Source: Colwellia sp.
GTDB lineage: Bacteria; Pseudomonadota; Gammaproteobacteria; Enterobacterales; Alteromonadaceae
Length of the DNA: 48,500 nt
Assembly (NCBI RefSeq): GCF_013215345.1
Contig: NZ_JABSOV010000025.1
Span: 1 to 48,500 of the forward strand
Direction of reading: 5' to 3'
Of the stretch, positions 1 to 48,500 are shown piece after piece. A program made the position numbers and the translations under genes. The notes beneath the pieces are model-generated. The model saw only the letters and a program-made list of their open reading frames with translations. It was not told the origin of the DNA and ran no database searches. Each line of letters opens with the position of its first letter. Position 1 is the stretch's first letter.

Positions 1-5
1 ATTGC

Positions 6-461
6 TTAATGAGACTTTTTAAACTGAGTAATAATACGATCAAGATGATTGGCAAAGTTTTGCCTGTCGGTTTGATTTAGCGCGGGGGGCCCACCAGTAT
101 GCACGCCACTAGCGCGCATAGTATCCATAAAATCACGAATGTTGAGCCGTGACTTGATATTCTCTTTAGTAAAAATCTCGCCACGTGGACTCAGGGCTAG
201 CCCCGACTTTTCTATTACTTCATCCGCCAGTGGAATATCACTGGTGATAACTAAATCGCCTTTTTCAACTAGCTTAACTATTTCATCGTCAGCAATGTCA
301 AAACCACTAGGTACCTGGATAAACTTAATAAAAGGTGAGGGTGGTACACGAATATAATGGTTAGCCACTAAGGTGATAGCTATTTTTGTTCTATCCGCCG
401 CTTTAAATAATATTTCTTTGATCACCACGGGACAGGCATCAGCATCCACCAAAATTTTCAT
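6..461 (-). CDS. UPF0178 / DUF188 family protein (YaiI-like)
   Basis: A 151-residue protein that I recognise as the YaiI/YqxD (DUF188) family. The hallmark opening [12 protein letters not shown] is present, followed by a PIN-like alternation of strands and helices with acidic residues (DADACP near 6-11, [10 protein letters not shown] near 73-82). The [12 protein letters not shown] stretch near residue 123 is also typical. The length equals that of E. coli YaiI, so the gene is complete, with its stop only five bases from the window edge. The family is thought to be PIN-domain related, but no reaction is established to my knowledge. It is transcribed away from the alkyltransferase-like gene at 548. 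Confidence 0.85.
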
Positions 462-547
462 GTAATTCCTTAGTATTGTTCGTACTCGAACCGCTATGAT
501 AACCTACTTGTCCCAGCAATTAAAAATCTTGGTAATTAAATCAACCA

Positions 548-901
548 ATGCAGAATATTCATTACCAACAAATATGGCAAACGGTACAATTAATCCCTCA
601 AGGTCAGGTTGCCTGTTACGGGCAAATAGCTGATTTGGCCGGTTTACCTGGTCGGGCTCGATTGGTTGGCAAAGCTTTGGGTAAGGTACCAAAAAAGGGT
701 TGGCGCGGACAAAGTGTACCTTGGTTTCGAGTGATTAACTCACAAGGTAAAATATCTTTCCCATCAGGCAGTGAATACTTTGCTAAGCAAAAACAGCATT
801 TGCAAGATGAACAGGTAGTAGTGCTTGGTAGTAAAATAAAGCTTAAAGATTTTCAATGGCAGCCAGACTTAGCTGAAATCTTGTTTTCTCTGGAGTTTTA
901 A
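548..901 (+). CDS. Alkyltransferase-like protein (Atl/YbaZ, MGMT-like DNA-binding protein)
   Basis: A 117-residue protein made only of the C-terminal DNA-binding domain of O6-alkylguanine DNA methyltransferases. Active MGMT carries a PCHRV motif. Here the matching segment is PWFRV at residues 58-62, so the acceptor cysteine is tryptophan, as in ATL proteins, and the histidine is phenylalanine. The family binds and flips O6-alkylguanine without transferring the alkyl group and hands the lesion to nucleotide excision repair. The VACYGQIADLAG segment (residues 21-32) is the winged-helix part, and GRARLVGKAL (35-44) includes the arginine-finger region. The gene faces hsp20 across a terminator hairpin. 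Confidence 0.88.
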   Translation: MQNIHYQQIWQTVQLIPQGQVACYGQIADLAGLPGRARLVGKALGKVPKKGWRGQSVPWFRVINSQGKISFPSGSEYFAKQKQHLQDEQVVVLGSKIKLKDFQWQPDLAEILFSLEF

Positions 902-965
902 GCGTTGACCGTGTTTGCTTGATGAGCTGTTTGAGCGTTTGACCTGAACGACTAAAACAAAAAAA

Positions 966-984
966 GCCCAGTCACAGACTGGGC
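966..984 (-). terminator. Rho-independent terminator of the hsp20 gene
   Basis: Perfect 8-bp stem (966-973 with 977-984) with a 3-nt loop. On the minus strand it is followed directly by a T-rich run (complement of the A-run before 966), so it ends the hsp20 transcript. An A-rich stretch on the other side may give weak activity for the converging gene at 548. Confidence 0.85.
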
Positions 985-1033
985 AAAAATAAAAGGAGAA
1001 ACATAAAGGAAGTTAAGGTTTAAATATCACCAC

Positions 1034-1486
1034 TTAACTCTCAGCATTAAGTAAGCTTTTGCCATTAATGGCTATCTTACGTGGTTTTAATGCTTCTGGA
1101 ATTTCTCTTTCAAGGTCGATATGTAACAGGCCATCTTCCATAAAGGCGCCTATGACTTTAACATGGTCACCTAATTGAAACTTACGCTCGAAGTTCCGTT
1201 CAGCAATACCTTGATGCAGAAATTTTTTCTCTGCTTGGTCTTTAATTACCGGCTTTGTGCCTGTAACAATTAAATTATTTTGTTTGGTCTCGATATCCAA
1301 CTCTTGCTCACTAAAGCCTGCGACAGCCATTGATACTCGGTATTTATCTTGTGAAAGAAGTTCAATATTAAAAGGTGGATATGATGATTGTTTGTCAGCT
1401 CGTGCAGCTTTATCGATTAAACCAGCTAGGTGGTCAAAACCAATAAATGAACGGTATAGTGGACTGAAATCTGGAGAGTTACGCAT
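1034..1486 (-). CDS. Hsp20 family small heat-shock protein (IbpA-like)
   Basis: A 150-residue alpha-crystallin-domain chaperone of the IbpA/IbpB type. These proteins hold unfolding proteins in the cytoplasm for later refolding by DnaK and ClpB. The N-terminus carries the IbpA-like DFSPLYRSFIGFDHLAGL segment. The crystallin domain runs from about residue 38 to 130, with the FERKFQLGDHVKV strand region near 99-111 and GLLHIDLER near 119-127. A short tail holding an I-A-I tripeptide follows, resembling the oligomerisation I-x-I motif. I searched upstream for a sigma-32 type promoter and found no convincing CTTGAA / CCCCAT pair. Confidence 0.92.
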   Translation of the reverse strand: MRNSPDFSPLYRSFIGFDHLAGLIDKAARADKQSSYPPFNIELLSQDKYRVSMAVAGFSEQELDIETKQNNLIVTGTKPVIKDQAEKKFLHQGIAERNFERKFQLGDHVKVIGAFMEDGLLHIDLEREIPEALKPRKIAINGKSLLNAES

Positions 1487-1821
1487 AATAAGTTATCCTA
1501 ATATATAGCAATAAAATGGTTATTATTATAAATAGTGACGTTATCTGTTGAGTCATTTTCTAGCAAAACTATATTGCCTAGAATAGAACTACGATAAACA
1601 TATCTTTTTAAAATAATGCAGCCTTTCACAATGAACAGGCTATGTTTTTTGTGTAGCCCCTTACGGCGACTACACAATTAGAGATGGGATTGTTTATTGA
1701 CTTTTCAAGAAAAAAGTTGAATAAATATATGAGTGTTATTTTAATTGATTGTTTTTTATTGGTATTTTAAGTTAATTATTTTTAATTATTTTTAATTATT
1801 TTTAATTATTTTTAATTATTT
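1487..1821. other. Intergenic region between tpx and hsp20
   Basis: No convincing gene. It holds two hairpins: AGCCT...AGGCT with inner TTCA/TGAA pairing at 1620-1641, followed on the plus strand by a T-run, and an 8-bp stem TTGTGTAG/CTACACAA at 1649-1656 and 1670-1677. Neither has a T-run in the right place for the minus-strand tpx gene. The 1772-1828 end is the decanucleotide repeat listed separately. The promoter of hsp20 must lie near 1490-1600 but I cannot place it. Confidence 0.5.
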
Positions 1822-1828
1822 TTAATTG
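1772..1828. repeat. Decanucleotide tandem repeat across the tpx stop codon
   Basis: The unit ttaattattt is repeated head to tail with a 10-bp period, nearly perfectly for five copies, with a sixth diverged copy (ttaattgttt). The sixth copy contains the TAA stop codon and last two Asn codons of the minus-strand tpx gene. It is a microsatellite-like AT array, likely to change length by strand slippage. Confidence 0.85.
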
Positions 1829-2499
1829 TTTTTAGTTTCTTTTACTGCTAATTTTTTAATGGCTGCACCATCCACAACAATTACCGGGGCAGTATATTTC
1901 ACCTTTGCTAGGGCTTTATCATAATTAGGGTGCTGTGATATGTTGGCAACAAGTTCTTTGTATACAACCTTGCCTTGATCATTAATGATAAATATCGCAC
2001 GGGTAAGCAAACCCATATCTTTTATTAATAAACCATAGTTAACGCCAAAGTCACGCCAAACTGAATCTGACAATACTTTAATATTATCGACTTTTTCAAC
2101 ATCACAAAAACGTTTTTGAGCAAAAGGAAGATCATTACTGATGGTTAAAACAGTAATGTTTATCGGTAACTTGGCCGCTTCTTCATTAAAACGCTTGGTT
2201 TGAATAGAGCAAACTCCGGTATCTAAGCTCGGCACCACAGAAATAAGTAAGGTTTGTCCTTGGAAATCTTTAAGTGTGACTGGCGCAAAGTTTTTATCAA
2301 CTACTTTAAACTGTGGTGCTTGTTCACCAACATTTACTTGCTCTCCTAAAAGGGTGACATATTTGTCGCCAGCTTTGACCAAATTATTGGATTGTTTTAG
2401 CTTATCCAGATCAAAAGAGTATGCCTGACAGTTAAATGTCAGGGTAAAAGTGGCGATTAAAAAAGCATATAAGTTGATGTTTGAAGTAGAAAATTTCAT
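1822..2499 (-). CDS. tpx: Exported thiol peroxidase, Tpx-type peroxiredoxin
   Basis: A 225-residue atypical 2-Cys peroxiredoxin reducing H2O2 and alkyl hydroperoxides, normally with thioredoxin as donor. The Tpx signature PSLDTGVC holds the peroxidatic cysteine (C97). The resolving cysteine is C132 in RFCDVEK, 35 residues on, close to the spacing in E. coli Tpx. Unlike E. coli Tpx, it begins with a hydrophobic segment (about residues 9-25) preceded by a lysine, which looks like a Sec signal peptide, so a periplasmic site is inferred. The C-terminus runs about 20 residues past the usual end. Another reductant than cytosolic thioredoxin would then be needed. A membrane-anchored form is the alternative. 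Confidence 0.88.
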   Translation of the reverse strand: MKFSTSNINLYAFLIATFTLTFNCQAYSFDLDKLKQSNNLVKAGDKYVTLLGEQVNVGEQAPQFKVVDKNFAPVTLKDFQGQTLLISVVPSLDTGVCSIQTKRFNEEAAKLPINITVLTISNDLPFAQKRFCDVEKVDNIKVLSDSVWRDFGVNYGLLIKDMGLLTRAIFIINDQGKVVYKELVANISQHPNYDKALAKVKYTAPVIVVDGAAIKKLAVKETKNN

Positions 2500-2682
2500 G
2501 ATTTATTGAAAATAATGGTTAAGGTGAACTGATATTAGCGGTTTAACGATATAAATTCTATAAATAGAACTTTATCATTGTGTTTTATGTTGGATACTCT
2601 ATGGTTATCTATAGAGGCTAGATATAATTTTACTCGCCGTTGTAGTTGTTTAGTTATCGTTTATGTAAGGCTCAAGATTAAT

Positions 2683-3798
2683 ATGACCACTAAATTATTA
2701 ATTTGTGATGATTCTAATATGGCGCGCAAACAAGTGGCGCGTTCATTACCTGATGGTTGGGATGTAGAGATAAGTTTTGCCGCCAATGGTATAGAAGGAA
2801 TTGAGGCGATAAAGGCAGGCAAAGGAGATGTACTGTTACTTGATTTAAATATGCCGGAAATGGATGGTTATCAAGTGCTTGAAGAGATTTTGTCACAAGA
2901 CTTACCGACACTTACCATAGTGATATCGGGTGATATTCAACCCGAAGCTCATCAACGTGTTACCCGCTTGGGCGCACTAGATTTTATCCAAAAACCGGTT
3001 AATAAAGAAATTCTTACCAAGGTATTATCTTCTTACGGGGTCTTTTCCAAAGAACTGGCCGCGACAGAGCCAGAATCCGTTCTCAATATAGCGCCAACTA
3101 AGCCCCCGGTTGCAAAATTTGATATCCAGGAAGCGCTTCTTTCTAATCAGCTTGATGTCTCTACCGCTGAAAGTGAGCCGGTGAGCACTGAGCCAGAGAT
3201 GACTTTATCAGCGGAGATGCGTGATTGTTACCAAGAAATTGCCAATGTTGCTATGGGGCGGGCAGGGGATCTACTGGCACGTTTACTCAATGTTTTTGTT
3301 GAGTTACCCATTCCTAATGTTAACTTCATCGAAGTGAGTGAACTTCGTATGGCGTTAAAAGATATCGAAAACCATGAAAGTACCTCAGGTATTTGCCAAG
3401 GCTTTATCAGCGCTGGTATTTCAGGGGAGGCTTTATTAATCCTAAATGATTCAAGCTTTAAAGATGTCGCGTCATTGATGAACTATCAATATGATGCTGA
3501 TATGGGCACCGAATTAGAATTATTAATGGATTTGGCTAATGTACTTATTGGCGCTTGTTTAAAAGGGGTATCAGAGCAACTTGATATTCAGTTCAGTCAA
3601 GGGCATCCAGAGGTATTGGGACAACATAGAAAAATCTCTGACTTAATTGCTAACAATGCCAGTAAATGGAAAAAAACCTTAGCAATTGAAATTAGCTATA
3701 GCATAGAAAACTACCCAATTAAGTGTGATCTGTTATTACTTTTCACAGAAAAATCAATGACAACACTTAATAATAAGTTAGCCTACTTGATTGATTAA
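2683..3798 (+). CDS. Response regulator fused to CheC-type phosphatase domain
   Basis: A 371-residue two-domain signalling protein. I chose the ATG at 2683, just before the receiver fold (KLLICDDSN); an upstream in-frame ATG at 2578 adds 35 residues without homology. Receiver domain 1-120: acidic pair D9/D10, phospho-acceptor D54 in LLLDLNMPEMDG, S82 and K104. After a linker (about 125-175) comes a CheC/CheX-like domain. It has two copies of the phosphatase signature: D181-x3-E185-x2-N188-x22-P211, a perfect match, and E279-x3-D283-x2-N286-x22-P309, with Asp for Glu. CheC proteins dephosphorylate CheY-P. The fusion suggests a receiver that dephosphorylates itself or another CheY. The diguanylate cyclase gene 90 bases downstream is its likely partner. 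Confidence 0.9.
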   Translation: MTTKLLICDDSNMARKQVARSLPDGWDVEISFAANGIEGIEAIKAGKGDVLLLDLNMPEMDGYQVLEEILSQDLPTLTIVISGDIQPEAHQRVTRLGALDFIQKPVNKEILTKVLSSYGVFSKELAATEPESVLNIAPTKPPVAKFDIQEALLSNQLDVSTAESEPVSTEPEMTLSAEMRDCYQEIANVAMGRAGDLLARLLNVFVELPIPNVNFIEVSELRMALKDIENHESTSGICQGFISAGISGEALLILNDSSFKDVASLMNYQYDADMGTELELLMDLANVLIGACLKGVSEQLDIQFSQGHPEVLGQHRKISDLIANNASKWKKTLAIEISYSIENYPIKCDLLLLFTEKSMTTLNNKLAYLID

Positions 3799-3887
3799 TG
3801 ACTGAGTTAATGGCAGTAAATTAATTAGCTTGTTGCTATTAACAAGTGACACAAGTAAGCGCGAGACAGTACTGACAGGAATGGCTT

Positions 3888-4859
3888 ATGACCATAGAAA
3901 AATCACAACTAAATGAACTGCATTGGTTAATGGAAATGTTGCATAACATTGATGTTGGCTTGGTAGTGCTAGATAAAGAATTTAATATCCAGATATTTAA
4001 TGGTTTTATGGAAAACCATAGTGGATTATTTCCCCGCGAAGCGAAAGGTAAGCTGATATTTGATCTGTTTGCCGAGATACCTAGAGAGTGGTTTACCCGT
4101 AAAGCTGAATCGGTGTTTTTACTGAAAAATAAAGCATTTACTATATGGGAGCAAAGACCTTACTTATTCAAGTTCGATAGTTACCGTCCTGTAACGGGTA
4201 GTGCAGACTTTATGTATCAAAATACTACTTTTATCCCGCTACTGTCTGCAACGGGTGAAGTAAGTCACTTATGTTTACTTGTTTATGATGTCACCGATAC
4301 AGCAATGCATAAACAAAGCCTGAAAAAAGCGAATGAAGAATTATCCATATTGAGTCAAACCGATGGCTTAACTCAATTATTCAACCGAACGCACTGGGAG
4401 CAATGTTTATTAGCAGAGCATAAACGCTGGAGCCGTAGCCAGCACTCAAGCTCTTTGGTTATGATTGATATTGACCACTTTAAGAATATCAACGATACCT
4501 ATGGTCATATTGTTGGCGATGAAGTTATTCGTCACATTTCAGGCTTAATTCGCCACCATGTTAGAGAAACTGATATTTGTGGCCGCTATGGTGGTGAGGA
4601 ATTTGCCATTTTATTGTCTGATACATCGATTGAAAATGCTTTTGTATTTGCTGACCGACTGCGTAAGGAAGTCAGTGAAGCTATTGTCAGCTATAACGAT
4701 ATTACGGTTAACTATACTATTAGTATGGGCATAGCTGAAGTTGATGAGAGTATTGAAAACCATGAAGTGTGGATTGAATGTGCTGATGCAGCCTTGTATC
4801 GCTCAAAAGAAAGCGGTCGTAATAAAATATCTCTTCACCCTAAACAAACCAAAAAATGA
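3888..4859 (+). CDS. PAS-GGDEF diguanylate cyclase
   Basis: A 323-residue soluble protein predicted to make cyclic di-GMP from two GTP. Residues about 10-140 form a PAS-like sensor (HNIDVGLVVLDKEFNIQIFN near 19-38), followed by a short coiled linker (KKANEELSILSQ). The GGDEF domain starts at TDGLTQLFNR. The metal and substrate site IDIDHFKNINDTYGH is intact and the signature is GGEEF at 235-239. An RETD inhibitory site at 226-229 sits five residues before it, so feedback inhibition by c-di-GMP is expected. The start has a good AGGA site seven bases upstream. The gene follows the receiver-CheC gene in the same direction, suggesting a two-gene unit. Confidence 0.92.
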   Translation: MTIEKSQLNELHWLMEMLHNIDVGLVVLDKEFNIQIFNGFMENHSGLFPREAKGKLIFDLFAEIPREWFTRKAESVFLLKNKAFTIWEQRPYLFKFDSYRPVTGSADFMYQNTTFIPLLSATGEVSHLCLLVYDVTDTAMHKQSLKKANEELSILSQTDGLTQLFNRTHWEQCLLAEHKRWSRSQHSSSLVMIDIDHFKNINDTYGHIVGDEVIRHISGLIRHHVRETDICGRYGGEEFAILLSDTSIENAFVFADRLRKEVSEAIVSYNDITVNYTISMGIAEVDESIENHEVWIECADAALYRSKESGRNKISLHPKQTKK

Positions 4860-4905
4860 AAGTGCAATTTTTAGCAGTTACTGTTTATAAAAGATGATCT
4901 CTAGC

Positions 4906-4929
4906 AAAGTGGCTTATCTAGCCACTTTT
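4906..4929. terminator. Bidirectional terminator between diguanylate cyclase gene and lnt
   Basis: Perfect 9-bp stem (AAAGTGGCT 4906-4914 with 4920-4928), 5-nt loop, ending in T's on the plus strand and A's before the stem. It separates two convergent genes. Confidence 0.75.
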
Positions 4930-4946
4930 ACATTCATTACGAAAAC

Positions 4947-6545
4947 TTAATGCTTAAAACCTTTCAGTGTCATCAGTGGCAATAGTATCATTAGCCATAA
5001 AATTAAATTTGGCCATCGACTGTATGGCGTATCGCCAGTGACAAACTCAACAGTACCTCTAAGTACCACTTCTTCGAACTGTGGAGCTATGGCGGTAACT
5101 TCACCTAAATGATTAATAATACCGGTAACGCCATTATTTGTCGCTCTAACTAAAGGGCGACCAAACTCTAGCGCGCGCATTCTAGCAATTTCGAAATGCT
5201 GATGTGGGCCATGAGAGTCACCAAACCAAGCATCATTGCTTACCGTGAGGATCATATCGGTTTTATTGGTTAAGTTAGCCGCTAACTGTGTTGGGAAGGC
5301 TATTTCAAAACAGTTAAGTGGTAAGATATGTAACCCATTAGCCACTAGATTTGGCTGGACATAATTACCTGCAGTGAAAGATGACATAGGTAAGTTAAAG
5401 AAGGGCGCTAATGGGCGTAACCACTCTTGAAAGGGGACAAATTCCCCAATAGGCAGCAAATGGCTTTTATAATATCGATTACTGTGATTGTAATAATAAC
5501 CTTGTTGGTCTTTTGCATTCTTTTTACCTAGAACAAGCAGAGCATTAAAATACTCTTTGCTTTCAAAATTATAATTAATTAAACCGGTAATAATGGCGCT
5601 ATTATTTAAGATGGCCGAGCGGTTAACGGTGCTTAAATAATCTTGAGCTGCTGGCTCAAGTGTTGGAATAGCTGATTCAGGCCAAATAATAAGGTCAGCA
5701 TCATAGTTTACTCGTGTTAAGTCGAGATATTTGAGCATGGTTGGCCATTCTTGTTCAGGTTGCCATTTTATTGATTGAGCGATATTACCTTGAATGAGCG
5801 CTACTTTAGCGCTCTTTCCAGTTAACATTGTCCAACTAACTTGGCTCAACACCAAACTAGTAACAATAAGGCTTGTCGCTAAGGCAACAGGGAAAATCAA
5901 CCCTTTGCTAGATGTGGGGGTATTTGTGTATTGGCTCTGCTCTTTAAATAAGGGCGACAAAATATTGTAAACTTTGACCAAGCAGATATTTATTATCAAC
6001 ACGATGCCGGTAAGGCCAACCTCACCGATAATAGGCGCAAAGGTTGCTAATGGACTGTCTATTTGGCTGTAGCCCAGTGATAACCAGGGAAAGCCGGTTA
6101 ATACCACTGAACGTAAATATTCACAAAAAAGCCAAATAGGCGGCAATAGCCACAAGTTTACTTGTTTGTTTTTAGAAAAACGTGCTGTTAAGTAGCCAGC
6201 AAGTGCCGGGAATAAAGCTAGGTAAGTACATAAGCCAAGCATCAGTAGCAAAGAGACTATCAGTGGTAAACCACCAAATTGGTCAATACTGACATGCACC
6301 CAGCTAATACCACTACTAAACCAACCAAAGGCAAATAAAGCCATTTTTTTAGCGGCTAACTTAGGCGGAGCATGGCTGACTTGGTGTAGCATTATGCTAG
6401 GTAATATTAATGCTAGCCACCAATAGGAAAATGGCGCATAAGCAAAAACTAAGAAAAAACCACTAAGGAAGCATAACCAATGGTTTGGGTTTAGTAGTTT
6501 GTTTCTTATTGATTGAAAAATAGAGCCTTTGCTAATACTAGTCAC
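4947..6545 (-). CDS. lnt: Apolipoprotein N-acyltransferase
   Basis: A 532-residue inner-membrane enzyme that adds the third acyl chain to the N-terminal cysteine of lipoproteins before Lol export. Multiple hydrophobic helices fill residues 20-245, followed by a periplasmic nitrilase-like domain. The catalytic triad is visible: E290 in IIWPES, K360 in KSHLLPIGEFVP, and C412 in LNCFEIAFP. A last membrane helix lies near the C-terminus (LILWLMILLPLM). The length is close to the E. coli enzyme. The start overlaps the corC stop by 8 bases, indicating translational coupling. LolB, encoded at 21617, depends on this pathway. Confidence 0.96.
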   Translation of the reverse strand: MTSISKGSIFQSIRNKLLNPNHWLCFLSGFFLVFAYAPFSYWWLALILPSIMLHQVSHAPPKLAAKKMALFAFGWFSSGISWVHVSIDQFGGLPLIVSLLLMLGLCTYLALFPALAGYLTARFSKNKQVNLWLLPPIWLFCEYLRSVVLTGFPWLSLGYSQIDSPLATFAPIIGEVGLTGIVLIINICLVKVYNILSPLFKEQSQYTNTPTSSKGLIFPVALATSLIVTSLVLSQVSWTMLTGKSAKVALIQGNIAQSIKWQPEQEWPTMLKYLDLTRVNYDADLIIWPESAIPTLEPAAQDYLSTVNRSAILNNSAIITGLINYNFESKEYFNALLVLGKKNAKDQQGYYYNHSNRYYKSHLLPIGEFVPFQEWLRPLAPFFNLPMSSFTAGNYVQPNLVANGLHILPLNCFEIAFPTQLAANLTNKTDMILTVSNDAWFGDSHGPHQHFEIARMRALEFGRPLVRATNNGVTGIINHLGEVTAIAPQFEEVVLRGTVEFVTGDTPYSRWPNLILWLMILLPLMTLKGFKH

Positions 6546-7416
6546 TCACTTTACCGTTAATTTCGTGATCTTTAGCCACACTAATTTGTAGCATCTGTAT
6601 TCGTCTACTATCGGCAACCAGTACTTTAAATTCGAAATGTCCTAAAGTAAATAGCTCACCTTTTTGCGGTAAATGGTTAAACTGACGTAAAACAATACCG
6701 CCAATGGTACCCGCGTCGGATTCATTAAAGCTACAATTGAAGTAGTCATTAAAGTCACCCAGTTCAGTAAGGGCTTTTACTAAGTAAACATTCCCGGCTA
6801 GATGTTTAATTTCTTCTTCAATCTCGTCATCGGTTTCATCTTCTATTTCGCCGACAATTTGTTCTAAAATATCTTCGATAGTGATAACACCTGAAACACC
6901 GCCATACTCATCAACAACAATAGCCATATGATAGCGGTTAGAACGAAACTCTTTTAATAAGGGTTCTACTTTTTTACTTTCGGGAACAATAATAGCAGGT
7001 CGAATGATGTCGCTGAGCCTGAAGTTATCATGTTGTGAACTAAAGCCAAAAGCGAGTAAATCTTTTGCTAATAAAATACCCTCAACGTGATCGATATCTT
7101 CATTAACAACGGGAAAACGCGAGTGACCAGACTCTAGGATAATTGGTAGGAACTCATCAAGGCTAAGGTTAATATCGATAGTAACCATTTGTGAGCGTGG
7201 GATCATTATTTCTCGAACACGCAATTTAGAAACGTCTAAAACACCTTTGATCATTTGTTTAGTTTCAGGATTGATCAAGTCTCTATCTTGAGCATTGTTT
7301 AATACATCTACCAATTGATCTTTGTTTTTCGGCTCAGGTGTTAGAACTTGCATAATTTTATGCAATAAGGACTTACTGGCTGAACCGTTACTAGAGTGGG
7401 GGTTGTCAACGCTCAT
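6538..7416 (-). CDS. corC: CorC/YbeX CBS-domain protein
   Basis: A 292-residue cytoplasmic protein, the same length as E. coli CorC (YbeX). After an N-terminal helix region come two CBS domains (about 65-190), marked by IMIPRSQMV near 71-79 and VVDEYGGVSGVITIEDILE near 166-184. The acidic EIEDETDDEIEEE linker and the CorC_HlyC domain (about 205-285) follow. The family has been linked to magnesium and cobalt efflux and, through its operon, to ribosome maturation; the exact role is unsettled. It lies between ybeY and lnt as in E. coli and overlaps lnt. Confidence 0.94.
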   Translation of the reverse strand: MSVDNPHSSNGSASKSLLHKIMQVLTPEPKNKDQLVDVLNNAQDRDLINPETKQMIKGVLDVSKLRVREIMIPRSQMVTIDINLSLDEFLPIILESGHSRFPVVNEDIDHVEGILLAKDLLAFGFSSQHDNFRLSDIIRPAIIVPESKKVEPLLKEFRSNRYHMAIVVDEYGGVSGVITIEDILEQIVGEIEDETDDEIEEEIKHLAGNVYLVKALTELGDFNDYFNCSFNESDAGTIGGIVLRQFNHLPQKGELFTLGHFEFKVLVADSRRIQMLQISVAKDHEINGKVSD

Positions 7417-7441
7417 GGAGCTATTATTCTTCCTTTATTAT

Positions 7442-7473
7442 ATTCATAACATGTTATTAAACACGTTATGAAT
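7442..7473. other. Intercistronic hairpin between ybeY and corC
   Basis: Inverted repeat with 13-nt arms (7442-7454 and 7461-7473), one mismatched position and a 6-nt loop, in the 102-base gap of the operon. No T-run follows on the minus strand, so it is not a standard terminator. It could protect or process the polycistronic mRNA; this is inference. Confidence 0.6.
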
Positions 7474-7518
7474 TAAGCTTTTCGTTAAGTATATTTGTTT
7501 AATTAATAGTTAAACTTA

Positions 7519-7983
7519 CTATTCTAAGTAAGGGTTATTAATGCCTAACTTTTCTAAAATAGCAATCTCGATAGATTCCATTTCAACGGCTTCGCTGTCA
7601 CTTATATGATCAAAGCCAACTAAATGCAAGCAGCCATGAATAACAAGATGTGCCCAATGATCAAACAAGGCTTTGTTTTGTACTTGTGCTTCTTGCTTCA
7701 TAACTTCAATGCAAATAATCAAGTCACCTAATAAGTTAAGCTCTATGCCATCAGGAACTTCAAAAGGAAAAGATAATACATTGGTTGGTTTATCTTTGCC
7801 TCTATATTGATTATTTAATTGCTGGCTCTCGGCACTGTTGACCAAACGAATGGTCAGTTCAAACTCCTGCTCAGGCTCACTCGTCACTTCTGCTAAAGCA
7901 CTATCAACCCATAGTTGGAATTGCGCTTTAGTGGGTAACTCGATTTTCTCGCATGCAATTTGTAGATCTATTACATGAGCCAC
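7519..7983 (-). CDS. ybeY: Endoribonuclease YbeY (rRNA maturation)
   Basis: A 154-residue zinc-dependent single-strand endoribonuclease that takes part in 16S rRNA 3' end maturation and ribosome quality control. The zinc-binding signature H-x3-H-x5-H is intact as [11 protein letters not shown] (H116, H120, H126). The [15 protein letters not shown] segment near 61-75 is also diagnostic. The length matches E. coli YbeY. The start codon overlaps the stop region of the upstream phoH-like gene by one base, so the two are translationally coupled. Confidence 0.96.
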
Positions 7984-9092
7984 TAGCTTAAATTACTCTT
8001 AGCATTACTTGCTTGTTGTGCATCTTTCTTTTCTTGCTTCTGTCTATTTATCTTTTGCTCATAACTCTCATATGCGTCAACAATCCTGGCAACAACGGGG
8101 TGACGGACGACATCTTTAGACTGGAAGAAGTTGAAACTAATGCCGGGGATATTTTGTAAAACTTCAATGCCGTGGCGAAGACCAGACATTTGATGACGAG
8201 GTAAATCCACCTGCGTAATATCACCTGTTATAACAGCACGCGAGTTAAAACCAATACGGGTTAAAAACATCTTCATTTGTTCAACCGTGGTGTTTTGACT
8301 TTCATCTAAAATAATAAAGGCATCATTCAGGGTTCTGCCACGCATATAAGCAAGTGGTGCAATCTCTATGACATTACGTTCTATCAATTTTTCAACTCTT
8401 TCAAAGCCAAGCATTTCAAAAAGAGCATCATAAAGGGGTCTTAAATAAGGGTCTATCTTTTGGGATAAGTCGCCAGGTAAGAAACCTAGTTTCTCACCTG
8501 CTTCTACGGCAGGTCTAGTGAGTAAAATACGACGTACTTCTTGACGCTCTAATGCATCTACCGCACAGGCCACAGCTAAATAGGTTTTACCCGTACCTGC
8601 AACACCTACGCCAAAGGTTATATCATTGGTAATGATGTTTTGCACATAAGCTTGTTGGTTACCATTGCGTGGTTTAACGACACCACGCTTGGTTTTAATG
8701 GTTACCATATCATCGAATTTTTTATCTAATTGATTATCTAACTCGGCCGATATTTGATCCTTAACAGGCTCTTGCTCGAGACAATCAGCTTCTAGAATGG
8801 CTAAATGCACCATCTCAGGAGAGATGATATTACTATCACCTTTTACTTCTTGGCTTTCAAGATAAAGGCCTTTGAGAGCTTTAACCACAGCTTGACAATT
8901 TGACGGTTTACCAACCACAGTAAACTCATGACCTCGGTAACTTATCTCTACACCTAAGCGGCGTTCGATAGTTTTTAAGTTATCATCCATAGGACCACAT
9001 AAGTTTGCTTGCCTATGATTGTCTACAGGCTCCAAGTTGAATACTTCTCGGCTTAACTTTCGTGACTTAGTCGTTGCTGTGGTCAAATTCAT
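7983..9092 (-). CDS. ybeZ: PhoH-like ATPase YbeZ
   Basis: A 369-residue PhoH-family P-loop ATPase, the partner of YbeY in this conserved operon. Walker A is GVAGTGKT (163-170) and Walker B lies in FIILDESQN. An N-terminal KH-like region (about 35-80) suggests RNA binding, and the C-terminal tail is rich in Lys and Gln. The family is believed to be an RNA helicase or remodeller acting with YbeY on rRNA. Its start lies 45 bases after the miaB stop. Confidence 0.94.
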
Positions 9093-9137
9093 TTCCGCTT
9101 TTTTAAATTTAAAGTGCTTAATACTGCCAATGGGCTG

Positions 9138-10580
9138 CTATGGTGTAAAAGTACCGACACCTAATTCATCTAGGTTACTTGGCGTTGCCGTGTGGTGATT
9201 ATTCGCTAAAATATCAGCAGGAGAATGGGCAATTCGAAGACCCATGTCTTTTTCTTGTCTTACTAAGTCACCACGTAAAGAGTTGGCAACTACATCAGTA
9301 ATTTTGATATCGACAAATTGGCCAATAACACTATGCGGGGCAACAAAGTTAACGGTACGGTTATTTTCTGTTTTACCCCGTAATTCCATCGGATTTTTTC
9401 TTGACGGACCTTCAACCAGAACGCGCTGCTCGGTATTTAACATTTGTCTAGCGATACGTAATGCTTGTTGGGTGATTCGGTCTTGTAACAGCTTTAAGCG
9501 TTGTTTCTTGGTTTCATCGCTAATATCATCGGGTAAATCGGCTGCAGGAGTACCAGGACGAGCACTGTAGATAAAGCTGAAGCTTATATCAAAATCAATA
9601 GCTTTAATTAGGTTCATTGTGTCGATGAAATCTTCATCACTCTCACCGGGAAAGCCGATAATAAAGTCAGAAGACATAGACAAATCAGGGCGAACTTTTT
9701 TCAGGCGACGAATTTGAGACTTATATTCAAGAGCGGTATGACCACGCTTCATTTGCGTTAGGATGCGATCACAACCACTTTGTACTGGAAGATGCAGGTG
9801 GTTTACTAGTTCAGGCACATCAGCATAGGCTTCAATTATGTCATCAGTAAATTCAACCGGATGTGAGGTGGTATAACGAATACGATCGATACCATCGATA
9901 GTAGCAACCAAACGTACCAGGTCAGCAAAACGACAGATGCTGCCATCATGTGTTTCACCACGATAAGCATTCACATTTTGACCTAGTAGGTTTACTTCAC
10001 GTACGCCTTGCTCAGCAAGTTGCGCGATTTCATAGAGCACATCATCAAGAGGACGACTAACTTCTTCGCCCCGGGTGTAAGGTACTACGCAGAAAGTACA
10101 ATATTTACTACAACCTTCCATGATAGAAACAAACGCACTAGCACCGTCAGCTTTAGGCTCAGGTAAACGGTCGAACTTTTCAATTTCTGGAAAGCTAACA
10201 TCAACAACGGGGCTCTTTGACTGTTGAACTTGATTAATCATTTCAGGTAAACGATGTAGGGTTTGAGGCCCAAAAATCATATCGACAAAAGGTGCTCGCT
10301 TACGTATTGCAGCACCTTCTTGTGAGGCAACACAGCCACCTACACCAATAAGTAAATCAGGTTTAGTCTCTTTCAAACGTTTCCAGCGACCTAGTTGATG
10401 AAAGACTTTTTCTTGTGCTTTTTCGCGAATAGAGCAAGTATTAAGCAAAATAACATCAGCTTGTTCCGCTTCGTCAACCAAGGAGTATCCATGGGTTGAA
10501 TCCAACAATTCTGCCATCTTTTGCGAGTCATACTCGTTCATCTGACAGCCCCAAGTTTTGATATATAGCTTCTTACTCAT
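9138..10580 (-). CDS. miaB: tRNA-2-methylthio-N6-isopentenyladenosine-37 synthase MiaB
   Basis: A 480-residue radical SAM methylthiotransferase that converts i6A37 to ms2i6A37 in tRNAs reading codons that begin with U. The N-terminal UPF0004 domain has the three auxiliary-cluster cysteines C12, C49 and C83. The radical SAM motif is C157-x3-C161-x2-C164 in [15 protein letters not shown] domain with [20 protein letters not shown] follows near 388-410. The length is within a few residues of E. coli MiaB (474). It is the first gene of the miaB-ybeZ-ybeY-corC-lnt unit, so the operon promoter should lie in 10581-10743. Confidence 0.97.
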
Positions 10581-10743
10581 TTACTTCACTCTTCACGCAC
10601 AAATTGTCCTGGAAAATGCCTAAGCAATCCCAGCACAGATAAAAGGAGGCGTATTTTATACCAATTGCGGACTAATTTCGAATTAATAAGGCAACTAGTT
10701 GTAAATGTCTTCATTATTTTGAGTTTTGTATGGAAATGATAAA

Positions 10744-13497
10744 CTAATTTAAGGTCATTAGTGGGAAGCTTATCACCAGCTGACTACTACCGTCATCGTT
10801 GGAGAACGTATTCAGCGAAGCGTGATTTTTATTGATGATTTGACGAATAGTATAGCTAGCAAGATCGAAATCAACTTTACTGGTGAGTTGGTTAAAAGAG
10901 TCATTATTGCTATTAACAGTAAGCCATAGTTTTTGTTTGACCTCTTTTAACGTCAGGCTAAAGTTTTCTGCTTCGCTTTTGAAGGTGGCAGACATGATTG
11001 CTTCAAATATCACCTTATAGACATCAGCCTTTAGTTCATAGGTAAGGCTATCCACTTTATCATCAAGATTAACGTGCAAGTTAATTTCGTATTTGCTATG
11101 GATATACTCAGCTAAAAAAGGAATCGCTATTGCTAACGTTTTTCCGGCAAGGTTGTCAGGCTCTTGGCTAATAATACTCTCTTTAAGTATCGAGATAGTA
11201 TTCTCAATTAATTGCTTACCTTGTTCTAGGTCATTACTTGCTAGTGAAGTGGAAGTCAGTTGCAAATTTCGTTGAATGGTTTTCATCACTCGACCGTAAT
11301 TTCGCATGTCATCTTTGAGTAAATGATGAATACGTTTAATTGATTTTGCCCGTAAAAAAAGTAACCAAGAAGCCAATAACACGATAAATGATATTAATAT
11401 GACATAGAGGATTCTCAGTTCTACCGTCCAATACCATGGATAAGCAACATGAATTTCGGTATATGCTTTATTGTCGCTCCATTGACCTAAGCTATTGGTT
11501 GCCATAATTTCAATATGGTAATCACCGGAAGCAAGGCCGGTGAGGGTTAGCTGGTTATTATTCATTAGCTGCCAATCACTATTGTTAATACGGTACTGAA
11601 ACTTTTTATGTAGACCAGGTCTATGGTCTAAGCTAGCTAAATCAAGGGTAATAACATCGTTACCACTTTCAATCTCTATGGTTTTATTGAGCAAATAGGA
11701 CTTACCCGAAATGGTGGTTTTACTAATAACGACATTAGGATTAAATTGCTTTTTTTCAGAAAGATCGAGCGCCAAAACGCCACTGTAATGGATAGCGTAA
11801 AGGATGTCATTTTTGACTAACATACTGCTAACAAAAGAATACTGCTGAGTGTTTTCTATCATGGTTACTTGATAGTTAGTTGGTGAAATCCTATATAGTC
11901 CAGGTTTACCTGAGGCCCAAATCACATCATTAACTAATAACATTTCAGTGAAACTATGACCAGTAGATAGCTGGGCTAATAAGTCACCTTGTTGGTTAAA
12001 AACCAGAATGCCATCACCTAAAGTAGAAGCAAAAATTTTATTACCGGCAATAACCAGTGAAATGACTTTACTTCTATTTGGCGTGTTAACTGTAGTAACT
12101 GTATGGCTATTTTGCTGATAAATACTGATGTTGTTATTATGAGCAATCCATATCTTGCCATTATCTAGCGGTAATACATCAATAACTTCAGGATTCTGTA
12201 AACCAATGCTATCATCGATATGGTTAATGATCTCTTCACTTATTAAGTCATAGACATATAGACCATAACCATCAGTGGCTATATAGAGTAAATTATCTTT
12301 TTGTTCGAGTTTTAATATGATCTTATCTGCAACAACATCAAGTTTAGTCACTTGGTTTGTACCTTTATCATAACGCCATAAACCATCGAAACAGCCGATA
12401 TATAGGCTGTTATTTATCTCTAGTAAGTCAACTATTTTCAAGCCTTTTCTGGTAAAACCGGCATTACTCTCTTGATTAAATACCGGCTGCAAAAAGTTTT
12501 GCAAACCTGCGCCATAACTGCCAATAATAATTTCATTATCAAATAAGGCTATTTCATTGCCATTGATGGGAATATCAAAAATAAGGTTGTGATTTTTAAT
12601 ATAACTCTCGTTTAGTTGTTCAATACCATGGCTGCTAATAAGCCATAAAACACCAGAAGCATCATGAAAGGCACTCTTAAGACGTACAGGCTCACTATCA
12701 CCATAATAATGAGGCAGGGGCGTTAATGTAGCACCGTCATATTTACTCACTTTTCCTTTTAAGCTAACGGTGAAAAAACTATCATTATCATAGGCTTTTG
12801 TTAAACCGTACAGTTTTTGACTATGTTGAATACTTGATTGACTACCATCATCACCTAATCGATAAATCTTATTAGCTGTTATCGCTACTACCGCGTTTGA
12901 TAATGCAGTTAAGGCGGTGATGGGTTCGTTAATGACTTGTACTAAATTATCATTTTGTAATTGATATAAACCATCGCGATTGGAAATATATAGTTGTTCT
13001 GGGGTATGAATTAGCACTTTAATGGCTATATTTTGATGAATTATCTGGGATAAATTATCGCTTGGGTTGAAGCGATAAAACTTATTTGTATTTGGGGCAT
13101 AACTATAATAGTTATTTTTAAATAGTGTTGCGTTGTAGTGGCTTGGTTCTGATATATCAGTGATTATTTTTTCCACTTCCCCATTACGGGTATCAAATAG
13201 CCATAAACCATCCATTTCAGTGGCCAGTAACAGCTTGTTATCAACGACTTCAATATCATGTACCCACGAAAAAGGTAACGGCCACTCTTGATTACTGCGC
13301 GAAAAAGTAATGTTATTGTTGCCATCAACGCGCGTTAATCCTTGTTGGCTCGAGAGCCAGATAAAACCACGTTTATCTTGTAATACTTTAGTGACGTTAC
13401 TAAGCGTGTTAAGAGGTGTGGTATTGTAGGAGTGACTGGTGAAACTGAACAGGCTAAGCGTTAAAAATACAATGAACTTAGCCTGAAAACCTAACAT
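10744..13497 (-). CDS. Membrane propeller sensor with degenerate kinase-like C-terminus
   Basis: A 917-residue protein if started at the ATG at 13495-13497, which gives a clean signal peptide (MLGFQAKFIVFLTLSLFSF...) and lies 10 bases after the upstream gene. An ATG 45 bases upstream would add a basic n-region. The periplasmic part is a series of two-component-regulator propeller repeats (GFIWLSSQQGLTRVDG, GLWLFD, GLYQL, KIWIAHNNNISIY). A Y_Y_Y domain (about 620-685) and one membrane helix (about 695-715) follow. The roughly 200-residue cytoplasmic end resembles a dimerisation helix plus HATPase fold. It lacks a recognisable H-box, the N-box Asn and a D-x-G-x-G motif, ending in DDGSSQLVISFPL. 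I infer a pseudokinase or non-catalytic signalling module. No receiver or HTH domain is present. Confidence 0.78.
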   Translation of the reverse strand: MLGFQAKFIVFLTLSLFSFTSHSYNTTPLNTLSNVTKVLQDKRGFIWLSSQQGLTRVDGNNNITFSRSNQEWPLPFSWVHDIEVVDNKLLLATEMDGLWLFDTRNGEVEKIITDISEPSHYNATLFKNNYYSYAPNTNKFYRFNPSDNLSQIIHQNIAIKVLIHTPEQLYISNRDGLYQLQNDNLVQVINEPITALTALSNAVVAITANKIYRLGDDGSQSSIQHSQKLYGLTKAYDNDSFFTVSLKGKVSKYDGATLTPLPHYYGDSEPVRLKSAFHDASGVLWLISSHGIEQLNESYIKNHNLIFDIPINGNEIALFDNEIIIGSYGAGLQNFLQPVFNQESNAGFTRKGLKIVDLLEINNSLYIGCFDGLWRYDKGTNQVTKLDVVADKIILKLEQKDNLLYIATDGYGLYVYDLISEEIINHIDDSIGLQNPEVIDVLPLDNGKIWIAHNNNISIYQQNSHTVTTVNTPNRSKVISLVIAGNKIFASTLGDGILVFNQQGDLLAQLSTGHSFTEMLLVNDVIWASGKPGLYRISPTNYQVTMIENTQQYSFVSSMLVKNDILYAIHYSGVLALDLSEKKQFNPNVVISKTTISGKSYLLNKTIEIESGNDVITLDLASLDHRPGLHKKFQYRINNSDWQLMNNNQLTLTGLASGDYHIEIMATNSLGQWSDNKAYTEIHVAYPWYWTVELRILYVILISFIVLLASWLLFLRAKSIKRIHHLLKDDMRNYGRVMKTIQRNLQLTSTSLASNDLEQGKQLIENTISILKESIISQEPDNLAGKTLAIAIPFLAEYIHSKYEINLHVNLDDKVDSLTYELKADVYKVIFEAIMSATFKSEAENFSLTLKEVKQKLWLTVNSNNDSFNQLTSKVDFDLASYTIRQIINKNHASLNTFSNDDGSSQLVISFPLMTLN

Positions 13498-13507
13498 AGA
13501 ATTAATA

Positions 13508-13993
13508 TTAAACGATACTTTGTGGCGTACTTTTCGTACCATCTTTATCATGATTTCTATCGCCACAGACGGCAAAGATTTTAGGCATATCACCCTCAAT
13601 GATTGGCTTTTGTACCAGTAAGTAAGTGGGTTTTCGAAGATCATCTTGATGTTGTTTCTCTGCCCAAGCGTTAGATATTTTATCAGCAAATTGTTGGCCG
13701 TATTTTACTGCGAAGGCCGTGACTAGCATTTCTACACCAAAATCATCCATAACCAACATAGTGTTGTTATGGTATCCGCTTGCTGTATCAAAATCTATAT
13801 CCACGGTTAATATTTTATCATTCGGTAAAACTAAATCTGCTCTTAACTTGGCTACAACGGCGCGATCGCTCCGTGCTTTTAACTGAGTACGATTTGGCTT
13901 TTCAGTAAAATCATACACTAAATTAATATCCTTAGTTACTCGTCTTTCTTCTGTATTTAGTTCCGTTGCAGACTTCTGTGCTTGTGCAGACAT
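13508..13993 (-). CDS. Hypothetical 161-residue cytoplasmic protein
   Basis: I do not recognise a family. The protein starts polar (SAQAQKSATELNTEERR) with no signal peptide or membrane segment. A mixed alpha/beta core follows (LRADLVLPNDKILTVDIDF near 51-69, MLVMDDFGVEMLVTAFAVKYGQQF near 79-102). The tail is charged and holds CGDRNHDKDG. Its stop lies 10 bases before the start of the propeller sensor, so the two are probably cotranscribed. It could be a cytosolic partner of that sensor, but this rests on position alone. The upstream gap to the divergent ubiF is large enough for a promoter. Confidence 0.75.
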   Translation of the reverse strand: MSAQAQKSATELNTEERRVTKDINLVYDFTEKPNRTQLKARSDRAVVAKLRADLVLPNDKILTVDIDFDTASGYHNNTMLVMDDFGVEMLVTAFAVKYGQQFADKISNAWAEKQHQDDLRKPTYLLVQKPIIEGDMPKIFAVCGDRNHDKDGTKSTPQSIV

Positions 13994-14464
13994 AGTGCTT
14001 CCTTATTGATTAGTTAAATGATTTGTATTTATGACTACTGTACCTATAACAACCCCTAGTATCTAGGCCAATATTTCCTTGCAACCTCAATAGCTTGGCA
14101 TTGCACTATAACTGAAATTTACTGACAAACAAGCTTTGTTTAACTATCTTGATTTCAAACCAATTTGTTTAATTCCGCTCATGTTAGCGTCCATGCCGAA
14201 CACCTTACTGTTTCCTTTTTACGCTAGAGTAATGACATCAATTGTAATGTTCAAAAAACTTGCTTGTGAATTATACTATTCGTGCACTGTTGATACTTTA
14301 TTTACCGTCTTAGCTGAACACTTATGCCCGTAATTAGCTACTTCACCTAAGTGGTGAGGGTTAAAATGATAAACTTGTGAGATTAATGTAATAAAGCAGT
14401 CGAAAATAGCGTTACGCTTGGGTAAAATAAAGCCATCTTAGAATATTGTTGTGAACTATAAAGC
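13994..14464. other. Intergenic region between the hypothetical gene and ubiF
   Basis: This 471-base gap must hold two divergent promoters. A 65-codon open frame at 14136-14333 is not supported: its composition is odd, it lacks a ribosome binding site and it resembles no family. A small hairpin (TCACC/GGTGA) lies at 14343-14357. A TAAAAT hexamer near 14422 is a possible -10 for ubiF, but it has no clear -35. Confidence 0.5.
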
Positions 14465-15658
14465 ATGGAACATTTTGATTGTGTGGTTATTGGTGGTGGC
14501 ATGGTGGGTGCAGCAAGTGCGCTGACCTTAGCACAGCTTGGTTTACAGGTAGCCTTGGTTGAGCAGTACCAGCCAAAAGACTATTCTGCGGAGCAAAGCT
14601 TTGATTTACGTGTCTCAGCTATTTCTTTGGCTTCACAAAACTTACTCAGCCAAATTGGCGCTTGGCAACAAATTAATGAATGGCGCGCTTGCCCTTATAA
14701 ACGCCTTGGTGTTTGGGAGCATGAAAGTGCCTACACTGAATTTAATGCTGATGATATTGAACAACGTTATCTAGGTCATATCGTTGAAAATCGCTTAATT
14801 CAACTTGCGCTTTGGCAACAAATTAACGCTATGAGGAATATTCGTGCTTTTTGCCCTGATAGCTTAGTCTCTTTAACGCAAGATAATGACAAAGCGACTT
14901 TAATACTAACAAATAGCTCGATAACGACAAACCTAGTAATTGGCGCTGATGGAGCACAATCAAAAGTTAGACAAATGTCAGCGATCGGTATAACTGGCTG
15001 GGATTATCAACAGTCCGCTATGTTGATTAATGTTGAAACCTCAATGAGCCAGCAAGATATTACTTGGCAACAATTTTCCCCAACAGGGCCCGTTGCTTTA
15101 TTACCTTTAGCCGGAGAAAGTTCGTTAGGTGGTTATGCCTCATTAGTTTGGTACCACCAACGTGATGAGATCACTCGCCTAGCGTCATTAACTAATAGCC
15201 AACTCCAAGAAGAAGTACTTAAACATTTCCCCAAGCAGTTAGGTGAAATTAAGGTGCTGGCTAAAGGTGCTTTTCCTTTAACACGTAGGCATGCTAATAC
15301 TTATCAACATAAGCGTGTGCTGCTGTTAGGAGATGCGGCTCATACTATTAACCCGATGGCGGGGCAGGGAGTCAATTTAGGCTTTAAAGATGTTATCGCT
15401 TTACAACATGTTATTGCCGACGCTATCTCGCATGGCGAAGCCTGGCATGATGAAGCTGTGCTAGCACGATATGAGCAAAAGAGACGTAAAGAGAACTTGC
15501 TGATGATGTCTACTATGGACGCCTTATATGCGGGCTTTAGTCACCCATCACCAGTGATTAAAGCGGCACGTAATTTAGCTTTATTAGCCGTCAATAAAGT
15601 CCCTTTCCTAAACAGTACAATAAAAAATAAAGCACTGGCTTATGCTTGTGGTCTATAG
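14465..15658 (+). CDS. ubiF: UbiH/UbiF-family FAD monooxygenase, probably UbiF
   Basis: A 397-residue flavin hydroxylase of ubiquinone synthesis. The FAD-binding start VVIGGGMVGAASALTLAQLG (residues 7-26) holds the GxGxxG-type dinucleotide fold. The DG motif is VIGADGAQSKVRQ (about 158-170). The GD motif with the UbiHF signature is LLLGDAAHTINPMAGQGVNLGFKD near 284-307. Several paralogues (UbiH, UbiI, UbiF, VisC) share these motifs. I favour UbiF, which hydroxylates C6 of the demethoxyubiquinol ring, because the gene is divergent from the miaB block and near a tRNA-Met, as in E. coli. Paralogue assignment is less certain than family. Confidence 0.82.
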   Translation: MEHFDCVVIGGGMVGAASALTLAQLGLQVALVEQYQPKDYSAEQSFDLRVSAISLASQNLLSQIGAWQQINEWRACPYKRLGVWEHESAYTEFNADDIEQRYLGHIVENRLIQLALWQQINAMRNIRAFCPDSLVSLTQDNDKATLILTNSSITTNLVIGADGAQSKVRQMSAIGITGWDYQQSAMLINVETSMSQQDITWQQFSPTGPVALLPLAGESSLGGYASLVWYHQRDEITRLASLTNSQLQEEVLKHFPKQLGEIKVLAKGAFPLTRRHANTYQHKRVLLLGDAAHTINPMAGQGVNLGFKDVIALQHVIADAISHGEAWHDEAVLARYEQKRRKENLLMMSTMDALYAGFSHPSPVIKAARNLALLAVNKVPFLNSTIKNKALAYACGL

Positions 15659-15930
15659 GGGCTGTGATTGGTGGTTAAAGGTTTAATTCTTTCTCTATTT
15701 TTCTATAGGGGGGAGTTGAACCCTCACATTAAATAAAACATTATAACCAGAGCTTTTAACATAACCGAGAAAGCAATAAATGGATTTAGTGAGTAGATCT
15801 AAGCTGTAATGATTTTGTAGTGCTATTAATTTTAAAGGATAGTTACAGTGTAACTGAGAGATTACAGGAGTTTTTTTAGATGTTTTTTAATTTTATGGGG
15901 ATATTGATAAACTGATTTTACTGAATAAAA

Positions 15931-16007
15931 TGGTGGCTACACCGGGACTCGAACCTGGGACCCCATCATTATGAGTGATGTGCTCTAACCAACTGAGCTA
16001 TGTAGCC
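15931..16007 (-). tRNA. tRNA-Met (CAT), elongator type
   Basis: A full 77-nt cloverleaf on the minus strand. The acceptor stem is GGCTACA paired with TGTAGCC, the D arm GCTC/GAGC, the anticodon stem CATCA/TGATG with loop CTCATAA, and a T arm with TTCGAGT. The 3' CCA is encoded. The body is nearly the same as E. coli elongator tRNA-Met and lacks initiator features such as the unpaired 1-72 position. A lysidine tRNA-Ile2 is unlikely given this similarity. In E. coli the locus next to ubiF carries a cluster of Met, Leu and Gln tRNAs; only one is seen here. Confidence 0.97.
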
Positions 16008-16039
16008 TTTACCAACCTGCTCTGTAGCAAGTGCGGCGT

Positions 16040-16068
16040 ATTATGCTGACCTACCTTCCATCCGTCAA
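16040..16068 (-). promoter_or_regulatory. Sigma-70 promoter of tRNA-Met
   Basis: On the minus strand, TTGACG (16063-16068) and CATAAT (16040-16045) are separated by exactly 17 bases. A GC-rich discriminator follows, typical of stringently controlled stable RNA promoters. Transcription should start near 16033, about 26 bases before the mature 5' end. Confidence 0.85.
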
Positions 16069-16211
16069 CCGTTTTTTTATAAAATATTGTATTTTTTATT
16101 TGTTTGCTTATTGCTTGTGCGATATGACGGTAAACTATGCAAGAAAAGGTGAGAAACACATTATCTATTGGAACGGATATTGCGTTTCTATATATAAGGA
16201 ATAGGAGCTGC

Positions 16212-16553
16212 TTATCTATCTCTTGCTTCTTCAGCTAAATGTGCGGAATATTTTGCTAAGTTATCTATTTCTGCTTTAACTTTTTTAGAAGGTAACTTAC
16301 CAATAATGAATTCGCCAACTTCTAAAGCGTTAGATTTAGCGGCAAATATTAATAAAGTATTGCCGTTACATTCAAGCCTTTTATAAATATTACGAATTTT
16401 TAGTTTATTTTGCTTTAAGAATGACCTTAGGCGACTTTTATCATTTGCTTGAACATATTCGCAAATACGCAACGATAAGCCATCTGCTTGAGCAGGTGCT
16501 GCGGTAATCACACTTGTAGCTAATAGGATGGGTAATAAAATAAATTTTTTCAT
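16212..16553 (-). CDS. Small exported protein, DUF3718-like
   Basis: A 113-residue protein with a clear signal peptide (MKKFILLPILLATSVITAAPAQA, cleavage after AQA). The mature part of about 90 residues contains ICEYVQANDKSRLRSFLKQ and LECNGNTLLIFAA, with conserved-looking cysteines (C31, C62). I recall this pattern from the DUF3718 family of Shewanella and relatives; the assignment is from memory and moderate. No function is known. The segment NTLLIFAAKSNALEVGEFII faintly resembles an ankyrin repeat helix pair. Confidence 0.75.
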   Translation of the reverse strand: MKKFILLPILLATSVITAAPAQADGLSLRICEYVQANDKSRLRSFLKQNKLKIRNIYKRLECNGNTLLIFAAKSNALEVGEFIIGKLPSKKVKAEIDNLAKYSAHLAEEARDR

Positions 16554-16866
16554 TGTTGTACCTTATTATTTTTTAATTTATAAATTAATTGAAACAAAGA
16601 AATTGTAGTTCATAAGCTTAGTTATTGTATTCGTGAGTAGAGTTAACCTTGACTATATTGCTAATTTCTTTGATATAACAGACGGTATTTTAGTTGTATA
16701 TACAATTAAAACAAGCCTTTATTGATATGTTATCACAGTTAACTAGTGCTTAACTTAAAGTTTCCTGTTTAGAAGCTATACTCGCTAGAACCTTACAGGC
16801 ACAAAAAAGGCCCATCAAAGATGAGCCCTTTTAAACAATAAAATTGTTTACTGGTTAATAGCTAAG
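16554..16866. other. Intergenic region between the DUF3718 gene and ychF
   Basis: It contains the ychF terminator (16805-16831) and the upstream region of the small exported gene. A 12-bp perfect palindrome TTGTATATACAA lies at 16694-16705, between a minus-strand TTGTTT and TAAAAT pair with 16-base spacing, so it may be an operator within a promoter. No further gene is visible. Confidence 0.5.
16805..16831 (-). terminator. Terminator of ychF
   Basis: A 12-pair stem (two G-T wobbles) with a 3-nt loop and, on the minus strand, a following T-run. It lies 36 bases downstream of the ychF stop. Confidence 0.85.
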
Positions 16867-17958
16867 TTACACATTAAAACGGAAGTGGATCACATCACCA
16901 TCTTTTACGAGGTAACTTTTACCTTCTAAGCGCCACTTACCAGCTTCTTTAGCACCTGACTCACCATTGAACTCGATAAAGTCATCATAACCAACGATTT
17001 CAGCGCGGATAAAGCCTTTTTCAAAGTCCGTATGAATAACACCAGCTGCTTGTGGTGCGGTAGCATTTTGTTTGACTGTCCATGCACGTACTTCTTTTAC
17101 ACCCGCAGTGAAATAAGTTTGCAAGTGTAGTAAAGAATAACCGGCATTGATAACACGATTAAGACCGGGCTCTTCTAAGCCTAAATCAGCCATAAATTCA
17201 GCTCTGTCTTCATCATCCATTTCAGATAATTCGCTTTCAATTTCAGCACAAACAGCAACAACGATAGCACCTTCTGCATCCGCTATCTTTTGTACTACAT
17301 CAAGGTAGGGATTGTTTTCAAAACCATCATCATTGACATTAGCGATATACATAGTCGGTTTGATTGTTAAAAAGTTTAAGTACTCGACCGCCGCTTTTTC
17401 TTCTTTGGATAACTCCAATGAACGAATCATGCTACCGTCTTCAACATGTTTTAATATTTTTTGTAATACAGGCATTTCAAATTTAGCGTCTTTATCTCCG
17501 CCTTTAGCTTTCTTAGCTAAACGAAAAATTGCGCGCTCTGCTGTGTCCATATCAGATAAAGCTAATTCAGTATTGATCACATCAATATCATCTGCGGGAT
17601 CAATTTTATTGGCAACGTGAATGATGTTGTCATTATCAAAACAGCGTACAACATGGCCAATGGCATCAGTTTCACGAATATTAGCTAAAAACTTGTTACC
17701 TAAACCTTCACCTTTTGATGCACCAGCAACAAGACCGGCAATATCAACAAATTCCATTGTGGTGGCTAAGACACGCTCAGGTTTTACTATTGCGGTTAAT
17801 TTATCTAAGCGAGGATCGGGTACAGGTACTACGCCAGTATTTGGCTCAATAGTACAAAACGGGAAGTTTGCCGCTTCAATACCTGCTTTGGTAAGTGCAT
17901 TGAATAGTGTTGATTTACCGACGTTAGGCAAGCCAACGATACCACATTTAAAACCCAT
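16867..17958 (-). CDS. ychF: Redox-sensing ribosome-binding ATPase YchF (OLA1 family)
   Basis: A 363-residue Obg-like P-loop NTPase that prefers ATP, binds ribosomes and influences oxidative stress and translation start fidelity in E. coli. The P-loop [15 protein letters not shown] spans residues 9-23, and switch/Walker B lies in [18 protein letters not shown] near 68-85. The ATP-type replacement of the G4 NKxD motif is ANVND. The C-terminal TGS-like domain includes [16 protein letters not shown] near 306-321. The length equals E. coli YchF. It follows pth with a 62-base gap, as in E. coli. Confidence 0.97.
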
Positions 17959-18020
17959 AATTTTTACCTACTGATTAGTTGCTAACACATAGTTACTAGC
18001 GTGTATTTACTTGTGTATAT

Positions 18021-18605
18021 TTATTCGGCTTTAAAAGAGTGTAAGCGGTTTTGCGCTTTCTTTAAGTCGTCTTTTAACCAAATATCCAAACATCGACTGG
18101 CTTCGTCGATTGCTTGTTCAATTTTTGCTTGTTCTGCACTCGGCGCTTTACCCAGTACATGACCCGTTACTTTATCGCGGTGACCTGGATGGTCAATGCC
18201 AATACGTAGCCGGTAAAAATCTCTATTATTAGCCATGCGATCGATAATATCGCGCAAGCCATTATGACCACCGTGGCCACCACCTTTTTTAATTTTACAA
18301 ACTCCGGGTTGCATATCTAATTCATCATGGGCAACAAGGATTTCATCTACCGACATTTTATAAAAATTAGCTAATGGTGCAACTGCTTGACCGCTACGAT
18401 TCATAAACGTGGTTGGAATTAATAAGTGGACAAGGTTTCCCGCAATTAACCCTTTACCATAAAGGCCAGAGTACTTTTTTTCGGGACGGAGGGATATGTT
18501 ATGGCTACGTGCTAGTTCTTCGACGAACCAAACACCTGCATTGTGGCGTGTTTTGCTATATTCGGGACCAGGATTACCCAGCCCCGCAATTAGTTTAATA
18601 GTCAT
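18021..18605 (-). CDS. pth: Peptidyl-tRNA hydrolase
   Basis: A 194-residue enzyme that frees tRNA from peptidyl-tRNAs dropped by ribosomes. The family motifs are present: [17 protein letters not shown] (9-25) with the catalytic His in TRHNAG, the MNRSGQ segment near 68-73, the catalytic-site Asp in LVAHDELD (90-97), and [13 protein letters not shown] near 108-120. The length equals that of E. coli Pth. It lies between rplY (30 bases upstream) and ychF. Confidence 0.97.
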
Positions 18606-18635
18606 TATTTATAATATTATAAATGAATGTAGCTA

Positions 18636-19265
18636 TTATTCAGCAGCTGGAGCTTCTGCTGCTGGAGCTTCTTCGTCATCAACTACTTTAGCAGCTTTAG
18701 GTGCTTTAGCAGAAACAACAGCTAAATCATGCTCTTCGCCTTTTGCTAATTCGTCAGAAGTTACGCCTGCAGGGAAGGTAACATCAGATAAATGTAAAGT
18801 TTGACCAAGTTTTAAACCGGCTAAGTCAATTGTAATGAACTCAGGTAAGTCTTTTGGTAAACAAGTGATAGCGATTTCAGTCATGTGGTGAGCAATGTTC
18901 GCACCAGATTTAGCTGCTTCATCTTCATTAATGAAGTGAATAGCAGTCTTTGCATGAACAACATGGTTTGCATCAATGCGGATGAAATCTAAATGCATTA
19001 CCAATTGCTTGAACGGGTGACGTTGCATGTCTTTAATTAAACACTCAACTGGCTCACCAGCAATGTTTAATGTTAATACTTGCGTGTAGAATGTCTCTTC
19101 TTGTTGAGCACGGAATACATCTTTGTGCGCTAAAGTTAAAGATACAGATTCTTTGTTTTCACCGTAAAGGATAGCAGGAACTTTGTCCGCGTGACGTAGG
19201 CGGCGGCTCGCACCTTTCCCTAAATCAGTACGTACTTCAGCTTCTAATGTTAATAAATCAGTCAT
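18636..19265 (-). CDS. rplY: 50S ribosomal protein L25, long Ctc-type form
   Basis: A 209-residue L25/TL5/Ctc protein that binds 5S rRNA in the central protuberance. The L25 domain fills residues 1-90 ([24 protein letters not shown]-like region near 13-35). A C-terminal beta-rich TL5 domain spans about 95-185, and the tail is acidic and Pro/Ala-rich ([14 protein letters not shown]). E. coli L25 has only the first domain (94 residues), so this is the long form. In many gammaproteobacteria L25 of this type precedes pth, as here. The leader holds stem-loops listed separately. Confidence 0.96.
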   Translation of the reverse strand: [209 protein letters not shown]

Positions 19266-19296
19266 TTTAATACTCTTCTGTTATATAAGTTATAAA

Positions 19297-19336
19297 ACTT
19301 AAAAATTAAGTCTTGTTTTTTGCGACCAAAAACAAG
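19297..19336 (-). promoter_or_regulatory. Stem-loops in the rplY 5' leader
   Basis: Two adjacent inverted repeats lie 32-71 bases upstream of the rplY start: ACTTAA-AAA-TTAAGT (19297-19311) and a perfect 9-bp stem CTTGTTTTT/AAAAACAAG with a 7-nt loop (19312-19336). The E. coli rplY gene is known to be autoregulated through its 5' UTR. That these hairpins serve this role here is inference. Confidence 0.45.
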
Positions 19337-19513
19337 GAGACACCATTTTACCTAAGTAAGCTAAGTTATAAATAACTAAAGCATTAGATAAAAAAGGCGC
19401 GGTACAATAACATTTAGGCCAGGAAAAAGCTATTAAATAAAGAGATTAATTATGTGCGTTTGTGATGAGTGCTTATATGAGGGGAGGTAATAAATAGTGC
19501 AAAGGAGAAAATA

Positions 19514-19542
19514 AAAAAGCAGCCTTTATAGGGCTGCTTTTT
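19514..19542 (-). terminator. Terminator of prs
   Basis: Perfect 11-bp stem (19514-19524 with 19532-19542), GC-rich at the top with A and T runs on both sides. It lies 29 bases downstream of the prs stop and could work in both directions. Confidence 0.9.
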
Positions 19543-19570
19543 CGCAATAGAAGTAATTATTCGCTAGGAA

Positions 19571-20515
19571 TTAATCAAACATTGCTGATATAGATTCTTC
19601 ATTACTTACACGGCGAATCGCTTCACTAAGCATGCCGCTTAAAGTCAATTGACGAACCATTTTAAGTTCTTTGATTTCATCAGAAAGTGGAATTGAATCA
19701 GTTACTACTACTTCATCAAGAACAGAGTCTCTAAGGTTTTGTGCTGCATTACCTGATAATACTGGGTGAGTAGCATAAGCAATAACACGTTTTGCGCCAT
19801 GTTCTTTTAATGCTTCAGCTGCTTTGGCTAACGTGCCGCCAGTATCAATCATATCATCAACAATAATACAGTCACGACCAGCAACATCACCAATGATATG
19901 CATAACTTGCGCAACGTTCGCTTTCGGGCGACGTTTATCGATAATGGCTAAGTCAGCGTCATCAAGAAGTTTAGCTACTGCACGAGCACGCACAACACCA
20001 CCGATATCAGGAGAAACAATCACAGGATTGTCTAACTTACGGCTTTTCATGTCTTCTAATAATATTGGTGTACCAAAAGCATTATCAACAGGCACATCAA
20101 AGAAGCCTTGAATTTGCTCGGCATGTAGATCAACCGTTAGTACACGGTCAACACCAACGCTTGATAAGAAGTCAGCAACTACTTTTGCAGTAATTGGTAC
20201 ACGAGCACTACGTACACGTCTGTCTTGGCGAGCATAACCAAAATAAGGGATTACAGCAGTGATACGGCCAGCGGAGGCACGACGCAAAGCGTCTATCATT
20301 ACAATTAATTCCATTAAGTTATTATTGGTTGGAGCACAGGTTGATTGAATAATAAAAACATCCGCACCACGGACGTTTTCATTTATCTCAACACAAATTT
20401 CACCATCACTAAAACTACCGACTGTAGCATCGCCTAGAGGCATATATAGGCGATCACAAATTTTCTTGGCCAGTTCAGGGGTGGCATTACCCGCAAAAAT
20501 CTTCATGTCAGGCAC
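19571..20515 (-). CDS. prs: Ribose-phosphate pyrophosphokinase
   Basis: A 314-residue enzyme that makes PRPP from ribose-5-phosphate and ATP for nucleotide, histidine, tryptophan and NAD synthesis. I start it at the GTG at 20513-20515 (reading [15 protein letters not shown]): this matches the E. coli N-terminus and length (315) and has a strong GAGGAA site eight bases upstream. A longer in-frame start would add 20 unrelated residues. The PRPP-binding loop is [11 protein letters not shown] near 217-227, and the flexible catalytic region [17 protein letters not shown] is near 128-144. It is followed upstream by ispE, as in E. coli. Confidence 0.97.
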
Positions 20516-20675
20516 TTTCGATTCCTCAGAAATATTTGACATTAATAGTAGACTCTTTGATTGATAAGTAATCATCGAGCAGTATAACGCTTACTTAACT
20601 ATGGCTGTCTTATTACACACAATAGTGTGTTTAAAAATAGCTGTTATAGTCAAGTTCGCAAATTTTGGTCATTAT

Positions 20676-21572
20676 TTATATGCTCAATGATAGCTTTGCT
20701 ATTACAGAACATAACGGCGACTTATTAAGCCCCTGCGCGACAAAAGAGCTTACTCCTTTTGGAAGATTCGCTTGTAATGAACGCGCCTCTTGCTGACTAG
20801 AAAAGCGGCTAAAAACACACGCACCCGTTCCTGTCATTCTTGAGGGTGCGTATTCTACCAACCAAGCCAGCAACTTGGCAACCTCAGGATAGTGTTTTAT
20901 TACTAATGTTTGACAATCATTATGGAATTCATCACTGATAAAGTCACGAGTATCAAGGGCTGAAGGGGATAATCTCTTGGTTTTTCGGGGAAGGTCTGCA
21001 GCGGTAAAAACTTGTTGTGTAGAAATGCTGCATTCAGGTTTAGTAATTAAGTACCAAGGCTCTTCGGGATCCATCACTGTGAGCTTTTCACCGACTCCCT
21101 GGGCAAAAGCGGAAAAACCATGAATAAATATAGGCACATCAGCACCAAGGCTCAAGCCCAATGTCGCTAAGTCACTGGTTGATAATTGACACTGCCATAA
21201 TGTATTAAGCGCAACTAAAACGGTAGCTGCATTGGATGAACCACCGCCTAAACCGCCTCCCATAGGCAGTATTTTATTAATACTTATTTGCACACCCAAA
21301 GGGCTATTAGTTTTTTTCTTTAATAATCGCGCAGCTTTTACAATTAAGTTATCTTCATTGTTAACGCCTTCAATAGGGGTCAATAAATCTATGGTTGGTT
21401 TCTCGGTGGCAGTTAACGTGAGCGTGTCGCTGTGATCTATAAATTGAAACAGTGTTTCTAAATTGTGGTAACCATCATCACGTTGTCCAACAATATGTAA
21501 AAATAAATTAATTTTTGCCGGGGATGGGAATTCAATGGCTTTATTGAGAAATGAGTTTGAAGAGCTAGTCAT
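20676..21572 (-). CDS. ispE: 4-diphosphocytidyl-2-C-methyl-D-erythritol kinase
   Basis: A 298-residue GHMP kinase that phosphorylates the 2-hydroxyl of CDP-methylerythritol in the MEP isoprenoid pathway. The PSPAKINLFLHIVGQRDDGYH start (16-36) holds the catalytic lysine region. The glycine-rich ATP loop is PMGGGLGGGSSNAA near 103-116, and a third GHMP motif (RMTGTGACVFSRF) lies near 244-256. The ATG at 21572 gives a 14-residue extension before the conserved part, slightly longer than usual. It sits between lolB (44 bases upstream) and prs. Confidence 0.96.
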   Translation of the reverse strand: MTSSSNSFLNKAIEFPSPAKINLFLHIVGQRDDGYHNLETLFQFIDHSDTLTLTATEKPTIDLLTPIEGVNNEDNLIVKAARLLKKKTNSPLGVQISINKILPMGGGLGGGSSNAATVLVALNTLWQCQLSTSDLATLGLSLGADVPIFIHGFSAFAQGVGEKLTVMDPEEPWYLITKPECSISTQQVFTAADLPRKTKRLSPSALDTRDFISDEFHNDCQTLVIKHYPEVAKLLAWLVEYAPSRMTGTGACVFSRFSSQQEARSLQANLPKGVSSFVAQGLNKSPLCSVIAKLSLSI

Positions 21573-21616
21573 TTAGAAGTTCTACTTTTTAAGGTGTAAG
21601 TTACTAGGCTTGGTTA

Positions 21617-22261
21617 TTAATCGGCTACGGACCAATTGTTAACGGAAATTTTAATTAATAGGTCATCTTTTTTAATAGAAAATTTAGTGGCTAAGGTGTA
21701 GCCATTAATTTGCTGGTAGTTACCATAGCTGACTTGCCATAAATCATTATTATAATGGCTTGATAAGGTTTGTGGTAGCTGCGTAGATTTGTGATAACCA
21801 ATATCATCACTTTCTTGATAGGGAATACCTTTAAGCCAATATGTTAATGCTTGTGTCGGTAGGGTTAAACCGGCAATCGAGTGAATAAGTGCTGCTAGAT
21901 CTTTGCCATGATAGGTTTTGCCGTCTACTTGGATTGTATGATTGTTAGCATTCGAGTCGAGTTGTAAAACATTGATGCCTAAAAAAGTGGTTAAACTGAG
22001 CTGTTGTTGGTCTTTTTTTTCGTTAACTCGCCACGATAATGTTGCGCTACGACGTGAGTTGCTGTCAATAAAGGCTATTTTTCCTGTTATTTTCCATTGC
22101 TGTAATTGTTGTAGTCTGGCAATTCTTTGTTGAGGTGTTTGCTTTATTAACACCTGCTTTTCTTCACCGGTCAAAGTGCTACAGCCTGAAAGTACCAGGG
22201 TAAACAAGGCCAGAGTAAATAAGTAAGGTGGATATAGGGCAGTATTAAAAAGTTTAATCAT
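21617..22261 (-). CDS. lolB: Outer-membrane lipoprotein receptor LolB
   Basis: A 214-residue lipoprotein that receives lipoproteins from LolA and inserts them in the outer membrane. The signal peptide ends in a lipobox LVLSGC, giving lipidated Cys near 27. The mature part contains WKITGKIAFID and ATLSWRVNEK, typical of the LolB beta-barrel half. The start is 194 bases from the divergent hemA, as in E. coli. It acts downstream of Lnt, also encoded in this window. Confidence 0.93.
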   Translation of the reverse strand: MIKLFNTALYPPYLFTLALFTLVLSGCSTLTGEEKQVLIKQTPQQRIARLQQLQQWKITGKIAFIDSNSRRSATLSWRVNEKKDQQQLSLTTFLGINVLQLDSNANNHTIQVDGKTYHGKDLAALIHSIAGLTLPTQALTYWLKGIPYQESDDIGYHKSTQLPQTLSSHYNNDLWQVSYGNYQQINGYTLATKFSIKKDDLLIKISVNNWSVAD

Positions 22262-22455
22262 TAAGGTAAGTCATTAAAACGATGATAATTGTTATTTGAA
22301 CATAGCTTTTTGGCCTTTGTAAATAGCAGTAGTATTTTTAAGGTCTTTTATCACAGATCATATTTTAATAGCGGATCTTGGGTTATACTTGCGGCACGAG
22401 TTAAAACAAGTTTTATAAAACTTGTCGGAAATGTTTACAAAATAGGTTTATTACT

Positions 22456-23724
22456 TTGTCCATAGTTGCTGTTGGAATTAATCATAAAACTGCGCCTGTA
22501 GCGGTAAGAGAAAAAATATCTTTTAATCCAGATAAACTTTCTACCGCGCTAAAAGAAATGCTGGAAGCCGTGCAATGCCGTGAAGTTGCGATACTTTCTA
22601 CCTGTAATAGAACAGAATTATACCTAGTACAAGATGGCGACTTTGATGTTACTCAGCAACGCCTTATTCAATGGCTAGAAAAATATCATAACGTACCCGC
22701 CTCAACCATTTTACCTAGCCTCTATTGGCATAAAGATCAGCAAGCCGTTAATCATATGATGCGCGTTGCCTGTGGTTTAGACTCGCTTGTTTTAGGTGAG
22801 CCACAAATCCTCGGTCAAATGAAACAAGCTTATAGTCAAGCTAAAGCTGCTGGCTCTATGTCATTGATTATGGAACGGTTATTCCAACGTACTTTTGGTG
22901 TGGCAAAGCAAGTTCGCACCGAAACCGAAATAGGTGCTAGTGCGGTCTCCGTTGCTTTTGCCTCAGTAAACTTAGCCAAACATATTTTTGGCGGTCTTGA
23001 AAAAACTAAAGTATTACTTGTTGGTGCGGGTGATACTATTGAGTTAGTTGCCAAGCATTTATACGAAAATAATGTCGGCAAAATCACAGTCGCTAATCGA
23101 ACACTGGCTCGTGCTGAAAATATGGCTAAAAAAATTGGTGCAGATGTCATCACCTTAGCGCAAATACCAGAACATATGTGTCATGCAGATATTGTTATCA
23201 GCTCTACTGGTTCTACTTTACCTATCATTGGTAAAGGTATGGTTGAGCAAGCTTTAGCATCGCGTAAACATCAACCTATATTTATGGTTGATCTTGCCGT
23301 ACCTCGTGATATAGAAGAACAAGTTTCAGAGCTTGAAGATGTATTTTTATATACCGTTGATGACTTACAAGGCATTATTGCCAAAAATATAGAAAATCGC
23401 CGTAAAGCCGCTGTAGAAGCAGAGAGTATCGTTAATAGCCAGTCTGATAATTTTATGGCTTGGCTACGTGGTTTAAATACTCAAGATACGGTTATTAGTT
23501 ATCGTAAACAATGTATAGACAATCGTGATGTTTTACTTGAAAAAGCACTGATTCAATTAAAAAATGGTAAAAATTCTGAAGCCGTTCTAGGTGAACTTGC
23601 CACTAAACTCACTAATAAATTTATGCACGCTCCTACCAGTGCTCTCCAGTCCGCTGCCCAAGGTGGTGAGCTTGATAAACTACTTTATTTGCGCGATATT
23701 TTTAATATTGATCCGCAAGACTAG
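22456..23724 (+). CDS. hemA: Glutamyl-tRNA reductase, TTG start
   Basis: A 422-residue enzyme that reduces glutamyl-tRNA to glutamate-1-semialdehyde, the first step of tetrapyrrole synthesis in C5-pathway bacteria. The catalytic C50 lies in LSTCNRTELY. The NADPH-binding VLLVGAGDTIELVAKHL segment is near 185-201, followed by a C-terminal dimerisation helix. The start is TTG, since SIVAVGINHKTAP aligns with the family N-terminus and no ATG lies nearby. A TATACT hexamer at 22384-22389 may be the -10. It heads the hemA-prfA-prmC-sirB2-sirB1 series. Confidence 0.96.
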   Translation: MSIVAVGINHKTAPVAVREKISFNPDKLSTALKEMLEAVQCREVAILSTCNRTELYLVQDGDFDVTQQRLIQWLEKYHNVPASTILPSLYWHKDQQAVNHMMRVACGLDSLVLGEPQILGQMKQAYSQAKAAGSMSLIMERLFQRTFGVAKQVRTETEIGASAVSVAFASVNLAKHIFGGLEKTKVLLVGAGDTIELVAKHLYENNVGKITVANRTLARAENMAKKIGADVITLAQIPEHMCHADIVISSTGSTLPIIGKGMVEQALASRKHQPIFMVDLAVPRDIEEQVSELEDVFLYTVDDLQGIIAKNIENRRKAAVEAESIVNSQSDNFMAWLRGLNTQDTVISYRKQCIDNRDVLLEKALIQLKNGKNSEAVLGELATKLTNKFMHAPTSALQSAAQGGELDKLLYLRDIFNIDPQD

Positions 23725-24120
23725 TACCTTAGCCACTATCCTTACTATTACTTAAATACACTTCTTGGCAAAAGTCATTTTAATTGCCACTTATCCCCTT
23801 GATTTTGACGGGTAACGGCTATACAAGCTAATACCAATAAATTATTACCCACTTGTGCGGGGTAAAATACTCAAAGCGGTGTTGCTTTCTTCACGCACGT
23901 CAGCTATTGAGCTATTGAGTGAGTAATCGAGTGCCTTGCTTTGATTTGTTTTTCCGGTGCACAACAAGACCACAAACTTAATGGAATTAGTGTAAGTATT
24001 ACTGACTCAGGCAACAGTCTATCTAGCTACATTTTTACTCGAGCATGGTGGATTGCATTACTACTGTGTTAGAATAACAATAATTTAGTTTTTCCTTATT
24101 TTAAGTATAAGAACATTTTA
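23725..24120. other. Intergenic region between hemA and prfA
   Basis: This 396-base gap is unusually long, since the two genes are close in E. coli. No coding frame is convincing. It has an 8-bp tandem duplication AGCTATTG at 23902-23917 and an extended -10 candidate near its end. Confidence 0.5.
24067..24075 (+). promoter_or_regulatory. Candidate extended -10 promoter for prfA
   Basis: TG-T-TAGAAT matches the extended -10 pattern (TGn plus a TATAAT-like hexamer), 46 bases before the prfA start. No good -35 is seen, which extended -10 promoters tolerate. It would let prfA be transcribed apart from hemA. Confidence 0.35.
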
Positions 24121-25209
24121 ATGAAATCATCAGTTTATCAAAAACTTGAAGTGCTAGTAGAGCGTTTCGAAGAAGTGCAAGCCTTATTATCCGATCCTGA
24201 AACTATTAGCAATCAAGACAAGTTTCGTACTTTATCCCAAGAGTTTAAACAGCTTGATGCCGTGACTTCAGTTTTTAATAATTATAAAAGTGCTGAAGGT
24301 GATTTCGAGACTGCTGAGATGATGCTTAAAGATGAAGATCCTGATATGCGAGAAATGGCCCAGGAAGAATACAAAGACGCGAAAAAAGCGGTTGCGAATA
24401 TTGCCGATGAATTACAAATCTTATTACTACCACGCGATCCAAAGGACGATAACAACTGTTTTGTGGAAATTCGTGCCGGTGCTGGTGGCGACGAAGCAGC
24501 TCTTTTTGCTGGCGATTTATTTAGAATGTATAGTCGTTATTCAGAAAAGAAAGGCTGGAAAATTGAGGTAATGAACTGCAACGAAAGTGAGCAGGGCGGT
24601 TATAAAGAAATGATCATGAAAATCAATGGCGAAGGCGTTTACGGCCATATGAAATTTGAATCGGGTGGTCATCGTGTACAACGTGTACCAGAAACTGAAT
24701 CTCAAGGTCGAGTACATACCTCCGCTTGTACCGTGGTTGTTATGCCTGAAATGCCAGAAGCAGATGCCATTGAAATCAATAAAGCAGATTTGAAAATTGA
24801 TACTTTCCGTGCTTCAGGCGCGGGTGGTCAGCATGTTAACAAAACCGATTCTGCTATTCGAATTACCCATATCCCTTCGGGCGTTGTGGTTGAGTGTCAA
24901 GAACAACGTTCACAGCATAAAAACAGAGCTCAAGCGATGTCTGTGCTGCAAGCACGCCTTCAACAAGCTGAAGATGAAAAGCGCCGTAGTGCGGAAGAGT
25001 CATCACGTCGTAATTTAGTTGCCAGTGGTGACCGTTCTGAACGTATTCGTACCTATAACTTCCCGCAAGGTCGTATGAGTGATCATCGTATCAACCTAAC
25101 CTTATATCGTTTAAACGAAATTATGGAAGGCAGCTTGCATTTGATTATGGAACCGATAATGCAGGAAAACCAAGCTGACTTATTAGCTGAATTAGCTAGC
25201 CAAAATTAG
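24121..25209 (+). CDS. prfA: Peptide chain release factor 1
   Basis: A 362-residue release factor that reads UAA and UAG. The catalytic GGQ loop (235-237, in [15 protein letters not shown]) hydrolyses peptidyl-tRNA and is the target of PrmC, encoded next. The codon-recognition region includes [10 protein letters not shown] near 194-203, where E. coli RF1 has its P-x-T motif in the same loop area. The length is close to E. coli RF1 (360). The gene lies 17 bases before prmC, so coupled expression of factor and modifying enzyme is likely. Confidence 0.97.
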
Positions 25210-25226
25210 TTTTACTTTTGTCAGTC

Positions 25227-26084
25227 ATGCCAGAGAAAAATATCACCATAGCCAATTGCATAGCGCATGGGCAGAAGCAATTAGCTGATAGTTCAGATAG
25301 TGCTAAGCTCGATGCGCAAATCCTCTTGGCTTTTGTGCTAAATAAAGAACACAGTTACTTGCTTACTTGGCCTGAAAAAGAGCTTGCTAAGCAAGTTGAA
25401 CAGCAGTACCTAACCTTATTGCAAAGACGTTTTTTAGGTGAGCCAATTGCCTATATCGTTGGAGTAAAGGAGTTTTGGTCACTGCCTTTTTGGGTTTCAC
25501 CCGCAACACTTATTCCCCGTCCAGACACTGAGATTTTGGTTGAATCAGTGCTCGAGAATTTTGGCGAGGTAAAATCATTACAATGCTTAGATCTTGGTAC
25601 GGGGACTGGCGCAATAGCACTAGCACTTGCATCAGAGCAACCTAACTGGGAAATTGATGCTATCGATTTTAGCCTTGATGCGGTGCAACTTGCCAAGAAA
25701 AATGCTGAGAATTTACAATTAACGCAAGTCAATATTTTTCAGAGTAATTGGTTTAGTGCAGTTAATGAGCGTAAGTATGAGGTGATTGTTTCCAATCCTC
25801 CCTATATCGATGACTTGGACGAAAACCTAAGTCAAGGCGATGTGCGTTTTGAGCCTAAATCAGCCTTGGTTGCTAGTGAACATGGCCTCGGTGATATTAA
25901 GCATATTGCGCAACAAGCACTAAGATTTTTTAAAGCTCAAGGTGCACTTTTTTTTGAACATGGTTTTGAACAAGGTCAAGCAGTACGCAATATATTAACC
26001 GATTTAGGGTATGCTAATGCCCAAACGGTAAGAGACCTGAACGGCCATGAACGCATTACTTGGGCTACTTCGCCTGATTCTTAG
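25227..26084 (+). CDS. prmC: Release factor glutamine methyltransferase PrmC
   Basis: A 285-residue SAM-dependent methyltransferase that methylates the GGQ glutamine of release factors. The SAM-binding motif is DLGTGTGAIALALA (from residue 122) and the catalytic NPPY is at 190-193. An N-terminal helical domain contacts the release factor. I use the ATG at 25227; a TTG at 25218 would add three residues and cannot be ruled out, as neither has a good ribosome binding site. It directly follows its substrate gene prfA. Confidence 0.95.
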   Translation: MPEKNITIANCIAHGQKQLADSSDSAKLDAQILLAFVLNKEHSYLLTWPEKELAKQVEQQYLTLLQRRFLGEPIAYIVGVKEFWSLPFWVSPATLIPRPDTEILVESVLENFGEVKSLQCLDLGTGTGAIALALASEQPNWEIDAIDFSLDAVQLAKKNAENLQLTQVNIFQSNWFSAVNERKYEVIVSNPPYIDDLDENLSQGDVRFEPKSALVASEHGLGDIKHIAQQALRFFKAQGALFFEHGFEQGQAVRNILTDLGYANAQTVRDLNGHERITWATSPDS

Positions 26085-26203
26085 TATGGATTTATCGATT
26101 TTAAATCATTTATTCATCATTTATAAATCATTTAACGTTTTAACCTTAAATAATTTGATAACTTAAGCTTGCACATTTATAGGCGAGCAATAAAGGAAAA
26201 CCA

Positions 26204-26569
26204 TTGAAACACTTACATATAACCCTAGCAGTACTAAGCGTCGCTTTATTTACTTATCGCTTTATTTTAACTTTAATTGAATCCGAAAAGCTTGATCGTA
26301 AGTGGCTGAAGATTAGCCCTCATGTTATTGATACCTTTTTACTTATTGCCGGTATTTCGTTGGCAGTAAAGCTACATTTCAATCCAATGGAGCAAATGTG
26401 GTTAGCTGAAAAGATTTTAGCTTTGTTTGCTTATATCTTTACCGGATATTACACCTTGAAATTAGCGCGTAATAAGCCAATGAGAATCCTTGGCTTTCTC
26501 GGCGCAATCGGCTGGGTAATGCTGATAGTACGTCTAGCTATGACCAGAGAGTCGGTTTTTTTCATCTAA
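26204..26569 (+). CDS. sirB2: SirB2 family inner-membrane protein, TTG start
   Basis: A 121-residue protein with four predicted membrane helices (about 5-22, 42-60, 70-86, 95-114), the SirB2/YchQ fold. The start is TTG, with a strong AAGGA site seven bases upstream, and KHLHITLAVLSVALF begins right at the family motif. SirB2 got its name from effects on virulence gene expression in Salmonella; its biochemical role is not known. Its place between prmC and sirB1 is conserved with E. coli ychQ-ychA. Confidence 0.9.
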   Translation: MKHLHITLAVLSVALFTYRFILTLIESEKLDRKWLKISPHVIDTFLLIAGISLAVKLHFNPMEQMWLAEKILALFAYIFTGYYTLKLARNKPMRILGFLGAIGWVMLIVRLAMTRESVFFI

Positions 26570-26630
26570 TTGTTAGCGTGCAGCAGAGTCTATAAAACAA
26601 GTAAAGAACGGGGTCATGTAATAAGCTGTT

Positions 26631-27452
26631 ATGAATGAATTGTTTTTATCAGAATTAAAGTCAGTAGATAAAGATTTACTGCAAAAACTTGTTTTACTTG
26701 AAGAGCATATTTTTGCCGGTAATGGGCAAGTTCCGGACCAAACGGAGGCATCACTCGATAGTTTAGAAACAATTATCAGTCAGTGTGTTGCTGTCGTTAG
26801 TGAAATTGAATCGCCAGTAGAGAAAGCTGAAGCTTTACTTAATGAATTGTACTTTCAGCATTTATTTATTGATAGGTATCAAACTCGTTGGCCTATTTCT
26901 GCTTACAGTGTCGCCAAAGGTTTGAATCAACGCGCTATGTCACCCATTGTTAAGGCAGCTTTGGTCAAAGAGATCATTATCGCTTGTGGCTTTGAAATTG
27001 ACTTAGTGTTTATTCCAAATAAAATTATGATGCGCCTATGCTGTGATGAGCAGTACGCTATTATTTTTGATGCGGTAACGGGCGAGTCACTAGACTGGAC
27101 TGAGTTGGATATACGTTTAGAGGACTTAGACGGTGACCCAGGCGAGCAAGATTTAAAAGCTATAGATGATAATGTCGCCTTGGTTGAACACCTTTCTGCT
27201 CTGAAAAACACTCTCATTCGTGAGCAGGTATTTGATAAGGCGCTAACTTGTGTTGACGTTATCTTGTCATTAACTCCGGACGACCCATTGCAACGTAGAG
27301 ATCGTGGTTTTTTGCTCCACCAGCTTGATTGTTTTAAAGTGGCGGTGGATGATTACCGATACTTTGTTGAGCAATGTCCTAAAGATCCCGCAGCGAAAAT
27401 ATTAAAAATTCAACTTGAAAAAATTGATGTCGGTAATAACGTCCTTCACTAA
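26631..27452 (+). CDS. sirB1: SirB1 family protein (transglutaminase-like and TPR regions)
   Basis: A 273-residue soluble protein of the SirB1/YchA family. The N-terminal half carries the transglutaminase-like core seen in the family (LNELYFQHLFIDRY near 66-79, PISAYSVAKGLNQRAMSPIVKAAL near 86-109). The C-terminal part (about 190-265) forms TPR-like helices (LIREQVFDKALTCVDVILSLTPDDP and RRDRGFLLHQL). No catalytic cysteine is evident at the usual place, so enzymatic activity is doubtful. Function is unknown; the neighbourhood is the same as E. coli ychA. Confidence 0.9.
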   Translation: MNELFLSELKSVDKDLLQKLVLLEEHIFAGNGQVPDQTEASLDSLETIISQCVAVVSEIESPVEKAEALLNELYFQHLFIDRYQTRWPISAYSVAKGLNQRAMSPIVKAALVKEIIIACGFEIDLVFIPNKIMMRLCCDEQYAIIFDAVTGESLDWTELDIRLEDLDGDPGEQDLKAIDDNVALVEHLSALKNTLIREQVFDKALTCVDVILSLTPDDPLQRRDRGFLLHQLDCFKVAVDDYRYFVEQCPKDPAAKILKIQLEKIDVGNNVLH

Positions 27453-27490
27453 TTTTTTTTACATCATCAAAAATAAAAATAAAAGGTAAA

Positions 27491-28756
27491 ATGATGCAAG
27501 ACAATATTGTGGCGAATGCGCCACTCATTACCAATGACGCAGTAGTACTCGGTATTTTGACCCTTATTCTGGGCTTTGTATTCTATACCTCTAATAGTAA
27601 AAACTCTGTTTGCCAAAAATTTTATAAGTACGTACCTGCATTATTAATGTGTTACTTATTGCCTTCGCTATTAAATACCTTTGGCATCGTGAGTGCCGAA
27701 GTTAGTAAAGTTGATGACGTGGCAAAATACTTCCTGCTACCAGCTTGTTTAGTGCTGTTAACATTAAGTATTGATATTAAAGCTATTGTAGGGCTAGGTA
27801 GTAAAGCGTTAATTATGTTCATAACCGGTACCGTTGGCGTTGTTATTGGTGGGCCAATTTCTTTATTAATTGTCTCGGCAATTTGGCCAGAGTTAATAGG
27901 TGTTACCGGTCCTGAAGCTGTTTGGCGTGGTATGGCTGCACTTGCCGGTAGCTGGATTGGTGGCGGCGCAAACATGTTGGCGATGAAAGAAATTTTTGAA
28001 GCCGACGGTAAAATATTTACCATCATGGTAACTGTAGATATTGTCGTGGCAAATCTTTGGATGGCTTGTTTACTTTATATTGCGGCTAACCATAAGGCTA
28101 TTGATGCTAAAAGTGGCGCTGATACCTCTGGTATTGACAAACTTATTGCCACAGTGGAAGCCAATGAACGAGAGCATAAAAGAACGCCAGAGCTAAAAGA
28201 CTTTATGCTTATTATTGCCGTCGCTTTTGGTGCGGCTGGTTTTGCACATTTCTTAGCTGACTTATTGGTACCATTTTTCCAACTTAACTACCCAGAGTTG
28301 AAAAAATTCAGCTTACACAGCAAGTTATTCTGGATTATTGTCGTAGTAACCACTATCGGCTTAACATTGTCATTTACTAAAGTAAGACAGCTTGAACATG
28401 CTGGTGCTTCAAAAGTGGGTAGTAGCTTCTTATATATTTTAGTTGCCACCATCGGTTTGCACATGGATATCACGCAAATTGCCGAAGCACCTAAATACGT
28501 GGTTATTGGTTTAATTTGGATGGCAATACACATTATTTTATTGTTTATCGTCGGTAGAATGATTAAAGCTCCAATCTTCTATTTAGCCGTAGGCAGTAAA
28601 GCAAATATTGGTGGAGCAGCATCGGCTCCGGTCATTGCTTCGGCTTTCCATCCATCATTAGCGCCTGTTGGTGTGTTACTTGCCGTACTAGGCTATGCAT
28701 TAGGTACTTACATGGCTTGGATATGTGGACAACTATTACGAATTATTGGTAGTTAA
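27491..28756 (+). CDS. DUF819 family integral membrane protein (YjcL-like)
   Basis: A 421-residue protein with about ten to twelve hydrophobic helices, recognised as DUF819. Features include LLPACLVLLTLSIDIKAI near 86-103, GGPISLLIVSAIWPEL near 119-135, a GSWIGGGANMLAMKE motif near 153-167 and a C-terminal half with GLHMDITQI and GGAASAPVIASAFHPSLAPVGVLLAVLGYALGT-like elements. The layout suggests a transporter with an internal repeat, but the substrate is unknown. Two start codons are possible (27491, 27494); the second is better spaced from AAAAGG. E. coli has no gene here: this one sits between sirB1 and kdsA. Confidence 0.88.
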   Translation: MMQDNIVANAPLITNDAVVLGILTLILGFVFYTSNSKNSVCQKFYKYVPALLMCYLLPSLLNTFGIVSAEVSKVDDVAKYFLLPACLVLLTLSIDIKAIVGLGSKALIMFITGTVGVVIGGPISLLIVSAIWPELIGVTGPEAVWRGMAALAGSWIGGGANMLAMKEIFEADGKIFTIMVTVDIVVANLWMACLLYIAANHKAIDAKSGADTSGIDKLIATVEANEREHKRTPELKDFMLIIAVAFGAAGFAHFLADLLVPFFQLNYPELKKFSLHSKLFWIIVVVTTIGLTLSFTKVRQLEHAGASKVGSSFLYILVATIGLHMDITQIAEAPKYVVIGLIWMAIHIILLFIVGRMIKAPIFYLAVGSKANIGGAASAPVIASAFHPSLAPVGVLLAVLGYALGTYMAWICGQLLRIIGS

Positions 28757-28812
28757 TCTTTAACTATTTAACGTGTTACAGTAAGCTAACAACTACTGAA
28801 TGACTTTTACTA

Positions 28813-28844
28813 AAAGCGTAAAATAGAGTGATATTTTACGCTTT
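28813..28844 (+). other. 13-bp perfect hairpin just upstream of kdsA
   Basis: AAAGCGTAAAATA (28813-28825) pairs perfectly with 28832-28844 around a 6-nt loop. It ends 20 bases before the kdsA ATG. It may be the terminator of the DUF819 gene, with an imperfect T-run, or a leader structure of kdsA. Confidence 0.6.
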
Positions 28845-28861
28845 GTTATATCTAGGATTAA

Positions 28862-29707
<846 letters not shown>

Positions 29708-29762
29708 CTTAACGGGCTAGCCGAGCTTTGAGTAAATAAGGTTGGAGTGAAGAATAATCCAG

Positions 29763-29800
29763 CCAATAAAAAAGGTGTCCTAGGACACCTTTTTTATTGG
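29763..29800. terminator. Bidirectional terminator after kdsA (38-bp perfect palindrome)
   Basis: The two 19-base halves are exact reverse complements, with GGTGTCC at the core and T-runs on both strands. It will form a long hairpin in either transcript and ends the hemA-kdsA gene series 56 bases after kdsA. Confidence 0.92.
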
Positions 29801-29878
29801 TCGATCTTAAATATTAAGATCTTACTTCAGTAATGTGCGAGCATTGTGAAATATGTTAGTATGTTTACTTTTAATTAA

Positions 29879-29913
29879 GGCTCAAGAGTACCTTTCAAAG
29901 GGCTCTGGTAGCC
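29879..29913. other. Nested stem-loop of unknown role
   Basis: Three nested helices can form: GGCT/AGCC (29879-29882, 29910-29913), AGAG/CTCT (29885-29888, 29903-29906) and CCTT/AAGG at the tip. It lies between the kdsA terminator and the 3' end of the minus-strand small gene. Strand and role are unclear. Confidence 0.35.
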
Positions 29914-29940
29914 GAGGATAACTACATTAGTCGAACCAAT

Positions 29941-29971
29941 ACTGTGATGCTAATGTTGCTATCATCACAGT
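29941..29971 (-). terminator. Hairpin downstream of the small exported gene
   Basis: A 9-bp perfect stem ACTGTGATG/CATCACAGT (29941-29949, 29963-29971) with a 13-nt loop, 15 bases after the stop of the gene at 29986. No T-run follows, so it is a weak or factor-dependent terminator at best. Confidence 0.4.
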
Positions 29972-29985
29972 GTAGCTCAATCTAA

Positions 29986-30273
29986 TTATTCAGCAATTAA
30001 ACTTGCTTTAGTTAAGGTAACAGACTTATTTTGGTTCGCCATTTGCTTTTGTTTAGCAAGGCCGGAGTCTGTTGTCTGTTGAGTAAAGCTGATTTTAATT
30101 GGCGCTAAATAAAGCTTTAGGCTGTTATGTGCGGCACTAGTCAGTTGAGTTTGATTAATTGGCTCAGCTTTAACAAGTGCCGATTTTGGTAGCGCAGCTG
30201 TGGCTGCAGTACTCAATAAAGTAGTGGCGAATAATGCGACAAGTAAGTTAGTTTTTTTAATGCTTTGTTTCAT
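29986..30273 (-). CDS. Small exported hypothetical protein (95 aa)
   Basis: Family not recognised. The N-terminus is a clear Sec signal peptide (MKQSIKKTNLLVALFATTLLSTAATA), leaving about 69 mature residues. The mature part is rich in Ser, Thr, Gln and Lys, has no cysteine, and looks basic and polar (LKLYLAPIKISFTQQTTDSGLAKQ). It is likely periplasmic or secreted. It is divergent from gcvA across a 320-base region that carries two inverted repeats in its leader. Coding status is supported by the signal peptide and position, not by homology. Confidence 0.6.
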   Translation of the reverse strand: MKQSIKKTNLLVALFATTLLSTAATAALPKSALVKAEPINQTQLTSAAHNSLKLYLAPIKISFTQQTTDSGLAKQKQMANQNKSVTLTKASLIAE

Positions 30274-30593
30274 GTTTATGTCCTGTATATAACCTAATAA
30301 TAAATTTTTTATTCCCTGTAGATTTATTAGGACCTTTTCTCGCGCTGGTTTTACTCTTCAAAATAAAGCGCGTGGGTTGGGAGCACACGCCGTACCTGAG
30401 TTTCATAAAACGTTGAGATGATGTCCTTCATCTACGGTGTGAATAATACGCAAGTTGATGAAAAAATAAAAATGACTTAAATTAATGTTATTCATTAGAA
30501 AAACTAATGGATAATTGTTATGCTTAGTTTGTAGGTTTTTATGCACTTTTAAAGTGCGAATTTTTAATTATATGGAAAGGTTCTAGGTGAATT
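30274..30593. other. Divergent control region between the small exported gene and gcvA
   Basis: It contains the inverted repeats CCTAATAA/TTATTAGG (30293-30300, 30324-30331) and CGCGCT/AGCGCG (30341-30346, 30367-30372), a small GATGA/TCATC hairpin near 30420, and the CATTAG-N5-CTAATG site listed separately. I looked for a GcvB-like RNA divergent from gcvA, as in E. coli, and saw no GU-rich seed region. Confidence 0.5.
30493..30509 (+). promoter_or_regulatory. Possible GcvA operator (autoregulation)
   Basis: Perfect inverted repeat CATTAG-AAAAA-CTAATG, 84 bases upstream of the gcvA start. Binding sites of E. coli GcvA contain CTAAT, and here this pentamer occurs on both strands with LysR-like dyad symmetry. 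E. coli GcvA represses its own gene, so autoregulation is a reasonable inference. Confidence 0.5.
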
Positions 30594-31526
30594 TTGGCTA
30601 ATAGACTCCCACCACTAAACGCTTTGCGCGCATTTGAAGCATCGGCAAGGCAGCTGAGCTTTACCCGAGCTGCAGAAGAGCTTTTTGTCACCCAAGCGGC
30701 AATAAGTCATCAAATTAAATCTTTAGAAGAGCATTTAGGCATTAAATTGTTTATGCGAAAAAATCGAGCCCTGCTCCTTTCCGAGGAAGGGCAGTCATAT
30801 TATTTGGATATAAAAGATATTTTCAGCGCTATACATGAAGCCACTGAGCGTTTATTAGCGCGTGGTGCTAAAGGGGCGATAACGGTCAGTTCACAAGCGA
30901 GTTTTGCTATTCAATGGTTAGTGCCCAGGTTAACGACCTTCAATGCTCTACATGAAGATATTGATGTTAGGATTAAAGCTGTCGATCAAGCGGAGAACTC
31001 ACTTACCGAAGATGTTGATGTTGCGATCTATTATGGTCGGGGACGTTGGCCAAACATTCATGCTGATAAGTTGAATACTGAATATCTTATTCCCGTTTGT
31101 TCGCCATTATTAATGCAAGAAAATGCTGCTAATGGTAAACCACCACTGTTGTCATTAGATGATTTATCAAAACACAATTTACTCCATGACACCTCTCGTA
31201 GAGATTGGAAACGCTGGTTCAAACAAGTTGGCGTTAAAGGAGCTAATGTTAATCACGGGCCTATTTTTAGTCATTCAGCTATGGTTTTACAAGCAGCTTT
31301 ACACGGGCAAGGGGTTGCTTTGGCTTATAGTGTATTAGCTAAGCCCGATATTGATTCGGGACGATTAGTTTGTCCTTTTAATGATGTGTTAGTGAGTAAA
31401 AATGCTTATTTTATTGTCTGTCGTGAAAACCAGAAAGATAATGGTAAAATTGCTGCCTTTAGAAAGTGGATGTTAGACATGGTTGAAGCAGAGCAAGAGC
31501 AAATCACCGATGGACAAATAAGTTAA
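30594..31526 (+). CDS. gcvA: LysR-type regulator GcvA, TTG start
   Basis: A 310-residue transcription factor. In E. coli GcvA controls the glycine cleavage operon, activating it with glycine and repressing it with purines through GcvR. The N-terminal winged HTH is clear (PPLNALRAFEASARQLSFTRAAEELFVTQAAISHQIKSLE region, residues 6-45), followed by the substrate-binding domain (about 90-300). The TTG start matches the family N-terminus and has AGGTGA a few bases upstream. The gene order gcvA-hydrolase-ygdD-rlmM resembles E. coli gcvA-ygdD-rlmM with one extra gene. Other GcvA-like paralogues exist, so the target is not proven. Confidence 0.88.
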   Translation: MANRLPPLNALRAFEASARQLSFTRAAEELFVTQAAISHQIKSLEEHLGIKLFMRKNRALLLSEEGQSYYLDIKDIFSAIHEATERLLARGAKGAITVSSQASFAIQWLVPRLTTFNALHEDIDVRIKAVDQAENSLTEDVDVAIYYGRGRWPNIHADKLNTEYLIPVCSPLLMQENAANGKPPLLSLDDLSKHNLLHDTSRRDWKRWFKQVGVKGANVNHGPIFSHSAMVLQAALHGQGVALAYSVLAKPDIDSGRLVCPFNDVLVSKNAYFIVCRENQKDNGKIAAFRKWMLDMVEAEQEQITDGQIS

Positions 31527-32296
31527 TGGCATCAATGCAAGAAAAGAGACAAATAAATATTCAAGTAAAACCACAAGTTATAAGTGGCGTCGATGGCAGT
31601 GATATCAATATAATTTGGGATACTGTCGACAACCCTACAGCACAGGTGATTTTTGCTCATGGTGCTGGTGCTAATATGACTCACGAGTTTATGGCTGAAA
31701 TTGCTTTATTACTTAATAAGGCAAGCATCAATGTAATACGTTTTAATTTTCCCTTTATGGATAAAAGGGCACTCACGGGTAAAAAATATCCCCCAGATAG
31801 AATGCCTAAGTTGTTACCTTGCTATGAAGCTGTTATTGAGCATGTAGTTAAACATGGCAATTGTAAGGGTCTGCCTTTGTTTATTGGCGGAAAATCAATG
31901 GGATCTAGAGTAGCTGCAAGTTTAGTGGCGGATCCTGAGGTATTAAAAGCCAATTTACTCAATAAAATCTCTGCTGTTATTTGTTTAGGCTATCCGTTTC
32001 ACCCGACGAAAAAACCAGAAAATCTTCGTCTTGAACCTTTGTTTGGTGCGCGTAAGCCAGTCCTCATTGTTCAGGGTGACCGCGATACCTTGGGAAATAA
32101 AGAAGAAATTATCAGCTATCAACTGGCTGAGCACTGTCAGTGTGTCTTTTTGCCCGATGGCGATCACAGCTTCAAACCTAGAGTTAAGTCAGGTTTTACT
32201 TTTCAGGCTCATATGAAGCTCGCTGTTGAGGAAATTGTCCACTTTATTAATCAGGTGCTTGTCGATAATAAAGCCGTGAATGAGGAAAAGTTATGA
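31526..32296 (+). CDS. Alpha/beta hydrolase of the KANL3/Tex30 type
   Basis: A 256-residue predicted alpha/beta hydrolase. The oxyanion segment FAHGAGANM lies near 43-51, and the nucleophile elbow GGKSMGSR (121-128) holds S124. Candidate triad partners are an Asp in VQGDRDTLG (183-191) and His in DGDHSFK (H214). These motifs match the KANL3/Tex30-like small bacterial hydrolases; the substrate is unknown. The ATG overlaps the gcvA stop by one base and the end overlaps ygdD by four, so all three are translationally coupled. Confidence 0.88.
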   Translation: MASMQEKRQINIQVKPQVISGVDGSDINIIWDTVDNPTAQVIFAHGAGANMTHEFMAEIALLLNKASINVIRFNFPFMDKRALTGKKYPPDRMPKLLPCYEAVIEHVVKHGNCKGLPLFIGGKSMGSRVAASLVADPEVLKANLLNKISAVICLGYPFHPTKKPENLRLEPLFGARKPVLIVQGDRDTLGNKEEIISYQLAEHCQCVFLPDGDHSFKPRVKSGFTFQAHMKLAVEEIVHFINQVLVDNKAVNEEKL

Positions 32297-32733
32297 GCAG
32301 TACTAATATAAGCAGCACTAATATAAAGAAGCCGCAGCTAAAATTAGCGGCTAGCAGTACTTTACTCAAAAGTATGATGATTTTTGTTGGTATCAGTGGC
32401 TGTTTTTCTGTACTATTCGGCGCTTGGCTGGCTCATGGCGGTCAATCATTACCAGTAAAGGTACAATCTAGCTTAGCAACCGCACTACAATATCAATTTT
32501 TTCATACACTTGCGTTATTAGTAACATTAGTTTGGCTGAAAGTAACTAAGCCTTCTAAGGTATTACTTAGTGCTTGTATTGCTTTTGTTACCGGAATTTT
32601 GCTTTTTTGCGGCGTAATATATATTAAATCATTTTTTGAACTTGCACTTATCGGTAAGTTAACCCCCTTCGGTGGTATTGCGTTTGCGTTAGCTTGGCTA
32701 TTACTCGCAATTGAAAGTAAAAATAATTTTTAA
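32293..32733 (+). CDS. ygdD: DUF423 membrane protein YgdD
   Basis: A 146-residue protein with four predicted membrane helices (about 25-45, 66-84, 92-112, 120-140). DUF423 features are present: GAWLAHG near 43-49, LATALQYQFFHTLALL near 60-75, GILLFCGVIYIKS near 101-113 and LTPFGGIAFALAWLLLA near 122-138. Function is unknown. The first 20 or so residues hold two copies of SSTNI/SSTNIKK, a small internal duplication unusual for the family. It starts in the ATGA overlap with the hydrolase gene and precedes rlmM, as in E. coli. Confidence 0.92.
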   Translation: MSSTNISSTNIKKPQLKLAASSTLLKSMMIFVGISGCFSVLFGAWLAHGGQSLPVKVQSSLATALQYQFFHTLALLVTLVWLKVTKPSKVLLSACIAFVTGILLFCGVIYIKSFFELALIGKLTPFGGIAFALAWLLLAIESKNNF

Positions 32734-32811
32734 CTACACTCGTTGTAGTGTTAATACTCTTTTGGCTCACTGTCTATTTTGGCCGAAAGATATACAAGGT
32801 AAAAACAACAT

Positions 32812-33918
32812 ATGACTTCCATCGTATTATTTTGTCGTCCAGGCTTTGAAAAAGAGTGTGGCGCAGAAATCCAAGAAAAAGCTGCTTGGAATGAAATGTA
32901 TGGCTATTTAGAGCTAAAGAAAAATAAAGGCATCGTTTTTTTTCACCTACAAGAAAGTAAACATGGCGAAGAATTAATGAATAAGCTGCCGCTTAAGCGA
33001 CTTATTTTCGCTCGTCAGTGGTTTGTTACGGTAACTGAAACAATAGCATTACCTGACTACAATCGTGTTGAAGCTATTATTGAAGCGTTAGGCTCTGATT
33101 GGCAATATAGCGATTTACGTATGGAAATGGCTGATGATAATGACGGTAAAGCTTTAAGTAAATTTTGTCGAAAACTTTCTGTGCCTTTACGTCAAGCATT
33201 GCGTAAAAATAAAGTGCTTACTCAGAAAAGTAATAATTCAGCAGATGACCCCGATGGTGCTATTTTACATGCGCTATTTCTTACTGGACAGGAAGTCATT
33301 TTAGGATTTTCATTAGCCCGTAATAGTTCACCCCATGTAATGGGTATTCCGAGATTAAAGTTTCCTAGTGCATCACCGAGTCGTTCTACGTTGAAACTTG
33401 ATGAAGCCTTTTTATATTTTATTCCTCGTGATGAGTGGGATGAACGGTTAACATCGGGTATGAACGCCGTGGATTTAGGCTCAGCTCCAGGCGGTTGGAC
33501 TTATCAATTAGTTCGCCGTGGTATGATGGTTACCGCAATAGATAATGGCCCTATGGCAGAGTCTTTAATGGAAACCGGTCAAGTAAAGCATAAAATGATG
33601 GATGGCTTTAAATACAGACCAATGAAGCACAATGTCCATTGGATGGTGTGTGACATGATAGAGAAGCCTCAGCGAGTCGCTAAGCTGATGAGTGAATGGT
33701 TACTTAAAGGTTATTGCAAAGAGGCGATGTTTAACTTGAAATTGCCGATGAAAGGGCGTTACCAGCAAGTGACTAATGATCTACAGGCGATAAAAGATGC
33801 GTTTGTTAAACATAATGTCAAATATGAACTTTATGCCAAGCACCTGTATTATGATCGTGAAGAAATCACTGTCCATGCACGTTTACTTTCTCCAGCACCG
33901 CTTAGGGAAAATGATTAA
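32812..33918 (+). CDS. rlmM: 23S rRNA 2'-O-ribose C2498 methyltransferase RlmM
   Basis: A 368-residue enzyme that methylates C2498 of 23S rRNA. The N-terminal THUMP-like part covers about 1-170 (VLFCRPGFEKECGAEIQEKA near 5-24). The Rossmann methyltransferase domain has the SAM motif AVDLGSAPGGWTYQL near 220-234 and VTAIDNGPM near 242-250. A catalytic-tetrad lysine is likely in NLKLPMKGR near 304-312. The length matches E. coli RlmM (366). It ends the gcvA transcription unit, closed by a terminator. Confidence 0.96.
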   Translation: MTSIVLFCRPGFEKECGAEIQEKAAWNEMYGYLELKKNKGIVFFHLQESKHGEELMNKLPLKRLIFARQWFVTVTETIALPDYNRVEAIIEALGSDWQYSDLRMEMADDNDGKALSKFCRKLSVPLRQALRKNKVLTQKSNNSADDPDGAILHALFLTGQEVILGFSLARNSSPHVMGIPRLKFPSASPSRSTLKLDEAFLYFIPRDEWDERLTSGMNAVDLGSAPGGWTYQLVRRGMMVTAIDNGPMAESLMETGQVKHKMMDGFKYRPMKHNVHWMVCDMIEKPQRVAKLMSEWLLKGYCKEAMFNLKLPMKGRYQQVTNDLQAIKDAFVKHNVKYELYAKHLYYDREEITVHARLLSPAPLREND

Positions 33919-33970
33919 TTATTAGTATTGTTTGTACATTTAACAACTAATCTAATGGTAAATAATATAA

Positions 33971-34007
33971 AACCATCAAGTTTATAAATAAGCTTGATGG
34001 TTTTTTT
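33971..34007 (+). terminator. Terminator between rlmM and the chemoreceptor gene
   Basis: Perfect 10-bp stem AACCATCAAG/CTTGATGGTT (33971-33980, 33993-34002) with a 12-nt loop, followed by a T-run. It ends rlmM; an A-rich flank may also serve the converging chemoreceptor gene. Confidence 0.9.
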
Positions 34008-34033
34008 GTGTCCATAGTTTTCGCTGGGCGCGA

Positions 34034-36355
34034 CTAGTACTTAAATTGCTGCACTATGTTAGACATATTAACGGCAAGTTTTGCCAACTCTTCAGATGCT
34101 TGTGAGGTTTGTTGGGCGGCACTTGAGCTACTATCGGTATATTCGGCAATATCAATAATATTTTGATGAACCTCATTAACACTGACACTCTGTTGTTTTG
34201 CTACCGTAGCATTTGCACTGTTTTTACTACTAACATTTGAAACTAACGCTGAAATGTTTTTTAAGCTTCTCGCTGTTTCCATCACCAGTTTTATGCCCTT
34301 ATTAGCTTCTTCTGAGGCATTTTTCATTGCAGCAACAGACCGACTAGATGATGCTTTTAAGCGCTTAATTTTCTCTTGAATTTCTATGGTAGATTCTTGT
34401 GTTTTACCTGCTAGCGTTCGTACTTCGTCGGCAACCACTGAAAATCCTCTGCCAGATTTACCAGCACGCGCAGCTTCAATAGCGGCGTTAAGGGCTAATA
34501 AATTGGTCTGCTCGGCAATATTATCAATAACACTCAATACCGAGCTAATATCTTCAACTTGACTATTAAGCTGCTGTAATTCTTTAGCAGCGCTGCTAAC
34601 TGACTCTCCTAACTCATTAATTGCTAAATGGGCATTCGCTGATAGATCGGCAACTCTCAAAGACTCACCACTCGCCTCATTGGTTAGCTCGGCTGTGTGC
34701 AAGGAGTTATCGGCAATTTCATTAATGCTAGCACCAAACTCAGACATCACTTGGTTAGTTTGCTCAGTTTTTATTTTTTGTAATACCACAATATTATTAC
34801 TTTCTAAGGTCACGGCAGATAATTCTTCAGATGAAGAAGCCAGTTGTACGGCATGATGATCAATATCAATAATGATATGACGAATTTTACTGACAAACTG
34901 GTTAAAGGCTTTACCTATATCACCAATTTCATCTGAGCGTTTTGCTATATCAAGCTTGGCGGTAAGATCGCCATCACCTTGCGCTATGTTAGTAATGCTA
35001 GCGACTAGTGAGTTAATCGGTTGTACTAATTTATTAGTACTTATTAGGCCGATAATAATGCTGATCAGAGCAATAATGGCTAATAGAATTAAACAATTGA
35101 ATAATAAATTATTACTTAACTTTGTTGCAGCGGAAAAAGCTTCTGAAACATCAATCTCTGCCATCAATGCCCAGGTAAATTCGCCATATTTTATCGGTGT
35201 ATAAGCAGATAGCACTTCGACACCACGATAATCAATAAATTGAGTAAAATCAGTACTGCCACTTAATGCTCGTTGTGTGCCTAAGGTTTCTACAAATTGT
35301 AGGCCGATGGCAGAGCCATAACCCTTTATCTTGTTAAGGTTAGGTTGATGAGAAGCTGTTGCAAGTGCTTTGTAGTAACTTTCTTTATCTTCTATTAGAA
35401 AGCGGCTTTCGCTGCGTAATTTATTGTCAGAGCCAACTAAGTAGGTTTCTCCAGATAAACCTAAACCAACTTGCTGCCATTGGTTATTATTGGTCATTAT
35501 TTTGTTAATGCCATCAATAGGCATTTGAAAAATTAATACCGCATTGACTACGCCATTATTATCTCTTATTGGTGAGGCAATAAAAGAAGCTGCTTGATCG
35601 TATGATGGATAATAACCTTCAAAATCAACTAGAGCGCTAGTATCATTGCCTCTAAGGGTTAATGCCTTTTTAAAAGCTTTAGCAATACCTGAATTTGCAT
35701 AAGGGCCAGACTTTAAGGAAGTAGCATAATCAAGCTCTTTGAAAACACTATAGACAATATGACCAGACTGGGCATCTACAATGAAAATATCATAGTAGCC
35801 AAATTGTTGTAAATACTCACGGAACATTGGATGGTATTGCTGATGGCTTTGATCATAAGCAGAATCACCAGCATTTAATAATTTGTCTTTATTTCCCAGC
35901 TCAAAGTGATTATCAGCAATGTATTTAGCTTGATAATATTTTGCTTTATTACTTAGCTGTGAGAATTTGCCTTTGGCATAGGCTTTTTCAGAATTTTTTT
36001 CATTAAATGTCTGGGTAAATTCATTTTGATAATATTGTTGTAATGTCATCTCGGCAGCACTTAATTCTGTTGGCGAAATTGACTGTTGCTTAAATGTTTT
36101 TATATAACTAGTCGCTGCATTTTTTACCGAATGGTTTTTAGCTAGTGTGGATACTTGCCCAGTAACCAACTTTAAATAGTCATCTATTTGTGATTTTTTT
36201 AGTTCTCTGAGAGAGATTAATTGTCCTTTGGTTTTTTCTTCTAACGCCGAAAATGAAGACTGGTTTGCTTGCCACGTGATGGCAATGGCAATGATTGTTG
36301 CTGGAATTAGTGCAAGTAATACCGCTTGTAATAATAGTTTATGTTTGATTTTCAT
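34034..36355 (-). CDS. Methyl-accepting chemotaxis protein
   Basis: A 773-residue transmembrane chemoreceptor. TM1 is about 8-28. A large periplasmic sensor of some 380 residues follows, with a dCache-like pattern ([18 protein letters not shown] near 187-204, [21 protein letters not shown] near 259-279). TM2 is about 415-440, then a HAMP domain ([25 protein letters not shown] near 461-485). The cytoplasmic signalling hairpin tip is intact ([18 protein letters not shown] near 615-632), so CheA/CheW coupling is expected. No CheR-binding pentapeptide is seen at the C-terminus. The ligand cannot be told from sequence. It is a single gene with terminators on both sides. Confidence 0.95.
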
Positions 36356-36921
36356 GAGAAGTCCTTTAGTTCACTTTCCATGGAGTGAAGAATTACGCAA
36401 TCTTGTAAGTGATTGTTATTCGTATTTGGTGTGTTGGGAAGTATAGCCGAGTAATGGAAAAGTTGCTGTCTGTTATATCTTCAGTTTGTAATAAAAACAC
36501 TATGTTTTTGTCATGAAACTGTAACAAAGCATGCAAGATGCTATTTTTAATAAACCTTGACTCGGCTTAAGAGGTAATAAGCTTATTGAAGTCGCGATAG
36601 ATACTTTGCAAAGTTCCTATCGTAAGTGAATTCGACGCAGACAAAAAATTAATGAATAATTCTTATAAAACTTGAATTACTTTAGCTAGCTGAAAATCGG
36701 TGTAGTGCATGAACTGCACTTGTTAAGGAGGTGGAAAATAACAGTTATATAAGTATGTTCTACGCTGGTTTGAGGCTACATAGGAAGGTAAAAGTGATAG
36801 CGGTTAGAGACTGTATAATGATAAAAAACGACCAATACTTAAATTTATAAATATCGGTCGTTTTTATTGTGCTTACTTTGTTTATCTCTCCTATGATCAG
36901 GGGTAAACTTAAATACGAAAT
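36356..36921. other. Intergenic region between the chemoreceptor gene and idh
   Basis: This 566-base gap has no convincing gene. It holds the chemoreceptor promoter region, a short AAAAACA/TGTTTTT hairpin near 36490-36510, a short AGCAT/ATGCT hairpin followed by T's at 36528-36548, and the idh terminator. A 31-codon frame at 36755 lies 25 bases after an AAGGAGGTG stretch and runs into the terminator; I do not call it. A TATAAT at 36814-36819 has no matching -35. Confidence 0.5.
36824..36865. terminator. Terminator of idh
   Basis: Perfect 10-bp stem AAAAACGACC/GGTCGTTTTT (36824-36833, 36856-36865) with a 22-nt AT-rich loop and T-runs on both strands. It lies 57 bases past the idh stop. Confidence 0.8.
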
Positions 36922-37929
36922 TTACAGTCTTTCAAGCACAGCATCAGTAAAGTCGGTAGTACCATGAGTACCGCCTAAATCACCTGTTGTTCTATCACCC
37001 GAGGCAATAACATCGGTAATAGCCGCTCTAATTTTTTCTGCTTTATCACTCATCTCTAAGTATTCAAGCATTTGAATTGCCGCTAAGATCACCGACGTTG
37101 GGTTAGCTAAGTTTTTACCAGCAATATCAGGTGCACTACCATGTACAGCTTCAAAAATTGCACAGTCTTCACCAATATTAGCGCCTGGTGCCATACCAAG
37201 ACCACCCACTAAACCTGCACATAAATCAGATAAAATATCGCCAAATAGGTTCGTTGTTACTATGACATCAAACTGCTCAGGGTTCATCACCAACTGCATA
37301 CAGCAATTATCGACAATCATTTCCGTTGACTCAATATCAGGGTAACGCTGAGCAACTTCTCGGGCAACCTTTAAAAATAAGCCTGAAGTTGATTTTAAAA
37401 TGTTTGCTTTATGAACCGCAGTGACCTTCTTACGACCTTCTTTGCGAGCAGTTTCATAAGCAAAGGTTAATATTTTTTCAGCACCATCTCGGGTAATGAT
37501 ACTCATCGCTTGCGCTTCTGTACCGTCCTCGGAGGTGATTTGGCCGACACCTGAGTACATACCTTGGGTATTTTCACGTACGGTTAGAATATCAATATTT
37601 TCATAACGTGCTTTAGTGCCTTTAAATGACAATACCGGACGAAGGTTTGCGTATAATTTAAATTGTTTACGCAAGGTTACATTGATTGAAGTAAAACCTT
37701 CGCCAACAGGGGTCGTTAACGGCCCTTTTAAGGTAACCTTATTTTTTTCTATTAGCTTAATTGTCTCTTCTGGTACTAATTCACCATGCTTTTCTAAGGC
37801 AGTTAAGCCAGCATCTGCGAATTCATATTCAAAATTACAACCTGCTTTATCCAATACTTTAATAGTGGCATCAATAATGCTCGGACCTATACCGTCGCCA
37901 GGAATTACCGTGATGGTTTTTTTAGTCAT
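36922..37929 (-). CDS. Isocitrate dehydrogenase, NAD-type (IDH3-like)
   Basis: A 335-residue beta-decarboxylating dehydrogenase. I start at the ATG at 37929, six bases after AAGGTGA; a GTG three codons upstream is possible. The substrate loop SINVTLRKQFKLYANLRP (from residue 81) has the Ser and Asn that mark isocitrate rather than isopropylmalate enzymes. The coenzyme loop HGSAPDIAG has Asp-Ile (268-269), where NADP-dependent E. coli Icd has Lys-Tyr; this predicts NAD use. The size matches the eukaryote-like NAD-IDH group, much shorter than Icd. A homoisocitrate dehydrogenase role is less likely. The upstream region carries stacked inverted repeats. Confidence 0.88.
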   Translation of the reverse strand: MTKKTITVIPGDGIGPSIIDATIKVLDKAGCNFEYEFADAGLTALEKHGELVPEETIKLIEKNKVTLKGPLTTPVGEGFTSINVTLRKQFKLYANLRPVLSFKGTKARYENIDILTVRENTQGMYSGVGQITSEDGTEAQAMSIITRDGAEKILTFAYETARKEGRKKVTAVHKANILKSTSGLFLKVAREVAQRYPDIESTEMIVDNCCMQLVMNPEQFDVIVTTNLFGDILSDLCAGLVGGLGMAPGANIGEDCAIFEAVHGSAPDIAGKNLANPTSVILAAIQMLEYLEMSDKAEKIRAAITDVIASGDRTTGDLGGTHGTTDFTDAVLERL

Positions 37930-38035
37930 TAAGTTCACCTTGTCATCATATTTTGAAAGAAGTCTTTGAAATAATACGTCGTCTACTTATATTTATTTAA
38001 CAACGACATATATTTATTAAATGCATAATACATAG

Positions 38036-38066
38036 CTGAGTGAAAATTCACTCAGTTAAAACTGAG
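38036..38066 (-). promoter_or_regulatory. Overlapping inverted repeats upstream of idh
   Basis: CTGAGTGAA-AA-TTCACTCAG (38036-38055) overlaps CTCAGTT-AA-AACTGAG (38051-38066). The middle arm can pair with either neighbour, so the two hairpins exclude each other. It could be a multi-half-site operator or an RNA switch in the idh leader, 107-137 bases before the start. Confidence 0.55.
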
Positions 38067-38151
38067 GAACTAAGTGGTCCGCTCAGTGCGTAATTGGGCG
38101 TTTTATATCATGGAAATGCTATGTATGCGAGCTTGAATGTTTTTATTGTTA

Positions 38152-38179
38152 CCTGCAAAAGAGTAGTGTCTTTTGCAGG
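38152..38179. other. 11-bp hairpin downstream of the DUF3192 gene
   Basis: CCTGCAAAAGA (38152-38162) pairs perfectly with 38169-38179 around a 6-nt loop, 56 bases past the stop of the minus-strand gene. No T-run follows on either strand, so it is not a standard terminator, though the position suggests a 3' end. Confidence 0.6.
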
Positions 38180-38234
38180 ACTAACAAGTTAACTAATGAT
38201 AGTAGAGGGTTACTAAGTCAGTATCAATTTGACT

Positions 38235-38660
38235 TTAGTCTATAATGGGTAGGTTGTTACCTATGCTAAGGTGGTTTTTAATGATGCCCCATTGCTCAGG
38301 GTAATTATCACCTAAACCAATTTCTTTGAGAATGCCGTTAACAAAGAGCAAGAAGGTGCATTCATCTTGTGTGGTAATACCATCAGATTTTACATGCTGA
38401 GTACGGTAAAACATCACTTGATAGCTAACCTCATCAACCGTTCTCGCCTCGGTAATATCAGGGCTACCTAACTGAGTTAATGCTTGTTCAAAAGTGAATT
38501 GTTCCAATTTAACCTTAGCAATGAACTGACGGTTATACGCCTCTCTGTCATCCCACTTCATTTTATCCGGACTGTCATCGTAAAAAGTGACAACAAGAGC
38601 GACAAATATGCCATAAACTGCAAGCGCAAGTAAAATTCGGCCGATTACTTTTTTATTCAT
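38235..38660 (-). CDS. DUF3192 family membrane-anchored protein
   Basis: A 141-residue protein with a single N-terminal membrane helix (about 6-26) and a periplasmic DUF3192-type domain. The family pattern is visible: NRQFIAKVKLEQFTFEQALTQLGSPD near 43-68, VMFYRTQHVKSDGITTQDECTFLLFVNG near 82-109. A second family member is encoded at 46881. The fold recalls SmpA/BamE-like small domains, but no function is known. It lies 20 bases after xni in the same direction, so it is probably the last gene of a ppnN-xni-DUF3192 unit. Confidence 0.8.
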   Translation of the reverse strand: MNKKVIGRILLALAVYGIFVALVVTFYDDSPDKMKWDDREAYNRQFIAKVKLEQFTFEQALTQLGSPDITEARTVDEVSYQVMFYRTQHVKSDGITTQDECTFLLFVNGILKEIGLGDNYPEQWGIIKNHLSIGNNLPIID

Positions 38661-38680
38661 AGTTTTTTATCTTTCTGCAT

Positions 38681-39553
38681 TTAGTTTCTATCGCCATTAA
38701 TGGCAATTATATTATCATTAATTCCGGGGATAGGTGAAGACGTAGTTAAGCGGATATCTTTTAAATTAAATCCTAAAGGGATATCTTGTTTTAACGTTAG
38801 TAGTTTTCTGGCTAAATCCATTTGCTCAGTGCTATTTATTAACTTCTCTTTAAGCGATGGCTTTAGGTCTGTGGCGTTAAGTGTGGCCTTTAATGAACCA
38901 TATTGGTTAAGTAATTTAGCCGCATTAACTTGGCCAATACCGCTTACGCCTTCAATTTTATTGGTGTTATCTCCCGTTAACGTCCAAAAATCTATCAGCT
39001 GCGAAGACTTAACATTAAATTTACTTTGCACATGTTCCTCATCTAAGTAACGGCGATTAAAATAATCATAAAGGTAAATATTAGGGCTAAGTAGAGACAG
39101 GAAGCCTTTGTCTGTGGAAATTATAGTTACCTTTTGTCCATGAAATGCCATCTTTACCGCTAAGGTAGCAATAAGATCATCCGCTTCATCTTCATCAGAG
39201 GTTAGTGAATCGACACCTTGCTCCATAAAAGCGTCTTGAATACTTGTCAGTTTCTGTGCAAGGTGCTCAGGCATTTTTTTTCGGCCTTTTTTATAACCGT
39301 CGAAAAGCTGGTAACGCCAGCAGGGCTGTTGACTATCAAAAACAGCTAGCGCATGACTTGGTTCATGCTGGTTGATAATCTTAACCAAGGCATTTACACA
39401 GTTTTTTTGCGTGTTAAAGAGTACCTGCTCTTGTGTGCTAGTTGATAATTCATCGCCGTGTTGCTGTTTTATTTGCATAAAGGGACGCTCTTGAACGGCG
39501 TACACACGACGAATTAAATTTAGCGCATCAATAAGTATTAAGTGAGCGGCCAA
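38681..39553 (-). CDS. xni: Flap endonuclease Xni (exonuclease IX-like), TTG start
   Basis: A 290-residue 5' nuclease of the FEN family, related to the 5'-3' exonuclease domain of DNA polymerase I, acting on flap DNA. Conserved parts are LILIDALNLIRRVYA near 5-19, the acidic cluster TSDEDEADDLIATLA near 118-132, STDKGFLSLLS near 145-155 and the helix-hairpin-helix IEGVSGIGQVNAAKLLNQYG near 199-218. E. coli Xni is somewhat shorter (251). The start is TTG, only 2 bases after the ppnN stop, with GAGG inside the end of ppnN as ribosome binding site, so the two are coupled. Confidence 0.92.
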   Translation of the reverse strand: MAAHLILIDALNLIRRVYAVQERPFMQIKQQHGDELSTSTQEQVLFNTQKNCVNALVKIINQHEPSHALAVFDSQQPCWRYQLFDGYKKGRKKMPEHLAQKLTSIQDAFMEQGVDSLTSDEDEADDLIATLAVKMAFHGQKVTIISTDKGFLSLLSPNIYLYDYFNRRYLDEEHVQSKFNVKSSQLIDFWTLTGDNTNKIEGVSGIGQVNAAKLLNQYGSLKATLNATDLKPSLKEKLINSTEQMDLARKLLTLKQDIPLGFNLKDIRLTTSSPIPGINDNIIAINGDRN

Positions 39554-39555
39554 TG

Positions 39556-40902
39556 TTAACCCTCAATCACTTTATAACAGGGTATATATTCACTGCCAGG
39601 CAATTTCATCCGCTGTTGTTTTACAAAGGAAGCAAGTAGCTTATCCATTAATGCCATTATTTTTTTATCCCCTGATATTTCAAAAGGGCCAAATTCTCGG
39701 ATGGCTTTGATGCCACCTGACTTTACGTTACCTGCCACTATACCCGAAAAAGCACGGCGTAGATTAGCCGCTAGCTCAGCCGTAGAAAGTTCATGGCTAA
39801 TGGTTAGGTTGGCCATATTCTCATGGGTTGGCTCAAAGGGGTGTTGAAAGTCCTCGGCTATCAAAAGTGACCAGTTGAAGTGATAAGCATCGCCGGTTTT
39901 TTTTCTGTGGGCAAGTACCTTATCTAGGCCGCCTTTCATCACTTGGGCAACTTTAACAGCATCGTCAACCACTATTTGATACAAGGATTGTGCTTTTTCA
40001 CCTAAGGTAGCGCCAATAAAAGCATCTATTTCATTAAAGTACTCAATGGCACTTGCCGGACCGGTAAGAATAATAGGTAATTGCTGTTCAGCATTTTTTT
40101 CGTTGAGCATAATACCTAAAATATATAACAATTCTTCGGCAGTCCCTGCGCCGCCAGGAAAAATTATTATGCCATGTGACATACGGACAAAGGCTTCTAA
40201 ACGCTTTTCAATATCCGGCATAATGACCAATTCATTCACTATGGCGTTTGGCGGCTCAGCCGCAATAATGCTTGGCTCGGTTAAGCCAATATAGCGGCCT
40301 TCTTTATTACGTTGTTTAGCATGACCAATAGTAGCGCCTTTCATTGGGCCCTTCATGGCCCCAGGGCCACAACCGGTGCATATATTAAAACCTCGTAAAC
40401 CTAGTTGGTAACCGACAGCTTTAGTATATTTATACTCATTGTGTTTGATTGAGTGACCGCCCCAGCAGGTCACTAGATTAGGCTCGGTCTCGGGTAGGAT
40501 AGCATTGGCATTTCTTAGGATATCGAAGGTTGCATCAGTAATAGCTTCTGACGAGCTTGGCATTGCTCTGTAACGGCTATGAAGGAAGAGGATGTCGCGT
40601 AATACAGCGGAAAGATGTTCTCTAATGCCTCGAATAATTTTATCATCGACAAAAGCATGCGTGGGAGGATTTTTTAAATCAATCTTTACGCCACGTTCTC
40701 GCCTTAATACCTGTATTTCAAAGGTAAGGTATTCTTGATATATCTCTTCGGCATCATCAGTATTTGAACCTGCGTTAAGTACGGCGAGAGAGCAATTTCG
40801 GTAAAGTGTATATAAAGGGCTACTAACAGATTTCTGCAGTTGATCTACTTCGGCTTGTGAAAGCAAGTTCATATTACCAACAGGGTTAATTTGAGTATGC
40901 AT
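39556..40902 (-). CDS. ppnN: Pyrimidine/purine nucleotide 5'-monophosphate nucleosidase PpnN
   Basis: A 448-residue LOG/YgdH-family enzyme that cleaves nucleoside monophosphates to base and ribose-5-phosphate. E. coli PpnN is activated by (p)ppGpp. The hallmark PGGAGTAEE is at 249-257, with [15 protein letters not shown] near 176-190. The N-terminal regulatory part ([19 protein letters not shown]) aligns with E. coli, whose length is 454. A strong AAGGAG site lies seven bases before the ATG. It heads the ppnN-xni-DUF3192 series. Confidence 0.95.
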
Positions 40903-40995
40903 AACTCACTCCTTTTATGCTGATTATCAATTATTATGAAAATATCGCTGTTTTTGAGGTATTGAAAGCGGTACTTAAGTCACTGTTTTTTTTAG

Positions 40996-42606
40996 TTACT
41001 TAACGTAAATAACTTGGTTTTTACCTTGTTTTTTTGCTTTGTACATTGCTTGGTCGGCACGTTCAAAAGCAATATGGATGTTATCATCCGATTTTATATG
41101 GGTCGCGCCAATTGAAAGGGTAATACTTACCTTATTATTTTTAAACTTAAAAGGTAGCCGAGCTATGTATTTATTCAGCGCATTTAGCTCTAGGGTTAAG
41201 GCTTTCTCTTGGGTTTTAGAATAAATTAAGACGAACTCTTCACCACCATAGCGGCCAACAAAAACCCCTTTACTGACATTTTTCACAATGGTATTAGCAA
41301 TGACTTGCAGCGTTTTATCGCCAGCCGTATGACCATAGGTGTCATTAATCTTTTTAAAGTCATCAATATCTAGCACCACTAACGCTAGCTGGAACGGCTT
41401 ATGATGAAAACGTACCATTGCTTTAGCAAAGTAATCATCAAAGGCAGCTCGGTTTGCCAATTTTGTCAGCGCATCGAGCATACTTTTTCTTTGTTGCGCT
41501 ATCAGCTTTTCTTCGAATATTCTGCTTTGCGCTTCTAGTTGATCTACTTTTGCAGACATATCATTAAGTTTATCCGCTAATTCTTGGTGACTTTGTTGCT
41601 CAAACTTTGATTTTTGCTCCAATGTGCTGGCGATAAACTGTAGCTTTTCATTTATATCTTCTTTAACTTGATTTAATGATAATGCTTTTTCTACTGTGCC
41701 CGTCATATCAATCAATTGACTTTGTAATTTCTGATTGATTTTTTCATTGGTTTTTTGAGATTTTTTTTGCGTAACTATCGTTTCTTTTACTGCGCTTTGC
41801 ACCGTTGTTAGTGTCGCACTTAAATTCGTTAAAAAACTCTTTGCGCTATTATGTTCATCTTTAAAGTCGGCAACTATGACATCAAATATATCGATAAGGT
41901 GATTGAGTACTTCATCAGTTGACTTATCAGTCATTAGCTTTTTCTTAATCACTAATAACTCATTGGTATGTACTTTCGATAATGGCAAAGAGCTAAGTGA
42001 TACCGATATTTTTTCAAGAATACTGGCGTCAAAAATAGCGACTTCATTTTCATTAGGTAACTGAGCAACTGGTGATGTTAGTTGAGGCGCCTGTAAAAGG
42101 CCTTGCTTAGGTAAACCGTTTTTGGCTTTTAGCGCGTGATCATAAAAAGCTAATAATTGACTTAGTAAAGGAATATATTGGATTAAGGCGTCTTTACTTT
42201 GTTTTGTTTTGGTTAACAACGCCCGCAGATCTCTGCGTAAATCACCCGGTAGTCCATTGATCTTCTGTAAATTCTCACCTGCTAGGTTAAATTGTTCATG
42301 CATATGAGAAATATTTTTCTCATTGGTTACGCTGTGTTGCTGTAATAATTTACTTATAACAGCAATCTTAGCTTCTATATCGCTAATGGGAGCCGATTTG
42401 GTGAATAACGTTCTTAACTGAGCTAAGCGGTTGTCTAATTCAAGATCAACACCTTTGGAAACGAGGGATAGTTTAGCAATGAATTGAATTAGCAGACTTG
42501 ATTGCAGATTAAAATCTTCTTCTAGTAAACTTCGAGACTCAATTGCGGCATCAAGCTTTCTTTTTAATGCAACTAGTTGCTTTTGGGCAACAGAACTGTC
42601 ATTCAT
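40996..42606 (-). CDS. Diguanylate cyclase with long coiled-coil N-terminal region
   Basis: A 536-residue soluble protein. The N-terminal 370 residues are mostly helical with coiled-coil stretches (about 270-370, rich in Lys, Gln and Asp), and no membrane helix. The GGDEF domain (about 375-536) has LDALTKLANRAAFD, VLDIDDFKKINDTYGHTAGD and GGEEF at 454-458, so it should be active. The inhibitory RxxD site is absent (SKGV at that place), unlike the cyclase at 3888, so product inhibition at the I-site is not expected. The layout recalls DgcP-type cyclases, but I am not sure of that. It lies 93 bases upstream of ppnN and is probably transcribed alone. Confidence 0.92.
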   Translation of the reverse strand: MNDSSVAQKQLVALKRKLDAAIESRSLLEEDFNLQSSLLIQFIAKLSLVSKGVDLELDNRLAQLRTLFTKSAPISDIEAKIAVISKLLQQHSVTNEKNISHMHEQFNLAGENLQKINGLPGDLRRDLRALLTKTKQSKDALIQYIPLLSQLLAFYDHALKAKNGLPKQGLLQAPQLTSPVAQLPNENEVAIFDASILEKISVSLSSLPLSKVHTNELLVIKKKLMTDKSTDEVLNHLIDIFDVIVADFKDEHNSAKSFLTNLSATLTTVQSAVKETIVTQKKSQKTNEKINQKLQSQLIDMTGTVEKALSLNQVKEDINEKLQFIASTLEQKSKFEQQSHQELADKLNDMSAKVDQLEAQSRIFEEKLIAQQRKSMLDALTKLANRAAFDDYFAKAMVRFHHKPFQLALVVLDIDDFKKINDTYGHTAGDKTLQVIANTIVKNVSKGVFVGRYGGEEFVLIYSKTQEKALTLELNALNKYIARLPFKFKNNKVSITLSIGATHIKSDDNIHIAFERADQAMYKAKKQGKNQVIYVK

Positions 42607-42861
42607 AAAACCGATTCATCCTAATGTCGAGTGAGGTCTAGTACTAAGTAATTTACTTTGTTTATTGTTTCGCCATTGAAATAGTTTAAGGCGTGTAACT
42701 TGCTCTTAGTATAAGACAATTTATACCATAAAAACGTTATTTATCAATCTTGATGTGAAAAAAAAGCAACTTTTATTACTTGATGTTAACTTTTAATAGC
42801 ATTGAGTATTTCTTCGTTGTTAAAATAACTAAATCTTAAGGCAGTACTTTGTCTACCAATA

Positions 42862-44694
42862 ATGAGAGAACTTACTTGCGTGTTTAACTATAAAACCAAA
42901 TTAATAATAGCAATATCTTTATTTTTTGCACAACTAATATCTGCTTATGCGAGCGTAAAAGTTAGCATTAACATAGATCAACCTGAGCATCATCTAGCTA
43001 AAGTAGAACTTCAATTCGGCAAAAATAATATAGAACAGGTCGATTTTTATTTACCTACGTGGCGAACCGGACGATATCAGACGCTAAACCTAGCGAATGG
43101 CATTCGTGATTTTAATGCTACAGATAGCCAAGGTAATGTACTTAGCTGGCGTAAAATTGATAAACATACCTGGCAAGTTAGTGGCACCAAAAATAAAAAA
43201 GTGCATTTAACTTATCAAGTTTATGCCAATGAACTAGCAAAGAGAACTCGTCACATTGATGATAGTCATGCCTTTTTAGACAGCTCTGCCGTGGTTATGT
43301 ACAGTGAAGCCAGTCGAGATTTAGAACATACTGTCCAGCTTTTGGTACCTAAATTGTGGCGCAGTTTCTCTGGCCTTGAAGCAGGTGATAATAGTCATCA
43401 GTTTATTGCCAGTAACTATGACCAATTAATTGACTCACCCATTGAAAGTGGTATTAACGAGCACCACGAATTTCGTGTTGATAATCGACAATATGAATTG
43501 GTTATCTGGGGGCAAGGTAATTATGACAGTGCTAAAATGGTAGAAGACTTACAAGTTTTAGTAAAACAAAGTAAGCATATTTGGCAAGACTACCCTTTTA
43601 AGCGTTATGTATTTATGGTGCATGCAACCAGCGGTGCTCGCGGCGCAACAGAGCATGTTAATTCAACTATTATTCAACGCTCGCGCTTCAAATTTTCGAC
43701 CCGTAAAGATTACCTTAGCTTTATTGCCGTTGCTGCCCATGAGTTTGTTCATACTTGGAATGTAAAACAGTACCGTCCTCAAGGTATTGTGCCTTATGAT
43801 TATCAGCAAGAAAACTATTCTAACTTGTTATGGCTGGTAGAGGGCTCAACAAGCTATTTACAATACCAACTGCTATTACGCGGTAACTTGATGACGACAG
43901 ATGAGTTTTTTACTGCACTGGCTAAACGTATTACTGCACATATTCACAAACCTGGAAAAACTAGCCAAAGCGTGGCGCAGGCAAGTTTTGATGCTTGGAT
44001 TAGCGAGGGGGGCGATTACGGAAATAATCATAGTGTAAATATTTATGCTGAGGGATTTTTAGCTTCTTGGTTACTCGATTTTGATATTTTAACTAAAACT
44101 GATTTAAGCAAAAGTTATCGTAATGTGCATAACCAGTTATATCAACAACATCGCTTACCACAAAGTTATAAAGAAGCTGATGTACTCACTATACTAAAAC
44201 AAATTACGGCTAGCGATTATCAAGTTTGGTGGCAAGACAATATTCACGGCACAGCTAATATTGACTTCAGCCCATTATTGGCTCAAGCCGGTCTTGAAAT
44301 GAGTTATGCCAAAAATGGCGATGACAAGTCGAGTAAACAAAGTAAAGTATGGACTGGCGTTAAAACTAAACAAGGTACTCATGGTTTAGTGATTACTTCG
44401 GTAGAGAAGAATAGTCCGGCATGGCATGCTGGCTTAACTACAGAGGATGTTATTGTCGCTGTAGATGGCTTACGCATGGTAGAAAAAGATCTGCTAAATC
44501 GTTTAAAAGATTTTAAAACGGAGCAAACCATTGAAATCACATATTTTCGCCGAGATAAGTTAGCAACGGCTGCGATAAAACTCGGTAGCATTGCTAAAAA
44601 CAAGTTAAAAATAATTCCGATGAAGAAAGCTAATAATACACAAAAAGCCTTTTTCAAAGCATGGACAGGAATTGATTTTCCAGAAAAAAAATAA
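42862..44694 (+). CDS. M61 family metallopeptidase with PDZ domain
   Basis: A 610-residue exported zinc peptidase of the glycyl aminopeptidase (M61) family. A signal peptide spans about residues 10-30 (LIIAISLFFAQLISAYA). The N-terminal beta domain is followed by the catalytic domain with HEFVH at 293-297 in AAHEFVHTWNVKQYRP; the third zinc ligand is probably E327 in WLVEGSTSYL. A PDZ domain near 480-560 (GLVITSVEKNSPAWHAGLTTEDVIVAVDG) may bind peptide tails. It probably acts in the periplasm on small N-terminal residues; the substrate is unknown. It is divergent from the diguanylate cyclase gene and ends at a strong terminator. Confidence 0.93.
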   Translation: MRELTCVFNYKTKLIIAISLFFAQLISAYASVKVSINIDQPEHHLAKVELQFGKNNIEQVDFYLPTWRTGRYQTLNLANGIRDFNATDSQGNVLSWRKIDKHTWQVSGTKNKKVHLTYQVYANELAKRTRHIDDSHAFLDSSAVVMYSEASRDLEHTVQLLVPKLWRSFSGLEAGDNSHQFIASNYDQLIDSPIESGINEHHEFRVDNRQYELVIWGQGNYDSAKMVEDLQVLVKQSKHIWQDYPFKRYVFMVHATSGARGATEHVNSTIIQRSRFKFSTRKDYLSFIAVAAHEFVHTWNVKQYRPQGIVPYDYQQENYSNLLWLVEGSTSYLQYQLLLRGNLMTTDEFFTALAKRITAHIHKPGKTSQSVAQASFDAWISEGGDYGNNHSVNIYAEGFLASWLLDFDILTKTDLSKSYRNVHNQLYQQHRLPQSYKEADVLTILKQITASDYQVWWQDNIHGTANIDFSPLLAQAGLEMSYAKNGDDKSSKQSKVWTGVKTKQGTHGLVITSVEKNSPAWHAGLTTEDVIVAVDGLRMVEKDLLNRLKDFKTEQTIEITYFRRDKLATAAIKLGSIAKNKLKIIPMKKANNTQKAFFKAWTGIDFPEKK

Positions 44695-44707
44695 TAATAA
44701 ACAGAGC

Positions 44708-44756
44708 AAGCATTAAAACGATAAAATAATTTCGTTTTAATGCTTAATGCTTTTTT
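44708..44756 (+). terminator. Terminator between the M61 peptidase gene and queF
   Basis: Perfect 14-bp stem (44708-44721 with 44732-44745) and 10-nt loop, followed by a short spacer and six T's. It ends the peptidase transcript ahead of the converging queF. Confidence 0.85.
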
Positions 44757-44787
44757 CTGCAGGGATGTAGAAAGGCAGGTATAAAGG

Positions 44788-45648
44788 CTACTGACGCAAG
44801 GTTCTGGCAAAGGGAGCTTGCTCAATATTACTACTTCTAAACGGGTTGATGTCTAAACCTCCACGTCGAGTGTAGCGTGCGAAAATGGTTAGCTCTTCAA
44901 GTTGACAATATTGTTGCAAGTCACAGTATATTCTTTCGATACATTGCTCATGAAATTCATTATGTTGGCGAAAGGAAATCAAATACTTTAATAGTGTTGC
45001 ATGATTTATGGCTTTACCACGGTAGTGAATATAAATACTTGCCCAATCGGGCTGATTGGTTATTAAACAATTTGATTTTAATAAATGACTCACTAAATGC
45101 TCCTCAATTTGAGCACTGTCTCCTTTTTCCTGCGCTTGTATCAGTAGTTGAGCATCATATTGATAGCTATCGATGCTGATATCTTCACCGTCGATACAAA
45201 AGCAATTGTCTAAGTTTTTAGCAATCACTAAAGCGGGACAGTGATCGACACCAAATAAACTTACTTTCGCTGGCGAGCCAGCAATTTTTGATAGATCTTT
45301 CGTTAATACTTGTTCTACTTCTTTAATGCTGGCAAAGCGCGTTTGATTAAAGCTATTTAAGTACAGCTTAAAGGACTTTGATTCAACAATATTGTCACTG
45401 GTACAAGCAAAGCGAAACTCAGCAACAGCGACTACCGGCTTACCTTTCTCATTGAGCCATGAAAGCTCATAGCCATACCAAACATCTTCGCCAACAAAGG
45501 GTAAATTGTTTGATTCTAGTGCTAAGTCATCTCTATTTAAACTTCTAGGTACTCCTTGCAGCAATTCTGCGGTATATTCGCTGCAATATTCTGTACTTTT
45601 ACCCAGTGTTAACTTGCTTAGTTCTGTCGCATTTTGATAATTGGCCAT
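44788..45648 (-). CDS. queF: NADPH-dependent 7-cyano-7-deazaguanine reductase QueF
   Basis: A 286-residue two-domain (YqcD-type) nitrile reductase that reduces preQ0 to preQ1 for queuosine tRNA modification. The QueF motif ESKSFKLYLNSF is at 89-100. The catalytic C194 lies in KSNCLITNQPDW, with D201 seven residues on, the same spacing as in E. coli (C190, D197). The length is near E. coli QueF (282). It is divergent from syd, as in E. coli; the syd upstream frame overlaps its start but the chosen syd start does not. Confidence 0.95.
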   Translation of the reverse strand: MANYQNATELSKLTLGKSTEYCSEYTAELLQGVPRSLNRDDLALESNNLPFVGEDVWYGYELSWLNEKGKPVVAVAEFRFACTSDNIVESKSFKLYLNSFNQTRFASIKEVEQVLTKDLSKIAGSPAKVSLFGVDHCPALVIAKNLDNCFCIDGEDISIDSYQYDAQLLIQAQEKGDSAQIEEHLVSHLLKSNCLITNQPDWASIYIHYRGKAINHATLLKYLISFRQHNEFHEQCIERIYCDLQQYCQLEELTIFARYTRRGGLDINPFRSSNIEQAPFARTLRQ

Positions 45649-45703
45649 AAATTTTTTCAGTAGTGAGCTAGTATCTTGCTATTTTAAAGGATCTTTTCTT
45701 TAT

Positions 45704-46300
45704 ATGACATCTACAAATAAAACTTTAGTGCAATCACTTTTAAACTTTAGTGAAGACTTTAGTCAACAGCACATAGAGCAACTTGGACACTTACCTACGA
45801 GGGAGCATGATGAACAGTGGCTATCTCCTTGTGAAGTCGGTCCACATGACAACAGTCACCATTATTGGCAACCCGTTGCTATGAAAGATGAGCCAGCAAC
45901 AGATCAAAATGCTGAAACTCTCTCTTTTAACAATGTTGAGTCGGCATTAGATCTGACACTGCATCAGGATATTAAGACCTATTTCACTACTATTTTCAGT
46001 GGTGATATAGAAGCCGTGTGTGAGGAAGGAGAGTTGTCACTTCTTTTTGCTTGGAATAGGGACGATTTTGACCGATTACAGGAAAATATCATTGGTCATA
46101 TTTTAATGAAGCAAAGATTGAAGCAAGCTGAAACTGTTTTCTTTGCTGTTACCGATGAAGAAGATATGATTATATCGGTTGATAATAGTAATGGCGAAGT
46201 TTGGGTGGAACGTGTTGGCTGTAAACCACATAAAAAACTCAGTGATTCATTAGCCAGCTTTATCGCTCAGTTAACACCAAAGAGTTTAGTTAATGAGTAG
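45704..46300 (+). CDS. syd: SecY-interacting protein Syd
   Basis: A 198-residue soluble protein that binds SecY and is thought to check the proper assembly of the translocon. I use the ATG at 45704, with AAGGA 12 bases upstream; it aligns with the E. coli N-terminus. An earlier in-frame ATG at 45641 would overlap queF and add 21 unlike residues. Family segments are DLTLHQDIKTYFTTIFSGDIEA, LLFAWNRDDFDRLQENIIGHILMKQRLKQ and SNGEVWVERVG. Divergent queF-syd order is conserved with E. coli, where csrB lies beyond syd; a csrB-like element lies about 2.1 kb further here. Confidence 0.92.
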   Translation: MTSTNKTLVQSLLNFSEDFSQQHIEQLGHLPTREHDEQWLSPCEVGPHDNSHHYWQPVAMKDEPATDQNAETLSFNNVESALDLTLHQDIKTYFTTIFSGDIEAVCEEGELSLLFAWNRDDFDRLQENIIGHILMKQRLKQAETVFFAVTDEEDMIISVDNSNGEVWVERVGCKPHKKLSDSLASFIAQLTPKSLVNE

Positions 46301-46319
46301 CAATTAAATAACTAAAAGG

Positions 46320-46688
46320 TTATCTCTTTTGATTAAGTTGCTCAGTTAAGTTTAGTATGAGAATTTTTACTTCTGCTAAGTCATTTTTCATCTCTGTTAA
46401 CTCTTGCGCCAATGACTGTTGAATCATCTTCTTTATTGCACCATTTTTAAGAAGAGAGTCGATTAGGGCTGAGGTATCTTTTGTTGATAACTCTTGATTA
46501 ACTTGCTCCTTCTTATCATTAATTGGCGTAATAAAGTCGGGTTGGTGCTGCCAGTTTTTTAAGGTGGTTATTAAAGTGGCTAATGGCACAGTTTGACTCA
46601 GCTTTCCTTTTACTAATGCCACTGTTGGCTTTTTTCCTGCATTGGCAAGCTGATTGGCACAGGTCAAAATTTCATCGATAATTGTCAT
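46320..46688 (-). CDS. Small protein with KfrA-like N-terminal region
   Basis: A 122-residue protein. Residues 1-48 (ILTCANQLANAGKKPTVALVKGKLSQ..., LATLITTLKNW) resemble the KfrA-type DNA-binding N-terminal domain, with its A-x2-L-x2-G-x-x-P-T-x2-x-V pattern. The C-terminal part (about 85-120) is a predicted coiled coil (MIQQSLAQELTEMKNDLAEVKILILNLTEQL). KfrA proteins are plasmid DNA-binding coiled-coil proteins; this would be a short chromosomal relative, as HTH plus coiled coil. The family call is from pattern memory. It converges on syd with a 19-base gap. Confidence 0.7.
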   Translation of the reverse strand: MTIIDEILTCANQLANAGKKPTVALVKGKLSQTVPLATLITTLKNWQHQPDFITPINDKKEQVNQELSTKDTSALIDSLLKNGAIKKMIQQSLAQELTEMKNDLAEVKILILNLTEQLNQKR

Positions 46689-46880
46689 TTTACTTACTGA
46701 TTAAAAATAATAAATTAATTTAACTATATTTTAGCCAATATAACTAAAAATGTCTTTAACTTCATAAAGTTTATTTTTTAAAATAATTTAATTCAACGAC
46801 TTAGGTTGTTGGCTTGTTTTTTGCTGTTATTAGTAAAGAAAAATTATAACTATTACATTATACCTCTAGGGAAGATAAAC

Positions 46881-47273
46881 ATGAAAAAATCAATACTTGC
46901 TTTACTCATTGCAGCGCCACTAGCCATGACATTATCTGGTTGTGTTATAAAAATAAACGATGACGGTATTGACCATGGTTTTGTCAGCGATAGTGAAGAC
47001 CGAACTTACAAAAACCGTAAGAAAATTGCCAAAGTACAACTAGGTAGCTCTTTTATGGATATGCAGGAAAAGTTAGGCGTTGCTGATTTTTCTGAGACTT
47101 ATACGGACGGTGATAACACGGTACGCGTTTTATATTATCGTACTCAACGAAAGCATAAAGATGGTTTAACCACAAAAGATGAGTGTACGTACTTACAATT
47201 TATTAATGGTAAGTTAATAGAGACGGGTAATGGTGGAGATTATTCGAAAACTCAAAAGGTTAAAGCAAACTAA
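46881..47273 (+). CDS. DUF3192 family lipoprotein
   Basis: A 130-residue predicted lipoprotein. I use the ATG at 46881, since MKKSILALLIAAPLAMTLSGC forms a clean signal with lipobox (Cys21); an upstream in-frame start would spoil it. The residues after Cys are V-I-K, so outer-membrane sorting is expected. The domain shares the family pattern with the protein at 38235: VLYYRTQRKHKDGLTTKDECTYLQFINGKL. Function is unknown, though the small alpha/beta fold recalls BamE/SmpA. It is a single gene with its own terminator. Confidence 0.85.
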   Translation: MKKSILALLIAAPLAMTLSGCVIKINDDGIDHGFVSDSEDRTYKNRKKIAKVQLGSSFMDMQEKLGVADFSETYTDGDNTVRVLYYRTQRKHKDGLTTKDECTYLQFINGKLIETGNGGDYSKTQKVKAN

Positions 47274-47295
47274 TTAGTTACTGCTATTTAGCCCT

Positions 47296-47324
47296 AAATA
47301 CCTCGCTTAGCGGGGTATTTTTTT
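47296..47324 (+). terminator. Terminator of the DUF3192 lipoprotein gene
   Basis: An 11-pair stem (47296-47306 with 47310-47320, one G-T pair) and 3-nt loop, followed by T's. It lies 23 bases after the stop codon. Confidence 0.9.
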
Positions 47325-47444
47325 ATGTAAAAAAGATGGCCATCATGAGTGTTTAAACTCATTATATTTGACCTACTTTAAATTATGCTGTTATGGTGAA
47401 CTGTTAGATTAAAAAATAATCCGCCGTCAGAGTAGGAGAAGATA

Positions 47445-48116
47445 ATGAGTGAAACAGTATCGGTAGAAAAAAATGTTGATAGTAACCTAGATCAAGACGT
47501 TAATATTCGAGCAACGTATTTAAGTGCTCATGAGTTAAAGTTAGCCGCGTCACTTTTGTATCAAGCCTATCATGATGACCCTGTTTTTTTAGAAATATTT
47601 AATAGTGATAAAGAAGATTATGAACAGCGCCTTCGTGGTGCTATTCGAGAAGAGCTAAATGCTTTTTGGCAAGCAAAACAACCCATGGTTGGCTTGTATC
47701 TTGGAGAAGCCATGGTTGGCGTTGCTTGTATTAACAGCCCAGATGAAACGTTGGCAAGTGATCGTTTTTGGCATTGGCGCCTTAAAATGCTGCTAAATTC
47801 TGGTTACTTTAGTACTAAGCAAATGATGCAAAAAGAGCAAACCGTATTGGCAGCAGTACCAATGAAGGTTTTCCATTTTCTATCATTTATTGCTGTTCAC
47901 CCTTTACATCAGCAGCATGGTTTTGGCCATTACTTAATGGCCGCCGTTAATACAGTGCTAGATGAACACCCAGATAGTGAAGGGGTTGCCGTTTATGCTA
48001 CCTCAGGAAAATTTAAAGAGTTCTTTAAACATGTTGATTATCAAACGGTAAAAGAAGTCACCGTCGGAAATGTTTGTGGCTCTGTCATGGTTCATTATCG
48101 AGATAAAGCGGAATAA
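47445..48116 (+). CDS. GNAT family N-acetyltransferase
   Basis: A 223-residue protein with a GNAT fold. The acetyl-CoA-binding motif A is FIAVHPLHQQHGFGHYLM (about 148-165), whose Q-x-x-G-x-G/A loop is QQHGFG. Residues about 23-100 form the N-terminal strand-helix region and the final segment HVDYQTVKEVTVG is the usual terminal strand. The first 20 residues are a polar extension. The acceptor substrate cannot be told. The start has AGGAG six bases upstream. It is a monocistronic gene closed by a terminator, and the csrB-like element follows. Confidence 0.88.
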   Translation: MSETVSVEKNVDSNLDQDVNIRATYLSAHELKLAASLLYQAYHDDPVFLEIFNSDKEDYEQRLRGAIREELNAFWQAKQPMVGLYLGEAMVGVACINSPDETLASDRFWHWRLKMLLNSGYFSTKQMMQKEQTVLAAVPMKVFHFLSFIAVHPLHQQHGFGHYLMAAVNTVLDEHPDSEGVAVYATSGKFKEFFKHVDYQTVKEVTVGNVCGSVMVHYRDKAE

Positions 48117-48181
48117 CTGCACTTTATTGACTTACTCTAGGGCTATATTTAGCCTTATCTCCCCCTGTTTACTTCCCCAAT

Positions 48182-48212
48182 AAAAAATAGCACCGATAAA
48201 GTGCTATTTTTT
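48182..48212 (+). terminator. Terminator of the GNAT gene
   Basis: Perfect 12-bp stem AAAAAATAGCAC/GTGCTATTTTTT (48182-48193, 48201-48212) with a 7-nt loop and T-run. It directly abuts the regulatory box at 48214. Confidence 0.9.
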
Positions 48213-48213
48213 T

Positions 48214-48231
48214 TGTGAGACATGTCTTACG
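48214..48231 (+). promoter_or_regulatory. GacA/UvrY/VarA-type activator box
   Basis: TGTGAGACATGTCTTACG: an 18-bp near-palindrome fitting the GacA-family pattern TGTAAG-N6-CTTACA and close to the UvrY/SirA version TGTGAGA..TCTTACA. A further TGTGAGACAT begins 22 bases on, at 48236, a spacing of two helical turns. Such boxes are nearly private to csrB/rsmZ-type RNA genes and lie far upstream of their start, as here (about 175 bases). Confidence 0.75.
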
Positions 48232-48386
48232 TCACTGTGAGACATATTGGCAATCCCTGCTGAAATCGAGAATGTTAATTTTTTATATGATTGATTTTTA
48301 TTGAGTTATTCTTATTCTCACTTGTTACATTTTTTTTACATACTAATAGTGGCCGTTAACCAGCCTCGATAACTAAGATTTACGTG

Positions 48387-48392
48387 TATTAT
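48387..48392 (+). promoter_or_regulatory. -10 element of the csrB-like RNA
   Basis: TATTAT, with the expected start about six bases downstream at 48398-48400. No clear -35 is present (GCCTCG/CTCGAT area), as expected for an activator-dependent promoter. Confidence 0.45.
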
Positions 48393-48397
48393 TAACC

Positions 48398-48500
48398 GTG
48401 TCAGGAAGACAAGGAGCAGGGGGCTTCAGCGTTACTTGTAACGTGGTTAGGGAAGATGCAATGTTGCTAAAATGGAATTGCAGCGACATAAGGACTTACT
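48398..48500 (+). ncRNA. csrB: CsrB-family CsrA-sequestering RNA, 5' part (truncated by window end)
   Basis: The first 100 bases hold repeated CsrA-type GGA motifs: AGGA at 48403, AGGA at 48412, AGGGGG at 48418, AGGGA at 48449, TGGA at 48473 and AGGA at 48491. The first sits in a TGTC-AGGAA-GACA hairpin (48399-48411), and the TGGA lies in the loop of an ATGTTGC/GCGACAT stem (48461-48467, 48483-48489). CsrB RNAs bind many CsrA dimers through such loops and relieve translational repression. Support comes from the GacA/UvrY box upstream, the lack of a long open frame and the position near syd, as in E. coli. The 3' end and terminator lie outside the window. Confidence 0.72.

Follow-up and report, generated by a model that had tools for sequence, protein, structure and literature searches.

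The window analysed here is a stretch of 48,500 nucleotides that makes up one whole contig, and its sequence stops at 48500 inside a csrB-type gene. The genes queF and syd and a GNAT-type acetyltransferase gene lie 5' of this RNA gene (Table 1), and orthologs of the last served to find 36 loci. The statement in an earlier note that E. coli csrB lies beside syd is correct, as syd is directly upstream of csrB there and queF adjoins syd. The window shows both genes upstream in E. coli-like relative orientation, with three ORFs intervening, which makes a close but not an exact match.

The UvrY/GacA box TGTGAGACATGTCTTACG was described in the earlier note as an 18-bp GacA/UvrY-type site, and the -10-like hexamer was said to follow about 155 bases further on; we find the box in this form and the hexamer 156 nt further on. 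The half-box behind the box continues into TTGGCAAT (48236-48254), a sequence common to nearly all close aligned copies and lost in more distant ones. A sigma-54-like reading of TTGGCAAT after the half-box was rejected for its wrong spacing, judged by eye. An IHF site is not claimed; its strict consensus is found in 6 of 41 copies and is absent from the window.

Table 1. Features at the 3' end of the window and neighbouring marker genes.
Feature	Position	Strand	Observation
queF (nitrile reductase), synteny marker	44788..45648	-	Matches above cut-off to Pfam QueF_N and QueF
syd (synteny marker; tentative start codon)	45641..46300	+	Pfam Syd, E 6.3e-60
GNAT-type acetyltransferase gene directly 5' of RNA gene	47445..48116	+	Pfam Acetyltransf_10, 25 bits against cut-off 23.6
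Intrinsic-terminator-like hairpin between GNAT gene and box	48183..48214	+	Read directly; also a chance STnc420 match
UvrY/GacA box	48214..48231	+	Agrees with TGTAAG-N6-CTTACA at 10 of 12 half-site bases
Second half-box TGTGAGACAT, 4 nt after box	48236..48245	+	Belongs to the pattern seen in 38 of 39 Colwellia genomes
-10 hexamer TATTAT	48387..48392	+	TATTAT/TAATAT-like position conserved across aligned copies
csrB-type RNA, first 101 nt, putative start at G48400; contig end	48400..48500	+	Box-to-start 186 nt
Hairpin 1, loop AGGAA	48400..48410	+	Paired in 25 of 25 distinct sequences, invariant
Hairpin 2, loop AGGGG	48413..48427	+	Paired in 25 of 25; changes one-sided only
Hairpin 3	48429..48444	+	Both-sided changes in 2 of 6 pairs
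Hairpin 4, GGA 48474 between arms	48462..48488	+	Both-sided changes in 4 of 7 pairs; 93.7% of cells paired

Six GGA/GGG clusters are located between 48404 and 48494 (GGA at 48404, 48413, 48451 within GGGA, 48474 and 48492; GGGGG from 48419), and the predicted loops of hairpins 1 and 2 hold two of them, both in agreement with the earlier note. Five GGA in the window's 101 nt are not exceptional, being reached in 73 of 1000 dinucleotide shuffles; at least five were counted in 11 of 9660 overlapping 101-nt stretches from the rest of the contig (10-nt steps, both strands). By themselves, the 101 nt show no more than a mild enrichment in GGA. The case rests on the relatives.

The window's last 500 bases were used to search 99 relatives (100 genomes with our own), and matches were reported in 40. 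The nearest relative, Colwellia sp. DT_22 (G034, locus L034; DT22 below), is 96% identical and has the locus intact. It possesses two tandem non-coding arrays, copy 1 of 669 nt with 39 GGA and copy 2 of 758 nt with 41 GGA. In both, a UvrY/GacA box precedes the first GGA by 190 nt, and a terminator is present. The additional GGA hairpins and the terminator that the earlier note expected past 48500 are present in the relatives, but both arrays are larger than the roughly 400 bases within which the terminator had been placed. A protein gene led by this stretch would have spoken against an RNA gene, as the note itself pointed out; no ORF of at least 60 aa lies inside the two arrays of DT22, and the next ORF (123 aa) begins about 120 nt past the terminator of copy 2.

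The genome of the window holds a part of the second copy as well. The first 661 bases of its contig C117 match copy 2 of DT22 at 98% identity and include, as far as the terminator, a 621-nt portion of the array with 33 GGA (about 630 nt of the 3' end of copy 2), so that at least 621 nt of its own copy 2 are present. About 1 kb of the DT22 locus, between the two contig ends, was not found in this genome. Both contig ends fall near a stretch common to copies 1 and 2. This points to an assembly break at a repeat but is no proof of one, and the window probably ends at such a break.

It is very probable, in our judgement, that 48214-48500 comprises the promoter region of a csrB-type gene and its initial 101 nt, with probably a second copy following in tandem, and this judgement covers the whole explanation including its mechanism. 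From these sequences we infer the following course. Phosphorylated UvrY would bind the box, whose centre lies some 178 nt 5' of the start, and would activate a promoter that has a clear -10. The RNAs would measure probably about 0.67 kb for copy 1, a length taken from DT22, and about 0.76 kb for copy 2, with some 80 GGA together. They would fold into hairpins presenting many GGA in loops, end at an intrinsic terminator and bind many CsrA dimers, by which the mRNA targets of CsrA would be freed. The earlier note regarded the RNA as CsrB-like and as the main CsrA-titrating RNA of the species. The CsrB type is supported by the complete arrays of the relatives and by the E. coli-like spacing, whereas in place of a single gene there are probably two in tandem.

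The box, four nucleotides and the half-box were found in this arrangement in 38 of the 39 genus genomes, and the reversed-pattern control in 0 of 39. GGA arrays, 53 in total, are also distributed over 38 of the 39 genomes, and none was found in G035, which is 87% complete. A box with at least 10 of 12 half-site bases stands at 50 of the 53 arrays, and terminators were found for 50. Of the three arrays without such a box, two lie near contig ends (our own copy 2 and one from G031), and the third is the second piece of a broken G021 array. Four complete arrays were tested (39, 41, 53 and 68 GGA) and lie far beyond chance, with 0 of 1000 shuffles each. The pattern was present in 57 of 196 genomes of the family sample, a family that we take to include both Alteromonas macleodii and Colwellia; outside the genus it was present in 49 of 188, where absences say little, as the pattern was built from genus Colwellia. 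A similar box and half-box without an adjacent GGA array occurs in three genomes (G019:C37:35315-35346, G034:C2:10368-10399 and G035:C377:25198-25237) and possibly denotes another UvrY target.

The CsrB model of Rfam (RF00018, gathering cut-off 71 bits) reached its cut-off in 0 of the 39 Colwellia genomes, against a GGA array in 38, an annotation gap that is filled here. The outcome of the Rfam search proposed in the earlier note speaks against its reading, although copy 2, the best in the window's own genome, has a score of 24.9 bits (E 9.3e-5). E. coli, the control, passes, as do 67 of the 197 genomes from the order. When the window and 20 loci were scanned, no match to CsrB exceeded the cut-off, and the weak Rfam matches were put down to chance or to the upstream terminator. 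Because the cut-off of RF00018 is not reached, we assign the RNA to the functional class of CsrB/RsmZ-type CsrA antagonists rather than to this family of Rfam. Many CsrB RNAs were reportedly predicted by Kulkarni et al. 2006 (cited in PMC3171408), which lies outside our literature search and may list Colwellia. The literature searched gave no earlier Colwellia csrB or oversized CsrB; PMC5471319 names both search words, and its excerpt says nothing of a Colwellia csrB.

The novelty of this RNA is its size, which in close relatives is about 2-3 times the usual length, often in tandem copies. The 25 complete Colwellia copies from 15 genomes, chosen for matching the window and not from a tree, range from 529 to 1187 nt with 25-68 GGA. 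Throughout the genus, an array of at least 500 nt was found in 19 of 38 genomes and one of 314-495 nt in the other 19, and the second array of G003 has 310 nt. Array starts were set at the first GGA, which is too early if a GGA lies upstream, and were corrected for the 25 copies used. Without this correction, 42 further loci picked by pattern from other genera of the family had an array near the box in 39 cases, 32 of them with 221-406 nt and 12-24 GGA and seven with 494-862 nt. Two yardsticks were used: E. coli csrB, which has 22 GGA and measured 361 nt against an annotated 369 nt, and, among 30 Rfam-hit loci, the longest terminator-bearing array, of 602 nt with 42 GGA, whose uncorrected start is perhaps too early. 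The size of the CsrB family is given as 100 to >400 nt (PMC6262261, in excerpt). L238 (G302:C1, reverse strand), from another genus of the family, measured 862 nt with 60 GGA, with a start probably too early by eye, and TRF found no tandem repeat in it.

The largest arrays are those of C. marinimaniae (1187 nt, 68 GGA) and TT2012 (1030 nt, 53 GGA). TRF revealed a 147-nt unit repeated 4.6 times in the former and 3.3 times in the latter, with 7-10 GGA in each unit, and an 86-nt unit repeated 2.1 times in copy 2 of DT22. Judged by these repeats, the two longest RNAs grew by tandem duplication of the 147-nt module. Fusion of two tandem genes was considered as their source and rejected, as self-comparison gives internal modules of 147-148 nt. 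Short-read assembly tends to lose tandem repeats rather than to gain them, so the modules have more probably been undercounted than overcounted. The genome G032, which we take to be C. psychrerythraea 34H and which is assembled in one contig of 5,373,180 bases, has arrays of 537 nt with 26 GGA and 652 nt with 35 GGA. With somewhat less than even confidence, we propose an accordion evolution in part of Colwellia, in which tandem gene duplication and repeated internal duplication of modules (the 147-nt and 86-nt units described above) would quickly multiply CsrA sites, up to 68 GGA per RNA and about 80 per genome, perhaps balanced by extra CsrA genes. The genus series of about 310-1187 nt and 15-68 GGA offers a testbed for how binding-site number relates to the capacity and sharpness of the CsrA switch.

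A long array might also give rise to several shorter CsrB-type RNAs through internal termination, internal promoters or processing. Terminator-like hairpins were found inside one G025 array and one G031 array, and excerpts of two papers report comparable cases, with transcripts of ~700, 600 and 450 from S. oneidensis csrB2, predicted at 421 bp (PMC3171408), and three sRNAs from a single 404-bp intergenic region in A. macleodii (PMC5864184). However, the scan places a terminator only at the end of the C. marinimaniae and TT2012 arrays and of both DT22 arrays, and no second box is found inside the C. marinimaniae or TT2012 array, and we hold such a division to be unlikely.

The csrB-type reading is supported by the conservation of structure. 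A covariation sample of 25 distinct 5' domains with 26 pairs displays changes on both sides in 9 of the 26 pairs, and 97.4% of cells are paired, where slid partners give 26-54%. Among the five summary measures, that of further pair types stands at chance level (253 of 500 shuffles). Hairpins 1 and 2, which bear the GGA/GGG loops of the window, display no covariation, conservation only, and 3 of 25 pairs covary at the 3' end. The hairpin GUGUGC-AGGA-GCAC, conserved before the terminator, is missing from L098:7373-7522 and L099:7335-7484 (C. echini, E2M01). Among 12 chosen RNA pairs, GGA is kept in 89% of aligned places versus 72% for all trinucleotides, and GTC, in 91%, is kept as often as GGA. 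In ten folded RNAs, 31-54% of GGA are predicted in hairpin loops versus 11-17% of all positions. In the complete copies of the relatives the many GGA are largely unpaired or in hairpin loops, as in a CsrB/RsmZ-type antagonist; of its own copy 1 the window has the first 101 nt. The relatives' copies are also non-coding with an intrinsic terminator, and our own copy 2 has its terminator on C117, while the 3' end of our own copy 1 is missing from the assembly.

The window fragment could be a decayed copy, the other copy alone being functional, and its box is indeed among the weaker ones with 10 of 12 half-site bases. This is very improbable given that the 5' domain and the -10 are conserved, that copy 1 of the nearest relative is of full length with 39 GGA, and that between this copy and copy 1 of GAB14E GGA is kept at 0.77 versus 0.52 for other trinucleotides. 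We know of no single leader with 26 to 68 GGA. That CsrA controls a downstream protein gene in cis through this stretch as its GGA-rich leader is hardly credible, for although CsrA acts on GGA-containing leaders (PMC7652899, in excerpt), the arrays end in terminators, those of the nearest relative are free of ORFs of the size sought, and its next ORF lies beyond the terminator of copy 2.

The csrB-type gene of the window shares with E. coli csrB (b4408) the 18-bp UvrY box, the half-box that follows, the queF-syd neighbours, the GGA hairpins and the terminator. The distance from box to start is 191 nt in E. coli (annotated start) and 186 nt in the window; the E. coli box TGTGAGAGATCTCTTACA is followed after 5 nt by the half-box TGTAGGAGAT, the window box after 4 nt by TGTGAGACAT. 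Binding of UvrY to the E. coli box is documented in the excerpt of PMC4682653, where the extra half-box is also named. E. coli csrB differs in having 369 nt, 22 GGA and one copy, whereas the RNAs of Colwellia exceed it in length, frequently occur in tandem and are too divergent in sequence for the model of Rfam. Shewanella resembles Colwellia in two neighbouring csrB genes, CsrB1 and CsrB2, with TGTAAG-N6-CTTACA boxes, and their dependence on UvrY was established by experiment; they differ in their predicted 420 and 421 bp and, in S. oneidensis, by a transposase gene between them (all from the excerpt of PMC3171408). The CsrB-like Aln1a-c of Alteromonas macleodii are the most highly expressed genes of their data set, but are three short sRNAs within 404 bp (PMC5864184, in excerpt). 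Pseudoalteromonas fuliginea, among cold marine relatives, has the Csr sRNAs Pf1, Pf2 and Pf3 with 25, 21 and 9 GGA, fewer than those of Colwellia, and outside Pseudoalteromonas neither Pf1 nor Pf2 is reported to have a significant match (PMC11882849, in excerpt). Vibrio Csr sRNA genes were likewise multiplied via duplication, but as whole-gene copies, and internal module duplication was not found in the excerpt of PMC6262261.

Genomes with many GGA sites more often carry extra CsrA genes, which we regard as a lead only. At least two full-length CsrA were encoded in 6 of 16 genomes with at least 50 total GGA versus 1 of 23 others (Fisher 0.013, uncorrected for kinship), the classes being set by hand and our own genome put in the high class though 38 GGA are seen in its assembly. 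Without this genome the counts are 5 of 15 versus 1 of 23 (0.027, likewise uncorrected for kinship). The window's own genome (G000) encodes a UvrY ortholog with 66% identity, so that UvrY and CsrA occur in one genome with a UvrY/GacA box far upstream of a promoter. Its three intact CsrA genes are located on C40 (L212:3202-3504), C241 (L213:2151-2414) and C250 (L214:2866-3063); one has a C-terminal extension (100 aa), and one follows an alaS-like ORF.
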